In this document: positions 1 to 49,165 of the stretch, one piece after another | How positions within the stretch are numbered: position 1 is the stretch's first letter | How the letters are laid out: the number at the start of each line of letters is the position of its first letter | Assembly (NCBI GenBank): GCA_002842655.1 | Contig: PHDP01000004.1 | Span: 1 to 49,165, forward strand | Origin: Bacteroidetes bacterium HGW-Bacteroidetes-14 | GTDB lineage: Bacteria; Bacteroidota; Bacteroidia; Bacteroidales; UBA932 | Direction: 5' to 3' | Length of the DNA stretch: 49,165 nucleotides | The notes under the pieces: generated by a model | What the model was told of the DNA's origin: nothing | What the model saw: the letters and a program-made list of their open reading frames with translations, nothing else | The model's database searches: none | Position numbers and translations under genes: made by a program

Positions 1-285
1 AACAGCTGCATCAGCTACTGTAGCGATACCACCAACTGTTACGTTTGTGCTGTCGTTAACCATGATAACTGCTGTGAAAGTGCTGTCTGCAAGGTACTCG
101 AGCTCGATTGGAGCTGCCATTTTAGTTTCCTGAGCTGCACCTGTTGAGTCAATAACTGTAACAGTGATTGAGTCAACACCTGACCACTGACCTACTAGTT
201 GTTCTGATACCGGAGCTTCTTTAGTTCCGCAAGATACGAGTGCTACGCCAAGAGCAGCAACTGCGAGAATTGATTTAACTTTCAT
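1..285 (-). CDS. Partial small lipoprotein (N-terminal 95 aa, MKVKSILAVAALGVALVSCGTKEAPVSEQLVGQW...), lipocalin-like guess
   Basis: Manual reverse-strand translation from ATG at 285 stays open to the window edge; signal peptide with lipobox LVSC. Missing from the ORF track because it is truncated. Confidence 0.8.
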   Translation of the reverse strand, partial: MKVKSILAVAALGVALVSCGTKEAPVSEQLVGQWSGVDSITVTVIDSTGAAQETKMAAPIELEYLADSTFTAVIMVNDSTNVTVGGIATVADAAV

Positions 286-323
286 TTTATAAAATGTTTT
301 AGGTTTGTTTGTTAATTCGGCCG

Positions 324-331
324 CAAATGTA
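324..331 (-). promoter_or_regulatory. Putative Bacteroidetes -7 box TACATTTG for the partial lipoprotein
   Basis: caaatgta on + strand = TACATTTG on - strand, ~40 bp before the start codon. Confidence 0.5.
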
Positions 332-372
332 GAAAGTTTTTTGATACGACAAACATTTTTTTAAACATTTTA

Positions 373-380
373 TAACTTTG
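373..380 (+). promoter_or_regulatory. Putative -7 box TAACTTTG for alr
   Basis: Matches TAnnTTTG, 20 bp upstream of ATG 400. Confidence 0.5.
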
Positions 381-399
381 CGATTGAAATTTTTTTCAA

Positions 400-1491
400 A
401 TGCAACATTCAACACTTCAAATTAACCGGTCGAACTTGCTCCATAATTTTAGCTTTTATCGATTAAAGCTCTCAGAATCAACAAAATTACTAGTACTTGT
501 AAAAGCAAATGCCTACGGTCACGGCGACGTCGAAATCGCCCGGCTTCTGGAGGAGTTTGGTGCCGATTATTTAGGTGTTGCCTTCCCATTTGAAGGCATA
601 AAATTAAGAAATGCCGGTATTAAGTTACCAATTATTATCCTTACACCGGGAATTGATAACTATGACGAATTAATTACACACAATCTGGAACCAAGTATAA
701 TCAGTCCCGATTCGGCAATTTCGTTCGTAAAAGCAGTAAAAAGGGCCGGTAAAAGCTCATGGCCTGCACATATCAAGATTGATTCCGGAATGAGCCGGGT
801 GGGATTTGTAAGTGAGGAGACTGAATGGCTCACAAAATTTCTATCAGATAACAGGGAGATAGAGGTAAAGTCTGTATTTTCCCACCTCTCATCTGCTGAG
901 CATGAGCTTCATGACAGCTTTACATCAGAACAGATAAGGCTCTTTTCTGAGGTTTACGAAAAAATTGCTTCAGCAACAGGAACAAAACCTATTAAACACA
1001 TACTCAATTCATCCGGGATTGAGCGATTCTCTCAGTACCAGTTTGACATGGTAAGGCTGGGAATCGGAATCTACGGATCAACTTATGTTGAGGGGAACAA
1101 TCAGCTTAAACCTGTAGCTTCACTTGTTACTCCCATAGTTCATATTAAAAGAATGAAGGATGCAAGTGTGGGATATGGCAGGCACGGACAGGTAGGGTCA
1201 GAGGAGAGAGAGATTGCAACTGTTCCTGTTGGTTATGCAGATGGTGTTAACCGTCATCTGGGAAGGGGGAACTTCTCATTTAAGGTAAATGGCAAGCTGG
1301 CTCCTACTATCGGGAACATTTGCATGGATATGTTCATGCTTGATGTCACAGGGTGCAATGCTAAGTGCGGAGATACAGTAACAATTTTTGGAGAAACTCC
1401 GTCTGCACTGGATATTGCACACAAACTGGGTACAATTACCTACGAAGTGTTTACCTCTGTTTCTGCCAGGATAAAAAGAGAAGTAATCTAG
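400..1491 (+). CDS. alr: Alanine racemase (stand-alone)
   Basis: PLP-lysine motif VKANAYGHG, GIGIYGS, and C-terminal GNICMDMFMLDV motif. Confidence 0.95.
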   Translation: MQHSTLQINRSNLLHNFSFYRLKLSESTKLLVLVKANAYGHGDVEIARLLEEFGADYLGVAFPFEGIKLRNAGIKLPIIILTPGIDNYDELITHNLEPSIISPDSAISFVKAVKRAGKSSWPAHIKIDSGMSRVGFVSEETEWLTKFLSDNREIEVKSVFSHLSSAEHELHDSFTSEQIRLFSEVYEKIASATGTKPIKHILNSSGIERFSQYQFDMVRLGIGIYGSTYVEGNNQLKPVASLVTPIVHIKRMKDASVGYGRHGQVGSEEREIATVPVGYADGVNRHLGRGNFSFKVNGKLAPTIGNICMDMFMLDVTGCNAKCGDTVTIFGETPSALDIAHKLGTITYEVFTSVSARIKREVI

Positions 1492-1497
1492 CGAAAG

Positions 1498-2547
1498 CTA
1501 GTTCATTAACTTAAACACGAGCTCCTGAAGAAGCTCTCCGTCTGAGGCCTCACCCCTGTCGTTGCTTTTTCCCATCCGGTCATATTTCCTGATGAGGGCC
1601 ATTGCTGCCATGCATTTTCTCAAAGGATAATTTTTTGATGCGGTTTCGTACTCGGCAAATGCAAATCTGTAAATACCTGCAGACATAGCATCCCCCTCGT
1701 TTACACGACCGTTTCCTGCTGCCTTAAGTGCATGGAATTTGAGGATTTTGGTAAAGTGCCCAAAAATTGCTGCCAGTGTCATCACAAGAGGGTACTGCTT
1801 ATCATTTAGGGCAAAATGAAATACTATTTTAAATGCCTTCTCACTGTTTTTGAATGAGAGAGCGTTAGTAAGTTCAAATACATTGTAATCTCTGCTTATT
1901 CCAACATTTTTCTCAACATCCTCAGCAGTTACGCTCTTGTTCCCCTCATCTGCATTAACAAGTATTTTGTCAAGCTGAACAACCAGTTTTCTTAATTCCG
2001 TTCCGCTGAATTCTGCAAGCATCGCAGCCGCTTTATTCTCTATCGAAAATCCTTTTCCCTTAAGATAATTATCAATCCATCCTGCAACCTCCCACTCCCT
2101 GAGAGCTGCCGACTCCAGAAGGAAACCATCTTTGGCGGCAACTGCACTCTTGTAGAACCGGGTTCGTTTGTCAAGAGTCTTTCCGGTAAATGAGAGTATA
2201 AGTATTGTGGTTGGCAGAGGCTGAAGGAGATATGTTTCCAGTGGCTCCAGATTTTTCAGAAACTGCGCCTCCCTTACGATAATGAGCTGACGGGCTGCCA
2301 TCATAGGGTAGCGTCTGGCTGTCTCGGCTATTTGTCTTGAGTCTGTCTCATTACCATACAGTAAAAGCTGATTGAACCCACGCTCCTCGGGAGTAAGTGC
2401 CCTTTCCATAATCTCTTTTGAAATTACATCTGAATAATAGGGCTCCTCCCCGGCCAGTATATAGAACTGACGGAACTTACCTGATTTGATTTCGGCAAGG
2501 ATTTTATCGAAGCTTCCTGCTGTGGACTGAGATGATGATTTAGCCAT
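1498..2547 (-). CDS. holA: DNA polymerase III subunit delta
   Basis: N-terminal FYILAGEEPYYSDVI and overall HolA-like length and architecture. Confidence 0.9.
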   Translation of the reverse strand: MAKSSSQSTAGSFDKILAEIKSGKFRQFYILAGEEPYYSDVISKEIMERALTPEERGFNQLLLYGNETDSRQIAETARRYPMMAARQLIIVREAQFLKNLEPLETYLLQPLPTTILILSFTGKTLDKRTRFYKSAVAAKDGFLLESAALREWEVAGWIDNYLKGKGFSIENKAAAMLAEFSGTELRKLVVQLDKILVNADEGNKSVTAEDVEKNVGISRDYNVFELTNALSFKNSEKAFKIVFHFALNDKQYPLVMTLAAIFGHFTKILKFHALKAAGNGRVNEGDAMSAGIYRFAFAEYETASKNYPLRKCMAAMALIRKYDRMGKSNDRGEASDGELLQELVFKLMN

Positions 2548-2597
2548 ATTTCCTGTGGCGCTAAATTAGATAAAAAGGGTATAACCGGCAAATTTTA

Positions 2598-2605
2598 TAT
2601 CTTTG
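2598..2605 (+). promoter_or_regulatory. Putative -7 box TATCTTTG
   Basis: TAnnTTTG consensus upstream of the 2631 ORF. Confidence 0.5.
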
Positions 2606-2630
2606 CACACTCAACTATGCCGCTAAAAAA

Positions 2631-3038
2631 ATGAGAGATACGGTTTTTGATCCTGTAAGAAAAAAGAGAGTTGCACTCACTCCGGAAGAGGAGGTCAGGC
2701 AGCATCTTATAGGGGTACTCTCAGAAACTAAAGGCTATCCTCTTCACCTTATGAGCTGCGAGTATTCAATTGTTATTAATGGCAATAAATTCAGGGGAGA
2801 CCTGGTTGTTTTTTCGAGGGAGGCAAAGCCGCTTTTACTTGCGGAATGCAAAGCGCCCACAGTTAAAATAAGCCGCGGTGTCTTTGAACAGATTCTCACC
2901 TACAACAGAAACCTTGGTGTAAGGCATATCCTTCTCACCAACGGACCTGAAACCTATTTTGCTTCTTACGACGAAATAAGCAGCTCCTTTGTATATAAAA
3001 ACGACATACCAGACTACAATGAACTTTCTGAAAAATAA
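2631..3038 (+). CDS. Stand-alone HsdR N-terminal-like (PD-(D/E)XK fold) protein
   Basis: RGDLVVF...LLLAECKAP resembles the D-(E)xK nuclease core of type I restriction HsdR_N domains; 135 aa, divergent from holA. Confidence 0.8.
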   Translation: MRDTVFDPVRKKRVALTPEEEVRQHLIGVLSETKGYPLHLMSCEYSIVINGNKFRGDLVVFSREAKPLLLAECKAPTVKISRGVFEQILTYNRNLGVRHILLTNGPETYFASYDEISSSFVYKNDIPDYNELSEK

Positions 3039-4434
3039 GATATTCACAATTGTAAGCGAAGAGGCCGGGTTATCAGGTGTCCGCGCCTTTGTTATTGGCG
3101 GGTACGTCAGGGACTGCCTGCTTGGAAGGAAAAGCAAGGACATTGATATTGTTGTTGAGGGGAGCGGCATTGAGCTTGCAGAGAGAGTGGCCTCAAGGCT
3201 GGGTGTAAGGCTTACAGTGTTCAAAAACTTTGGAACTGCTATGCTTAAGACAGGCAGTATTGAGGTTGAGTTTGTAGGAGCAAGAAAGGAGTCATACAGG
3301 GCAGATTCAAGAAAACCTGTTGTTGAGGACGGAACTCTTGAAGACGATCAGAAAAGACGGGATTTCACTATTAACGCACTGGCTTTCAGCCTTCAGAAAG
3401 AGGACTTTGGAAATTTGGTAGATCCGTTTACAGGTGTAAGTGATCTTCAGCAGGGATTAATCAGAACCCCTCTTGACCCGGATACCACATACAGTGACGA
3501 CCCGCTGAGAATGATTAGGGCAATAAGGTTTGCAACTCAGCTCTCTTTTACAATTGTGCCGGAATCTTTGGAATCCATAAGCAGAAACAGAGACCGCCTG
3601 AAAATCCTGTCAAGAGAGAGAATCGCAGACGAACTAAATAAAATCCTTATGGCCAAAAAGCCCTCTGTAGGCTTTTATCTGCTTGACCAGACAGGACTTC
3701 TGGAAATTATACTTCCTCAGCTTGTTAAACTGAAAGGTGTTGAGTCTGTTGAGGGGAAAGGACATAAAGAGAATTTTTCCCACACTCTTCAGGTACTCGA
3801 CAACCTGGCTCACAAAAGTGATAATTTATGGCTCAGATGGAGCGCTTTGCTGCATGATATTGCCAAACCCAATACCAAAAGTTACGAGCCCGGAATAGGC
3901 TGGACTTTCCACGGACATGATTTTGTGGGAGGTAAAATGGTGCCGAGAATCTTTCAGCAGCTTAAGATGCCTCTTAATGAGAAGATGAAGTATGTGCAGA
4001 AGATGGTTCAGCTTCACCTGAGACCAATTGCTCTGGTTCAGGAAGAGGTTACTGACTCGGCTGTGAGACGCCTTCTGTTTGACGCAGGAGACGACATTGA
4101 GGACCTTATGATGCTCTGTGAGGCAGATATTACTTCAAAGAATGAAAAGCTCGTTAAAAAGCACAAAAACAACTTCGAACTGGTGAGGCAAAAACTCATT
4201 GAGGTAGAAGAGAAAGATGCAGTCAGAAACTTCCACAATCCTGTTTCAGGTGAATATATAATGGAGACGTACGGACTTAAGCCATGCAGGGAGGTTGGCC
4301 TCATTAAGGAGTTTATCAAAAACTCAATTCTTGACGGTGTAATAGGAAATAATTTTGAAGAGGCAAGTGCTCTTATGGAGTCAAAAGCCACAGAATTGGG
4401 ACTGGAGAAAAAGAGCTCTACGAACAAGATTTAG
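3019..4434 (+). CDS. cca: CCA tRNA nucleotidyltransferase / polynucleotide adenylyltransferase with HD domain
   Basis: GGYVRDCLLGRKSKDIDIVVEG nucleotidyltransferase motif, RRDFTINAL, HD motif LLHDIAKP; ATG 3019 preferred over the TTG 2989 in the track. Confidence 0.92.
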   Translation: MNFLKNKIFTIVSEEAGLSGVRAFVIGGYVRDCLLGRKSKDIDIVVEGSGIELAERVASRLGVRLTVFKNFGTAMLKTGSIEVEFVGARKESYRADSRKPVVEDGTLEDDQKRRDFTINALAFSLQKEDFGNLVDPFTGVSDLQQGLIRTPLDPDTTYSDDPLRMIRAIRFATQLSFTIVPESLESISRNRDRLKILSRERIADELNKILMAKKPSVGFYLLDQTGLLEIILPQLVKLKGVESVEGKGHKENFSHTLQVLDNLAHKSDNLWLRWSALLHDIAKPNTKSYEPGIGWTFHGHDFVGGKMVPRIFQQLKMPLNEKMKYVQKMVQLHLRPIALVQEEVTDSAVRRLLFDAGDDIEDLMMLCEADITSKNEKLVKKHKNNFELVRQKLIEVEEKDAVRNFHNPVSGEYIMETYGLKPCREVGLIKEFIKNSILDGVIGNNFEEASALMESKATELGLEKKSSTNKI

Positions 4435-5764
4435 GAATAGTAAAGGTGAAGAGTGTCCCCTTTCCGGGAGTGCTTTCAACGCCAATTTTTCCCCCGTGAT
4501 TTTCAATAAAACCCTTGCATAAAATCAGGCCTAGTCCTGTTCCCTTTTCTCCTTCAGTGCCAAGAACGGTGTTCTGTTTTACATCTATCCGAAAGAGATT
4601 CTCCAGGGTATTCAGGTTCATCCCAGTTCCGTTATCTCCCACAGTTACTGAAACTACATCCTCCATTTCCCTTGCCTCAATCCACACCTCACCGCCTGAC
4701 TGAGTAAACTTTAGTGCATTACTGAGCAGATTGCGCAAAACAGTATATATCATCTCCTTGTCAAAACATGATTCAAGTTTTATAACGCTTGACCTGTTTT
4801 CAAGCTTAACCCCTTTTTGCGCAAAAAGAGACGATAAAAGTTCCACATTTAACGCAACAGCATCAGCGATATTATTCCGGCTTTTATTGATTTTCATATT
4901 TCCTGACTGCACTCTTGACCACGCCAGCAGGTTTTCCAGAAGCGAATAAACATCATGAGAAGAGCGCTTGAGTGAATGGAGAGACTCCGAAAACTGATCC
5001 GGGGTGAAGTCTTCTGTATTGTCTGAGAGATATTCAAGGAAAGTTGACATTGTACCCACCGGTCCCTTCAGGTCGTGAGATATTATTGAGAAAAACCTGT
5101 CTTTTGCCCTGTTGAGTTCTGCCAGTTCTCTGTTTTTGACAGATATCTCCTCTGCAAGCCTGGAGAGCCGCTCCTCCTTGCTTCTGAGTACTTTCTGGTT
5201 TACAATTATGACAAAAAGCATCATAAAAAAGAGAAAGACTGCAGAGACTACTCTGAATTCAGAAATGGCATTTTCAGGAAAACTGTACATTGCCAGCTCA
5301 GGTCTCATGTAGTATTCGGCATAAACAAAGGAGGTGAGGCACAACACCATTAAAAAGAGTGTATAAATAACCCTTGATGATTTAAATGTTAAGAGGGGCA
5401 CCACAGACATCAGGATTAAATAGTAATGAAATCCCGGTCTTGGGCCAAACCAGAGAACAGAGAGCAGAATAAAAATTCCTGAAAGAATCAGGTTCAGAAG
5501 AAATCCGGTGACAAATAACCATCCTCTTAAGTTGATTATCCTGCAGCCGCCTGCTAAAAGAGCTGCAATCAACAGAACGATTACAACATCTGAATAGAGT
5601 GTAAAATTTTTTAATGTAAAGAAAATTGCCAGCAGCACGGGTACCGCAACAGCAATGTAAATTGCCAGATTATTTGCCCTCCTGACAGCCATATTAATGT
5701 CACTGCCTTCGGATTCGAAGGTATCGAATTTGCTCAGATTATGAAATATTGAATCAAATCCCAT
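4418..5764 (-). CDS. Membrane sensor histidine kinase (orphan)
   Basis: Multiple TM segments, then FFSIISHDLKGPVGTM H-box, NLLSNALKFT N-box, GTGLGLILCKGFIENHGG G-box. Confidence 0.93.
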   Translation of the reverse strand: MGFDSIFHNLSKFDTFESEGSDINMAVRRANNLAIYIAVAVPVLLAIFFTLKNFTLYSDVVIVLLIAALLAGGCRIINLRGWLFVTGFLLNLILSGIFILLSVLWFGPRPGFHYYLILMSVVPLLTFKSSRVIYTLFLMVLCLTSFVYAEYYMRPELAMYSFPENAISEFRVVSAVFLFFMMLFVIIVNQKVLRSKEERLSRLAEEISVKNRELAELNRAKDRFFSIISHDLKGPVGTMSTFLEYLSDNTEDFTPDQFSESLHSLKRSSHDVYSLLENLLAWSRVQSGNMKINKSRNNIADAVALNVELLSSLFAQKGVKLENRSSVIKLESCFDKEMIYTVLRNLLSNALKFTQSGGEVWIEAREMEDVVSVTVGDNGTGMNLNTLENLFRIDVKQNTVLGTEGEKGTGLGLILCKGFIENHGGKIGVESTPGKGTLFTFTIPKSCS

Positions 5765-5815
5765 ACCGGGTATTTTTCCGAAATTTACAAAATATTTTGT
5801 AATTCATCACAACAG

Positions 5816-5993
5816 ATAGCTCAATCACACCAAATAGCAGCGCTGTTTTTCTTTACGCTTTTTTCTTTGTGTTTTCAGGGGCTTGCGGGACTCCTCGCTG
5901 CGCTCGTCAGACAGTCCTCAGCCTTTTTCCTTAAAACACTTCAGAAAAGAGGCTAAAAAACATCGATTCTGCTATTTGGTGTGATTGGTCTAT
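5816..5993. repeat. Long imperfect hairpin / MITE- or REP-like intergenic element with terminal inverted repeats
   Basis: Arms 5816-5840 (atagctcaatcacaccaaatagcag) and 5969-5993 are reverse complements at 23/25, with 19 contiguous matches; further internal complementarity (gtgtttt/aaaacac; ggact/agtcc). Confidence 0.7.
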
Positions 5994-6016
5994 TTCTTAT
6001 CTCTAATGAATAACAA

Positions 6017-6050
6017 AAATCCAGAGCTGGAAAAGTCCCGTTCTGGATTT
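6017..6050 (-). terminator. Rho-independent-like terminator of the beta-helix lipoprotein gene
   Basis: Perfect 9-bp stem aaatccaga/tctggattt; minus-strand transcript reads stem then TTTTGTT, ~50 bp beyond the stop at 6103. Confidence 0.65.
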
Positions 6051-6102
6051 GTGTAAAAATTCTTTACTGATTATTAGTGCACCCGAAGACAGTGTAAAGA
6101 TA

Positions 6103-7599
6103 TTAATAGGCAGTGTTCTGAGGGTCAAAGTTGGCCCATTTAAGAGTCCAGTTGTCTGCTGCGGCATCACTTCTGAAGGCTCCTATGAAGTTTACCTTAT
6201 CGAAGAATGACGATGAGAGGATATTGTCTGAAAAGAGATTCTCTTTGCCGGTAAGCGGACTGCCTGCAACAGGGCCCCAGTTTGCGCCTGCAGCAATTGA
6301 AACAGGCTGCTTAAGCATCAGCCCTGCAGATGTGGCAAACTGAAGGTTTGTCAGCCCTGCCAGCTTAAAATATGACGATGAGAAGGATTCTGCAGCTGTT
6401 TTATCAAATGTAGAGGAGTTTACAGAGAGAGAGTCCTTGAATGAGGCATCTTTATCGCTGCCGGTAATCTTCATACCTCCAAAAACAATATTTTTCAGAG
6501 TTAGTCTTCCATCAGTTGCAGCACTCTGGGTCTGGGACCCTTTGTCGTTACATATCATCAGTCCAACCGGAAATCCGGACGCAACAGAGTTGAAGCAGTG
6601 AAGGTTTGAGCCTCTTCTGATTTGTATTGCTGCCTGGTGCTGTCCAAGCTTGGAACCATTGTTTGGATTGAATTCTCCTGCATCAATATATGCGGTCGTA
6701 TTTTCAAACCTGGTATCCTGAGCTGCAGCGCCAATGAGAGTAACATTTGAGAAAACAGGTCTTGTTATTGGCAGCTGGTTTGGTGCATCACTGTTGTTAT
6801 CTGATTCAAATCCGTTTGAAATTGACTTGTCTGCAATTTTTGGGTGTTTTACAGCAAGCGCAAACTGGATATTTCCCCTGAAACCGGCGTCGGTATCAAA
6901 ATCGTCGTCCCAGCCATGGTATGAAATGATGTATTTGGCATTCACAGTTCCCCCGAACCACTCAAAAGAGTCGTCGTTTGAGTACGACACCTGAATGTGG
7001 TCAATTGTAGTGCCACTACCCACAGACCCAAGCGTAAGACCGTTTATCTCCTGATCTGCCTTGAAAGGGTAACCGGCAAACTCAATTCTTATGTGAGAGA
7101 GTACACCAGAATTGTCTGCATCGTTGTTTCCCCCGTGTTTAGATCTGGGACCTCCTTCAATAATCATCTCACTTTTGTTGTTGGTTGCGTTACCGCAAAT
7201 AATGACACCGCCCCAGTCACCCGGTTTTCTCTGGCCGGCCGGCTGTGCAGATGTGAAGACAATTGGAAGGTCAGCAGTTCCCCTGGCAATGATTTTTGCA
7301 CTCTTTTCAACTATGAGCGCTGCCTTGGTAGCCTTGTCTCCTTTAATAACGGTTCCTGCTTCAATAGTAAGAGTAGCACCGGCTGTTACATAAACCCATC
7401 CCTTTAGCAGATAAGTTCCCTTTTTAAGAGTGTAGTCCTTTGTAATTTCAAACTCCTGAACACCGCTTCCGATTTCATTAGTGTTGAATATTACCTGTTC
7501 TTCTTCCGGTTCCGGCACTACCGGAGCGGGGTTCTTCTCACATGATGCCGAAATCATTAAAAATGACACAGCAAGAATCGGATAAATTATACGTTTCAT
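6103..7599 (-). CDS. Secreted beta-helix-like lipoprotein, partner of the adjacent TonB-dependent receptor
   Basis: Signal peptide with lipobox SASC; repeated 'AGATLTIEAGTVIKG', 'GDWGGVIICG', 'SYSNDDSFEWFGGTVNAKYIISYHGWDDDFDTDAGFRGNIQFALA' beta-helix-type motifs; 26 bp downstream of the receptor gene. Confidence 0.8.
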   Translation of the reverse strand: MKRIIYPILAVSFLMISASCEKNPAPVVPEPEEEQVIFNTNEIGSGVQEFEITKDYTLKKGTYLLKGWVYVTAGATLTIEAGTVIKGDKATKAALIVEKSAKIIARGTADLPIVFTSAQPAGQRKPGDWGGVIICGNATNNKSEMIIEGGPRSKHGGNNDADNSGVLSHIRIEFAGYPFKADQEINGLTLGSVGSGTTIDHIQVSYSNDDSFEWFGGTVNAKYIISYHGWDDDFDTDAGFRGNIQFALAVKHPKIADKSISNGFESDNNSDAPNQLPITRPVFSNVTLIGAAAQDTRFENTTAYIDAGEFNPNNGSKLGQHQAAIQIRRGSNLHCFNSVASGFPVGLMICNDKGSQTQSAATDGRLTLKNIVFGGMKITGSDKDASFKDSLSVNSSTFDKTAAESFSSSYFKLAGLTNLQFATSAGLMLKQPVSIAAGANWGPVAGSPLTGKENLFSDNILSSSFFDKVNFIGAFRSDAAADNWTLKWANFDPQNTAY

Positions 7600-7625
7600 C
7601 TTTATTATAATGAATTGGTTGGTTG

Positions 7626-10457
7626 TTAAAATTTGTACTGAATACCCAGGTAGAGACCTGCACCAGGTTTGAAACTTTTGGCTACCTGTCTCCTCTCCTG
7701 AACCTCTCCGTTTCCATCTATGTATCTTGGATACTGCTCAAAAACTATGGCCTGATTAAGAATATCACGGAATGAAGCCTTGAGTTCGGTTTTCTTTCCA
7801 ATCTTCTTTGTGATTACCAGATCAATAATATCTCTTGGCAATTCGTAGGTATCAGGTACATCATTATTAATACTTGCACCTGATCCTGTGTCTACTCTTC
7901 CAATGCCCACTATTCTGCGGCCTATTCTGTTGTACATGATTCCTGCGCTGAGACCTGCCTCAGGTTTATCATAAAAGAGTGATGCGTTTACAATGTAAGG
8001 AGACTGCCCCTGCATTGCCCTGTCCTTTTCGAGTGAGACAGACTGGTCGAAATCTACTGTGCTTGATATCATTGCTGCATTCAGACCGAGAGTAAGCTCC
8101 TTCACACCCAGAAAACCGAGGTTTTTGCGGATATCCAGCTCTACTCCGTAGTTTGTTGCAGAGAGTGCATTTTCAAATGTGTATGTGTAAGAACCGCCTG
8201 CGTCAAGATATGTCCATTCAATCGGGTTTATGAAATATTTGCCAAAAAGGGCAAAGGTTATGTATTCATCTGCAGATGGGTAATATTCATACCTGAGGTC
8301 AAAGTTGTGAATCTTTGCCTGTTTGAGATTTGGGTTACCCTTTACATCTGAGAACAGATTAAAGTCATAGAATACAGATGGTGAAACCTCACGAAACTCC
8401 TGTCTGTTTACAGATGAACCATATGCAAGTCTGAAGAGATTTCTCTTATCAAGATTGAATGAAGCATTTAGTGAAGGAAACAGGTCAAAGTGGTTGTAAT
8501 CCTTGTCCTTCGTAGAAAACTCATAAATCTTATCATATGTGGTAAGCCTCATCTGACCAGTCTCAGCCCTCAGACCTGCAATGATATTGAATCTGCCGGC
8601 AGGAATTTTCCACGACATATATGCAGATCCTGCCATGTTTCTGCCCTTGTAGCTGTTTCTGTTATCTGTATCTTCAAATATGTAGAGTTTGTCTGCAGAG
8701 AAATTCTCATCTGTGAGAATCTTCTCCACTACCTCACGGTAAACAAAATCTGCAGGAACAGCATATCTGTTAAAGCGGTAGAAAAACTGCCTGTTGCTGT
8801 TATCCCGGGTTTTATACTCACCATAAAATCCCGCCTTTACTTCGCTCTTAATTTCAGAACCCAGGGCAACCGGAAGAGTGTAATTTCCTGATAAAGAAAA
8901 GATATGCTCGTCAAGATTCGAGAAATCCCGGGTAATTTCATTCTGGTCAATCGCCATATGGCCAAAGAATTCATCACCTGCCACATTGTTCTCTTCTCTG
9001 TTAATTATCCTTCTGTCGGGCTGATTCATCCCCGCATATGAGTAACCCGCATTCCAGTCGTAATCTCCCCTGCCTGCCTTTCCGCTTCCGCTGAACTGGC
9101 CGGTATATGTTGTCCTTGCCGAATAGATGTACTCCTGTTTTTCCTGGATATATTTTGAACTGATGTTCTGCCATCCCTCCCTTGTGGTATACCTGTTTTT
9201 GCCCAGCTGGTTGAAGATATTTCTGAACTCGATCTTATGGTCTCCCTTCAGAAGGGTTATGTTGAGCATTGCACCAATTTTGTCATCAATCGTATACTGA
9301 TTGTCTACATAGTTGTAAATGTATTCAGACTGATCACTCACTGAGTTATAAACACCAAACCTGGCGTTCTGCATATCTGCATAGGTCTGATATCCGTGAG
9401 AATAGTTAAGAGCCCCTACAATTCCAAGTTCTGACCCGCCTTTTAGATTGTAATGTCTGTTTACCATGACATTAAGCCTTTGATCCGGTATTGGTTGCTG
9501 ACGCTTTACACTCCAGTCGTTTCTGAAACCCTCTTTTGTTATTTTTGTAACCAGAGCCTTATTATCGTTATCCATTCTCAGAGGCACTACAGACTTTAGC
9601 CCTCTTGCCCCATTGTCAAATCCAAGAAAATCTGTTACCGACGCTGTATTGTAGAAGTGATCGTTAAAATGCGTCGCACTGTTTAGATTCATACCATAGG
9701 TAATTACTGTCTCATTCTCAGACGGCATACTTTTGGTCATGATTTTCACAAAGCCCCCCGAGAAATCCGACGGAATCTCTGCGCTGGGAGATTTAACTAT
9801 CATTATACTCTCCAGCTGAGAACCCGGTAACATATCAAATGAAAAAGAGCGGGTGTCTGAATCTGTACTCGGAACGGCGTTATTGTTAATCCATACATTG
9901 TTATACCTTCCGGCAAGTCCTCTGACAACAATATATCTGTCATTGATAATTGATACACCCGGGATTCTTTTTACCACCTCTGCCGCGCTTCTGTCCTGAG
10001 ACCTGGAAATCTGGCGACCGGAAATTCCGCTCATTACAGCACCGGAGCTCCTTGTGGCCTCAACCATAGCAATCTCTGAGTTCATCCTTTTAACAGACGT
10101 TACCACAACTTCATTTAACTGAGTGGCATTCTCCTCCAGCATAATGTCAAAAGTATTGCTTCCAGCAGTAACAGAAAGGTCGCTTACAACAACTGTCAGA
10201 TATGAAATACAATCAATCCTTACTTTGTATTTACCTGCCGGAATTCCGGTAACAGAGTAATTTCCGTCAATATCTGTTGCTGCTCCTTTTTTTATCTCCT
10301 CCAGATAAACAGTTGCTCCAATTACAGGCAGGCCTGACTTCTTTTCAATTACTGTCCCCCTGAGAGTGCCACTGCCCTGAGCCAGGGACTCCCCGGCAGA
10401 AAATATCAGCACGAGTGCTGCAATAATTTTGATAGTTCTGACGATTCTTAGTTCCAC
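7626..10457 (-). CDS. TonB-dependent outer membrane receptor with carboxypeptidase-regulatory-like N-terminal domain (GTG start)
   Basis: GTVIEKKSGLPVIGATVYLE...GAATDIDGNYSVTGIPAGKY; plug domain RIPGVSIINDRYIVVRGLAGRYNNVWINN; C-terminal aromatic YLGIQYKF. Confidence 0.93.
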   Translation of the reverse strand: MELRIVRTIKIIAALVLIFSAGESLAQGSGTLRGTVIEKKSGLPVIGATVYLEEIKKGAATDIDGNYSVTGIPAGKYKVRIDCISYLTVVVSDLSVTAGSNTFDIMLEENATQLNEVVVTSVKRMNSEIAMVEATRSSGAVMSGISGRQISRSQDRSAAEVVKRIPGVSIINDRYIVVRGLAGRYNNVWINNNAVPSTDSDTRSFSFDMLPGSQLESIMIVKSPSAEIPSDFSGGFVKIMTKSMPSENETVITYGMNLNSATHFNDHFYNTASVTDFLGFDNGARGLKSVVPLRMDNDNKALVTKITKEGFRNDWSVKRQQPIPDQRLNVMVNRHYNLKGGSELGIVGALNYSHGYQTYADMQNARFGVYNSVSDQSEYIYNYVDNQYTIDDKIGAMLNITLLKGDHKIEFRNIFNQLGKNRYTTREGWQNISSKYIQEKQEYIYSARTTYTGQFSGSGKAGRGDYDWNAGYSYAGMNQPDRRIINREENNVAGDEFFGHMAIDQNEITRDFSNLDEHIFSLSGNYTLPVALGSEIKSEVKAGFYGEYKTRDNSNRQFFYRFNRYAVPADFVYREVVEKILTDENFSADKLYIFEDTDNRNSYKGRNMAGSAYMSWKIPAGRFNIIAGLRAETGQMRLTTYDKIYEFSTKDKDYNHFDLFPSLNASFNLDKRNLFRLAYGSSVNRQEFREVSPSVFYDFNLFSDVKGNPNLKQAKIHNFDLRYEYYPSADEYITFALFGKYFINPIEWTYLDAGGSYTYTFENALSATNYGVELDIRKNLGFLGVKELTLGLNAAMISSTVDFDQSVSLEKDRAMQGQSPYIVNASLFYDKPEAGLSAGIMYNRIGRRIVGIGRVDTGSGASINNDVPDTYELPRDIIDLVITKKIGKKTELKASFRDILNQAIVFEQYPRYIDGNGEVQERRQVAKSFKPGAGLYLGIQYKF

Positions 10458-10482
10458 TTTGTTTTGTTTTTGAAATATGCGG

Positions 10483-10490
10483 CAAAAGTA
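10483..10490 (-). promoter_or_regulatory. Putative -7 box TACTTTTG for the TonB receptor
   Basis: caaaagta on + strand; 25 bp before the GTG start. Confidence 0.5.
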
Positions 10491-10529
10491 TCCCCTCCTT
10501 GTTAAGCAGTTAAGTCAAAAAAATTAAGA

Positions 10530-10562
10530 AATTATTACAAGAGGGTTCACATCGTAATAATT
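10530..10562. promoter_or_regulatory. Inverted repeat aattattac-N15-gtaataatt between divergent promoters
   Basis: Perfect 9-bp arms 10530-10538 and 10554-10562. Confidence 0.5.
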
Positions 10563-10576
10563 CTGAAACATTAAAC

Positions 10577-10584
10577 TAAATTTG
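10577..10584 (+). promoter_or_regulatory. Putative -7 box TAAATTTG of the response regulator gene, 4 nt from ATG
   Basis: TAAATTTGCAGCATG at 10577-10591. Confidence 0.55.
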
Positions 10585-10588
10585 CAGC

Positions 10589-11326
10589 ATGGAAAAAAAG
10601 AGAGTCCTTGTTGTAGATGACGAAGAGGATCTTTGCGAGATTCTCCGGTTCAACCTGATAAATGCAGGTTATATTGCCGACACTGCTTATTCGGCAGAGG
10701 ATGCATTTTCAAAACTCAAGAACAACTACGACCTCCTGCTGCTTGATGTTATGCTTGGCGGTATATCCGGATTCAAGCTGGCAGAGCTCATCAGAGAGGA
10801 GTATCGCAACAATGTCCCAATTATTTTCATTACTGCCAGGGATTCTGTCGAGGATAAACTAAAAGGATTTGGCACAGGCGCAGACGATTATATTCCCAAA
10901 CCATTTTCGGTAAAGGAGGTAATCGCAAGAGTCCAGGCTGTGCTGAGCAGAAGTGAGTACAGAAAACGTGAACACGAAACAGCCTCAGATGTAGCTCCTG
11001 TCATGACCCATGATAATCATAGTTCAGAAATTGTTCACGGAGGCATGGTAATCAATACTGAATCAAAGCTGCTCACAATTGACGGGGAGAGTGTCAAGCT
11101 CACAAAAAAGGAGTTTGAGATTCTGTTCATGCTTGCAGATGAGCCCGGAAAAATCTTTTCCAGAAGCAAGATTCTTGATAATGTATGGAAAAACGAAGCT
11201 TATGTTCTCGAAAGAACAGTTGATGTCCATATAGCCAGGTTACGAAAAAAACTGATGCAGTATGGCGGTACAATTGTGAACAGATCTGGTTACGGCTACT
11301 GTTTTGAATATTATGAAGGGCATTAA
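10589..11326 (+). CDS. OmpR/PhoB-family response regulator
   Basis: Receiver VLVVDDEEDL, LLLLDVMLGG, KPF; winged-helix C-terminus LTKKEFEILFMLADEPGKIFSRSKILDNVW...RTVDVHIARLRKKL. Confidence 0.95.
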   Translation: MEKKRVLVVDDEEDLCEILRFNLINAGYIADTAYSAEDAFSKLKNNYDLLLLDVMLGGISGFKLAELIREEYRNNVPIIFITARDSVEDKLKGFGTGADDYIPKPFSVKEVIARVQAVLSRSEYRKREHETASDVAPVMTHDNHSSEIVHGGMVINTESKLLTIDGESVKLTKKEFEILFMLADEPGKIFSRSKILDNVWKNEAYVLERTVDVHIARLRKKLMQYGGTIVNRSGYGYCFEYYEGH

Positions 11327-12731
11327 AAGAATTGGTTATAAATATCAGGTCCTGATATATTTTTCGCTGCTCATAGCTGCGGTATCCCTTGCATTTGCCT
11401 TCATGTACACGCACCGTGAGAGGGTAGTTAAAATGGAGGTACTTAAGAGCTCAATGATTCCTTATGCAGATCTCATCTATGCTCAGATTACAGTCGACTC
11501 TCTCCCTGCAGATAAAGAGCACATAACTGCGATTATGTCGGGAATTGAAAAGGTCATACCTGCAAATTACAGAATTACAGTACTTTCAGATGACGCATGG
11601 GTTCTCTTTGACAATGGTGCAGACAAAGACATTATTACAGATAACCACCTGAACAGACCGGAACTTGCAGAGGCTGGAAGGGAGGGAACAGGGTCAGAGA
11701 TTCGCTTCTCGAAAACCCTCAAAAAAGAGTTTCTCTATGTGGCAAAACATTATCCCGGGCTTTATGTAAGAGTGGCCCTGGAATATAATGAAAGTGTACT
11801 TCCGGTGGTAATTGCAGAGAACAGATATATGGTCTTCATTCTTCTTGTTTTTGCGGGTGTTATAGCTGCCCTGGTCATAATTATCAGAAGAATAAGCAGA
11901 CCGGTTAAGGCTCTTAAGGAGTTTGTGGGAGTTGTAAAAGAGGGTGGCGACGATTTTAACGGCATAAGATTTACAGATGACGAACTTGGTGAGGTGGGCG
12001 AAAAAATCATGGCAGCATTCCGTCAGCTCGAAGAGACAAAAAGATACAAGCAGGAACTTACCCATAATGTTGCTCATGAATTAAAGACTCCTGTTGCAGG
12101 AATTATGGGATATCTTGAGACCCTGCTTCAGCAGGAGAATATTGACAAGGCGCAGTCACGATTTTTCCTTGAGAGGGCATATGCCCAGACACTGCGACTC
12201 TCTGCCATAATAAATGACATTTCGATACTCAATAAAATTGAGGAGGCTCCGGACAAATTTGAACTGGAACCTATAAATGTTCATAGCTGTATTGATGAAA
12301 TCAGAAGCGACCTCTCATTCAGGCTGGAAGAGAAGAGAATAGAGTTCAATAACAAGGTAGACAGCAGACTCAAGATTGAAGGGAGTTATATACTTATTTA
12401 CTCTCTATTCAAAAACCTTATTGACAACACAGTAGACCATGCAGGTGAGGGTGTGAAAATCTATATTGAAAACATTCCTGCACCCACCGGTTTTGCAGGA
12501 TTCAGATATTACGACACCGGCAAGGGTGTGCCTGATGAACACCGGCAAAGAATCTTCGAAAGATTTTACAGAGTGGAAAAGGGAAGAAGCCGCAAGAGCG
12601 GTGGCTCCGGACTGGGACTCTCAATTGTAAAGAACGCTGTAACACTTCACCGGGGCACAATTAAAGCGGGCAACTATCCTAACGGCGGGCTGCTTTTTGA
12701 ATTTACCCTCTCTTTAAGTTTGAAGTCTTAG
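11313..12731 (+). CDS. Sensor histidine kinase (PhoR-like, HAMP) paired with the upstream regulator
   Basis: Two TM segments; [19 protein letters not shown]-box; [21 protein letters not shown] 11313 (track start is TTG 11304), overlapping the regulator. Confidence 0.94.
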
Positions 12732-13327
12732 TGCAGCTTAACACCAATAAGGTGCATGAACTCCTCTCTTGTGCGGATATCCTTAAGGAAAGCTCCTGTG
12801 AAAGCAGAGGTTGTGGTTACTGAATTTTGTTTCTGTACTCCCCTTATCTGCATGCACATATGAGATGCTTCAATTACAACTGCAACACCAAGAGGATTCA
12901 GAGTGTCCTGAATGCAATCCCTTATCTGAACCGTAAGCCGCTCCTGTACCTGAAGCCTTCTTGCAAAGGCCTCCACAACTCTTGCAACCTTACTCAAACC
13001 TGTAATGTATCCGTTTGGAATATAAGCCACATGTGCCTTACCGTAAAAAGGCAACATGTGATGCTCGCACAGCGAATAGAGTTCAATATCTTTAACAAGC
13101 ACCATCTGCTGGTACTCCTCCTTAAACTTAGCAGAATTGAGAATAGCAGCAGGATCTGTATCGTATCCCTGTGTCAGAAACTGAATGGATCTTGCAACCC
13201 TTACAGGAGTCTTTTCGAGGCCTTCACGGGAAGAGTCCTCTCCTATTAAATCCAGTATATTCTTATAGTTTACAGCAAGTTTCTGAGTTGTCTCTTCGTC
13301 GTACTGCTCTATCTTTGTATATGCCAT
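12728..13327 (-). CDS. folE: GTP cyclohydrolase I
   Basis: [22 protein letters not shown] and [20 protein letters not shown] motifs. Confidence 0.97.
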
Positions 13328-13374
13328 AATAATTGTCTAATTTCGTGCAATATTACAAAAAAAGAGAATACAAC

Positions 13375-14052
13375 ATGAGAATACTGATGACTGCAGCCGA
13401 GGAGGAGGAGATCATCACAGCCCGTCAGGCTTTCAATTCCCTGTCCAGAAGCGAGCAATACGCACTTGATATAACTTACATGCTTACAGGCATTGGCACC
13501 ACCTCTACAAGCTACAGACTAACAAAAATGCTCAATACTGCACCGGCACCATTTGATCTTGCAGTAAACATTGGCATAGCAGGAAGCTTTACTCCTGATT
13601 TTCCTATAGGTTCAGTTGCCAGGGTTGACAAGGAGTTTTTCGGCGACCTGGGATTTGAAACTTTCACAGGATTTCAGACACTCTTCGATTACAAAATTCT
13701 GGATGCAGATACTCATCCCTACAAAGGAGGAGCGCTGCACTCTCCGGAACTCTCTGCAGATGCAGAAAAGGCAATGTCACAATACAAAAGGGCAACAGGC
13801 GTAACAGTGCAGACAGTAAGCGGACTTCCGGAAAAAACAGTTCAGCTTATAAAGGGGTTTGAGCCTCAGATTGAGAGTATGGAGGGAGCTGCATTTTTCT
13901 ATGTGTGCATCCTGGAAAAGATTCCGTTTATTGAAATAAGATCCGTTTCCAACGAAGTAGGTGAGCGAGACAGAAGCAAATGGAATATTCCGCTGGCTCT
14001 GGATTCGCTAAAAGAGGCAAACAAAAAACTCTTTGAATCGCTTGTGAAATGA
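13375..14052 (+). CDS. mqnB: Futalosine hydrolase
   Basis: Nucleosidase-like MTAAEEEE, NIGIAGSF, ESMEGAAFFYVCI; overlaps mqnD; ATG 13375 preferred over TTG 13333. Confidence 0.88.
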   Translation: MRILMTAAEEEEIITARQAFNSLSRSEQYALDITYMLTGIGTTSTSYRLTKMLNTAPAPFDLAVNIGIAGSFTPDFPIGSVARVDKEFFGDLGFETFTGFQTLFDYKILDADTHPYKGGALHSPELSADAEKAMSQYKRATGVTVQTVSGLPEKTVQLIKGFEPQIESMEGAAFFYVCILEKIPFIEIRSVSNEVGERDRSKWNIPLALDSLKEANKKLFESLVK

Positions 14053-14906
14053 AACTGAAACTAGCATACTCACCCTGCCCCAACGACACATTTGCCTTCC
14101 ACGCAATGGTACACGGGATGGTTGATACAGAGGGACTTGAATTTGAAACAGTTCTTGCAGATGTGGAGCAGCTGAACACCGGTGCTGCGGCAGGTAAATT
14201 TGAGATTTGCAAACTTAGTTATCATGCATTTTTCCAGCTTAGTGATAGTTATGTTATGCTTCGTTCGGGCAGTGCCCTTGGTTATCATAACGGCCCTCTG
14301 CTGGTCACAACAGAAAACAGTCAGCTTAACAAGCTAAGAGGAGAGGAACTTGCAAAGGCCCTTGCAGATGCAAAAGTTGTTATTCCCGGAAGGATGACAA
14401 CCGGAGCGCTTTTGCTCAAAGTAGCATTTCCAATGATTAAAAATACTACTCCGGTAATATTTTCAGAGATTGAAAAACTTGTGCTTGATGGCAGTTTTGA
14501 CGCCGGAGTTCTTATTCATGAAGCAAGATTTACCTACAAAGAGAAGGGTCTTTCGCTGATAACAGACCTTGGCGAACACTGGCAGAAAATTTCAGGACTC
14601 CCCGTTCCGCTTGGAGGAATAGCTGTAACCAGGAGGCTGGACCCGGACACTGCCCGAAAAGTGAACAGAGTACTAAGAAGAAGCATTGAGTTTGCAATGC
14701 ACAATCCCTCTGCCTCTCAGGAATATGTTACCTGTAATGCGCAGGAGATGGACCCTCAGGTACAGAAACAGCATATTGAACTCTTCGTAAATGACTTTAG
14801 TATAGATATTGGAGTTGAAGGAGAGAGGGCCGCGGTAGCTCTCTTCAGAATACTTACTCAGGTGAGCCCGGAAATTAATTTCAGAGATGACCTCTTTATT
14901 TTGTAG
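14049..14906 (+). CDS. mqnD: 1,4-dihydroxy-6-naphthoate synthase
   Basis: N-terminal LKLAYSPCPNDTFAFHAMVHG is diagnostic; ATGA overlap with mqnB. Confidence 0.93.
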   Translation: MKLKLAYSPCPNDTFAFHAMVHGMVDTEGLEFETVLADVEQLNTGAAAGKFEICKLSYHAFFQLSDSYVMLRSGSALGYHNGPLLVTTENSQLNKLRGEELAKALADAKVVIPGRMTTGALLLKVAFPMIKNTTPVIFSEIEKLVLDGSFDAGVLIHEARFTYKEKGLSLITDLGEHWQKISGLPVPLGGIAVTRRLDPDTARKVNRVLRRSIEFAMHNPSASQEYVTCNAQEMDPQVQKQHIELFVNDFSIDIGVEGERAAVALFRILTQVSPEINFRDDLFIL

Positions 14907-14930
14907 ATTTACCCATTAAAACATCCCCAG

Positions 14931-15638
14931 ATGAACAGCGAAGTAATTAAAATTCACGACATTAAAAAGATTTACAAGGTTGGCAACCAGGAGGTAAGAG
15001 CACTGGATGGCGTCGATCTTATTATTAAAAGGAACGAATATGTCGCAATAATGGGTCCTTCAGGTTCCGGAAAATCTACAATGATGAACATTCTGGGATG
15101 TCTTGACAGCCCCAGTGACGGATCATATGTCCTGAACGGAACCGATGTTTCACAAATGGCCGACAATGAACTTGCCGAGGTCAGAAACAAGGAGATTGGA
15201 TTTATTTTTCAGTCCTTTAACCTGCTTCCAAGGTATACTGCACTTGAGAATGTGGCATTACCACTAATCTATTCGGGAGAGCCAAAGAGTGTCAGAGACA
15301 AACGGGCAGAGGAGGCACTTGAGAGTGTCGACCTGACAGACCGTATGCACCACAGGCCAAACGAACTCTCCGGAGGACAGAGGCAGCGTGTGGCTGTTGC
15401 AAGAGCCCTGGTAAACAGCCCGTCAATGATACTGGCAGACGAGCCTACAGGAAACCTTGACTCAAAAACTTCAATTGATATTATGAAACTTTTTGAGAAA
15501 ATTCACAACAAGGGGAACACAATAATTGTTGTAACGCACGAAGAGGATATTGCAAGACATGCACACAGGATAATCAGACTCAGGGACGGAAAAATTGAGT
15601 CAGACGAAGTAAACACAAATCCTGTGAGACACTCTTAA
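14931..15638 (+). CDS. ABC transporter ATP-binding protein (LolD/MacB type)
   Basis: Walker [10 protein letters not shown], signature [15 protein letters not shown], Walker [13 protein letters not shown]. Confidence 0.93.
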
Positions 15639-15664
15639 TTCAAAAAAACTGAGTGATGAAAGAG

Positions 15665-16201
15665 ATGAATATATACACTAAGACAGGCGATAAAGGTACC
15701 ACATCGCTTGTTGGAGGAGCAAGAGTTAGCAAGGACGATCCTAAAGTGAATGCATACGGAAATGTTGACGAACTCATTTCCCACATTGCACTTTTGAGGG
15801 CAGATGCCTTTGGAGCTCCCCTGCACGAAAACCTCAGAAGAATACAGGCGAACCTTATGCTTGTGGCTGCTCACCTTGCGGCAGACGACCACGGGGCAAA
15901 AAAGCTGAAACCTTTTGATCAGGCAGAGACAGAGTTTCTTGAGAAACAGATTGACCTGATGGTTTCTGAACTTCCTGAGCAAACAGCTTTCATTCTTCCG
16001 GAAAGACCAAGAGTTGCTGCTGAATGCCATATTGCCAGAACTATCTGCAGAAGAGCAGAGCGTTCATGCATTGCACTTATGACTGAGCCAAGAATCGATA
16101 TATCAGTCAAATACCTGAACAGATTATCTGATTATCTGTTCGTCTATGCACGCTATCTTGCCATGATTAACGGCGTTGCCGATGATTTTTGGCAACAATA
16201 G
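15665..16201 (+). CDS. Cob(I)yrinic acid a,c-diamide adenosyltransferase (PduO type)
   Basis: MNIYTKTGDKGTTSLVGG...KVNAYGNVDEL; RTICRRAERS; YLNRLSDYLFVYAR. Confidence 0.94.
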   Translation: MNIYTKTGDKGTTSLVGGARVSKDDPKVNAYGNVDELISHIALLRADAFGAPLHENLRRIQANLMLVAAHLAADDHGAKKLKPFDQAETEFLEKQIDLMVSELPEQTAFILPERPRVAAECHIARTICRRAERSCIALMTEPRIDISVKYLNRLSDYLFVYARYLAMINGVADDFWQQ

Positions 16202-16202
16202 A

Positions 16203-16246
16203 TTGGAAATTAAATATAATTGAGTATCTTCGCAAACTATTTCCAA
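16203..16246. promoter_or_regulatory. Inverted repeat ttggaaat/atttccaa flanking a -7-like TATCTTCG (16225-16232)
   Basis: 8-bp perfect arms 16203-16210 and 16239-16246 straddling the candidate promoter. Confidence 0.4.
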
Positions 16247-16286
16247 AAAATTAACCCAAGTACTTAATATTTAACTACTTACCACT

Positions 16287-16508
16287 ATGTACTGGACACT
16301 AGAACTTGCTTCAAAACTCGAAGATGCTCCATGGCCCGCAACTAAAGAAGAGTTGATAGACTATGCAACCAGATCGGGTGCACCACTTGAAGTGATTGAA
16401 AACCTTGAGGATCTGGAAGATGACGGAGAAGTGTATGACAGCATCGAAGACATCTGGCCCGATTATCCAAGTAAAGAGGACTTCTTCTTCAATGAAGAGG
16501 AGTACTAA
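16287..16508 (+). CDS. DUF2795-like small acidic protein
   Basis: 73 aa; WTLELASKLEDAPWPATKEELIDYATRSGAPLEVIENLEDLEDDGEVY resembles the DUF2795 family. Confidence 0.75.
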   Translation: MYWTLELASKLEDAPWPATKEELIDYATRSGAPLEVIENLEDLEDDGEVYDSIEDIWPDYPSKEDFFFNEEEY

Positions 16509-16518
16509 ATAATAAGTT

Positions 16519-17868
16519 ATGAAAATCATCATCGCCGGAGCAGGTGATGTCGGCACTCACCTTGCCAAAATGCTCGGAAACGAGGATCATGAACTCACCG
16601 TTATAGACAATGACGAGCTGAGACTTAATCATGTAGGCGAGGTTGCAGATATCATCCCAATTTTCGGATCTCCTACATCTATTGCCACGCTTGAAAAGGC
16701 AGAGGTAAGGAAGTCCGATCTCTTTATTGCTGTAAGTCCTGCCCAGGAACAGGATGTTAACATCATAAGCGCAATGCTGGCAAAAAAGATGGGAACAGGC
16801 AAGGTAACCGCCCGGATTAACAATGATGAGTATCTAAAAAACGAAAACAAGCTCCTCTTTACCGAGATGGGTATTGACCTTCTTTTCTATCCTGAAAAGA
16901 TTGCATCTCACGAAATCATTGACCTTCTCAAACAGACAGGTACCTCAGAATTCATGGACTTTTCAGGAGGGAAGCTTCAGCTTATTGTATTCCGCCTGGA
17001 TGACGGAGCTCCACTCATAAATAAGACTCTGTCTGACTATTCAGTTCCGGGAGTTGAACCTATGTACAGAGCCGTGGCAATTGCCCGCGACGGTCAGACC
17101 ATTATCCCACGCGCCTCAACAAAATTCAAGGAGAAAGATATTGTCTTTGTTATTTCGAAAAGAGCCGGCGCCCAGGAGGTGATGAGCTATTCCGGCAAAA
17201 ACAACATCGATGTCAAGAGACTCATGATTGTTGGCGGAGGCAGGATTGGCGAAATGGTTGCAAAAAAGCTGGAAAATTCCGTCGACTATATTAAACTGAT
17301 TGAGAGACGCCGTGAAAGATGCGATGTTCTCAATGAAACCCTCAGCAAAACTCTTGTCATAAACGGCGATGCAAGAAACACAGACCTCCTTATTGAAGAG
17401 GATGTGAATGACTTTGACGCATTTGTTGCCGTGACAAGCAGCTCAGAGACAAACATTCTCTCATGCGTAATGGCCAAGAAGATGGGTGTGGCAAAAACAA
17501 TTGCAGAGGTTGAGAACATAGACTACATAAAACTTGCAGAGGGAATGGGCGTAGACGCCGTTATCAACAAGAAACTTATTACTGCAAGCCGTATTTTCCG
17601 TTTTACTCTGTCAAACAAGGTCCAGTCCATTAAATGTCTGAACGGATCAGATGCAGAGATTCTGGAATTCATTGTTAATCCAAACAGTAAAATTACTCAG
17701 GACAAACTGCGACATCTCGGCTTCCCTAAAGATGCGATTATCGGGGGAGTTATCCGTGGAACGCATAGTTTTATTGCACTGGGAGACACTGAAATCAAGC
17801 CTTACGACAGGGTTGTAGTGTTTGCCCTTCCAAGTGCCCTTTCAAAGGTGAACAAATTCTTCGCCTGA
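16519..17868 (+). CDS. trkA: Trk system potassium uptake regulator (two TrkA-N/TrkA-C repeats)
   Basis: MKIIIAGAGDVGTHLAKML and a second Rossmann motif MIVGGGRIGEMVA. Confidence 0.95.
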   Translation: MKIIIAGAGDVGTHLAKMLGNEDHELTVIDNDELRLNHVGEVADIIPIFGSPTSIATLEKAEVRKSDLFIAVSPAQEQDVNIISAMLAKKMGTGKVTARINNDEYLKNENKLLFTEMGIDLLFYPEKIASHEIIDLLKQTGTSEFMDFSGGKLQLIVFRLDDGAPLINKTLSDYSVPGVEPMYRAVAIARDGQTIIPRASTKFKEKDIVFVISKRAGAQEVMSYSGKNNIDVKRLMIVGGGRIGEMVAKKLENSVDYIKLIERRRERCDVLNETLSKTLVINGDARNTDLLIEEDVNDFDAFVAVTSSSETNILSCVMAKKMGVAKTIAEVENIDYIKLAEGMGVDAVINKKLITASRIFRFTLSNKVQSIKCLNGSDAEILEFIVNPNSKITQDKLRHLGFPKDAIIGGVIRGTHSFIALGDTEIKPYDRVVVFALPSALSKVNKFFA

Positions 17869-17896
17869 TTTACCACTAAATCAAACATATTGCTCT

Positions 17897-17965
17897 GAAT
17901 CATAATCAAAATGATTCGGTTTGATTATAATTTTCAATGTTTTTGTATATTGAAGATTATAATTT
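17897..17965. promoter_or_regulatory. Structured aspA upstream region: interleaved inverted repeats and an 11-bp direct repeat
   Basis: gaatcat/atgattc (17897-17903, 17911-17917), ataatcaaa/tttgattat (17902-17910, 17920-17928), direct repeat gattataattt (17923-17933, 17955-17965), ttcaat/attgaa (17933-17938, 17949-17954). Confidence 0.55.
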
Positions 17966-17967
17966 AT

Positions 17968-17975
17968 TACCTTCG
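17968..17975 (+). promoter_or_regulatory. Putative -7 box TACCTTCG for aspA
   Basis: Near-consensus, 29 bp upstream of ATG 18005. Confidence 0.4.
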
Positions 17976-18004
17976 CGGACATTTTAATCATAAATATTGC
18001 AATT

Positions 18005-19435
18005 ATGGGCAAAACCAGTATCAAATCAGAAGGAAAAGTGCGAAGGGAGCATGACCTTCTGGGTGACAGAGATGTTCCTTCAGAGGCACTTTACGGAGTT
18101 CAGACTCTCAGATGTATTGAGAACTTTGACATAAGCAGGCAGCTGCTTTCACAGTATCCCCAGTTTATAAAGGGTCTGGGAATTGTAAAGATGGGTGCCG
18201 TTCTGGCAAACCACGAACTGGGTCTAATAGACGACAAGGTTAAGGATGCAATAGTTGAGGCTTGTCAGGAACTTATTGATGGTAAACACCTGGAGCATTT
18301 CCCGATTGACATGATTCAGGGAGGTGCCGGAACTTCAGTAAATATGAATGCCAATGAAGTTATAGCAAACAGGGCACTTGAAATCATGGGAAAAGAGCAC
18401 GGGCAGTATGAGTTCTGCAGCCCCAATGACCATGTAAACATGGCTCAGTCAACAAATGACGCCTACCCAAGCGCAATGCACATTGGTCTCTATATTAAAC
18501 ACTTCGAGATAAGAGAGTCTCTTGAAAAGCTGATTGCCTCCTTTGAAGCAAAAGAGAGAGAATTTGCCGGAATTATTAAAATGGGAAGGACACAGCTTCA
18601 GGACGCAGTTCCTATGACTCTGGGACAAAGTTTTGGTGCTTTTGCCTCAGCAATGAAGCATGAACTTCGCAGACTTGACAAGGCATCAAGGGAGCTTCTC
18701 TATATAAATATGGGTGCAACGGCAATTGGAACAGGTATCACTGCCGAGCCGGGTTATGCCGAGGCCTGCATCTACCATATAAGAAAAATTACGGGCTGGG
18801 ACCTGAAACTTTCATACAATCTTATTGAGGCAACACACGATACATCGTGCATGGTTGCATATTCTGCAGCGCTCAGATCGATAGCCATCAGACTCTCAAA
18901 AATCTGCAACGACCTGAGATTCCTTTCATCAGGTCCAAGAACTGGTATCGCAGAGATTAAACTTCCTCCAAAACAGCCGGGATCTTCAATTATGCCCGGC
19001 AAGGTAAATCCGGTTATTCCGGAAGTTGTGAATCAGGTTTGCTTTAAGGTAATTGGTAATGACCTTACCATTACCATGGCATCTGAAGCTGCACAGCTTG
19101 AACTTAATGTGATGGAGCCTGTTCTTGTACACAGTCTCACTGAGTCAGGCGACTGGATGAAGAGAGGTATGGACGCCCTTCGCATCGAATGTATTGAAGG
19201 TATTGAGGCAAATCCTGAGCATTGCCGCGAAATGGTTGAGCACTCTATTGGAATTGTTACAGCTCTGAAGCCATTTATCGGATATGCGAAAAGTACAGAG
19301 ATTGCGAGCGAAGCACTTGCTACAGGCGGAAGTGTTTATCAGCTTGTACTTGACAAGGGAATCCTTACAAAGGAGCAGCTTGACAAAATTCTGGATCCTA
19401 AAAACATGATCAGACCGGTTAAGATTACTATCTAA
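18005..19435 (+). CDS. aspA: Aspartate ammonia-lyase
   Basis: REHDLLGDRDVPSEALYGVQT; signature GSSIMPGKVNPV. Confidence 0.96.
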   Translation: MGKTSIKSEGKVRREHDLLGDRDVPSEALYGVQTLRCIENFDISRQLLSQYPQFIKGLGIVKMGAVLANHELGLIDDKVKDAIVEACQELIDGKHLEHFPIDMIQGGAGTSVNMNANEVIANRALEIMGKEHGQYEFCSPNDHVNMAQSTNDAYPSAMHIGLYIKHFEIRESLEKLIASFEAKEREFAGIIKMGRTQLQDAVPMTLGQSFGAFASAMKHELRRLDKASRELLYINMGATAIGTGITAEPGYAEACIYHIRKITGWDLKLSYNLIEATHDTSCMVAYSAALRSIAIRLSKICNDLRFLSSGPRTGIAEIKLPPKQPGSSIMPGKVNPVIPEVVNQVCFKVIGNDLTITMASEAAQLELNVMEPVLVHSLTESGDWMKRGMDALRIECIEGIEANPEHCREMVEHSIGIVTALKPFIGYAKSTEIASEALATGGSVYQLVLDKGILTKEQLDKILDPKNMIRPVKITI

Positions 19436-19459
19436 AAACTAGTCCGCTTAAAAGTTACG

Positions 19460-19502
19460 GTTCCTCACCGGAAAAGTGTTATCAGCTTTCCCCGTGAGGA
19501 AC
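19460..19502 (+). terminator. Strong hairpin between aspA and the ABC-F gene
   Basis: gttcctcaccggaaaag / ctttccccgtgaggaac, 15/17 pairs, 9-nt loop, followed by T-rich tttacattttctt. Confidence 0.7.
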
Positions 19503-19514
19503 TTTACATTTTCT

Positions 19515-19522
19515 TATCTTTG
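19515..19522 (+). promoter_or_regulatory. Putative -7 box TATCTTTG of the ABC-F gene, 4 nt from ATG
   Basis: TATCTTTGCAGCATG; consensus TAnnTTTG. Confidence 0.6.
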
Positions 19523-19526
19523 CAGC

Positions 19527-21425
19527 ATGGCAAGTATACTTCAGGCAGAAAAGCTTTCAAAATCATACGGAATCCGTACCCTGTTCGATAATCTGGACAT
19601 CAATATTAATGAGGGGGATAAAATTGCACTCATTGCTCCCAACGGCAGCGGCAAGAGCACGCTTCTGCGCGTTCTGGCGGGAAAAGACTCATCTGACGGC
19701 GACGGTTCGGTTAAGCTAAAGAGCGGAGTTAAGGTTGCATGGCTGGAGCAGGAGCCGGAACTGAATCCTGCAAACACTGTGTTTGAAGAGGTGTTTGGAG
19801 CATCGGACACTCTCTCTGCAACTATTATGGAGTATGAAGCTGCTCTTCTGGCAAATGACCAGACAAGGCTGGAGAAGGCAATTCACGGAATGGATGCACA
19901 CGATGCCTGGCAGTACGAAATTAAGGTAAAACAGGTTCTTTCAAGGCTTGAACTGACCGACATTAATATGCCTGTCTCATCTCTTTCCGGAGGACAGAGA
20001 AAAAGGGTTGCACTGGCATCCATGATGATACATGAGGCAGATCTTATCGTTCTTGACGAGCCCACAAACCACCTTGACCTTGAAGTGATTGAATATCTTG
20101 AGGAGTACCTCAAAAGAACCACATCATCTGTGCTTATGGTGACACACGACAGATATTTTCTGGACAGGGTCTGCAACCATATTCTTGAGCTTGACAATGG
20201 TAAAATGTACACCTATAAAGGTAACTACTCATACTTTCTTGAGAAGAGGGAGGAGCGCGTAGATAACTTTAACACAGAGACAGAGAGAGCCCGTAACCTC
20301 CTCAGAGGCGAACTGGAGTGGATGAGAAGAATGCCTCAGGCAAGGGCTACCAAGGCCAAATACCGCATCAATGCATTTTACGAACTTAAGGAGAAGGCCG
20401 AGCGCACCATTAAGGAGAAGAGCATGAGAATTGATGTTGGCAGCTCAAGACTGGGAACAAAAATAATCAATTGTAAACATTTGAGTCACTACTGGGGAGA
20501 CTACTGCTCAGTAGATGATTTTACATACAACTTTGCTAAGGGAGAAAAAATTGGAATTGTGGGCGCCAACGGCGCCGGCAAGACAACCTTTCTCAATCTG
20601 ATGACAGGAGATTTGAAGCCAGCATCCGGTGATATCGAATGGGGTGAAACTCTTGTTATTGGTCACTACAAACAGACGGGACTTGATTTTGACCCTGAAG
20701 AGACAGTGATTGAAGCGGTAAGAAAGATAGCTGAGGTTGTTACCCTTGCAGATGGTTCGGTGATGCCTGTTTCACAGTTTCTGAGCAGATTTCTCTTCCC
20801 CCACTCCACTCACAATACAAAGATTGAGAGGCTGAGCGGAGGAGAGAGAAGACGCCTCTACCTCGTCACTGTTCTGATGAAAAGTCCAAACTTCCTGATT
20901 CTGGACGAACCAACCAACGACCTTGATATCGTCAGCCTCAATGTACTTGAGGAGTATCTCTCCACCTTTCCCGGATGTCTGATAATTGTTTCTCACGACA
21001 GGTACTTTCTCGATAAGCTGGCAGATCACCTCTTTGTATTTGAAGGAGGCGGTATGATTAAGGATTATGTTGGCAAATATTCAGAATACAGAGAGCTGGT
21101 AAAAGAGCGGGAGCGTGAGGCCGAACTTGCGGAAAAGGCAAAAAAGGAGAAGGAGGCAGAGAGAGCCAGAGTGGCAGAGAGAGAGAATCAGCCTTCAAAG
21201 GGAGCCCCTTCTGCAGAGAGGAAACTATCCTGGAAAGAGCAGAGGGAGCTTGAGTCTCTGGAAAATGAGATTGCCTCTCTGGAAAATGAAAAAGGCAGTC
21301 TTGAGACTGCCCTTTCTTCCGGAAACCTCTCTCCTGAAGAGCTTACCAAAGCTTCACTCAGAATCGGAGAGATTATGTCAGTTATTGATAAAAAGAGCGA
21401 CCGCTGGCTTGAATTAAGCAGCTAG
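19527..21425 (+). CDS. ABC-F family ATPase (Uup-like)
   Basis: Two Walker A (APNGSGKST, GANGAGKTT), two signatures LSGGQRKR and LSGGERRR, C-terminal coiled coil; ATG 19527 rather than GTG 19476, which lies in the hairpin. Confidence 0.94.
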   Translation: MASILQAEKLSKSYGIRTLFDNLDININEGDKIALIAPNGSGKSTLLRVLAGKDSSDGDGSVKLKSGVKVAWLEQEPELNPANTVFEEVFGASDTLSATIMEYEAALLANDQTRLEKAIHGMDAHDAWQYEIKVKQVLSRLELTDINMPVSSLSGGQRKRVALASMMIHEADLIVLDEPTNHLDLEVIEYLEEYLKRTTSSVLMVTHDRYFLDRVCNHILELDNGKMYTYKGNYSYFLEKREERVDNFNTETERARNLLRGELEWMRRMPQARATKAKYRINAFYELKEKAERTIKEKSMRIDVGSSRLGTKIINCKHLSHYWGDYCSVDDFTYNFAKGEKIGIVGANGAGKTTFLNLMTGDLKPASGDIEWGETLVIGHYKQTGLDFDPEETVIEAVRKIAEVVTLADGSVMPVSQFLSRFLFPHSTHNTKIERLSGGERRRLYLVTVLMKSPNFLILDEPTNDLDIVSLNVLEEYLSTFPGCLIIVSHDRYFLDKLADHLFVFEGGGMIKDYVGKYSEYRELVKEREREAELAEKAKKEKEAERARVAERENQPSKGAPSAERKLSWKEQRELESLENEIASLENEKGSLETALSSGNLSPEELTKASLRIGEIMSVIDKKSDRWLELSS

Positions 21426-21438
21426 CCGCACTTTTTTG

Positions 21439-23115
21439 TTACTCCATAAGTTTCTTGTACTTGAACCTCTTTGGTGTGATATCACCCATGCGGCGCTTCT
21501 TGTTCTCTTCATACTCGCTGTAAGAACCTTCAAAGAAATAGATCTTTGAATCTCCCTCAAAGGCAAGAATATGAGTTGCTATTCTGTCCAGGAACCAGCG
21601 GTCGTGTGAGATAATTACAGCACATCCGGCAAAGTTCTCCAGACCCTCCTCAAGGGCACGGATTGTATTTACGTCAACATCATTGGTTGGCTCGTCAAGA
21701 AGAAGAACGTTGCCCTCTTCCTTAAGAGCAAGCGCAAGGTGAAGACGGTTTCTTTCACCACCTGAGAGGATTCCGCATTTCTTCTCCTGATCTGCGCCTG
21801 AGAAGTTAAACCTTGAAACATAGGCTCTTGCATTAACCTCTTTATTGCCCAGTTTTACAAATTCTGAGTTTTGCGATATTGTTTCATAAACCGTTTTATC
21901 GGGATCAATCAGCTTGTGCTGCTGGTCAATGTATGCAGTTTTCACAGTCTCTCCAACTGAGAATGTACCCGAGTTTGGAGTATCAAGACCCATTATCAGG
22001 CGGAAAAGAGTAGTCTTACCTGCTCCGTTCGGACCAATAACGCCAACTATACCTGCAGGCGGAAGCTTGAAGTTGAGACCTTCAAAGAGAATTCTGTCTC
22101 CGAATCCTTTTGTGACATCAATTGCCTCAATTACTTTATCACCAAGTCTTGGTCCGTTAGGGATAAAGATTTCGAGTTTTTCCTCCTTAGTCCTTCCATC
22201 CTCATTGAGCATCTTTTCGTATGCAGAGAGACGAGCCTTTGATTTTGCCTGGCGAGCCTTTGGCGACATTCTCACCCACTCAAGCTCACGCTCGAGGGTT
22301 TTGCGTCTTTTGCTCTCCTGCTTCTCCTCTGTTGCAAGACGCTTGGATTTCTGGTCAAGCCATGAAGAGTAGTTACCCTTCCATGGAATACCCTCTCCCC
22401 TGTCAAGTTCAAGAATCCAGCCCGCTACATTGTCAAGGAAATATCTGTCGTGGGTCACCGCAATTACGGTACCCTTGTACTGCTGAAGGTGTGCCTCGAG
22501 CCACTGGATACTCTCTGTATCAAGGTGGTTGGTAGGCTCGTCAAGAAGGAGCACATCGGGCTCCCTGAGAAGAAGACGGCATAGTGCAACCCTGCGCTTC
22601 TCTCCACCGCTCAGGTGTTTGATGCTTGCATCCGGGTCCGGGCACTGGAGTGCATCCATTGCCCTCTCGAGTTTTGAATCAATATCCCATCCGTTTACAT
22701 GTTCAATTTTGTCTGTAAGTTCACCCTGTAGTTCAATGAGCTTTGCCATCTCATCATCACTCATAGGCTCCATAAACTTGTTGTTTACCTCTTCATACTG
22801 TTTAAGAAGAGATACAACCTCATGAACACCCTCCTGCACCACCTCAAGAACTGTTTTGTTCTCATCCAGGTGAGGCTCCTGCTCAAGGTAACCCACAGTG
22901 TAGCCCGGTGCCCAAACAACATCTCCCTCGATAGCTGTTTCAACACCTGCTATTATCTTTAAAAGGGTAGATTTACCCGATCCGTTAAGACCAATGATTC
23001 CAATCTTCGCTCCGTAAAAGAACGAAAGGTAAATGTCCTTAAGAATTGCTTTGTTGTTTGTAGGCAAAATCTTGCCCACCCCGTTCATTGAAAATATTAT
23101 CTTTTCGTCTGCCAT
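21439..23115 (-). CDS. ettA: Energy-dependent translational throttle protein (ABC-F)
   Basis: ADEKIIFSMNGVGKILPTNNKAILKDIYLSFFYGAKIGIIGLNGSGKST; VGYLEQEPHLDENKTV; ends PKRFKYKKL. Confidence 0.96.
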   Translation of the reverse strand: MADEKIIFSMNGVGKILPTNNKAILKDIYLSFFYGAKIGIIGLNGSGKSTLLKIIAGVETAIEGDVVWAPGYTVGYLEQEPHLDENKTVLEVVQEGVHEVVSLLKQYEEVNNKFMEPMSDDEMAKLIELQGELTDKIEHVNGWDIDSKLERAMDALQCPDPDASIKHLSGGEKRRVALCRLLLREPDVLLLDEPTNHLDTESIQWLEAHLQQYKGTVIAVTHDRYFLDNVAGWILELDRGEGIPWKGNYSSWLDQKSKRLATEEKQESKRRKTLERELEWVRMSPKARQAKSKARLSAYEKMLNEDGRTKEEKLEIFIPNGPRLGDKVIEAIDVTKGFGDRILFEGLNFKLPPAGIVGVIGPNGAGKTTLFRLIMGLDTPNSGTFSVGETVKTAYIDQQHKLIDPDKTVYETISQNSEFVKLGNKEVNARAYVSRFNFSGADQEKKCGILSGGERNRLHLALALKEEGNVLLLDEPTNDVDVNTIRALEEGLENFAGCAVIISHDRWFLDRIATHILAFEGDSKIYFFEGSYSEYEENKKRRMGDITPKRFKYKKLME

Positions 23116-23132
23116 AAATTGTTAATTTGCGG

Positions 23133-23140
23133 CAAAGATA
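23133..23140 (-). promoter_or_regulatory. Putative -7 box TATCTTTG for ettA
   Basis: caaagata on + strand. Confidence 0.5.
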
Positions 23141-23148
23141 ACATTAGA

Positions 23149-24402
23149 TTACCGCTTTCCCAATTTGAGAACAAGAGAGTCAATATATTGAACCGACTTT
23201 AACGAGTCCGACACATGCTTCATGCTCTTAATCTGAAGATTGTAAGCATCTCTGTTCTCTCTTTTTACAGGATCTGCCGGAGGTGCCTCCATCTTAAGAG
23301 GATTTATAGCCTTTCCATCTTTCCAGATTCTGAAGTCCAGATGCGGACCTGTTGAGAGGCCGGTACTTCCGACATAACCTATTACTTCTCCCTGTCTCAC
23401 TCTCTTGCCTGTTGAGAGACCCTTTGCGTAGGCCGAAAGGTGAAGGTATGCAGATGTGTAGGTCGAATTGTGGCGGATTTTTACTGTATTTCCGCCGCCT
23501 CCAGCATAGGCTTTTTGAATTACAACTCCGTCACCTATACTCATAACAGGAGTCCCTTTAGGTGCTGCATAGTCAATACCGGTATGAGGCCTCACGATTC
23601 TGGTCACCGGGTGTCTTCTTGAGTATGTAAAGCCCGACGATATGCGGGTAAAGCTGAGAGGTGCCTTCAGAAAAGCTTTTCTGAGGTTCTCTCCCTTCTC
23701 GTTCCAGTACTGCGGAACTTCGTCCTGAATAAACCGGTATGCCTCATACATTACTCCGCCGTGTCTGAAGTAGGCTGCCTGAACATCACCTATATCAAGA
23801 ACCTCTCCTCCCGCAAGAATCTCTTCATAAATGACCGTGAACGAATCACCCTTCTGCAGTCCAAAGAAGTCAATTGTCCAAGCATAAATTTCAGACAATC
23901 TCAGTGCCAGCATTGGGTTAAGCCCTGCTTTGGACATATCATTCCAAAGAGAGGTGTTGATTGTGGCTTCTGCAACTCTTGTCCTGACTGTTACCGCCAC
24001 TTCGTCTACTTTAACAAATATTGAGTCATGCACACCAAAAGTTACATATGATGTCTTTGAGTTTTCATATACAAGGTATGCAAGTTTGGGAACTTCATCA
24101 AGGGTAAAGTATGCTTTGTAAGGGTTACCCACTTTAAGTTTTTTCAGATCGAATGTACCTCTGGCTGCCTGCGTAAGCGCATAAATATCTGCGCTCTGTG
24201 CACCAAGCTCAGTCATTAGGGTTGTAAAGAACTGACCTCTCTTTACGGTACCCTCCCTCATTTGAAATTCAGAAACAGGAATTCCGAACTCTGTCAGCTC
24301 CTCTTTTATTGGTTCCGATTGTAAATTATTTTGATTGTCCGGATTATTGTTATTGCACGCAACCAGCAGAATAACAGCGAATAATGGGGCTATAAATTTC
24401 AT
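23149..24402 (-). CDS. M23 family peptidase, lipoprotein-like
   Basis: Lipobox LLVAC; HPVTRIVRPHTGIDYAAPKGTPVMSIGDGVV; YLHLSAYAKGL; GLSTGPHLDFRIW. Confidence 0.94.
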   Translation of the reverse strand: MKFIAPLFAVILLVACNNNNPDNQNNLQSEPIKEELTEFGIPVSEFQMREGTVKRGQFFTTLMTELGAQSADIYALTQAARGTFDLKKLKVGNPYKAYFTLDEVPKLAYLVYENSKTSYVTFGVHDSIFVKVDEVAVTVRTRVAEATINTSLWNDMSKAGLNPMLALRLSEIYAWTIDFFGLQKGDSFTVIYEEILAGGEVLDIGDVQAAYFRHGGVMYEAYRFIQDEVPQYWNEKGENLRKAFLKAPLSFTRISSGFTYSRRHPVTRIVRPHTGIDYAAPKGTPVMSIGDGVVIQKAYAGGGGNTVKIRHNSTYTSAYLHLSAYAKGLSTGKRVRQGEVIGYVGSTGLSTGPHLDFRIWKDGKAINPLKMEAPPADPVKRENRDAYNLQIKSMKHVSDSLKSVQYIDSLVLKLGKR

Positions 24403-24460
24403 AAGCAAAAGTTTCTTAATTCAAAGATATAGAATTTCGGGGAGGGTGTTGATAAAATTG

Positions 24461-24496
24461 TGGAAATAATTGTAAAAAAATGTAAACAAGTGGAAA
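24461..24496 (+). promoter_or_regulatory. Four direct repeats TG[G/T]AAA at exact 10-bp spacing; candidate MraZ operator
   Basis: tggaaa 24461, tgtaaa 24471, tgtaaa 24481, tggaaa 24491, immediately upstream of the -7 box at 24505. Confidence 0.65.
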
Positions 24497-24504
24497 AGAT
24501 TTTT

Positions 24505-24512
24505 TAATTTTG
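24505..24512 (+). promoter_or_regulatory. Putative -7 box TAATTTTG for mraZ/dcw
   Basis: TAnnTTTG, 35 bp upstream of ATG 24548. Confidence 0.55.
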
Positions 24513-24547
24513 CATAGGTCGAAAAAAGGTAGGCCCGAATACGCAAT

Positions 24548-24994
24548 ATGGTCAAATTCATAGGAGAATATACTGCAAAGGTGGACGACAAGGGAAGGCT
24601 AATACTCCCCTCTTCGTTCAAGGCAGCCATATTGCCTGGTGGCGACCTCAGGCTGGTAATCAAAAAAGATCTCTTCTCCAATTGTCTGGAGATGTACACT
24701 TACGAAGAGTGGGCTAAAGAGAGTGAGCAGGTTAAATCCCGCCTCAACTTCTTCAACAGGGACCACTCACGCTTCTGGCGTGAATATATGCGCGACCGGG
24801 CCACGGTGGAGCCCGATGAAAAGCTTGGGAGGATTTCTGTTCCCAAAAGACTGCTTGAACAAATTGGGGTTGAAAAAGAGGTGATTTTTGCGGGCAATGA
24901 CCACAAAATTGAGATCTGGGCGAAAGAGGCCTTTGACAACAACAAGCTCAACGACAGCGATTACCTGGCACTTGCAGAAAACATTTTAGGATAG
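24548..24994 (+). CDS. mraZ: Transcriptional regulator MraZ
   Basis: GEYTAKVDDKGRLILPSSFK and second repeat DEKLGRISVPKRLLEQIGV; first gene of dcw cluster. Confidence 0.95.
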   Translation: MVKFIGEYTAKVDDKGRLILPSSFKAAILPGGDLRLVIKKDLFSNCLEMYTYEEWAKESEQVKSRLNFFNRDHSRFWREYMRDRATVEPDEKLGRISVPKRLLEQIGVEKEVIFAGNDHKIEIWAKEAFDNNKLNDSDYLALAENILG

Positions 24995-25006
24995 GGAGGT
25001 ATAGAT

Positions 25007-25918
25007 ATGAGTGAGTATCATACACCGGTTCTGTTAAAAGAGAGTGTATCAGCACTGGCTATACATGACGGGGGCATCTATGCAGATGTCACTTTTGGCG
25101 GAGGTGGTCACAGCAGGGAAATCCTCTCGCAGATGGGAGAAAAATCAAGGCTGATTGTATTTGACCGCGATCCCGATGCTATCCGCAATGCACCTGACGA
25201 TAAAAGGCTGATTTTTATAAACAATAATTTTCGTTTCGTTCACAATCACCTTAAGAATGCAGGTTATGCAGAGGTGGACGGAATACTGGCAGACCTGGGA
25301 GTTTCATCTCACCAGTTTGACACAGAGGAGAGAGGATTTTCGTTCAGATTTGACGCAAGACTGGACATGAGAATGAATCCTCTGACCAAAATGGGAGCAG
25401 CAGAGATTCTGGAGAGTTACGATGAGCAGGCCCTTGCAAAGATGTTCTGGGAACTGGGTGAGGTAGACAACAGCCGCAAGGTGGCCAGACTTATCTGCAA
25501 AGAGAGGGATACAGAAAAAATTGAGACTACATATCAGCTTAACAGAATTCTTGAACCTCTTACGCCAAAACCTAACGGCCATAAATATCTGGCAAAGATA
25601 TACCAGGCTCTTAGGATAGAGGTTAACGGAGAGATGAGAGCACTTGAGGGTTTTCTGACAGGATCACTCAAAGCGCTCAAACCCGGAGGCAGACTGGTAG
25701 TGATAACTTACCACTCCCTCGAAGACCGCATGGTTAAGAACTTCATGCGTTCCGGAAATATTGAGGGAAAAGTTGAAAAAGACTTTTACGGAAGAGAGTC
25801 AACGCCCTTCAGGCTCGTCTTCAGAAAACCGGTGCTTCCTGCAGAAAGCGAGATAGCATCCAACACAAGGGCAAGAAGTGCAAAACTGAGAGTAGCAGAA
25901 AAGACAGAGGAGGATTAA
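25007..25918 (+). CDS. rsmH: 16S rRNA m4C1402 methyltransferase
   Basis: HTPVLLKESVSAL, DVTFGGGGHS, DLGVSSHQFD. Confidence 0.97.
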   Translation: MSEYHTPVLLKESVSALAIHDGGIYADVTFGGGGHSREILSQMGEKSRLIVFDRDPDAIRNAPDDKRLIFINNNFRFVHNHLKNAGYAEVDGILADLGVSSHQFDTEERGFSFRFDARLDMRMNPLTKMGAAEILESYDEQALAKMFWELGEVDNSRKVARLICKERDTEKIETTYQLNRILEPLTPKPNGHKYLAKIYQALRIEVNGEMRALEGFLTGSLKALKPGGRLVVITYHSLEDRMVKNFMRSGNIEGKVEKDFYGRESTPFRLVFRKPVLPAESEIASNTRARSAKLRVAEKTEED

Positions 25919-25921
25919 CAG

Positions 25922-26242
25922 ATGGCTAAGAAGAAATGGGTATCGGACATAATGGGCGGACAAATCCTTATAAGCAGCGGAATCATGCAGCAAATGGGAT
26001 TTGTTCTTTACATATTCCTGCTTGTGATTCTCTACATCTCACTGAATTTTACAATTGAGAACAGGCTGGTTGCAGAGAGACACAATCAGCGTGAAATAAA
26101 AAACCTGAAGGCACACTATACCGGAATAAAGGCAAGGTTACTATACCAGAGCAAGCGTATAGAGATTGAGAAAAAGTTACTTGAGTACAACTCACAACTA
26201 AAATCTCCAGCCAACCCGCCTTCAATTATTGAACTGGACTGA
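25922..26242 (+). CDS. ftsL: FtsL-like cell division protein
   Basis: 106 aa, one TM segment then coiled coil, between rsmH and ftsI. Confidence 0.8.
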   Translation: MAKKKWVSDIMGGQILISSGIMQQMGFVLYIFLLVILYISLNFTIENRLVAERHNQREIKNLKAHYTGIKARLLYQSKRIEIEKKLLEYNSQLKSPANPPSIIELD

Positions 26243-26244
26243 TT

Positions 26245-28362
26245 ATGAAAGACATTATTTCCAAAGTAGGAATAATCTACTTCTTCATGGTACTTTCCGC
26301 CATTCTTGTGATTGGCAGGATTGTGCATCTTCAGTTCTTTGCCAAACTTCCTGTCAGTTCAGAAGAGATATCTTTCCGTATAGAAGAGATTGAGGCGGTA
26401 AGAGGCAGCATTCTTGCCAGTGACGGCCGCTCTCTGGCAAGTTCGGTTCCATACTATCAGGTAAGAATGGACTGCAAATTCCCGGAAGACACTGTATTCA
26501 ATAATAATATTGATTCTCTTTCATATTATCTCTCAAACTTTTTCGGAGACAAAAGCCCTTCGGGCTACAAGAGCGAGCTGGTTGCTGCCCGTAAAAAGGG
26601 AAACAGATACAAGGCTGTAGGTAACAGACTTGTCGACTATGCAGAGCTAACCGAGATAAGAAACTTCCCAATGTTCAGGCTTAAGGGAAATAAAGGCGGA
26701 TTCATAAGCGAGCAGAAGAGTAAAAGGAATAATCCATATGGCCGCCTGGCCTACCGTACTATCGGCTTTACAAATACGAACGGAGTCAGCGTTGGTATTG
26801 AGGGCAGCTTTGACTACTACCTCAAGGGTATCCCCGGCAAACAGACTGTACAGAGACTCCTTGGAGGTGAGTGGATGCCGGTAAATGTTGAGGAGGCTGT
26901 GTTGCCGCAGGATGGTTTTGACGTAAGAACCACTCTGGATATTGACATTCAGGAGGCAGCAGAAAATGCGTTAAGGAATCAGCTTTCACTCTCAGATGTG
27001 TTTGAGGGTGCGACAGCAATTGTTATGGAGGTTGAAACCGGAGCAATACGGGCAATCACCAATATGAAGAAGATGGCAAACGGCGAATTCGACGAATCAT
27101 TCAACTATGCAATAGGTCAGGCCACTGAGCCGGGATCGACATTTAAACTGGCAACTCTGGTAGCCCTCATTGAGGATGGTTTTGTAACGCTTGACACTCC
27201 GGTTGATGCCGGTAACGGAAAATGGCAGTACAGCACAAAGGTCTTTACCGATGTTACAAAGGGAGGATATGGTCTTATTGATGTAAGAAAGGCATTTGAA
27301 AAGTCTTCCAATGTGGCTTTTGCCAAACTTGCCGTTGAGTATTATTCAAACAATGAAAAGAAATATGTGGACAGACTCCACAATATGAAAATTGGTGAAA
27401 AGTTTGGGCTTGATATTATGGGCGAGGGAAGATCAATTATCCACTCCCCCGGCGATGTAAGCTGGTCTAAACTTACTTTGCCAATGATGGCTATGGGTTA
27501 CGCTTCACTGCTCACCCCTCTTCACACACTTGCCTTCTACAACGCAATTGCAAACAGGGGTAAAATGATGAAACCATTCTTTGTAGAGAGACTTGAGAAG
27601 CATGGTGTTGCGGAAAAGGAGTTCAAGCCTCAGGAGATGAGCGGTTCAATCTGCTCTGAATCTACAATCAAGGCTGTTCACGAAGCATTGCGCGGTGTTG
27701 TTGAGCACGGAACGGCAAAATCAATCAACGATCCAAGATATAAGATATCAGGAAAGACAGGTACTGCGCAGATTGCGTTTGACGGCAGATACATAGATTC
27801 ACAGGGATACAGAAAACATCAGGCCTCATTTGCCGGCTTCTTCCCGAGTGACAATCCAAAATATACGGCAGTTGTGGTTCTCTACACAAACAAAACAAGG
27901 GCAAACTTCTACGGAGGCTCATGGGCAGCTCCGGTTTTCAAACAGATAGCAGACAGAATTTACGCAAACAATCCTCAGTGGAGCGCACCTGTTCAGGGAA
28001 AGGGTAAAGTAACCCTGACAACCCCGCATATTATGTCGGGAAGGGCAAAGGAGACATCAAAGCTGATGGCCTCTCTTCCATCTGCAGACAAATACGGCAA
28101 AGCTTCAGGCGAATGGATAAGTTTCAGCAAAGACTCACTTGAAAGAGTTGTGGCAGAGGAATACCATATTGACAGAGACAGCGTGCCTGGTGTTCTTAAC
28201 ATGGGACTGAGGGATGCTCTGTACATACTGGAAAACCAGGGTTACAAGGTAAAATTTACCGGCAAGGGCAGAGTGGTAGCCCAGACACCGGCGCCGGGAG
28301 CATGGGCAGAGAAGAACTCCATTATTAACATTCAACTTTCAGACAATTATGAGACTAAATAA
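26245..28362 (+). CDS. ftsI: Penicillin-binding protein / FtsI transpeptidase with PASTA domain
   Basis: EPGSTFKLATL (SxxK), SSN, KTGTAQ; C-terminal PASTA-like domain. Confidence 0.95.
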   Translation: MKDIISKVGIIYFFMVLSAILVIGRIVHLQFFAKLPVSSEEISFRIEEIEAVRGSILASDGRSLASSVPYYQVRMDCKFPEDTVFNNNIDSLSYYLSNFFGDKSPSGYKSELVAARKKGNRYKAVGNRLVDYAELTEIRNFPMFRLKGNKGGFISEQKSKRNNPYGRLAYRTIGFTNTNGVSVGIEGSFDYYLKGIPGKQTVQRLLGGEWMPVNVEEAVLPQDGFDVRTTLDIDIQEAAENALRNQLSLSDVFEGATAIVMEVETGAIRAITNMKKMANGEFDESFNYAIGQATEPGSTFKLATLVALIEDGFVTLDTPVDAGNGKWQYSTKVFTDVTKGGYGLIDVRKAFEKSSNVAFAKLAVEYYSNNEKKYVDRLHNMKIGEKFGLDIMGEGRSIIHSPGDVSWSKLTLPMMAMGYASLLTPLHTLAFYNAIANRGKMMKPFFVERLEKHGVAEKEFKPQEMSGSICSESTIKAVHEALRGVVEHGTAKSINDPRYKISGKTGTAQIAFDGRYIDSQGYRKHQASFAGFFPSDNPKYTAVVVLYTNKTRANFYGGSWAAPVFKQIADRIYANNPQWSAPVQGKGKVTLTTPHIMSGRAKETSKLMASLPSADKYGKASGEWISFSKDSLERVVAEEYHIDRDSVPGVLNMGLRDALYILENQGYKVKFTGKGRVVAQTPAPGAWAEKNSIINIQLSDNYETK

Positions 28363-29806
28363 TTTGCTGCAAGGCATTCCTACAGGTTCAACCGGCAAAT
28401 CGCTGCAAATGGATGCAGAGATTGGCGGAGTTTGCTTTGACTCAAGGAGTATCAAGCCAGGAGATCTCTTTATAGCAGTAAGAGGCAGTGCTTCTGACGG
28501 ACATCAGTATATAGGTATGGCTCTTGAAAAGGGAGCTTCAGCTGTGCTTTGCGAAGAGATCCCGGCAGAGTTCGCACAATCTGCCCTCATTACAACTCCG
28601 GACAGCCACCTTGCTCTTGGAATGGCAGCATCAAACTTTTACGGCAGGCCCTCTGAGGCAATGAAAGTTGTGGGAATAACCGGCACAAACGGAAAAACCA
28701 CTACTGTAACACTTATGCACAGACTCTTTACCGGACTTGGTTACAAATGCGGCCTGCTCTCAACAATTGTAAACTACATTGGAGACAAAGAGGTAGAGGC
28801 AACACATACAACTCCGGACCCGGTGCAGATGAACTCACTTATGGCAAGAATGGCAGCAGAGGGTTGCGAATATTGCTTTATGGAGGTTAGCTCCCACTCA
28901 CTTGATCAGAAAAGAACAGCCGGAATTCATTTTACCGGAGGAATCTTTTCAAATATCACACATGATCACCTTGATTACCACAAGACATTTGCAGAGTATA
29001 TAAGAGTCAAGAAGAGCTTCTTTGACAATCTGGAACCAGATGCTTTTGCCCTCACCAATATTGATGACAGAAACGGCTTGGTTATGCTCCAGAATACCCC
29101 TGCAAAAAAATACAGATACTCATGCATTTCACCTGCAGACTTTAACTGCAGGATTATTGAAAAGGGGCTGGACGGCATGCTTGTCAAAATTGACAATCAG
29201 GAGGTATGGACCAAATTCATAGGCGTTCACAATGCATATAACCTGCTGGCAGTATACTCTGCCGCTGTGCTTCTTGGAGCAGGAAGAGAGGAGACTCTGG
29301 TTCAGATTAGTGCTTTAACAAGTGTCGCCGGAAGACTGGAGTATATTAAGGGATTCAGGGAGCTAACCGCAGTTGTTGATTATGCACACACACCGGATGC
29401 CCTTGAGAATGTTCTCAAAACCCTTAAGGATTGTGCAGACGGCAAGGAGATAGTAACAGTTTTCGGATGCGGGGGAAACAGAGACAAGACTAAGCGTCCG
29501 GAGATGGCAAAGGTTGCTGCGAAGTATTCAGATAAAGTGGTTGTCACATCAGATAACCCAAGGTTTGAAGAACCTGAGGCAATAATTGAAGATATTAAGG
29601 CGGGGTTTGAAACCAAGGGGAGGGCAAGGGCACTCTTCATTACAGACAGAAAAGAGGCAATAAGGACAGCGCTCATTATGGCTAATCCGGGATCGATTGT
29701 ACTTGTGGCAGGAAAGGGCCACGAGAACTATCAGGATGTAAAGGGAGTGAAACATCACTTCGATGACAAGGAGGTTATAGGAGAAGTATTTGATCAAAAC
29801 AATTAA
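28349..29806 (+). CDS. murE: UDP-MurNAc-L-Ala-D-Glu ligase, MurE
   Basis: [42 protein letters not shown]. Confidence 0.96.
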
Positions 29807-29810
29807 GGCT

Positions 29811-31091
29811 ATGTTGTACAATTTATTTGAATATCTAAAGGATTATGTAGACTTTCCGGGACTGGGCCTCTTCAGGTACATTTCGTTCCGCGCCTTTTCT
29901 GCCATAATACTGTCGATGCTCATAGCTTTGTTTCTGGGCAAGAGAATAATCAACAAACTGGCAAAAAAACAGATTGGAGAGAGTATCAGAGACCTGGGAC
30001 TGGAGGGACAGATGCAGAAAAAGGGAACTCCTACAATGGGAGGTATTATTATCCTTGTCTCTCTTCTTATTCCGGCAATCTTGCTTGGTGACCTCACCAA
30101 CATATACGTCCAGCTCATGATTATCACAACAGTGTGGCTGGGTTTCATAGGATTTCTTGATGATTATATTAAAGTCTTCAAAAAGAATAAAGAGGGACTT
30201 CAGGGAAAATTCAAGATTTTTGGACAGGTGGGATTAGGGCTCATAGTTGGAGTAAGTCTTTACCTGAGCGACCAGGCTGTGGTAAGAGTTCCATCTACCT
30301 CAGATGCTGTTGAATCTCATGCAGAGGTTATAAGCCAGGAGGGATTCTCAGACAAAGTCGGATATTTTAAGGATGTAAAGAGTACAATCACCACTATACC
30401 TTTTGTAAAGGATAACGAATTTGACTATGCATGGCTCTCTCCTTTCGAAGGAGAACTGGGAGAAAAAGTTACCTGGATCATTTATATAGTAATGGTAATA
30501 TTCATTGTAACTGCTGTATCCAACGGAACAAACCTTACAGATGGCATGGATGGTCTTGCGACCGGAGTTTCAGCTGTTGTGGGGGTTACTCTGGCTGTGC
30601 TTGCATATCTGTCGGGTAACGTAATATACGCCAATTACCTCAATATCATGTATATTCCCAACACGGGAGAACTTGTGATTGTTATGGCAGCCTTTATTGG
30701 AGCACTGGTGGGATTCCTCTGGTACAACTCCTACCCTGCTCAGGTATTCATGGGAGATACCGGGTCACTTGCCATTGGAGGAATAATAGCAGTAGCAGCA
30801 ATTATGATTCATAAAGAGCTGCTCATTCCAATTCTTTGCGGAATCTTCTTTGTGGAGAGCCTCTCTGTAATTATCCAGAGACTCTATTTTAAATATACCA
30901 GAAAGAAATATGGCGAAGGTGTGAGAGTATTCAAAATGTCTCCGCTTCACCACCATTTTCAGAAAGAGGGAATTCCTGCCCTCATTCAGTTCCCAAAGAG
31001 AGCACTGCCCGAAGCCAAGATTGTTGCCCGGTTCTGGATTATAGCAATCATTCTGGCAGTAGTAACAGTTGTAACATTAAAAATAAGATAA
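29811..31091 (+). CDS. mraY: Phospho-MurNAc-pentapeptide transferase
   Basis: [42 protein letters not shown] 29811 preferred over TTG 29790. Confidence 0.97.
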
Positions 31092-31094
31092 TAT

Positions 31095-32429
31095 ATGTCT
31101 AGAGTAGTAGTTCTTGGAGGCGGAGAGAGCGGTGTGGGAGCAGCAGTTCTGGCATCTGTAAAAGGATATGACACTTTTCTTTCTGACTGCAACATGCTTC
31201 AGGATGATGCAAAGGCAATGCTTGAAAGATTCAATATTCCATACGAAGACGGAGGGCATACCAAAGAGAAGATTCTCAACGCAGACGAAGTGGTTAAAAG
31301 TCCCGGAATTCCGGATACAGTTCCAATTGTAGAGGAGATTCTGGCACTGGGTATACCTGTAATTTCGGAGATTGAATTTGCCGGCCGTTTTGACAGGTCA
31401 AGAAAAATATGCATTACCGGCAGTAACGGAAAGACAACAACAACCTCAATCATATACTTCCTGATGAAGAATGCCGGGCTAAATGTAGGTCTTGCAGGAA
31501 ACATCGGTCAGAGTTATGCATTTCAGGTAGCAACCAAAGATTACGATTACTATGTACTTGAGCTGAGCAGTTTCCAGCTTGAGGGCATTTATGACTTTAA
31601 GGCAGATATTGCAGTTCTGCTCAATATCACTCCGGACCACCTTGATCGCTATGACAACAATATGGAGAATTACATCAAGGCAAAGTTCAGAATCACAAGA
31701 AACATGTCTTCAGAGGATTGCTTTATTTTCTGTGCAGATGATGAAATAAGCATTTCTCACCTTAACAAGATTGTTCTTCAGGCAAAGAAACTTCCGTTCA
31801 GTCAGACAACTGAGGTGCAGGAGGGGGCTTTTATCAGGGAGGAGCAGATGCATGTTGTCTACAATAATGACAACTATCAGATGTTTGTAAATGAGTTGTC
31901 ACTCCAGGGCAAACACAATATCTACAACTCAATGGCAGCAGCCATTACAGGAAAGATTCTCAAGATAAGCAATGAAGTTGTGCGGGAAAGTCTTTCCAGC
32001 TTTAAAGGTGTTGAGCACCGTCTGGAGAATGTGCTTAAAGTAAAAAATGTACTGTATATAAATGACTCCAAAGCAACCAACGTGAATTCTACCTGGTATG
32101 CACTTGAGAGTATGAAGACATCTGTGGTATGGATTGCCGGGGGCAAGGATAAGGGAAATGATTACTCACCTCTTTACGATCTGGTAAAAGACAAGGTAAG
32201 AGTACTAATATGCATGGGTGTCGACAACAAGAAACTCCACAAGGAATTTGGAGAGATGGTAGAGGAGATCTACGATGCAGGTTCTGCAGCTGAGGCAGTA
32301 AACATTGCCTATAAATGTGCAAAACAGGGAGAGACAGTTCTCCTGTCACCGGCCTGCGCAAGCTTTGACCTGTTCAAAAATTACGAAGACAGAGGAAAAC
32401 AATTTAAAGAGGCTGTAGCCGCGCTTTAA
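31095..32429 (+). CDS. murD: UDP-MurNAc-L-Ala:D-Glu ligase
   Basis: VVVLGGGESGVGAA, ITGSNGKTTTTS, LSPACASFDLFKNYEDRG. Confidence 0.96.
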   Translation: MSRVVVLGGGESGVGAAVLASVKGYDTFLSDCNMLQDDAKAMLERFNIPYEDGGHTKEKILNADEVVKSPGIPDTVPIVEEILALGIPVISEIEFAGRFDRSRKICITGSNGKTTTTSIIYFLMKNAGLNVGLAGNIGQSYAFQVATKDYDYYVLELSSFQLEGIYDFKADIAVLLNITPDHLDRYDNNMENYIKAKFRITRNMSSEDCFIFCADDEISISHLNKIVLQAKKLPFSQTTEVQEGAFIREEQMHVVYNNDNYQMFVNELSLQGKHNIYNSMAAAITGKILKISNEVVRESLSSFKGVEHRLENVLKVKNVLYINDSKATNVNSTWYALESMKTSVVWIAGGKDKGNDYSPLYDLVKDKVRVLICMGVDNKKLHKEFGEMVEEIYDAGSAAEAVNIAYKCAKQGETVLLSPACASFDLFKNYEDRGKQFKEAVAAL

Positions 32430-32431
32430 TT

Positions 32432-33649
32432 ATGGGAGAGAGCTTTATAAACAGACTTAAGGGAGATAAGGTGATATGGGTGATTGTAATCGCTCTGTCA
32501 CTCATCTCTATTGCCGCAGTATATTCGTCAAGCAGCTCGCTTGCTTTCAGAGAGGAGAAGAGTACATTCTTTTATCTTCTGAAGCAGCTGCGTTTCGTTA
32601 TATTCGGCCTGACAGCTCTGTATATCTGCTCTCGCATACCTTTAGGATGGTACAGAAAGATTGCATATCTGGGAATGCTTCTGGGTATAGGATTGCTTGT
32701 GGCAACTATTGCATTCGGAAGTACAATCAATGATGCAGAACGATGGATTACCATTTTTGGAGTCTCTTTCCAGCCGAGCGAAATTGCAAAAATAACTACA
32801 ATGCTTTACCTCGCCAAGGTACTGGAAGACAGAAAATTTGAATCCTTCAAGGAGTTTACTCTCTGGATTCTGATACCGCTTGGAGTAGAGCTCCTGCTCA
32901 TTCTGAACGGCAGTGCCTCAACCGCACTGGTTCTTGGCGGGCTTGCCTTTTTGCTGCTGATTATTGGCGGTATTAAAACTGGTCACCTGGTAAAAACAGT
33001 AGGAATCGCTTCCGGAATAATTGCCCTGGTTATTATGCTGCACTTTGCATTCGGACTGTTCCCGCGTATTGCCACAATGGTTTCCAGAGTAAAGAATTTC
33101 ACAGTAGAGAAGAGCCTTGATCATACTCTCACACCTCAGGAGAAACAGAGAGAGCTGGACAAAACATTCCAGGCAGATATGGCTAAAATTGCCATTGCCT
33201 CTGCTAATGTTATTGGAAAGGGTCCCGGTAAGAGTACTCAGCGCTATGTACTGCCTCACCCATATTCAGATTTTATTTACTCAATTATTGTTGAGGAGTG
33301 GGGACTGGTTGGCGGAACAGTTATTCTGATGCTTTACCTGTGGTTCCTTTACAGATGCATTGCCATTGCAAGGGGATGTCTCAAGATGTTCTCTGCAATT
33401 ACAGTTATAGGCCTTGGACTGCTCATTGTCTCTCAGGCAATGCTGCACATTCTGGTAAACGTAAGTATTCTTCCGGTAACGGGACACACCCTGCCGCTGA
33501 TAAGTCTGGGTGGTACTTCGCTCATTATTATGAGCAGCGCATTCGGGATAATTCTGGCAGTCAGCAGAAGTGTAGAAAACAGTAAATGCAAGGTACCGGC
33601 AGAGTCTGAGATACAGGAGAACCAAACTGAAGAAAACATAGAGCTATGA
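32432..33649 (+). CDS. ftsW: FtsW, SEDS-family
   Basis: FQPSEIAKIT, multiple TM, GHTLPLISLGGTSLI. Confidence 0.95.
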   Translation: MGESFINRLKGDKVIWVIVIALSLISIAAVYSSSSSLAFREEKSTFFYLLKQLRFVIFGLTALYICSRIPLGWYRKIAYLGMLLGIGLLVATIAFGSTINDAERWITIFGVSFQPSEIAKITTMLYLAKVLEDRKFESFKEFTLWILIPLGVELLLILNGSASTALVLGGLAFLLLIIGGIKTGHLVKTVGIASGIIALVIMLHFAFGLFPRIATMVSRVKNFTVEKSLDHTLTPQEKQRELDKTFQADMAKIAIASANVIGKGPGKSTQRYVLPHPYSDFIYSIIVEEWGLVGGTVILMLYLWFLYRCIAIARGCLKMFSAITVIGLGLLIVSQAMLHILVNVSILPVTGHTLPLISLGGTSLIIMSSAFGIILAVSRSVENSKCKVPAESEIQENQTEENIEL

Positions 33650-34761
33650 AAAGAGAACCAAGAATCATCATAAGCGGAGGCGGAACCGGGGGACATATCT
33701 TCCCGGCTATCTCCATTGCTAACGAGATTAAAAGGGTATCTCCCGATGCCGAAATTCTTTTCGTGGGAGCTCTTGGTAAAATGGAGATGGAGAGGGTTCC
33801 GGCTGCAGGATACAAAATAGTTGGATTACCTGTTGCAGGGCTCAAGAGAAAACTCTCATTCTCAAATCTGCTCCTTCCTTTTAAAGTACTAAAAAGTCTC
33901 AGAAGGGCAGGTGAAATACTGAATGATTTCAAACCTGACGCAGTAGTTGGAGTTGGCGGCTATGCAAGTGCTCCTCTGCTCTGGATGGCGGGAAGAAAAA
34001 AAATCCCTTACCTCATTCAGGAGCAAAACTCTTATGCCGGCCTTACCAACAGGATTCTGTCAAAGAGAGCAGGAATCATTTGTGTTGCATACGAAGGTAT
34101 GGCAAAATTTTTCCCGGAAGATAAAATTCTCATTACGGGAAATCCGGTAAGGGAGGGTATCAAAATGACTACTCCTGAAATGAAAAAAGAGGGAAAGAGA
34201 CATTTTGGGATTAAAGATTCAAAAAGGGTATTACTGGTTACAGGCGGAAGCCTGGGAGCAAGAACTCTTAACACTGCTGTTCAGGAGTGGATAAAATCAC
34301 ATACTGAAAGCGATATAGAAATAATCTGGCAGACCGGGAAGTTCTATAAAGAGGAGATTGACCGGTTTGTTGAGGAAAACCCAAGGGGCTGGGTTAGAAA
34401 CTATGCATTCATTGACAGAATGGATCTGGCTTTTGCCGCAGCAGATGTAATAATAACCAGAGCAGGCGCAGGTACAATTTCTGAGCTGAGCATTGCCAAG
34501 AAAGCATGCATTTTTGTGCCGTCACCAATGGTTGCAGAGGACCATCAGACACACAACGCAAGGTCCCTTGTAGAGAGGGGGGCAGCTCTAATGGTCAAAG
34601 ATGGCGAAGCCCCGCAATATCTTATGTCAACAGCGGCAGAACTTATTGCAGACCCGGTCAGGATTGAGGAGCTGGAGGAGAAGATTGGCCATATGGGTTA
34701 CAAGGATTCTGCATCTGTTATTGTACACGAACTATTTAAACTTACAGGAGGGAGAGAATGA
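33646..34761 (+). CDS. murG: UDP-GlcNAc transferase MurG
   Basis: IISGGGTGGHIFPAISIA, LIQEQNSYAGLTNR, VTGGSLGA. Confidence 0.97.
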   Translation: MKREPRIIISGGGTGGHIFPAISIANEIKRVSPDAEILFVGALGKMEMERVPAAGYKIVGLPVAGLKRKLSFSNLLLPFKVLKSLRRAGEILNDFKPDAVVGVGGYASAPLLWMAGRKKIPYLIQEQNSYAGLTNRILSKRAGIICVAYEGMAKFFPEDKILITGNPVREGIKMTTPEMKKEGKRHFGIKDSKRVLLVTGGSLGARTLNTAVQEWIKSHTESDIEIIWQTGKFYKEEIDRFVEENPRGWVRNYAFIDRMDLAFAAADVIITRAGAGTISELSIAKKACIFVPSPMVAEDHQTHNARSLVERGAALMVKDGEAPQYLMSTAAELIADPVRIEELEEKIGHMGYKDSASVIVHELFKLTGGRE

Positions 34762-36131
34762 AAAATGTATATCTGATTGGCATTGGCGGCATAGGCATGA
34801 GCGCACTTGCCAGATACTACAAACATGCAGGTTCAAATGTTGCCGGGTATGACAAAACACCAAGCAAACTAACCCTTGAACTGGAGAGCGAAGGAATTGC
34901 AATACACTACGAAGACAATACTGATCTTATACCTCAGCCGTTCATTGACGAGGTTGAGAACACACTGGTAATCTACACTCCTGCCGTGCCGGCAGATATG
35001 AGTGAACTGAAATATTTCGGCTCAAGACCATACATGATGGTTAAGAGATCGAGAGCACTTGGTGTGCTTGCTGCAGCAAAAAAGACTCTGGCAGTTGCTG
35101 GCACACATGGTAAAACAACCACATCTACATTACTTGCACACATTTTTACCTCTGCCGGTAAAGGATGTACTGCATTTCTGGGTGGAATTTCAAAGAACTA
35201 CCATACAAACCTTTTGCTATCAAACAGTGAATTTCTTGTTGCTGAGGCCGATGAATTCGACCGTTCATTTCTGCAGCTTTTCCCGGATACTGCAATCATT
35301 ACTTCTACAGATGCAGACCATCTGGACATTTACAGCAACCATGAAAGTATTAAAGAGGCATTTGCTGCATTCGCATCTCAGGTAAAAGAGGGTGGTAATC
35401 TGATTCTCAAAAAGGGAATAACACCGGATTCAAAACTTGCTGCCGGAGTGAAACTCTACAGCTACAGCTTTGACTCTGTGGCAGATTTCTATGCCAAACA
35501 TCTTGAACTGAATGAAAGCGGATATTTTACATTCACACTTGTTCACCCTGCCGGTGAAATAAAGAACTGCACCCTTGGAATCCCGGGGTGGGTTAATATT
35601 GAGAATGCAATTGCAGCTTCAGCCGCTGCTCTTCTCAACGGCATTGGAGAGAGAGAACTAAGAACTGCCCTTGCAGAATTCTGCGGAGTTGAGAGAAGAT
35701 TTGACATTCATGTGAACACCCCTGCTGTTTCATATATTGATGACTATGCGCACCATCCGAGAGAGATCTCGGCTGCAATCAGTTCAATCAGAAACATATT
35801 CCCCGGAAGGAGACTGACAGCTGTTTTTCAGCCTCACCTCTACACAAGGACAAGGGATTTTGCAGCAGAATTTGCTGAGAGTCTGAGCGCTCTTGACCAG
35901 CTGATTCTTCTTGACATCTATCCTGCCAGGGAATTGCCAATTGAGGGGGTTACCTCAGCAATTATTTTTGATAATGTAACTATACCGGATAAGGTTCTTA
36001 TAAACAAGGAGAGACTAATGGAGACTCTCTCTGAAATGGAGCTTGACATACTCATTACTTTTGGCGCCGGTGACATAGACCGCTTCATAGTTCCTGTAAC
36101 CAATATGATAAAGGAGAGGTACCATGTTTAG
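34758..36131 (+). CDS. murC: UDP-MurNAc:L-Ala ligase
   Basis: GIGGIGMSALARYY, AGTHGKTTTSTL, DDYAHHPREI. Confidence 0.97.
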   Translation: MKNVYLIGIGGIGMSALARYYKHAGSNVAGYDKTPSKLTLELESEGIAIHYEDNTDLIPQPFIDEVENTLVIYTPAVPADMSELKYFGSRPYMMVKRSRALGVLAAAKKTLAVAGTHGKTTTSTLLAHIFTSAGKGCTAFLGGISKNYHTNLLLSNSEFLVAEADEFDRSFLQLFPDTAIITSTDADHLDIYSNHESIKEAFAAFASQVKEGGNLILKKGITPDSKLAAGVKLYSYSFDSVADFYAKHLELNESGYFTFTLVHPAGEIKNCTLGIPGWVNIENAIAASAAALLNGIGERELRTALAEFCGVERRFDIHVNTPAVSYIDDYAHHPREISAAISSIRNIFPGRRLTAVFQPHLYTRTRDFAAEFAESLSALDQLILLDIYPARELPIEGVTSAIIFDNVTIPDKVLINKERLMETLSEMELDILITFGAGDIDRFIVPVTNMIKERYHV

Positions 36132-36942
36132 GAAAATAATGATATACACCGGTTATACGATACTGTTCGCCTCGCTTGCGGCATACTTTGTCTTTTCAAC
36201 AATGCTTGAGAAAAGCGAAAGTGCAAAAGTTAAGTGCAAAAGAATCGAGATTGCCGTTCTTGACAGCGCTGTAAACAGGTTTGTAAGTATTCAGGAGATT
36301 CAGGGCCTTATACGCGAGGAGGGAATTACAATTAATGAGAGCAAACTGAGACATATAAATCTTCATGAACTTGAGAACATACTGAATAACAGAACAGCTA
36401 TCCGCAGGTCGATAGTAAATTACAACGGACAGGGAGTTCTTCATGTTAAAATCGAACAAAGAAGACCTGTTCTAAGGTTTGAAACCGAAAACGGCGGATT
36501 TTACATGGATGAGACAGCATATATGTTTCCGCTTGTTAAGACCTTTACCTCCTATGTTCCTGTAGTTACTGGATTTATTCCGCTCACACTGGTTCCGGGA
36601 TACAGAGGAAGGGTCAAACAGAACAAAGAGTGGGCAAATGAGATGCTTGAACTTGGACTTTTCATAGACAAAAACGAATTGTTAAACGCTCAGGTGGAGC
36701 AGATTTACATTGACGAAAAGGGAGACCTTCACATTATACCCAGAGTTGGCCAGCACGAGATTGTGTTTGGAAAGCCGGACAACCCTGAGGCAAAGTTTGA
36801 AAAGCTGATGGCTTTTTACAATCATGTAATCCCAAATGCAGGATGGGATAAATACAAAACAATCAGCCTGCAGTACAGCAACCAGATAGTTTGCACAAAA
36901 AGAGATAACAAAACTAAAAATAATAATAACCTGAACATATGA
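36124..36942 (+). CDS. ftsQ: Cell division protein FtsQ
   Basis: Single N-terminal TM, IRRSIVNYNGQGVLHVKIEQRRPVLRF, position murC-ftsQ-ftsA. Confidence 0.9.
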   Translation: MFRKIMIYTGYTILFASLAAYFVFSTMLEKSESAKVKCKRIEIAVLDSAVNRFVSIQEIQGLIREEGITINESKLRHINLHELENILNNRTAIRRSIVNYNGQGVLHVKIEQRRPVLRFETENGGFYMDETAYMFPLVKTFTSYVPVVTGFIPLTLVPGYRGRVKQNKEWANEMLELGLFIDKNELLNAQVEQIYIDEKGDLHIIPRVGQHEIVFGKPDNPEAKFEKLMAFYNHVIPNAGWDKYKTISLQYSNQIVCTKRDNKTKNNNNLNI

Positions 36943-38297
36943 AAACTTACACGGCAGCCGTTGACCTGGGCACAACTAAAGTAGTGAGCCTGGTTGGTGA
37001 AAAGAGCGAATCTGGATACAAAATCATTGCCTTCAAGGAGGCTCCGTCAAAGGGGATCATGAGGGGCGAGGTGGTAAACATCATGAATGTTCTTGAGTCA
37101 CTTAATCCCACCCTTCAGGAGATTAAGGAGGAGAACAATATTGAAATCAAGGAGGTTTTCGTAGGTATAGCAGGTCAGCATATCAGATGTACAGACGAAG
37201 GCTGTAAACGAAACAGACAGCGTCCGGATCAGCTGATCTCCCAGAAAGAGGTTGATGATATGCGCGAAGAGATGTACAAAACAAGGGTAAATGCCGGAGA
37301 GAAGATTCTGCATGTAATACCGCAGAGCTACAATGTAGACGACCATATTGGTCAGACAGAGGTTGTGGGAATGGTTGGAAGCCAGATTGAGGGTAACTAC
37401 AAGATCTTTATAGGAAGAACCAACTCTGCCGAGCACAGCAAGTCTGTGATAGCCCGTGCCGGTCTTAAACTTAAAGAGCTTGTTCTCGAACCGGTTGCAT
37501 CTGCACTTGCAGTTGTATCAGAAGAGGAGATGGAGATGGGTGTTGCAATGGTAGATATCGGAGGCGGCACAACTGACCTTCTCATTATTGAGGACAACAT
37601 TATCAGACATACTGCCGTTATACCATTTGGCGGAAATTCAATTACTGAAGACCTGAAACAGGGATGCGGCGTATCATCAAGAAATGCAGAGCAGATGAAG
37701 ATTCAGTACGGTTCTTGTATTACAGACTACGCACCGGACAACAAGACTGTTGTTATTCCGGGAATTGGCGGCCGTGATTCAAGGGAGGTTTCTTTCAAGG
37801 TGATTGCCAGCATTATTGAGGCAAGAGTTGCAGAAATAGTTGAGGCAATAATGTACGAAATTGAGCGCTCAGGATATCAGGATAAGCTTGCTGCAGGCAT
37901 TGTTCTTACCGGTGGTGGTTCACAGCTCGCACATATCTGTAACTATGTAAGTTACAAAACCGGATATGAAACCAGAATTGCCTCTCCAAAAATTAATATT
38001 ACCTTTGACTCCCCTGAAGCGGTGAGTAAACCAAGCTCATCAACTGCTGTGGGACTGCTGATTTACGGCATAGAAAACAGTAAATATGATAGCGCTCCTC
38101 TGCAGAGTGAGGGTAACAGAATGATTGACACTACTCTCTTCCCTGAGGAGGAGATAGTAGCTGTTGAGGCTCCGGCAGCAACAACAGAAGAGAAAAAGAA
38201 GCAGCCTAAAGCTCCCAGACAAAACAGCGGAAAGTTTTTCTCAAATGTCAAGGATCGTATAGGTATCTTCTTCGAATCAGGCGATAACGAAGCATAA
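36939..38297 (+). CDS. ftsA: Cell division protein FtsA
   Basis: AVDLGTTKVVSLVGE, VDIGGGTTDLLI, VLTGGGSQL. Confidence 0.96.
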   Translation: MKTYTAAVDLGTTKVVSLVGEKSESGYKIIAFKEAPSKGIMRGEVVNIMNVLESLNPTLQEIKEENNIEIKEVFVGIAGQHIRCTDEGCKRNRQRPDQLISQKEVDDMREEMYKTRVNAGEKILHVIPQSYNVDDHIGQTEVVGMVGSQIEGNYKIFIGRTNSAEHSKSVIARAGLKLKELVLEPVASALAVVSEEEMEMGVAMVDIGGGTTDLLIIEDNIIRHTAVIPFGGNSITEDLKQGCGVSSRNAEQMKIQYGSCITDYAPDNKTVVIPGIGGRDSREVSFKVIASIIEARVAEIVEAIMYEIERSGYQDKLAAGIVLTGGGSQLAHICNYVSYKTGYETRIASPKINITFDSPEAVSKPSSSTAVGLLIYGIENSKYDSAPLQSEGNRMIDTTLFPEEEIVAVEAPAATTEEKKKQPKAPRQNSGKFFSNVKDRIGIFFESGDNEA

Positions 38298-38299
38298 CA

Positions 38300-39688
38300 A
38301 TGGAAATGAAAGATATAATTCCGGTAAACTGGGAATCCAGCAACTCAATCATTAAGGTTGTGGGTGTTGGCGGTGGCGGCGGAAATGCCGTCAGCCAGAT
38401 GTATCAGCAGGGTATAAAGGATGTAGACTTTATGATCTGCAATACGGACACTATGGCTCTTAAGAACAGCCCCGTGACTGAGAAGGTTCAGCTTGGCCAC
38501 TCCCTTGCAAAGGGACTTGGAGCAGGTTGTGATCCGGAAAGAGGCCGCGCAGCTGCTCTCGAGTCAATAGATCAGATTAAGGAGTCTCTGTCGGGTCACA
38601 CAGAGATGGTATTCATAACTGCGGGAATGGGCGGCGGTACCGGTACAGGTGCTGCTCCGGTCATTGCAAAAATTGCCCGTGACATGGGTCTGCTCACTGT
38701 TGGCGTTGTAACACTGCCTTTCCGTGACGAAGGTCAGGAATTTCTGAAAAGAGCAATTGTGGGAATCAAGGAGCTTGAGAGATATGTAGACAGCTTGCTT
38801 ATAATTGACAATCAGAAGATATACAAGATATTCGGAGAACTCAACATTTTTGATGCATTCCCAAAATCAAACTCAGTATTGAGTTCGGCTGTAAAGGGTA
38901 TTGCCGAGATTATCACACGCCCCGGCTTTATTAACGTGGACTTCGCTGACGTTAAAATGATTATGTCCAGCAGCGGAATGGCTCTTATGGGTACCGGCAC
39001 GGCATCCGGAGAAAACAGGGCAATCCGTGCAGTTGAAGAGGCATTCTCATCTCCGCTGCTTAATGATTATGACCTTAAAACAGCAAAGGGTGTTCTTGTA
39101 AATATCACCTCGAGTAACAATAACGGCCTTACAATGGCCGAACTCTCCCAGATTATGGACTACATCAAGGAGTACACCGGGGAGAGGGTAATGAAGTTCA
39201 AGCGAGGTGTTGTTAACGATCCCGAAATTGGAGAAGCTATAAGCGTAACAGTTGTTGCAACAGGTTTTGACATGCACTCACTTCCTCAGATATCTACAGA
39301 GGGAGACAGACTTGTAGAGACTGTAACTCTTGGCGAGGACTATCAGATACCCGTAAGCAAACCACAGGTTGTAATAGACCTGAAGAATCCTGCGATGGAG
39401 CTTCCGGTAAACAGACCGGAGAGGGCAAAACCTGCATACATTCCAAAGCAGGCAACAGATACACCAAGAGAAAAACCGGCCCTCATACTGGGAGCCGAAG
39501 ATAATATAGTAGAGCTGGAGACACAGCCGGCCTACATAAGAAGAAGAGTTATGATTAACAAGGAGGAGAGAGGTGCACCTCAGCAGCCTGCCGAGAGCAG
39601 GGGCAGCGGATCGCTCCGCATTGAGGAGAGAGACGGAAAGCAGCATCTGATGTCAGACAACTCTTACCTTCACCAAACACAAGACTAA
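38300..39688 (+). CDS. ftsZ: Cell division protein FtsZ
   Basis: IKVVGVGGGGGNAVSQM, TAGMGGGTGTGAAPVIA. Confidence 0.98.
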   Translation: MEMKDIIPVNWESSNSIIKVVGVGGGGGNAVSQMYQQGIKDVDFMICNTDTMALKNSPVTEKVQLGHSLAKGLGAGCDPERGRAAALESIDQIKESLSGHTEMVFITAGMGGGTGTGAAPVIAKIARDMGLLTVGVVTLPFRDEGQEFLKRAIVGIKELERYVDSLLIIDNQKIYKIFGELNIFDAFPKSNSVLSSAVKGIAEIITRPGFINVDFADVKMIMSSSGMALMGTGTASGENRAIRAVEEAFSSPLLNDYDLKTAKGVLVNITSSNNNGLTMAELSQIMDYIKEYTGERVMKFKRGVVNDPEIGEAISVTVVATGFDMHSLPQISTEGDRLVETVTLGEDYQIPVSKPQVVIDLKNPAMELPVNRPERAKPAYIPKQATDTPREKPALILGAEDNIVELETQPAYIRRRVMINKEERGAPQQPAESRGSGSLRIEERDGKQHLMSDNSYLHQTQD

Positions 39689-39697
39689 TTTACAGAC

Positions 39698-41242
39698 ATG
39701 ACAGGAAGAACCAGAGTTCGTTTTGCACCAAGTCCTACAGGCCCTCTTCACATGGGGGGCGTGCGTACTGCACTGTACAACTATCTTTATGCAAAACAGA
39801 GAGGGGGAGATTTTATTCTCAGAATTGAGGACACAGACTCGCAGAGATTTGTTCCCGGAGCAGAGGAGTACATCATTGGGGCACTTGCATGGTGTGGTAT
39901 CTCTCCGGACGAAGGAGTAGAAAATGGTAAAATTGCCGAAACACCCTCCGAGCGTCATCCGCACGCCCCTTACAGACAATCACAGAGGAAACCGCTTTAC
40001 AGAAAATATGCAGAGCAGCTCGTAGAAAACGGATATGCCTACTACGCATTCGACACTTCTGAAGAGCTTGATACATTAAGAAAAGAGGCCGAGTCAAAAG
40101 GAGAAACCTTCACCTATAACTATCAGGTAAGGGAGAGTCTCTCCACTTCACTCAAATTTTCTCCTGAAGAGACAGCCTCAAGGCTGGCATCGGGAAATCA
40201 CTGGGTTGTGAGGTTCAAAATGCCTGTTGACAAAATCATAAAAATGACAGACTTAATCCGGGGCGATATTGAGGTCAACTCAAGCACTCTCGATGATAAA
40301 GTTCTGTGGAAAGCTGCAGATGAGCTGCCGACATATCACCTGGCCAATATTGTAGATGACCACCTGATGGAGATATCAGATGTTATCCGCGGTGAAGAGT
40401 GGCTTCCGTCCCTGCCGCTCCATTACATGCTTTACGAAGCATTCGGCTGGGCAGATACAAAGCCCAATTTTGCGCACCTTTCACTCCTGCTTAAGCCAGA
40501 CGGTAAGGGAAAGCTGAGCAAGCGCGACGGTGACAGACTGGGTTTCCCTGTATTTCCTCTTGAGTGGAAAAACAGCGAAGGTGAGGTTTCAAGAGGTTAC
40601 CGCGAAGATGGATATTTCCCTGAAGCATTCGTGAATCTGCTTGCATTCCTCGGATGGAATCCGGGAACTGAAAAGGAGATCTTTACACTGGATGAGCTGG
40701 CTGCGGCATTCTCACTTGACAGGGTAGTAAAATCCGGAGCAAAGTTCAATCCGGACAAGGCAAAATGGTTCAACCAGGAGTATCTGAGGATGAGAAGCAC
40801 CAGTTCCCTTGCTGCTGAATTTTCTGTGATTCTTAGAGAGAAAGGAATTTCCAAACCGGTGCCTTATATTGAACAGGTAGTGGAACTCATACGGGAGAGA
40901 GCCCATTTTGTAAAGGATTTCTGGGAGCTCTCAGATTACTTCTTTACTGCTCCTGCCGGTTATGACCAGAGTGTAAAGGATAAGTTCTGGAAAGAGGAGA
41001 CTCCTGCAATTCTTACCCGTGTGGCAGAAATGCTCTCTTCTATGGAACCATTTACAAAAGAGAATATTGAACACAACCTCTCCCCTTTCATCAAGGAAAA
41101 CGGATGGCAGATGGGAGCAGTAATGAATACGCTCCGCCTGGCAATGGTGGGAGCATCAAAAGGACCGGGAGTAGCAGATATTATGGCTCTTACCGGAAAA
41201 GAGGAGACTGTATCCAGAATTGAAAAGCTTGTTAAAAGCTGA
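39698..41242 (+). CDS. gltX: Glutamyl-tRNA synthetase
   Basis: VRFAPSPTGPLHMGGVRTALYNY (HIGH-like), KLSKRDGD (KMSKS). Confidence 0.97.
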   Translation: MTGRTRVRFAPSPTGPLHMGGVRTALYNYLYAKQRGGDFILRIEDTDSQRFVPGAEEYIIGALAWCGISPDEGVENGKIAETPSERHPHAPYRQSQRKPLYRKYAEQLVENGYAYYAFDTSEELDTLRKEAESKGETFTYNYQVRESLSTSLKFSPEETASRLASGNHWVVRFKMPVDKIIKMTDLIRGDIEVNSSTLDDKVLWKAADELPTYHLANIVDDHLMEISDVIRGEEWLPSLPLHYMLYEAFGWADTKPNFAHLSLLLKPDGKGKLSKRDGDRLGFPVFPLEWKNSEGEVSRGYREDGYFPEAFVNLLAFLGWNPGTEKEIFTLDELAAAFSLDRVVKSGAKFNPDKAKWFNQEYLRMRSTSSLAAEFSVILREKGISKPVPYIEQVVELIRERAHFVKDFWELSDYFFTAPAGYDQSVKDKFWKEETPAILTRVAEMLSSMEPFTKENIEHNLSPFIKENGWQMGAVMNTLRLAMVGASKGPGVADIMALTGKEETVSRIEKLVKS

Positions 41243-41290
41243 AGATTCCAAGATTGAAAAGTATCCGATTGATTATATATTAAACAAGAA

Positions 41291-41320
41291 ACACCGGAGT
41301 TGCATGAACAGCTCCGGTGT
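41291..41320. terminator. Bidirectional-type terminator between convergent gltX and galE
   Basis: Perfect 9-bp GC-rich stem acaccggag/ctccggtgt followed by tttattt on + strand. Confidence 0.8.
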
Positions 41321-41325
41321 TTTAT

Positions 41326-42369
41326 TTATGACCTTATTTTTTTCTCCCACTCCCAGGCTGAGCGAAGCACATCCTCCAGCGGGGTATCGGCCTTCCAGCC
41401 CAGTACTTTGTTTGCCCTGGCGGGATCTGCCCAAACCTGCTCAACATCCCCTGCCCTTCTGGGTGCAATTCTGTAGTTAACCTTTACTCCGGTGGCCTTT
41501 TCAAACATATTGACAATCTCAAGAACAGAGAGTCCCCTGCCGGTTCCCAGATTGAAATACTCTATATCTCCCTCCATTTCATCTGCCCTCTCCAGCATTC
41601 TGTCTACCGCCTTTACATGGGCCTTCGCAAGGTCGCAGACATATATATAGTCTCTGATGCATGACCCGTCAGGTGTATTGTAATCATTTCCAAATACACT
41701 CAACTGCTCGCGAAGTCCAATCGCTGTCTGTGTTACAAATGGCAGAAGGTTCTGCGGAACACCCCTTGGCAGCTCTCCTATTTTTGCAGATGGATGAGCT
41801 CCCACCGGATTAAAGTACCTGAGAGAAATGACTTTAAGAGCACCTTTCATTGCAGCCGAAGCATCGGTAAGAATATCCTCGCACATCTGTTTTGTCTTTC
41901 CGTAAGGAGAGGTGGCAGGCTGGAGCGGAGCCGATTCGCTCACCGGAAGGTGTTCGGCCTTAGGCTGACCATATACCGTACAGGATGAGGAGAAAACTAC
42001 AGATCCCCTTCTGCCTCCTGCAGTCATTTCGCTCAGCAGACAAAGCAGAGAAGAGAGATTGTTATGATAATACTCCACAGGTTTATCGACACTCTCCCCA
42101 ACAGCCTTGTATGCAGCAAAATGAATTGCAGCAGAGATATCCGGATGTTTGGCAAACAGCAGTCTCATATGATCTTTGTCTGCACAGTCAAGTTCAAGAA
42201 ATGTTATTTTCTTGCCGGTTATACTCTCGATGTTGTCAATTACCTCTGGTGTGGAGTTGGAAAAATTATCCACAACCACAACCTCATATCCGGCAGCATC
42301 TAGCTCTACAACTGTATGAGAACCAATGTAACCGGTCCCGCCTGTAACCAGGATTTTAGCTTTTTTCAT
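41326..42369 (-). CDS. galE: UDP-glucose 4-epimerase
   Basis: ILVTGGTGYIGSHTVVEL, SSSCTVYG, SPYGKTKQMCE. Confidence 0.97.
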   Translation of the reverse strand: MKKAKILVTGGTGYIGSHTVVELDAAGYEVVVVDNFSNSTPEVIDNIESITGKKITFLELDCADKDHMRLLFAKHPDISAAIHFAAYKAVGESVDKPVEYYHNNLSSLLCLLSEMTAGGRRGSVVFSSSCTVYGQPKAEHLPVSESAPLQPATSPYGKTKQMCEDILTDASAAMKGALKVISLRYFNPVGAHPSAKIGELPRGVPQNLLPFVTQTAIGLREQLSVFGNDYNTPDGSCIRDYIYVCDLAKAHVKAVDRMLERADEMEGDIEYFNLGTGRGLSVLEIVNMFEKATGVKVNYRIAPRRAGDVEQVWADPARANKVLGWKADTPLEDVLRSAWEWEKKIRS

Positions 42370-43497
42370 CTATCTCTTTTCTGATATAAATTCTTTAATA
42401 GTCTCAGCAATAAACTTCTGCTCTTCATATTTTAGCTCCGTATGCATAGGAAGTGACAAAACCTCTTTAGCAAGCTTAACAGCTACCTCTGTTGATGATC
42501 TTTTCACTACAATATCCCTGAATGCAGGCTGGGCCTCTATAGGATGAGGATAGTAGACCATAGACGGAACTCCCTTTGAAGCAAGGTGGTTTTTCAGCCC
42601 GTCTCTGTCGCTGCAGCGGATAGTAAACTGATGATATACATGCGTTGAATAACTCTCTTCATATGGAAGAGTAATTTCCTCTACATCTGCAAGAAGTTCC
42701 CTGTAAACGGATGCTGCCTGTTGTCTGGCTGCCGTGTATTTATCCAGGTTTGCCAGCTTAATTCTGAGTATTGCCGCCTGTATGGTGTCCAGCCTTGAAT
42801 TGCATCCAACAATATCGTGTCTGTACTTCTCTTTCTGCCCATGGTTTGCAATCATGCGAAGTCTTTCGCCAAGATATGGGTTTGAGGAAAAAATCGCACC
42901 ACCGTCTCCGTAACATCCCAGATTCTTTGAAGGGAAAAATGAGGTGCAGCCAATATCTCCGATTGTTCCACAAAATTTTGTTTCACCTCCGGAGAAGCTG
43001 TATTCAGCCCCTATCGCCTGCGCATTATCTTCAATCACCTTAAGGCCATATTTTGACGAGATCTCAAGCAGCGGTTCCATACTGGCAGATTGTCCAAAAA
43101 GGTGAACCGGCATTATTGCCCTTGTCTTTTCTGAGACGACCTTCTCAATTTCACCGGGATTAATATTGAAATTACGGGCTGAAACATCTGCAAGAACCGG
43201 TACAAGTCCAAGCAGTGCGACAACTTCTGCTGTTGCTGCATAGGTAAATGCCGGCAAAATAACCTCATCTCCTGGCTTAAGCTCCAGAGACATAAGTGCA
43301 ATCTGAAGAGCGTCGGTTCCGTTTGCACATGGAATCACATGTTTTGAATCAAGATATAAGCCCAGTTCTGAAGCAAATTTATCTACCTCGCTTCCGTTAA
43401 TAAAGTGAGCCTCCTCAATAACAGATGCAACGGCCCTGTCTACCTCCTCCTTTATGTTTCTGTACTGACCCCTGAGGTCCAGCATCTGGATATTCAT
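42370..43497 (-). CDS. DegT/DnrJ/EryC1/StrS-family sugar aminotransferase
   Basis: CANGTDALQIAL, DNAQAIGAEY, GCTSFFPSKNLGCYGDGGAI; start MNIQMLDLRGQY at 43497. Confidence 0.94.
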   Translation of the reverse strand: MNIQMLDLRGQYRNIKEEVDRAVASVIEEAHFINGSEVDKFASELGLYLDSKHVIPCANGTDALQIALMSLELKPGDEVILPAFTYAATAEVVALLGLVPVLADVSARNFNINPGEIEKVVSEKTRAIMPVHLFGQSASMEPLLEISSKYGLKVIEDNAQAIGAEYSFSGGETKFCGTIGDIGCTSFFPSKNLGCYGDGGAIFSSNPYLGERLRMIANHGQKEKYRHDIVGCNSRLDTIQAAILRIKLANLDKYTAARQQAASVYRELLADVEEITLPYEESYSTHVYHQFTIRCSDRDGLKNHLASKGVPSMVYYPHPIEAQPAFRDIVVKRSSTEVAVKLAKEVLSLPMHTELKYEEQKFIAETIKEFISEKR

Positions 43498-43561
43498 AGT
43501 CTCTAAATGTTTGGAGAACAAATGTAATAAATATCCTCCTTGAGCCAATAAAATAAAATGC

Positions 43562-43569
43562 TAACTTTG
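43562..43569 (+). promoter_or_regulatory. Putative -7 box TAACTTTG for rpiB, 5 nt from ATG
   Basis: TAACTTTGCCGCCATG. Confidence 0.55.
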
Positions 43570-43574
43570 CCGCC

Positions 43575-44021
43575 ATGAATCAAACTGCAAAAAACATAGG
43601 AATCGCATCTGACCATGCCGGATACGAACTTAAAGAGTTGCTCAAGATAGAGCTCTCTGCAATGGGATATACTGTCGAAGATTTTGGAACAGACTCTCCG
43701 GAAAGTATGGATTATCCCGATGTTGCCCACCCCCTGGCAAATGCCGTTGAAAGCGGAAAGCTCCCTCAGGGAATAGCAATATGCGGCTCCGGAAACGGAA
43801 TCAGCATGACTGTGAACAAACATGCCGGAATAAGGGCAGCACTCTGCTGGACTCCGGAGCTTGCAAAACTTGCAAGAAACCATAACGATGCCAATATCCT
43901 CTCGCTGCCGGCCAGGTTTATCTCTGCCGAAACTGCAAAAGAGATACTTGCCGCATTCCTCACATCTGAGTTTGAAGGTGGCCGTCATGCAAACAGAGTG
44001 GGTAAAATTGGCTGCAGATGA
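43575..44021 (+). CDS. rpiB: Ribose 5-phosphate isomerase B
   Basis: IGIASDHAGYELKELLK, GICGSGNGISMTVNKHAGIRAALC-type motif. Confidence 0.96.
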   Translation: MNQTAKNIGIASDHAGYELKELLKIELSAMGYTVEDFGTDSPESMDYPDVAHPLANAVESGKLPQGIAICGSGNGISMTVNKHAGIRAALCWTPELAKLARNHNDANILSLPARFISAETAKEILAAFLTSEFEGGRHANRVGKIGCR

Positions 44022-44767
44022 GCACTGAAAAAACCTATCTGGTTCTTGACAAATCTTCGCTTCAGGCAACACTGTCCCGAAACATGGAGAGCTATCCCGG
44101 GGGTATTGTTATGGTACTGGACAAGCCCCTGCACTGGACATCTGCAGATGCTGTAAGAAAAATCAAGTTCAGGTTTCAGAGGTATTTTAACCTCAAAAAC
44201 ATTAAGGTGGGACATGCCGGAACACTTGACCCGCTTGCCACAGGCGTGCTGCTCATCTGTATAGGTAAGGCCACAAGGTCTGCCGAATCCCTGCAGGCAG
44301 AAAGAAAGGAGTACATTGCAGACATCTGCTTTGGTGCCACAACACCATCTTACGACCTGGAGAAGGAGATTGACCAGACCTATCCTCACGAACATGTAAC
44401 CAGAGAACTTATTGAGAGCCTGCTGAACGACATGAAGGGTGAGATCGATCAGATTCCTCCGGTCTTTTCGGCAAAGCTCATTGACGGAAAAAGAGCTTAT
44501 GAACTGGCCAGAGCCGGAAAAGAGACAGAGATGAAGGCCTCAAGGGTAACAATCTATGATTTACAGATTATCAGCTACCAGAATCCAAACCTCAAAATTG
44601 CCATCAGCTGCAGCAAGGGCACATATATAAGGTCCTTTGCCAGGGACATTGGAGTAGCTGCCCAAAGCGGAGCTCACCTTGCCGGTCTTATCAGAAGTGC
44701 ATCGGGCGGATTTCGTGTTGAAAATGCTCTTTCAATGGCAGAATTTGAAGAAATTTTTAAAATCTGA
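44018..44767 (+). CDS. truB: tRNA pseudouridine 55 synthase
   Basis: VLDKPLHWTS, KVGHAGTLDPLATGVL; ATGA overlap with rpiB. Confidence 0.96.
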   Translation: MSTEKTYLVLDKSSLQATLSRNMESYPGGIVMVLDKPLHWTSADAVRKIKFRFQRYFNLKNIKVGHAGTLDPLATGVLLICIGKATRSAESLQAERKEYIADICFGATTPSYDLEKEIDQTYPHEHVTRELIESLLNDMKGEIDQIPPVFSAKLIDGKRAYELARAGKETEMKASRVTIYDLQIISYQNPNLKIAISCSKGTYIRSFARDIGVAAQSGAHLAGLIRSASGGFRVENALSMAEFEEIFKI

Positions 44768-44846
44768 TAAATTTTTCAGATAATTGAAACATTTGTCACA
44801 AAAATGCGTATAAGAAAGAGTCGTCAACTTTTTTTAAAACGCATAT

Positions 44847-45896
44847 ATGAAATTATCTCAGTTTAACTACAACCTTCCTGCCGATACAATTGCCAAATAT
44901 CCCGCAAAATACAGGGATGAATCTAAACTTCTTGTTTTGCACCGCAAAACCGGAGAGATTGAGCACAAAAATTTTAAAGACATTCTTGAATACTGCCAGC
45001 AGGACGATGTTTTCATCTTTAACAATACCAAGGTATTTCCGGCAAGACTCTACGGAAACAAGGAGAAGACCGGAGCAGAAATTGAGGTTTTCCTGCTAAG
45101 GGAGCTCAACAGCGAGCAGAAGTTGTGGGATGTCCTTGTAGATCCTGCCAGAAAAATCCGTATCGGAAACAAACTCTACTTTGGAGAGAATGACAGTCTG
45201 GTTGCTGAGGTAATTGACAACACCACCTCAAGGGGCAGAACTCTCAGATTCCTCTTTGACGGAACGCACGATGAGTTTAAGGCAACACTGTTCCGTCTGG
45301 GCGAAATGCCAATTCCCAAGTGGATTCGTGCTAAAGCAGAAAACATTGACACTGAAAGATATCAGACAATTTATGCCCAGCATGAGGGAGCCGTAGCAGC
45401 ACCTGCAGCTGGTCTGCACTTTAGCAGAGAACTCATGAAGAGAATGGAAATTAAGGGAATAAACACAACCGAGATCACTCTTCACATGGGACTTGGCCAC
45501 TTCAGGACAGTAGATGTGGAAGATCTTTCAAAGCACAAGATGGATTCAGAACAGATGAATATCTCAGCTGAATCTGCAAACGAAATCAACAAGGCAAAAG
45601 AGAACGGAAAGAAGGTATTTGCTGTAGGTATAACAGTACTCAGGGCTGTTGAAACTTCTGTTACCACACAAAGCAAAATTAAACCTTACACCGGATGGAC
45701 AAATAAGTTTATCTTCCCTCCTTACAGCTTCTCAATTCCTGATGCACTTATTTCAAACTTCCACCTGCCGCAGTCAACCATGCTTATGACTGTAGCTGCA
45801 TTTGGAGGTTATGACAATGTAATGAGGGCATACAATGTTGCTATAAAAGAGGGTTACAAGTTTGGAACATACGGAGATGCAATGCTCATTATCTGA
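44847..45896 (+). CDS. queA: S-adenosylmethionine:tRNA ribosyltransferase-isomerase
   Basis: [57 protein letters not shown]. Confidence 0.97.
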
Positions 45897-45910
45897 TTTG
45901 CACTCTTAAT

Positions 45911-45943
45911 TTTCTGATTCTGGAATAAATATTTCTGATTCTG
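45911..45943. repeat. Direct repeat tttctgattctg x2, 21-bp period, upstream of dprA
   Basis: Perfect 12-bp copies at 45911-45922 and 45932-45943. Confidence 0.7.
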
Positions 45944-45956
45944 AATTTAATAAGAC

Positions 45957-46011
45957 AATCATCGGGTTTCATGAATTTATCTTTGAGATAAAAACATGTA
46001 TCCCGATGATT
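45957..46011. promoter_or_regulatory. dprA promoter/start region inside nested inverted repeats; -7 box TATCTTTG at 45978-45985
   Basis: aatcatcggg (45957-45966) / cccgatgatt (46002-46011) 10-bp perfect; inner tttatct-ttg-agataaa (45976-45992). Confidence 0.55.
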
Positions 46012-47105
46012 TGCTTTATGATATTGCCCTGAGCAAGATTTTCAGATACCGGGTAAATATTCCCGGGTCAATTATTGATAATCTTGGATCTGCAAAGGCT
46101 CTGTTTGAAATGAGCAGAGATATGCTTGAGGAGATTTTTACACCAGGTCAGGTTTGTATTGACGAAATCCTTAACCGGAAAAACCTTGATGAAGCGCGGG
46201 CAGAGCTTGAATGGTGCCGGGAGAAGGGAATCCGCATACACCACAGAGACCACCCCGATTTCCCTCCTTTGCTAAGAAGCTGCCCGGATGCACCTGTTGT
46301 ATTTTACTCATTTGGCTCCTGCAATCTTAACAGCGACCGGATTATCTCAATTGTAGGCACAAGGCTCTCATCTTCATACGGGGAGAAGATGTGCCGCAAA
46401 ATTGTTGCAGATCTCTCTGAGTCGGGTGTTAAACCTGTTATTGCCAGCGGACTGGCTTTTGGAATTGACATCTGCGCACATCTTGCTGCTCTTGATAACG
46501 GACTGGATACTATCGCAATACTGGCCAACCCGCTGGACAGAATTTACCCTGCAGCTCACACCTCACATGCCCGTAAAATTGTAAAGCAAGGTTCTCTTCT
46601 CACTGAATTCCCGCGTGGAAGCGAATCTTTCAAAATAAATTTTGTTCAAAGGAACAGACTCATTGCCGGTCTGTCTGCCGCAACAATTATTGTTGAATCC
46701 AGGGCACACGGAGGGGCTCTCATTACAGCAGAGCTGGCTCACTCCTATTCAAGAGAGGTATTTGCCGTACCGGGCAGGATTGGTGATATTCGTTCAGAGG
46801 GATGCAATAATCTCATAGCAAAAAACGTTGCGGCAATATTCACCTCTGCAGAAGATTTGCTGACTGCCCTGGGGTGGGTTTCCGAAAAACAAAAGGAGAG
46901 CGGCCGGGTGCGCAAGTTGTTTTATGAGGGCAATCCGGACAAAGAAAAAATATTAGTAGCTTTGAGGCTGAATCCGGAACTGAATATTGATGAATTGCAC
47001 AGCATTACGGGACAGAAAATACAGGAGCTTACAGCAAGGGTCGTTGAACTCGAAATTGAAGGATATATCTGCTCTGTGTCCGGAAACCGGTATTCTGCAG
47101 TTTAA
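45996..47105 (+). CDS. dprA: DNA-processing protein DprA
   Basis: ISIVGTRLSSSYG, IASGLAFGIDICAHLAAL, FVQRNRLIAGLS, C-terminal winged-helix. Confidence 0.96.
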   Translation: MYPDDLLYDIALSKIFRYRVNIPGSIIDNLGSAKALFEMSRDMLEEIFTPGQVCIDEILNRKNLDEARAELEWCREKGIRIHHRDHPDFPPLLRSCPDAPVVFYSFGSCNLNSDRIISIVGTRLSSSYGEKMCRKIVADLSESGVKPVIASGLAFGIDICAHLAALDNGLDTIAILANPLDRIYPAAHTSHARKIVKQGSLLTEFPRGSESFKINFVQRNRLIAGLSAATIIVESRAHGGALITAELAHSYSREVFAVPGRIGDIRSEGCNNLIAKNVAAIFTSAEDLLTALGWVSEKQKESGRVRKLFYEGNPDKEKILVALRLNPELNIDELHSITGQKIQELTARVVELEIEGYICSVSGNRYSAV

Positions 47106-47116
47106 CAAAAAGAGAA

Positions 47117-47893
47117 ATGGCCCTTTTGATTGATACCCATACACACATCTACGACGAAGCTTTCGAAGCAGATTTTAATGATGTTACTGCCAGAGCGGCA
47201 GAGGCAGGATTAACTGCCTGTATTCTTCCTGCAATTGACAGCACCTGCCACTCAAGACTTCTTGAATGTGCAGACAAAATGCCCGGATTCCTATACCCGG
47301 CTGCAGGCCTGCACCCAACTTCCGTTGGAATGGACTGGGAGAGCGAACTACAGTTTGTAATTAACGAGAGTCGCAGAAGGAGATATTACGCTATTGGCGA
47401 AATTGGAATGGACGGATACTGGTCCAGGGAGTTTATCCGTGAACAGGCGGTAGTATTTGAGAAACAGCTTGAGCTGGCATCTCAGCTTGACTTACCTGTA
47501 ATAATTCACTCAAGGGATTCGTTTGATGAGATCTTTGAAGTGCTGGAAAGGTGCCGTCACCTTAATCTGAGAGGTGTCTTCCACGCCTTTTCCGGAAGTA
47601 TTGAAATTTTCAGGAGGATAAGAAAATACGGAGATTTTAGAATTGGAATAGGGGGAGTTGTCACCTATAAAAATGCACATGTTGCAAAAACAGTAATTGA
47701 GGCGGGGCTGGAGAACATTATCCTTGAGACAGATTCTCCGTGGCTCACTCCGGTTCCTTTCAGAGGAAAACGCAATGAACCTGCCTATGTCTCATTAGTT
47801 GCAGATAAACTTGCCGAAATATTTAATACCGGCAGAGATGAAATTGCAGAAATAACTACAGCAAATGCCGTAAAATTGTTTAATTTGCAGTAG
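47117..47893 (+). CDS. TatD family hydrolase
   Basis: LIDTHTHIYDEAF, AIGEIGMDGYW, VIIHSRDSFDE, ILETDSPWLTPVPFRGKRNEPAYV. Confidence 0.96.
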   Translation: MALLIDTHTHIYDEAFEADFNDVTARAAEAGLTACILPAIDSTCHSRLLECADKMPGFLYPAAGLHPTSVGMDWESELQFVINESRRRRYYAIGEIGMDGYWSREFIREQAVVFEKQLELASQLDLPVIIHSRDSFDEIFEVLERCRHLNLRGVFHAFSGSIEIFRRIRKYGDFRIGIGGVVTYKNAHVAKTVIEAGLENIILETDSPWLTPVPFRGKRNEPAYVSLVADKLAEIFNTGRDEIAEITTANAVKLFNLQ

Positions 47894-47907
47894 AAACCAT
47901 TCACAAT

Positions 47908-48942
47908 ATGAATTCATCAATTCTCCTGATCTACACCGGCGGAACAATTGGCATGAAACAGGACCCCGAGACAGGGGCACTTATGCCATTTAACTTCAAT
48001 CAGATTCTTGACGAAGTACCGGAACTGAAAAAATTCGGATATAAAATTGACACCTTTTCATTTGAGCCTCCTATTGACTCTTCTGATATCCAAACAGGTT
48101 TCTGGGTAGAGATTGCAAAACTGATTGAATCTAACTACAGCAGCTATGATGGCTTTGTGATTCTTCACGGCACAGATACTATGTCATATTCGGCATCTGC
48201 ACTGAGCTTCATGCTTGAAAACCTTACAAAACCCGTTATTTTCACAGGTAGCCAGCTTCCAATAGGAATGCTCAGGACAGACGGCAAGGAGAATTTAATT
48301 TCCTCAATAGAGATTGCAGCAGCCAAGGATTCTGAGGGAAGGGCAATGGTGCCGGAGGTTTGCGTGTATTTCGAAAGTCAGCTGTACAGAGGCAACAGAA
48401 CTACAAAATATAATGCAGAAAACTTCAGGGCTTTCCGCTCTGCAAATTATCCCGTTCTGGCCGAGTCAGGTATACATATAAGGTACAACAAATCATACAT
48501 CACCTACCCCGATGAGTGGAATTCGGTTTTAAAGGTTAATGAGAAACTGGATACCTCAGTTGCAATTTTAAAGATTTTTCCGGGCATAACTGAACAGTTT
48601 GTCGAATCCTTCCTTAACATGAAGGGGCTCAGGGCAATAATCCTTGAAACTTACGGTTCAGGAAACGCTCCCACTGCGGAGTGGTTTATCAATTCTCTCA
48701 GCAAAGCTATAGACAGAGGGCTGATAATTCTTAACGTTTCTCAGTGTCATGCAGGCAGGGTTGACATGGAGGCTTACTCAACAGGCATACTTCTAAAGAA
48801 GATAGGTGTAATAAGCGGTTTTGACAGCACAACAGAGGCTGCTCTAACCAAATTATTTTTTTTACTGGGACATGAAACAGATTGTCAAGTTGTTAAAAAT
48901 ATCCTGACAGAAAATTTGAGAGGGGAAATTACAATCAATTAG
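47908..48942 (+). CDS. ansA: Type I L-asparaginase
   Basis: ILLIYTGGTIGMKQD, VILHGTDTMSYSASALSFM. Confidence 0.95.
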   Translation: MNSSILLIYTGGTIGMKQDPETGALMPFNFNQILDEVPELKKFGYKIDTFSFEPPIDSSDIQTGFWVEIAKLIESNYSSYDGFVILHGTDTMSYSASALSFMLENLTKPVIFTGSQLPIGMLRTDGKENLISSIEIAAAKDSEGRAMVPEVCVYFESQLYRGNRTTKYNAENFRAFRSANYPVLAESGIHIRYNKSYITYPDEWNSVLKVNEKLDTSVAILKIFPGITEQFVESFLNMKGLRAIILETYGSGNAPTAEWFINSLSKAIDRGLIILNVSQCHAGRVDMEAYSTGILLKKIGVISGFDSTTEAALTKLFFLLGHETDCQVVKNILTENLRGEITIN

Positions 48943-48973
48943 TGCGAATTAAAAAAATCTTTTTAAATTGCAC
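48942..48973. terminator. A/T-rich hairpin overlapping the asparaginase stop codon
   Basis: gtgcgaattaaaaa / tttttaaattgcac, 12/14 complementary, 4-nt loop. Confidence 0.45.
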
Positions 48974-49046
48974 GATATTTGACGATAATAGAAAACAAAT
49001 AACTATTTAAAATACATTGTTTAATACTTTAATCATTCAAAAATTT

Positions 49047-49165
49047 ATGAAAAAACTTTTCATGTTTTTGGCAGTAGTTGGTTTCATGACCATTTCTGCA
49101 CAGTATGTTGCTGCTCAAACACCGGATCCAGCCGCTACCGAAACTGTTGACCAGTCGGCAGCAGC
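49047..49165 (+). CDS. Partial N-terminus of a secreted/membrane protein, possibly MotA/TolQ/ExbB proton channel family
   Basis: MKKLFMFLAVVGFMTISAQYVAAQTPDPAATETVDQSAA... signal-like N-terminus typical of Bacteroidetes ExbB homologs; truncated at window end. Confidence 0.5.
   Translation, partial: MKKLFMFLAVVGFMTISAQYVAAQTPDPAATETVDQSAA

Follow-up and report, generated by a model that had tools for sequence, protein, structure and literature searches.

Conserved repeats before mraZ and an adjoining DnaA-type box suggest a composite dcw promoter in Bacteroidales

The 49,165-nucleotide stretch of DNA analysed here (the window), from Bacteroidetes bacterium HGW-Bacteroidetes-14, carries four short direct repeats between a divergent M23 peptidase gene and mraZ, which raises the question whether these repeats form an operator of MraZ and whether a second regulator reads the same promoter. 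Four TGKAAA repeats in 10-bp register before a -7 box had been listed in a preliminary description of this DNA, and direct reading of the sequence confirmed their coordinates exactly, with 10 bp between successive repeat starts (R1 to R4, Table 1). In E. coli, the MraZ box described by Eraso et al. 2014 (cited in PMC8475190) reportedly has TGGGN units repeated in direct orientation, with spacers of 5 nt, in front of mraZ. Like that box, the window array consists of direct repeats that share a TG core and a 10-bp phase and precede mraZ and the dcw cluster; it differs in reading TGKAAA instead of TGGGN, in comprising four repeats and in its fixed position relative to a -7 box of the Bacteroidetes type TAnnTTTG. 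For the Mollicutes, PMC5282649 gives the MraZ site of Fisunov et al. 2016 as (AAAGTGKN3)3. It has the 10-bp period and the GTGK core in common with the window array, but the flanking A/T pattern differs, TT precedes R1 and the second DNA-binding loop of the window MraZ is one residue longer. The half-site had been called diverged, which is fair relative to the E. coli TGGGN and less so relative to the Mollicutes site, of which GTGK core and period are kept.

Table 1. Coordinates of the features at the mraZ locus of the window
Feature	Position	Strand	Remark
M23 peptidase gene, divergent	23149-24402	-	
-7-like box TATCTTTG of the divergent M23 gene	24422-24429	-	consensus match only
DnaA-type box TTATCAACA (TGTTGATAA on +)	24447-24455	-	conserved at -14 from R1
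Possible weaker DnaA-like word overlapping R1 (TGTGGAAAT on +)	24459-24467	-	12 bp from first box
MraZ repeat 1 (R1), TGGAAA	24461-24466	+	sequence read directly; alignment of mraZ-upstream regions
MraZ repeat 2 (R2), TGTAAA	24471-24476	+	sequence read directly; alignment of mraZ-upstream regions
MraZ repeat 3 (R3), TGTAAA	24481-24486	+	in promoter -33 region
MraZ repeat 4 (R4), TGGAAA	24491-24496	+	sequence read directly; alignment of mraZ-upstream regions
-7 box TAATTTTG (TAnnTTTG)	24505-24512	+	14 bp from R4 start
mraZ	24548-24994	+	148 aa, two MraZ half-domains; ATG at 24548
Second MraZ DNA-binding loop, D90-E-K-L-G-R95	24815-24832	+	clade-specific extra residue
mraW/rsmH	25007-25918	+	next dcw cluster gene
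FtsL-like	25922-26242		dcw cluster, after mraW/rsmH
PBP with PASTA	26245-28362		dcw cluster
Mur ligase (murE-type)	28349-29806		dcw cluster
mraY-type	29790-31091		dcw cluster; read from sequence only

Genome-wide pattern searches revealed a single occurrence of the three-repeat form TGKAAN5TGKAAN5TGKAA in the 2.14-Mb genome, located at mraZ, and exactly one four-repeat form per genome in 22 of 25 same-genus genomes, the own genome included, with zero control hits in both cases. In 100 dinucleotide shuffles of the window, the four-repeat pattern TGKAAA-N4 was never matched, although up to three mismatches were tolerated. As the search of the same-genus genomes detected the exact four-repeat form in none of 16 genomes belonging to other families of this order, the exact TGKAAA half-site is lineage-specific.

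For conservation analysis, 80 Bacteroidales mraZ loci were fetched, of which 79 had enough upstream sequence, giving 80 regions together with the window; these loci are phylogenetically related and the resulting counts are not independent. The alignment of mraZ-upstream regions from related Bacteroidetes, which had been proposed as a check of the preliminary description, showed the 10-bp-phased repeats to be conserved: 70 of the 80 regions carry a perfect TGKAA array (20/20), nine are one base off and one is three bases off. Array scores of at least 19/20 were obtained for 79 regions, compared to a maximum of 17/20 among 1600 shuffled regions. The TG core is invariant in R2, R3 and R4 (80/80) and nearly so in R1 (T 78/80, G 80/80) while the spacers between the repeats drift, and distances from one TGKAA to another are 10, 20 or 30 bp with almost no exceptions.

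The array is also fixed relative to the promoter, as R4 lies 14 bp from the TAnnTTTG -7 box in 68 loci and 15 bp in the remaining 12. With the promoter spacing usual in Bacteroidetes, R3 lies over the -33 region and R4 within the spacer, a geometry that fits repression of the occlusion type. An MraZ oligomer could occupy the repeats with one DNA-binding unit apiece, the units all facing the same side of the helix; it would then cover the -33 region as far as the border of the -7 box and repress mraZ together with the downstream division and wall genes. A role of MraZ as activator, bound immediately before a promoter that lacks a clear -33 box, appears unlikely to us, even though no clear TTG -33 element was seen by eye at the usual spacing and a mycoplasma MraZ has reportedly been described as an activator. 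The overlap of R3 and R4 with the -33 region rather fits occlusion, and the MraZ proteins of E. coli and M. genitalium repress their own clusters (PMC8475190).

Conservation of alignment columns in the 80 regions goes on upstream of R1, where positions -14 to -6 read TGTTGATAA, the reverse complement of a DnaA-type box at 24447-24455 which the preliminary description had missed. A fifth in-register repeat at 24451 (GATAAA, a partial match) was considered and dropped: the conserved block is TGTTGATAA at -14, which was reassigned to the DnaA box since it lies 12 bp, not 10, from the similar positions of R1. Exact TGTTGATAA was found in 32 of the 80 loci, whereas permuted 9-mers were found in 0.15 loci on average and in 4 at most. 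Exact TTATNMACA is present in 37 of the 80 loci, in 35 of them at -14 and in the same orientation, and 41 of the 79 Bacteroidales relatives show at most one mismatch to TGTTGATAA at -14. Compared to the consensus TTWTNCACA, the window box TTATCAACA has A at position 6. R1 itself reads TGTGGAAAA in 50 of 80 loci, as opposed to 1-3 of 80 for the other repeats, and this reading is associated with the -14 box; in the window R1 reads TGTGGAAAT, the last base of which departs from TGTGGAAAA. The resemblance of R1 to a DnaA-like word points to a site where DnaA and MraZ could compete.

DnaA-type boxes beside the MraZ box recur in many families of the class Bacteroidia, with differing arrangement. In family f6, the MraZ box is directly adjoined by TTATCAACA or TTATTAACA in the opposite orientation; in family f4, TTATCCACA or TTTTCCACA is located farther upstream. 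A perfect TTATCCACA is found in family f4, in genome G053 and at locus L055, and the corresponding word of family f3 is TGTKGAAAA. The mraZ-side word is mostly missing from families f7, f10 and f11, and outside the class it is near background (2 of 20 loci).

The same 9-mer occurs at further sites of the genus. The A/T-rich intergenic region between mfd and ruvB contains several TTATNMACA words in nearly all 23 same-genus loci (L321-L343). In the own genome these are TGTTGATAA, TTATCCACA, TGTTGATAA, TGTTAATAA and TTATCAACA upstream of ruvB (L322, contig C113), and at one position TTATCCACA and TTATCAACA interchange between same-genus genomes. By its sequence, this region looks like a candidate oriC of the genus; GC skew of the same-genus genome G307 gave no clean signal and did not confirm an origin at mfd-ruvB. 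TTATCAACA is also dense at 260-312 kb of the G307 sequence; where examined, these copies lie in coding sequence, and the patch was dropped as a candidate. Furthermore, the nrdA promoter carries TGTTGATAA 110-130 bp upstream of the gene in 21 of 22 genus genomes (L266-L287; own genome L268), frequently accompanied, at a distance of 12 bp, by another copy or near-copy. No boxes were found when the promoters of dnaA and dnaB in the own genus were checked. In family f6, TTATNAACA pairs about 20 bp apart precede dnaB and hup, four copies precede nrdB (L178-L189, L193, L256), and 12-bp-spaced pairs of DnaA-type words are over-represented; these dnaB, hup and nrdB words likely mark a DnaA regulon in f6 bacteria. 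DnaA-type words were found at dnaB in family f3 as well.

Two observations were made alongside these searches. The nrdA leader 3' of its -7 box is conserved and hairpin-like (GTCGANGGA...TCCNTCGGCTTTTTCTTTCGA), with no match in Rfam, and at loci L250 and L251 several TTATNMACA boxes lie immediately upstream of tyrosine-recombinase (XerD-like) genes.

Position 6 of the mraZ-side box was compared with the DnaA protein of the respective genomes (dnaA loci L158-L174 and L349-L378). Thr435 of E. coli DnaA makes a base contact with the DNA box, and alignment to 1j1v revealed Thr, Ser or Ala at the equivalent position of domain IV, depending on the family. Genomes with Thr have C at position 6 of the box in 8 of 8 cases and those with Ala have A in 12 of 13 (p=4e-5, relatedness not corrected). 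The only f6 genome with Ser at this position (G053) has the box TTATCCACA, in families f3 and f5, which likewise have Ser, position 6 is mixed, and family f9 breaks the covariation by combining Ala with a C6 box. The DnaA of the own genome had to be deduced from same-genus genomes because dnaA was not found in this 82.5% complete MAG.

These results bear on the possibility that the promoter is an MraZ operator only, in which TGTTGATAA would contribute to MraZ recognition or act as a general A/T-rich element of the promoter instead of a DnaA site. Within Bacteroidales the fixed distance and orientation of TGTTGATAA to R1 and its lack in many loci with all four repeats agree with such a reading, which we nevertheless regard as improbable: TGTTGATAA is separated from the matching R1 positions by 12 bp instead of 10, its orientation is opposite in family f6, the same word recurs in the region resembling oriC and at nrdA, with no MraZ array noted there, and its position 6 covaries with a DnaA residue. 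From the sequence comparisons it is quite likely that the dcw promoter is composite, with the TGKAAA array as an MraZ operator for repression and the adjoining box read by DnaA. At this composite promoter, DnaA would bind at the upstream edge of the array, with R1 serving as second DnaA-like word 12 bp away in most relatives, and could compete or cooperate with MraZ at R1, so that dcw transcription would follow replication status. Binding of MraZ and DnaA, repression rather than activation and the interplay of the two proteins are what we infer for this promoter.

Upstream of mraZ in 60 other Bacteroidota regions, the same architecture was found with a different half-site. Family f6 repeats GTGGTAAAAA, families f4, f5 and f10 have repeats of the TGGGAAAAAG type, and outside the class the repeats are of the TGGGGAA type. 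The same-order family f2 (L085) combines both half-site forms (TGGAAAGTAG TGGGGAATTG TGGGGAAATG). The TGG[G/T]A boxes of these bacteria have position and 10-bp phase in common with the window array, and in Bacteroidia with a clear -7 box also a similar distance to it, but usually comprise two to three repeats and belong to MraZ proteins without the loop insertion. As a peculiarity, the middle repeat of the f4 arrays (L108-L116), TGTTATTTTG, is an odd one; it stands between TGGGAAAAAG and TGTG and is conserved across genera. Phased TGK pairs are present in 54 of the 60 mraZ-bearing regions and in 1 of 13 rsmH-upstream regions of genomes without detectable mraZ, a comparison partly confounded by lineage because 9 of the 13 genomes come from one family.

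Concerning mraZ loss itself, all sampled genomes of family f25 lack detectable mraZ and keep rsmH (G027, G059, G086, G101, G105, G113, G136, G144, G232). Losses are scattered elsewhere (G190, G250, G005 and G280, among others), and G099 and G078 gave neither an mraZ nor an rsmH hit.

The predicted fold of the window MraZ (mean pLDDT 88) matches M. genitalium MraZ-DNA complexes, including 9sz7, in which the bound DNA is described as a '4 box promoter'. Loop 2 carries one extra residue in all 80 focal-clade proteins and in none of 60 other Bacteroidota proteins (D90-EKL-GR95 in the window, DxxGR in the others). The clade with the altered operator is the clade with the altered MraZ loop; this counts as one correlated change and not as many, as each may be a single event, and both changes may have occurred as one event on one branch. 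Conservation, the TGG[G/T]A counterparts, the absence from mraZ-less genomes and the clade-only loop insertion support the TGKAAA array as a putative lineage variant of the MraZ box. Together with position, phase, TG core and uniqueness they also bear out the proposal of the preliminary description that the repeats represent a Bacteroidetes MraZ box. That the repeats serve another regulator and precede mraZ only incidentally is very unlikely, considering that the architecture is common to the phylum, the array is gone where mraZ was lost and the loop changed in exactly the MraZ of the focal clade. Chance or the A-tract composition of an A/T-rich promoter, although such promoters are common and 10-bp-phased A-tracts are expected to bend DNA, is practically negligible as an explanation in view of the absence from shuffles, the one copy per genome and the invariant TG between drifting spacers.

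For the class Bacteroidia as a whole, sequence comparison gives roughly an even chance to a wider reading, namely that the dcw promoter is an old two-input switch with adjoining, partly overlapping DnaA and MraZ sites by which replication initiation would directly set division and wall transcription, and that in Bacteroidales both operators changed with their regulators, TGKAA with the MraZ loop insertion and TTATCAACA with the DnaA Thr-to-Ala substitution. Precedents in kind exist for a DnaA box at dcw, since DnaA boxes have been described at the B. subtilis ftsL promoter and at Caulobacter ftsZ, and in E. coli DnaA is known to target nrd (PMC8203912). These cases and the window have in common that a DnaA-type site lies in the promoter of a single gene or a cluster for division, with nrd as a further target; the window box differs by adjoining an MraZ operator, by recurring in many Bacteroidia families and by often having A instead of C at position 6. 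A search of the open-licence literature found no report of a DnaA box adjoining an MraZ operator across Bacteroidia, which is weak as evidence of absence, nor of correlated changes in both MraZ and DnaA. The recurring DnaA box beside the MraZ operator makes a link between replication and dcw testable in tractable Bacteroidia, e.g. Flavobacterium, and MraZ offers a natural case of an autoregulator whose loop and operator changed together, which is of use for understanding how MraZ reads DNA.

On the opposite side of the intergenic region, the array is plausibly close enough to affect the divergent M23 gene. The idea of a DnaA box that serves the M23 gene only found no support, as 14 of 35 loci where no M23 gene was detected still have the box, and so do four loci where the upstream gene runs in the direction of mraZ. 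Finally, ten TTATNMACA 9-mers, that at 24447 among them, were counted in the window (9346-42274), compared to 4.2 expected from shuffles.
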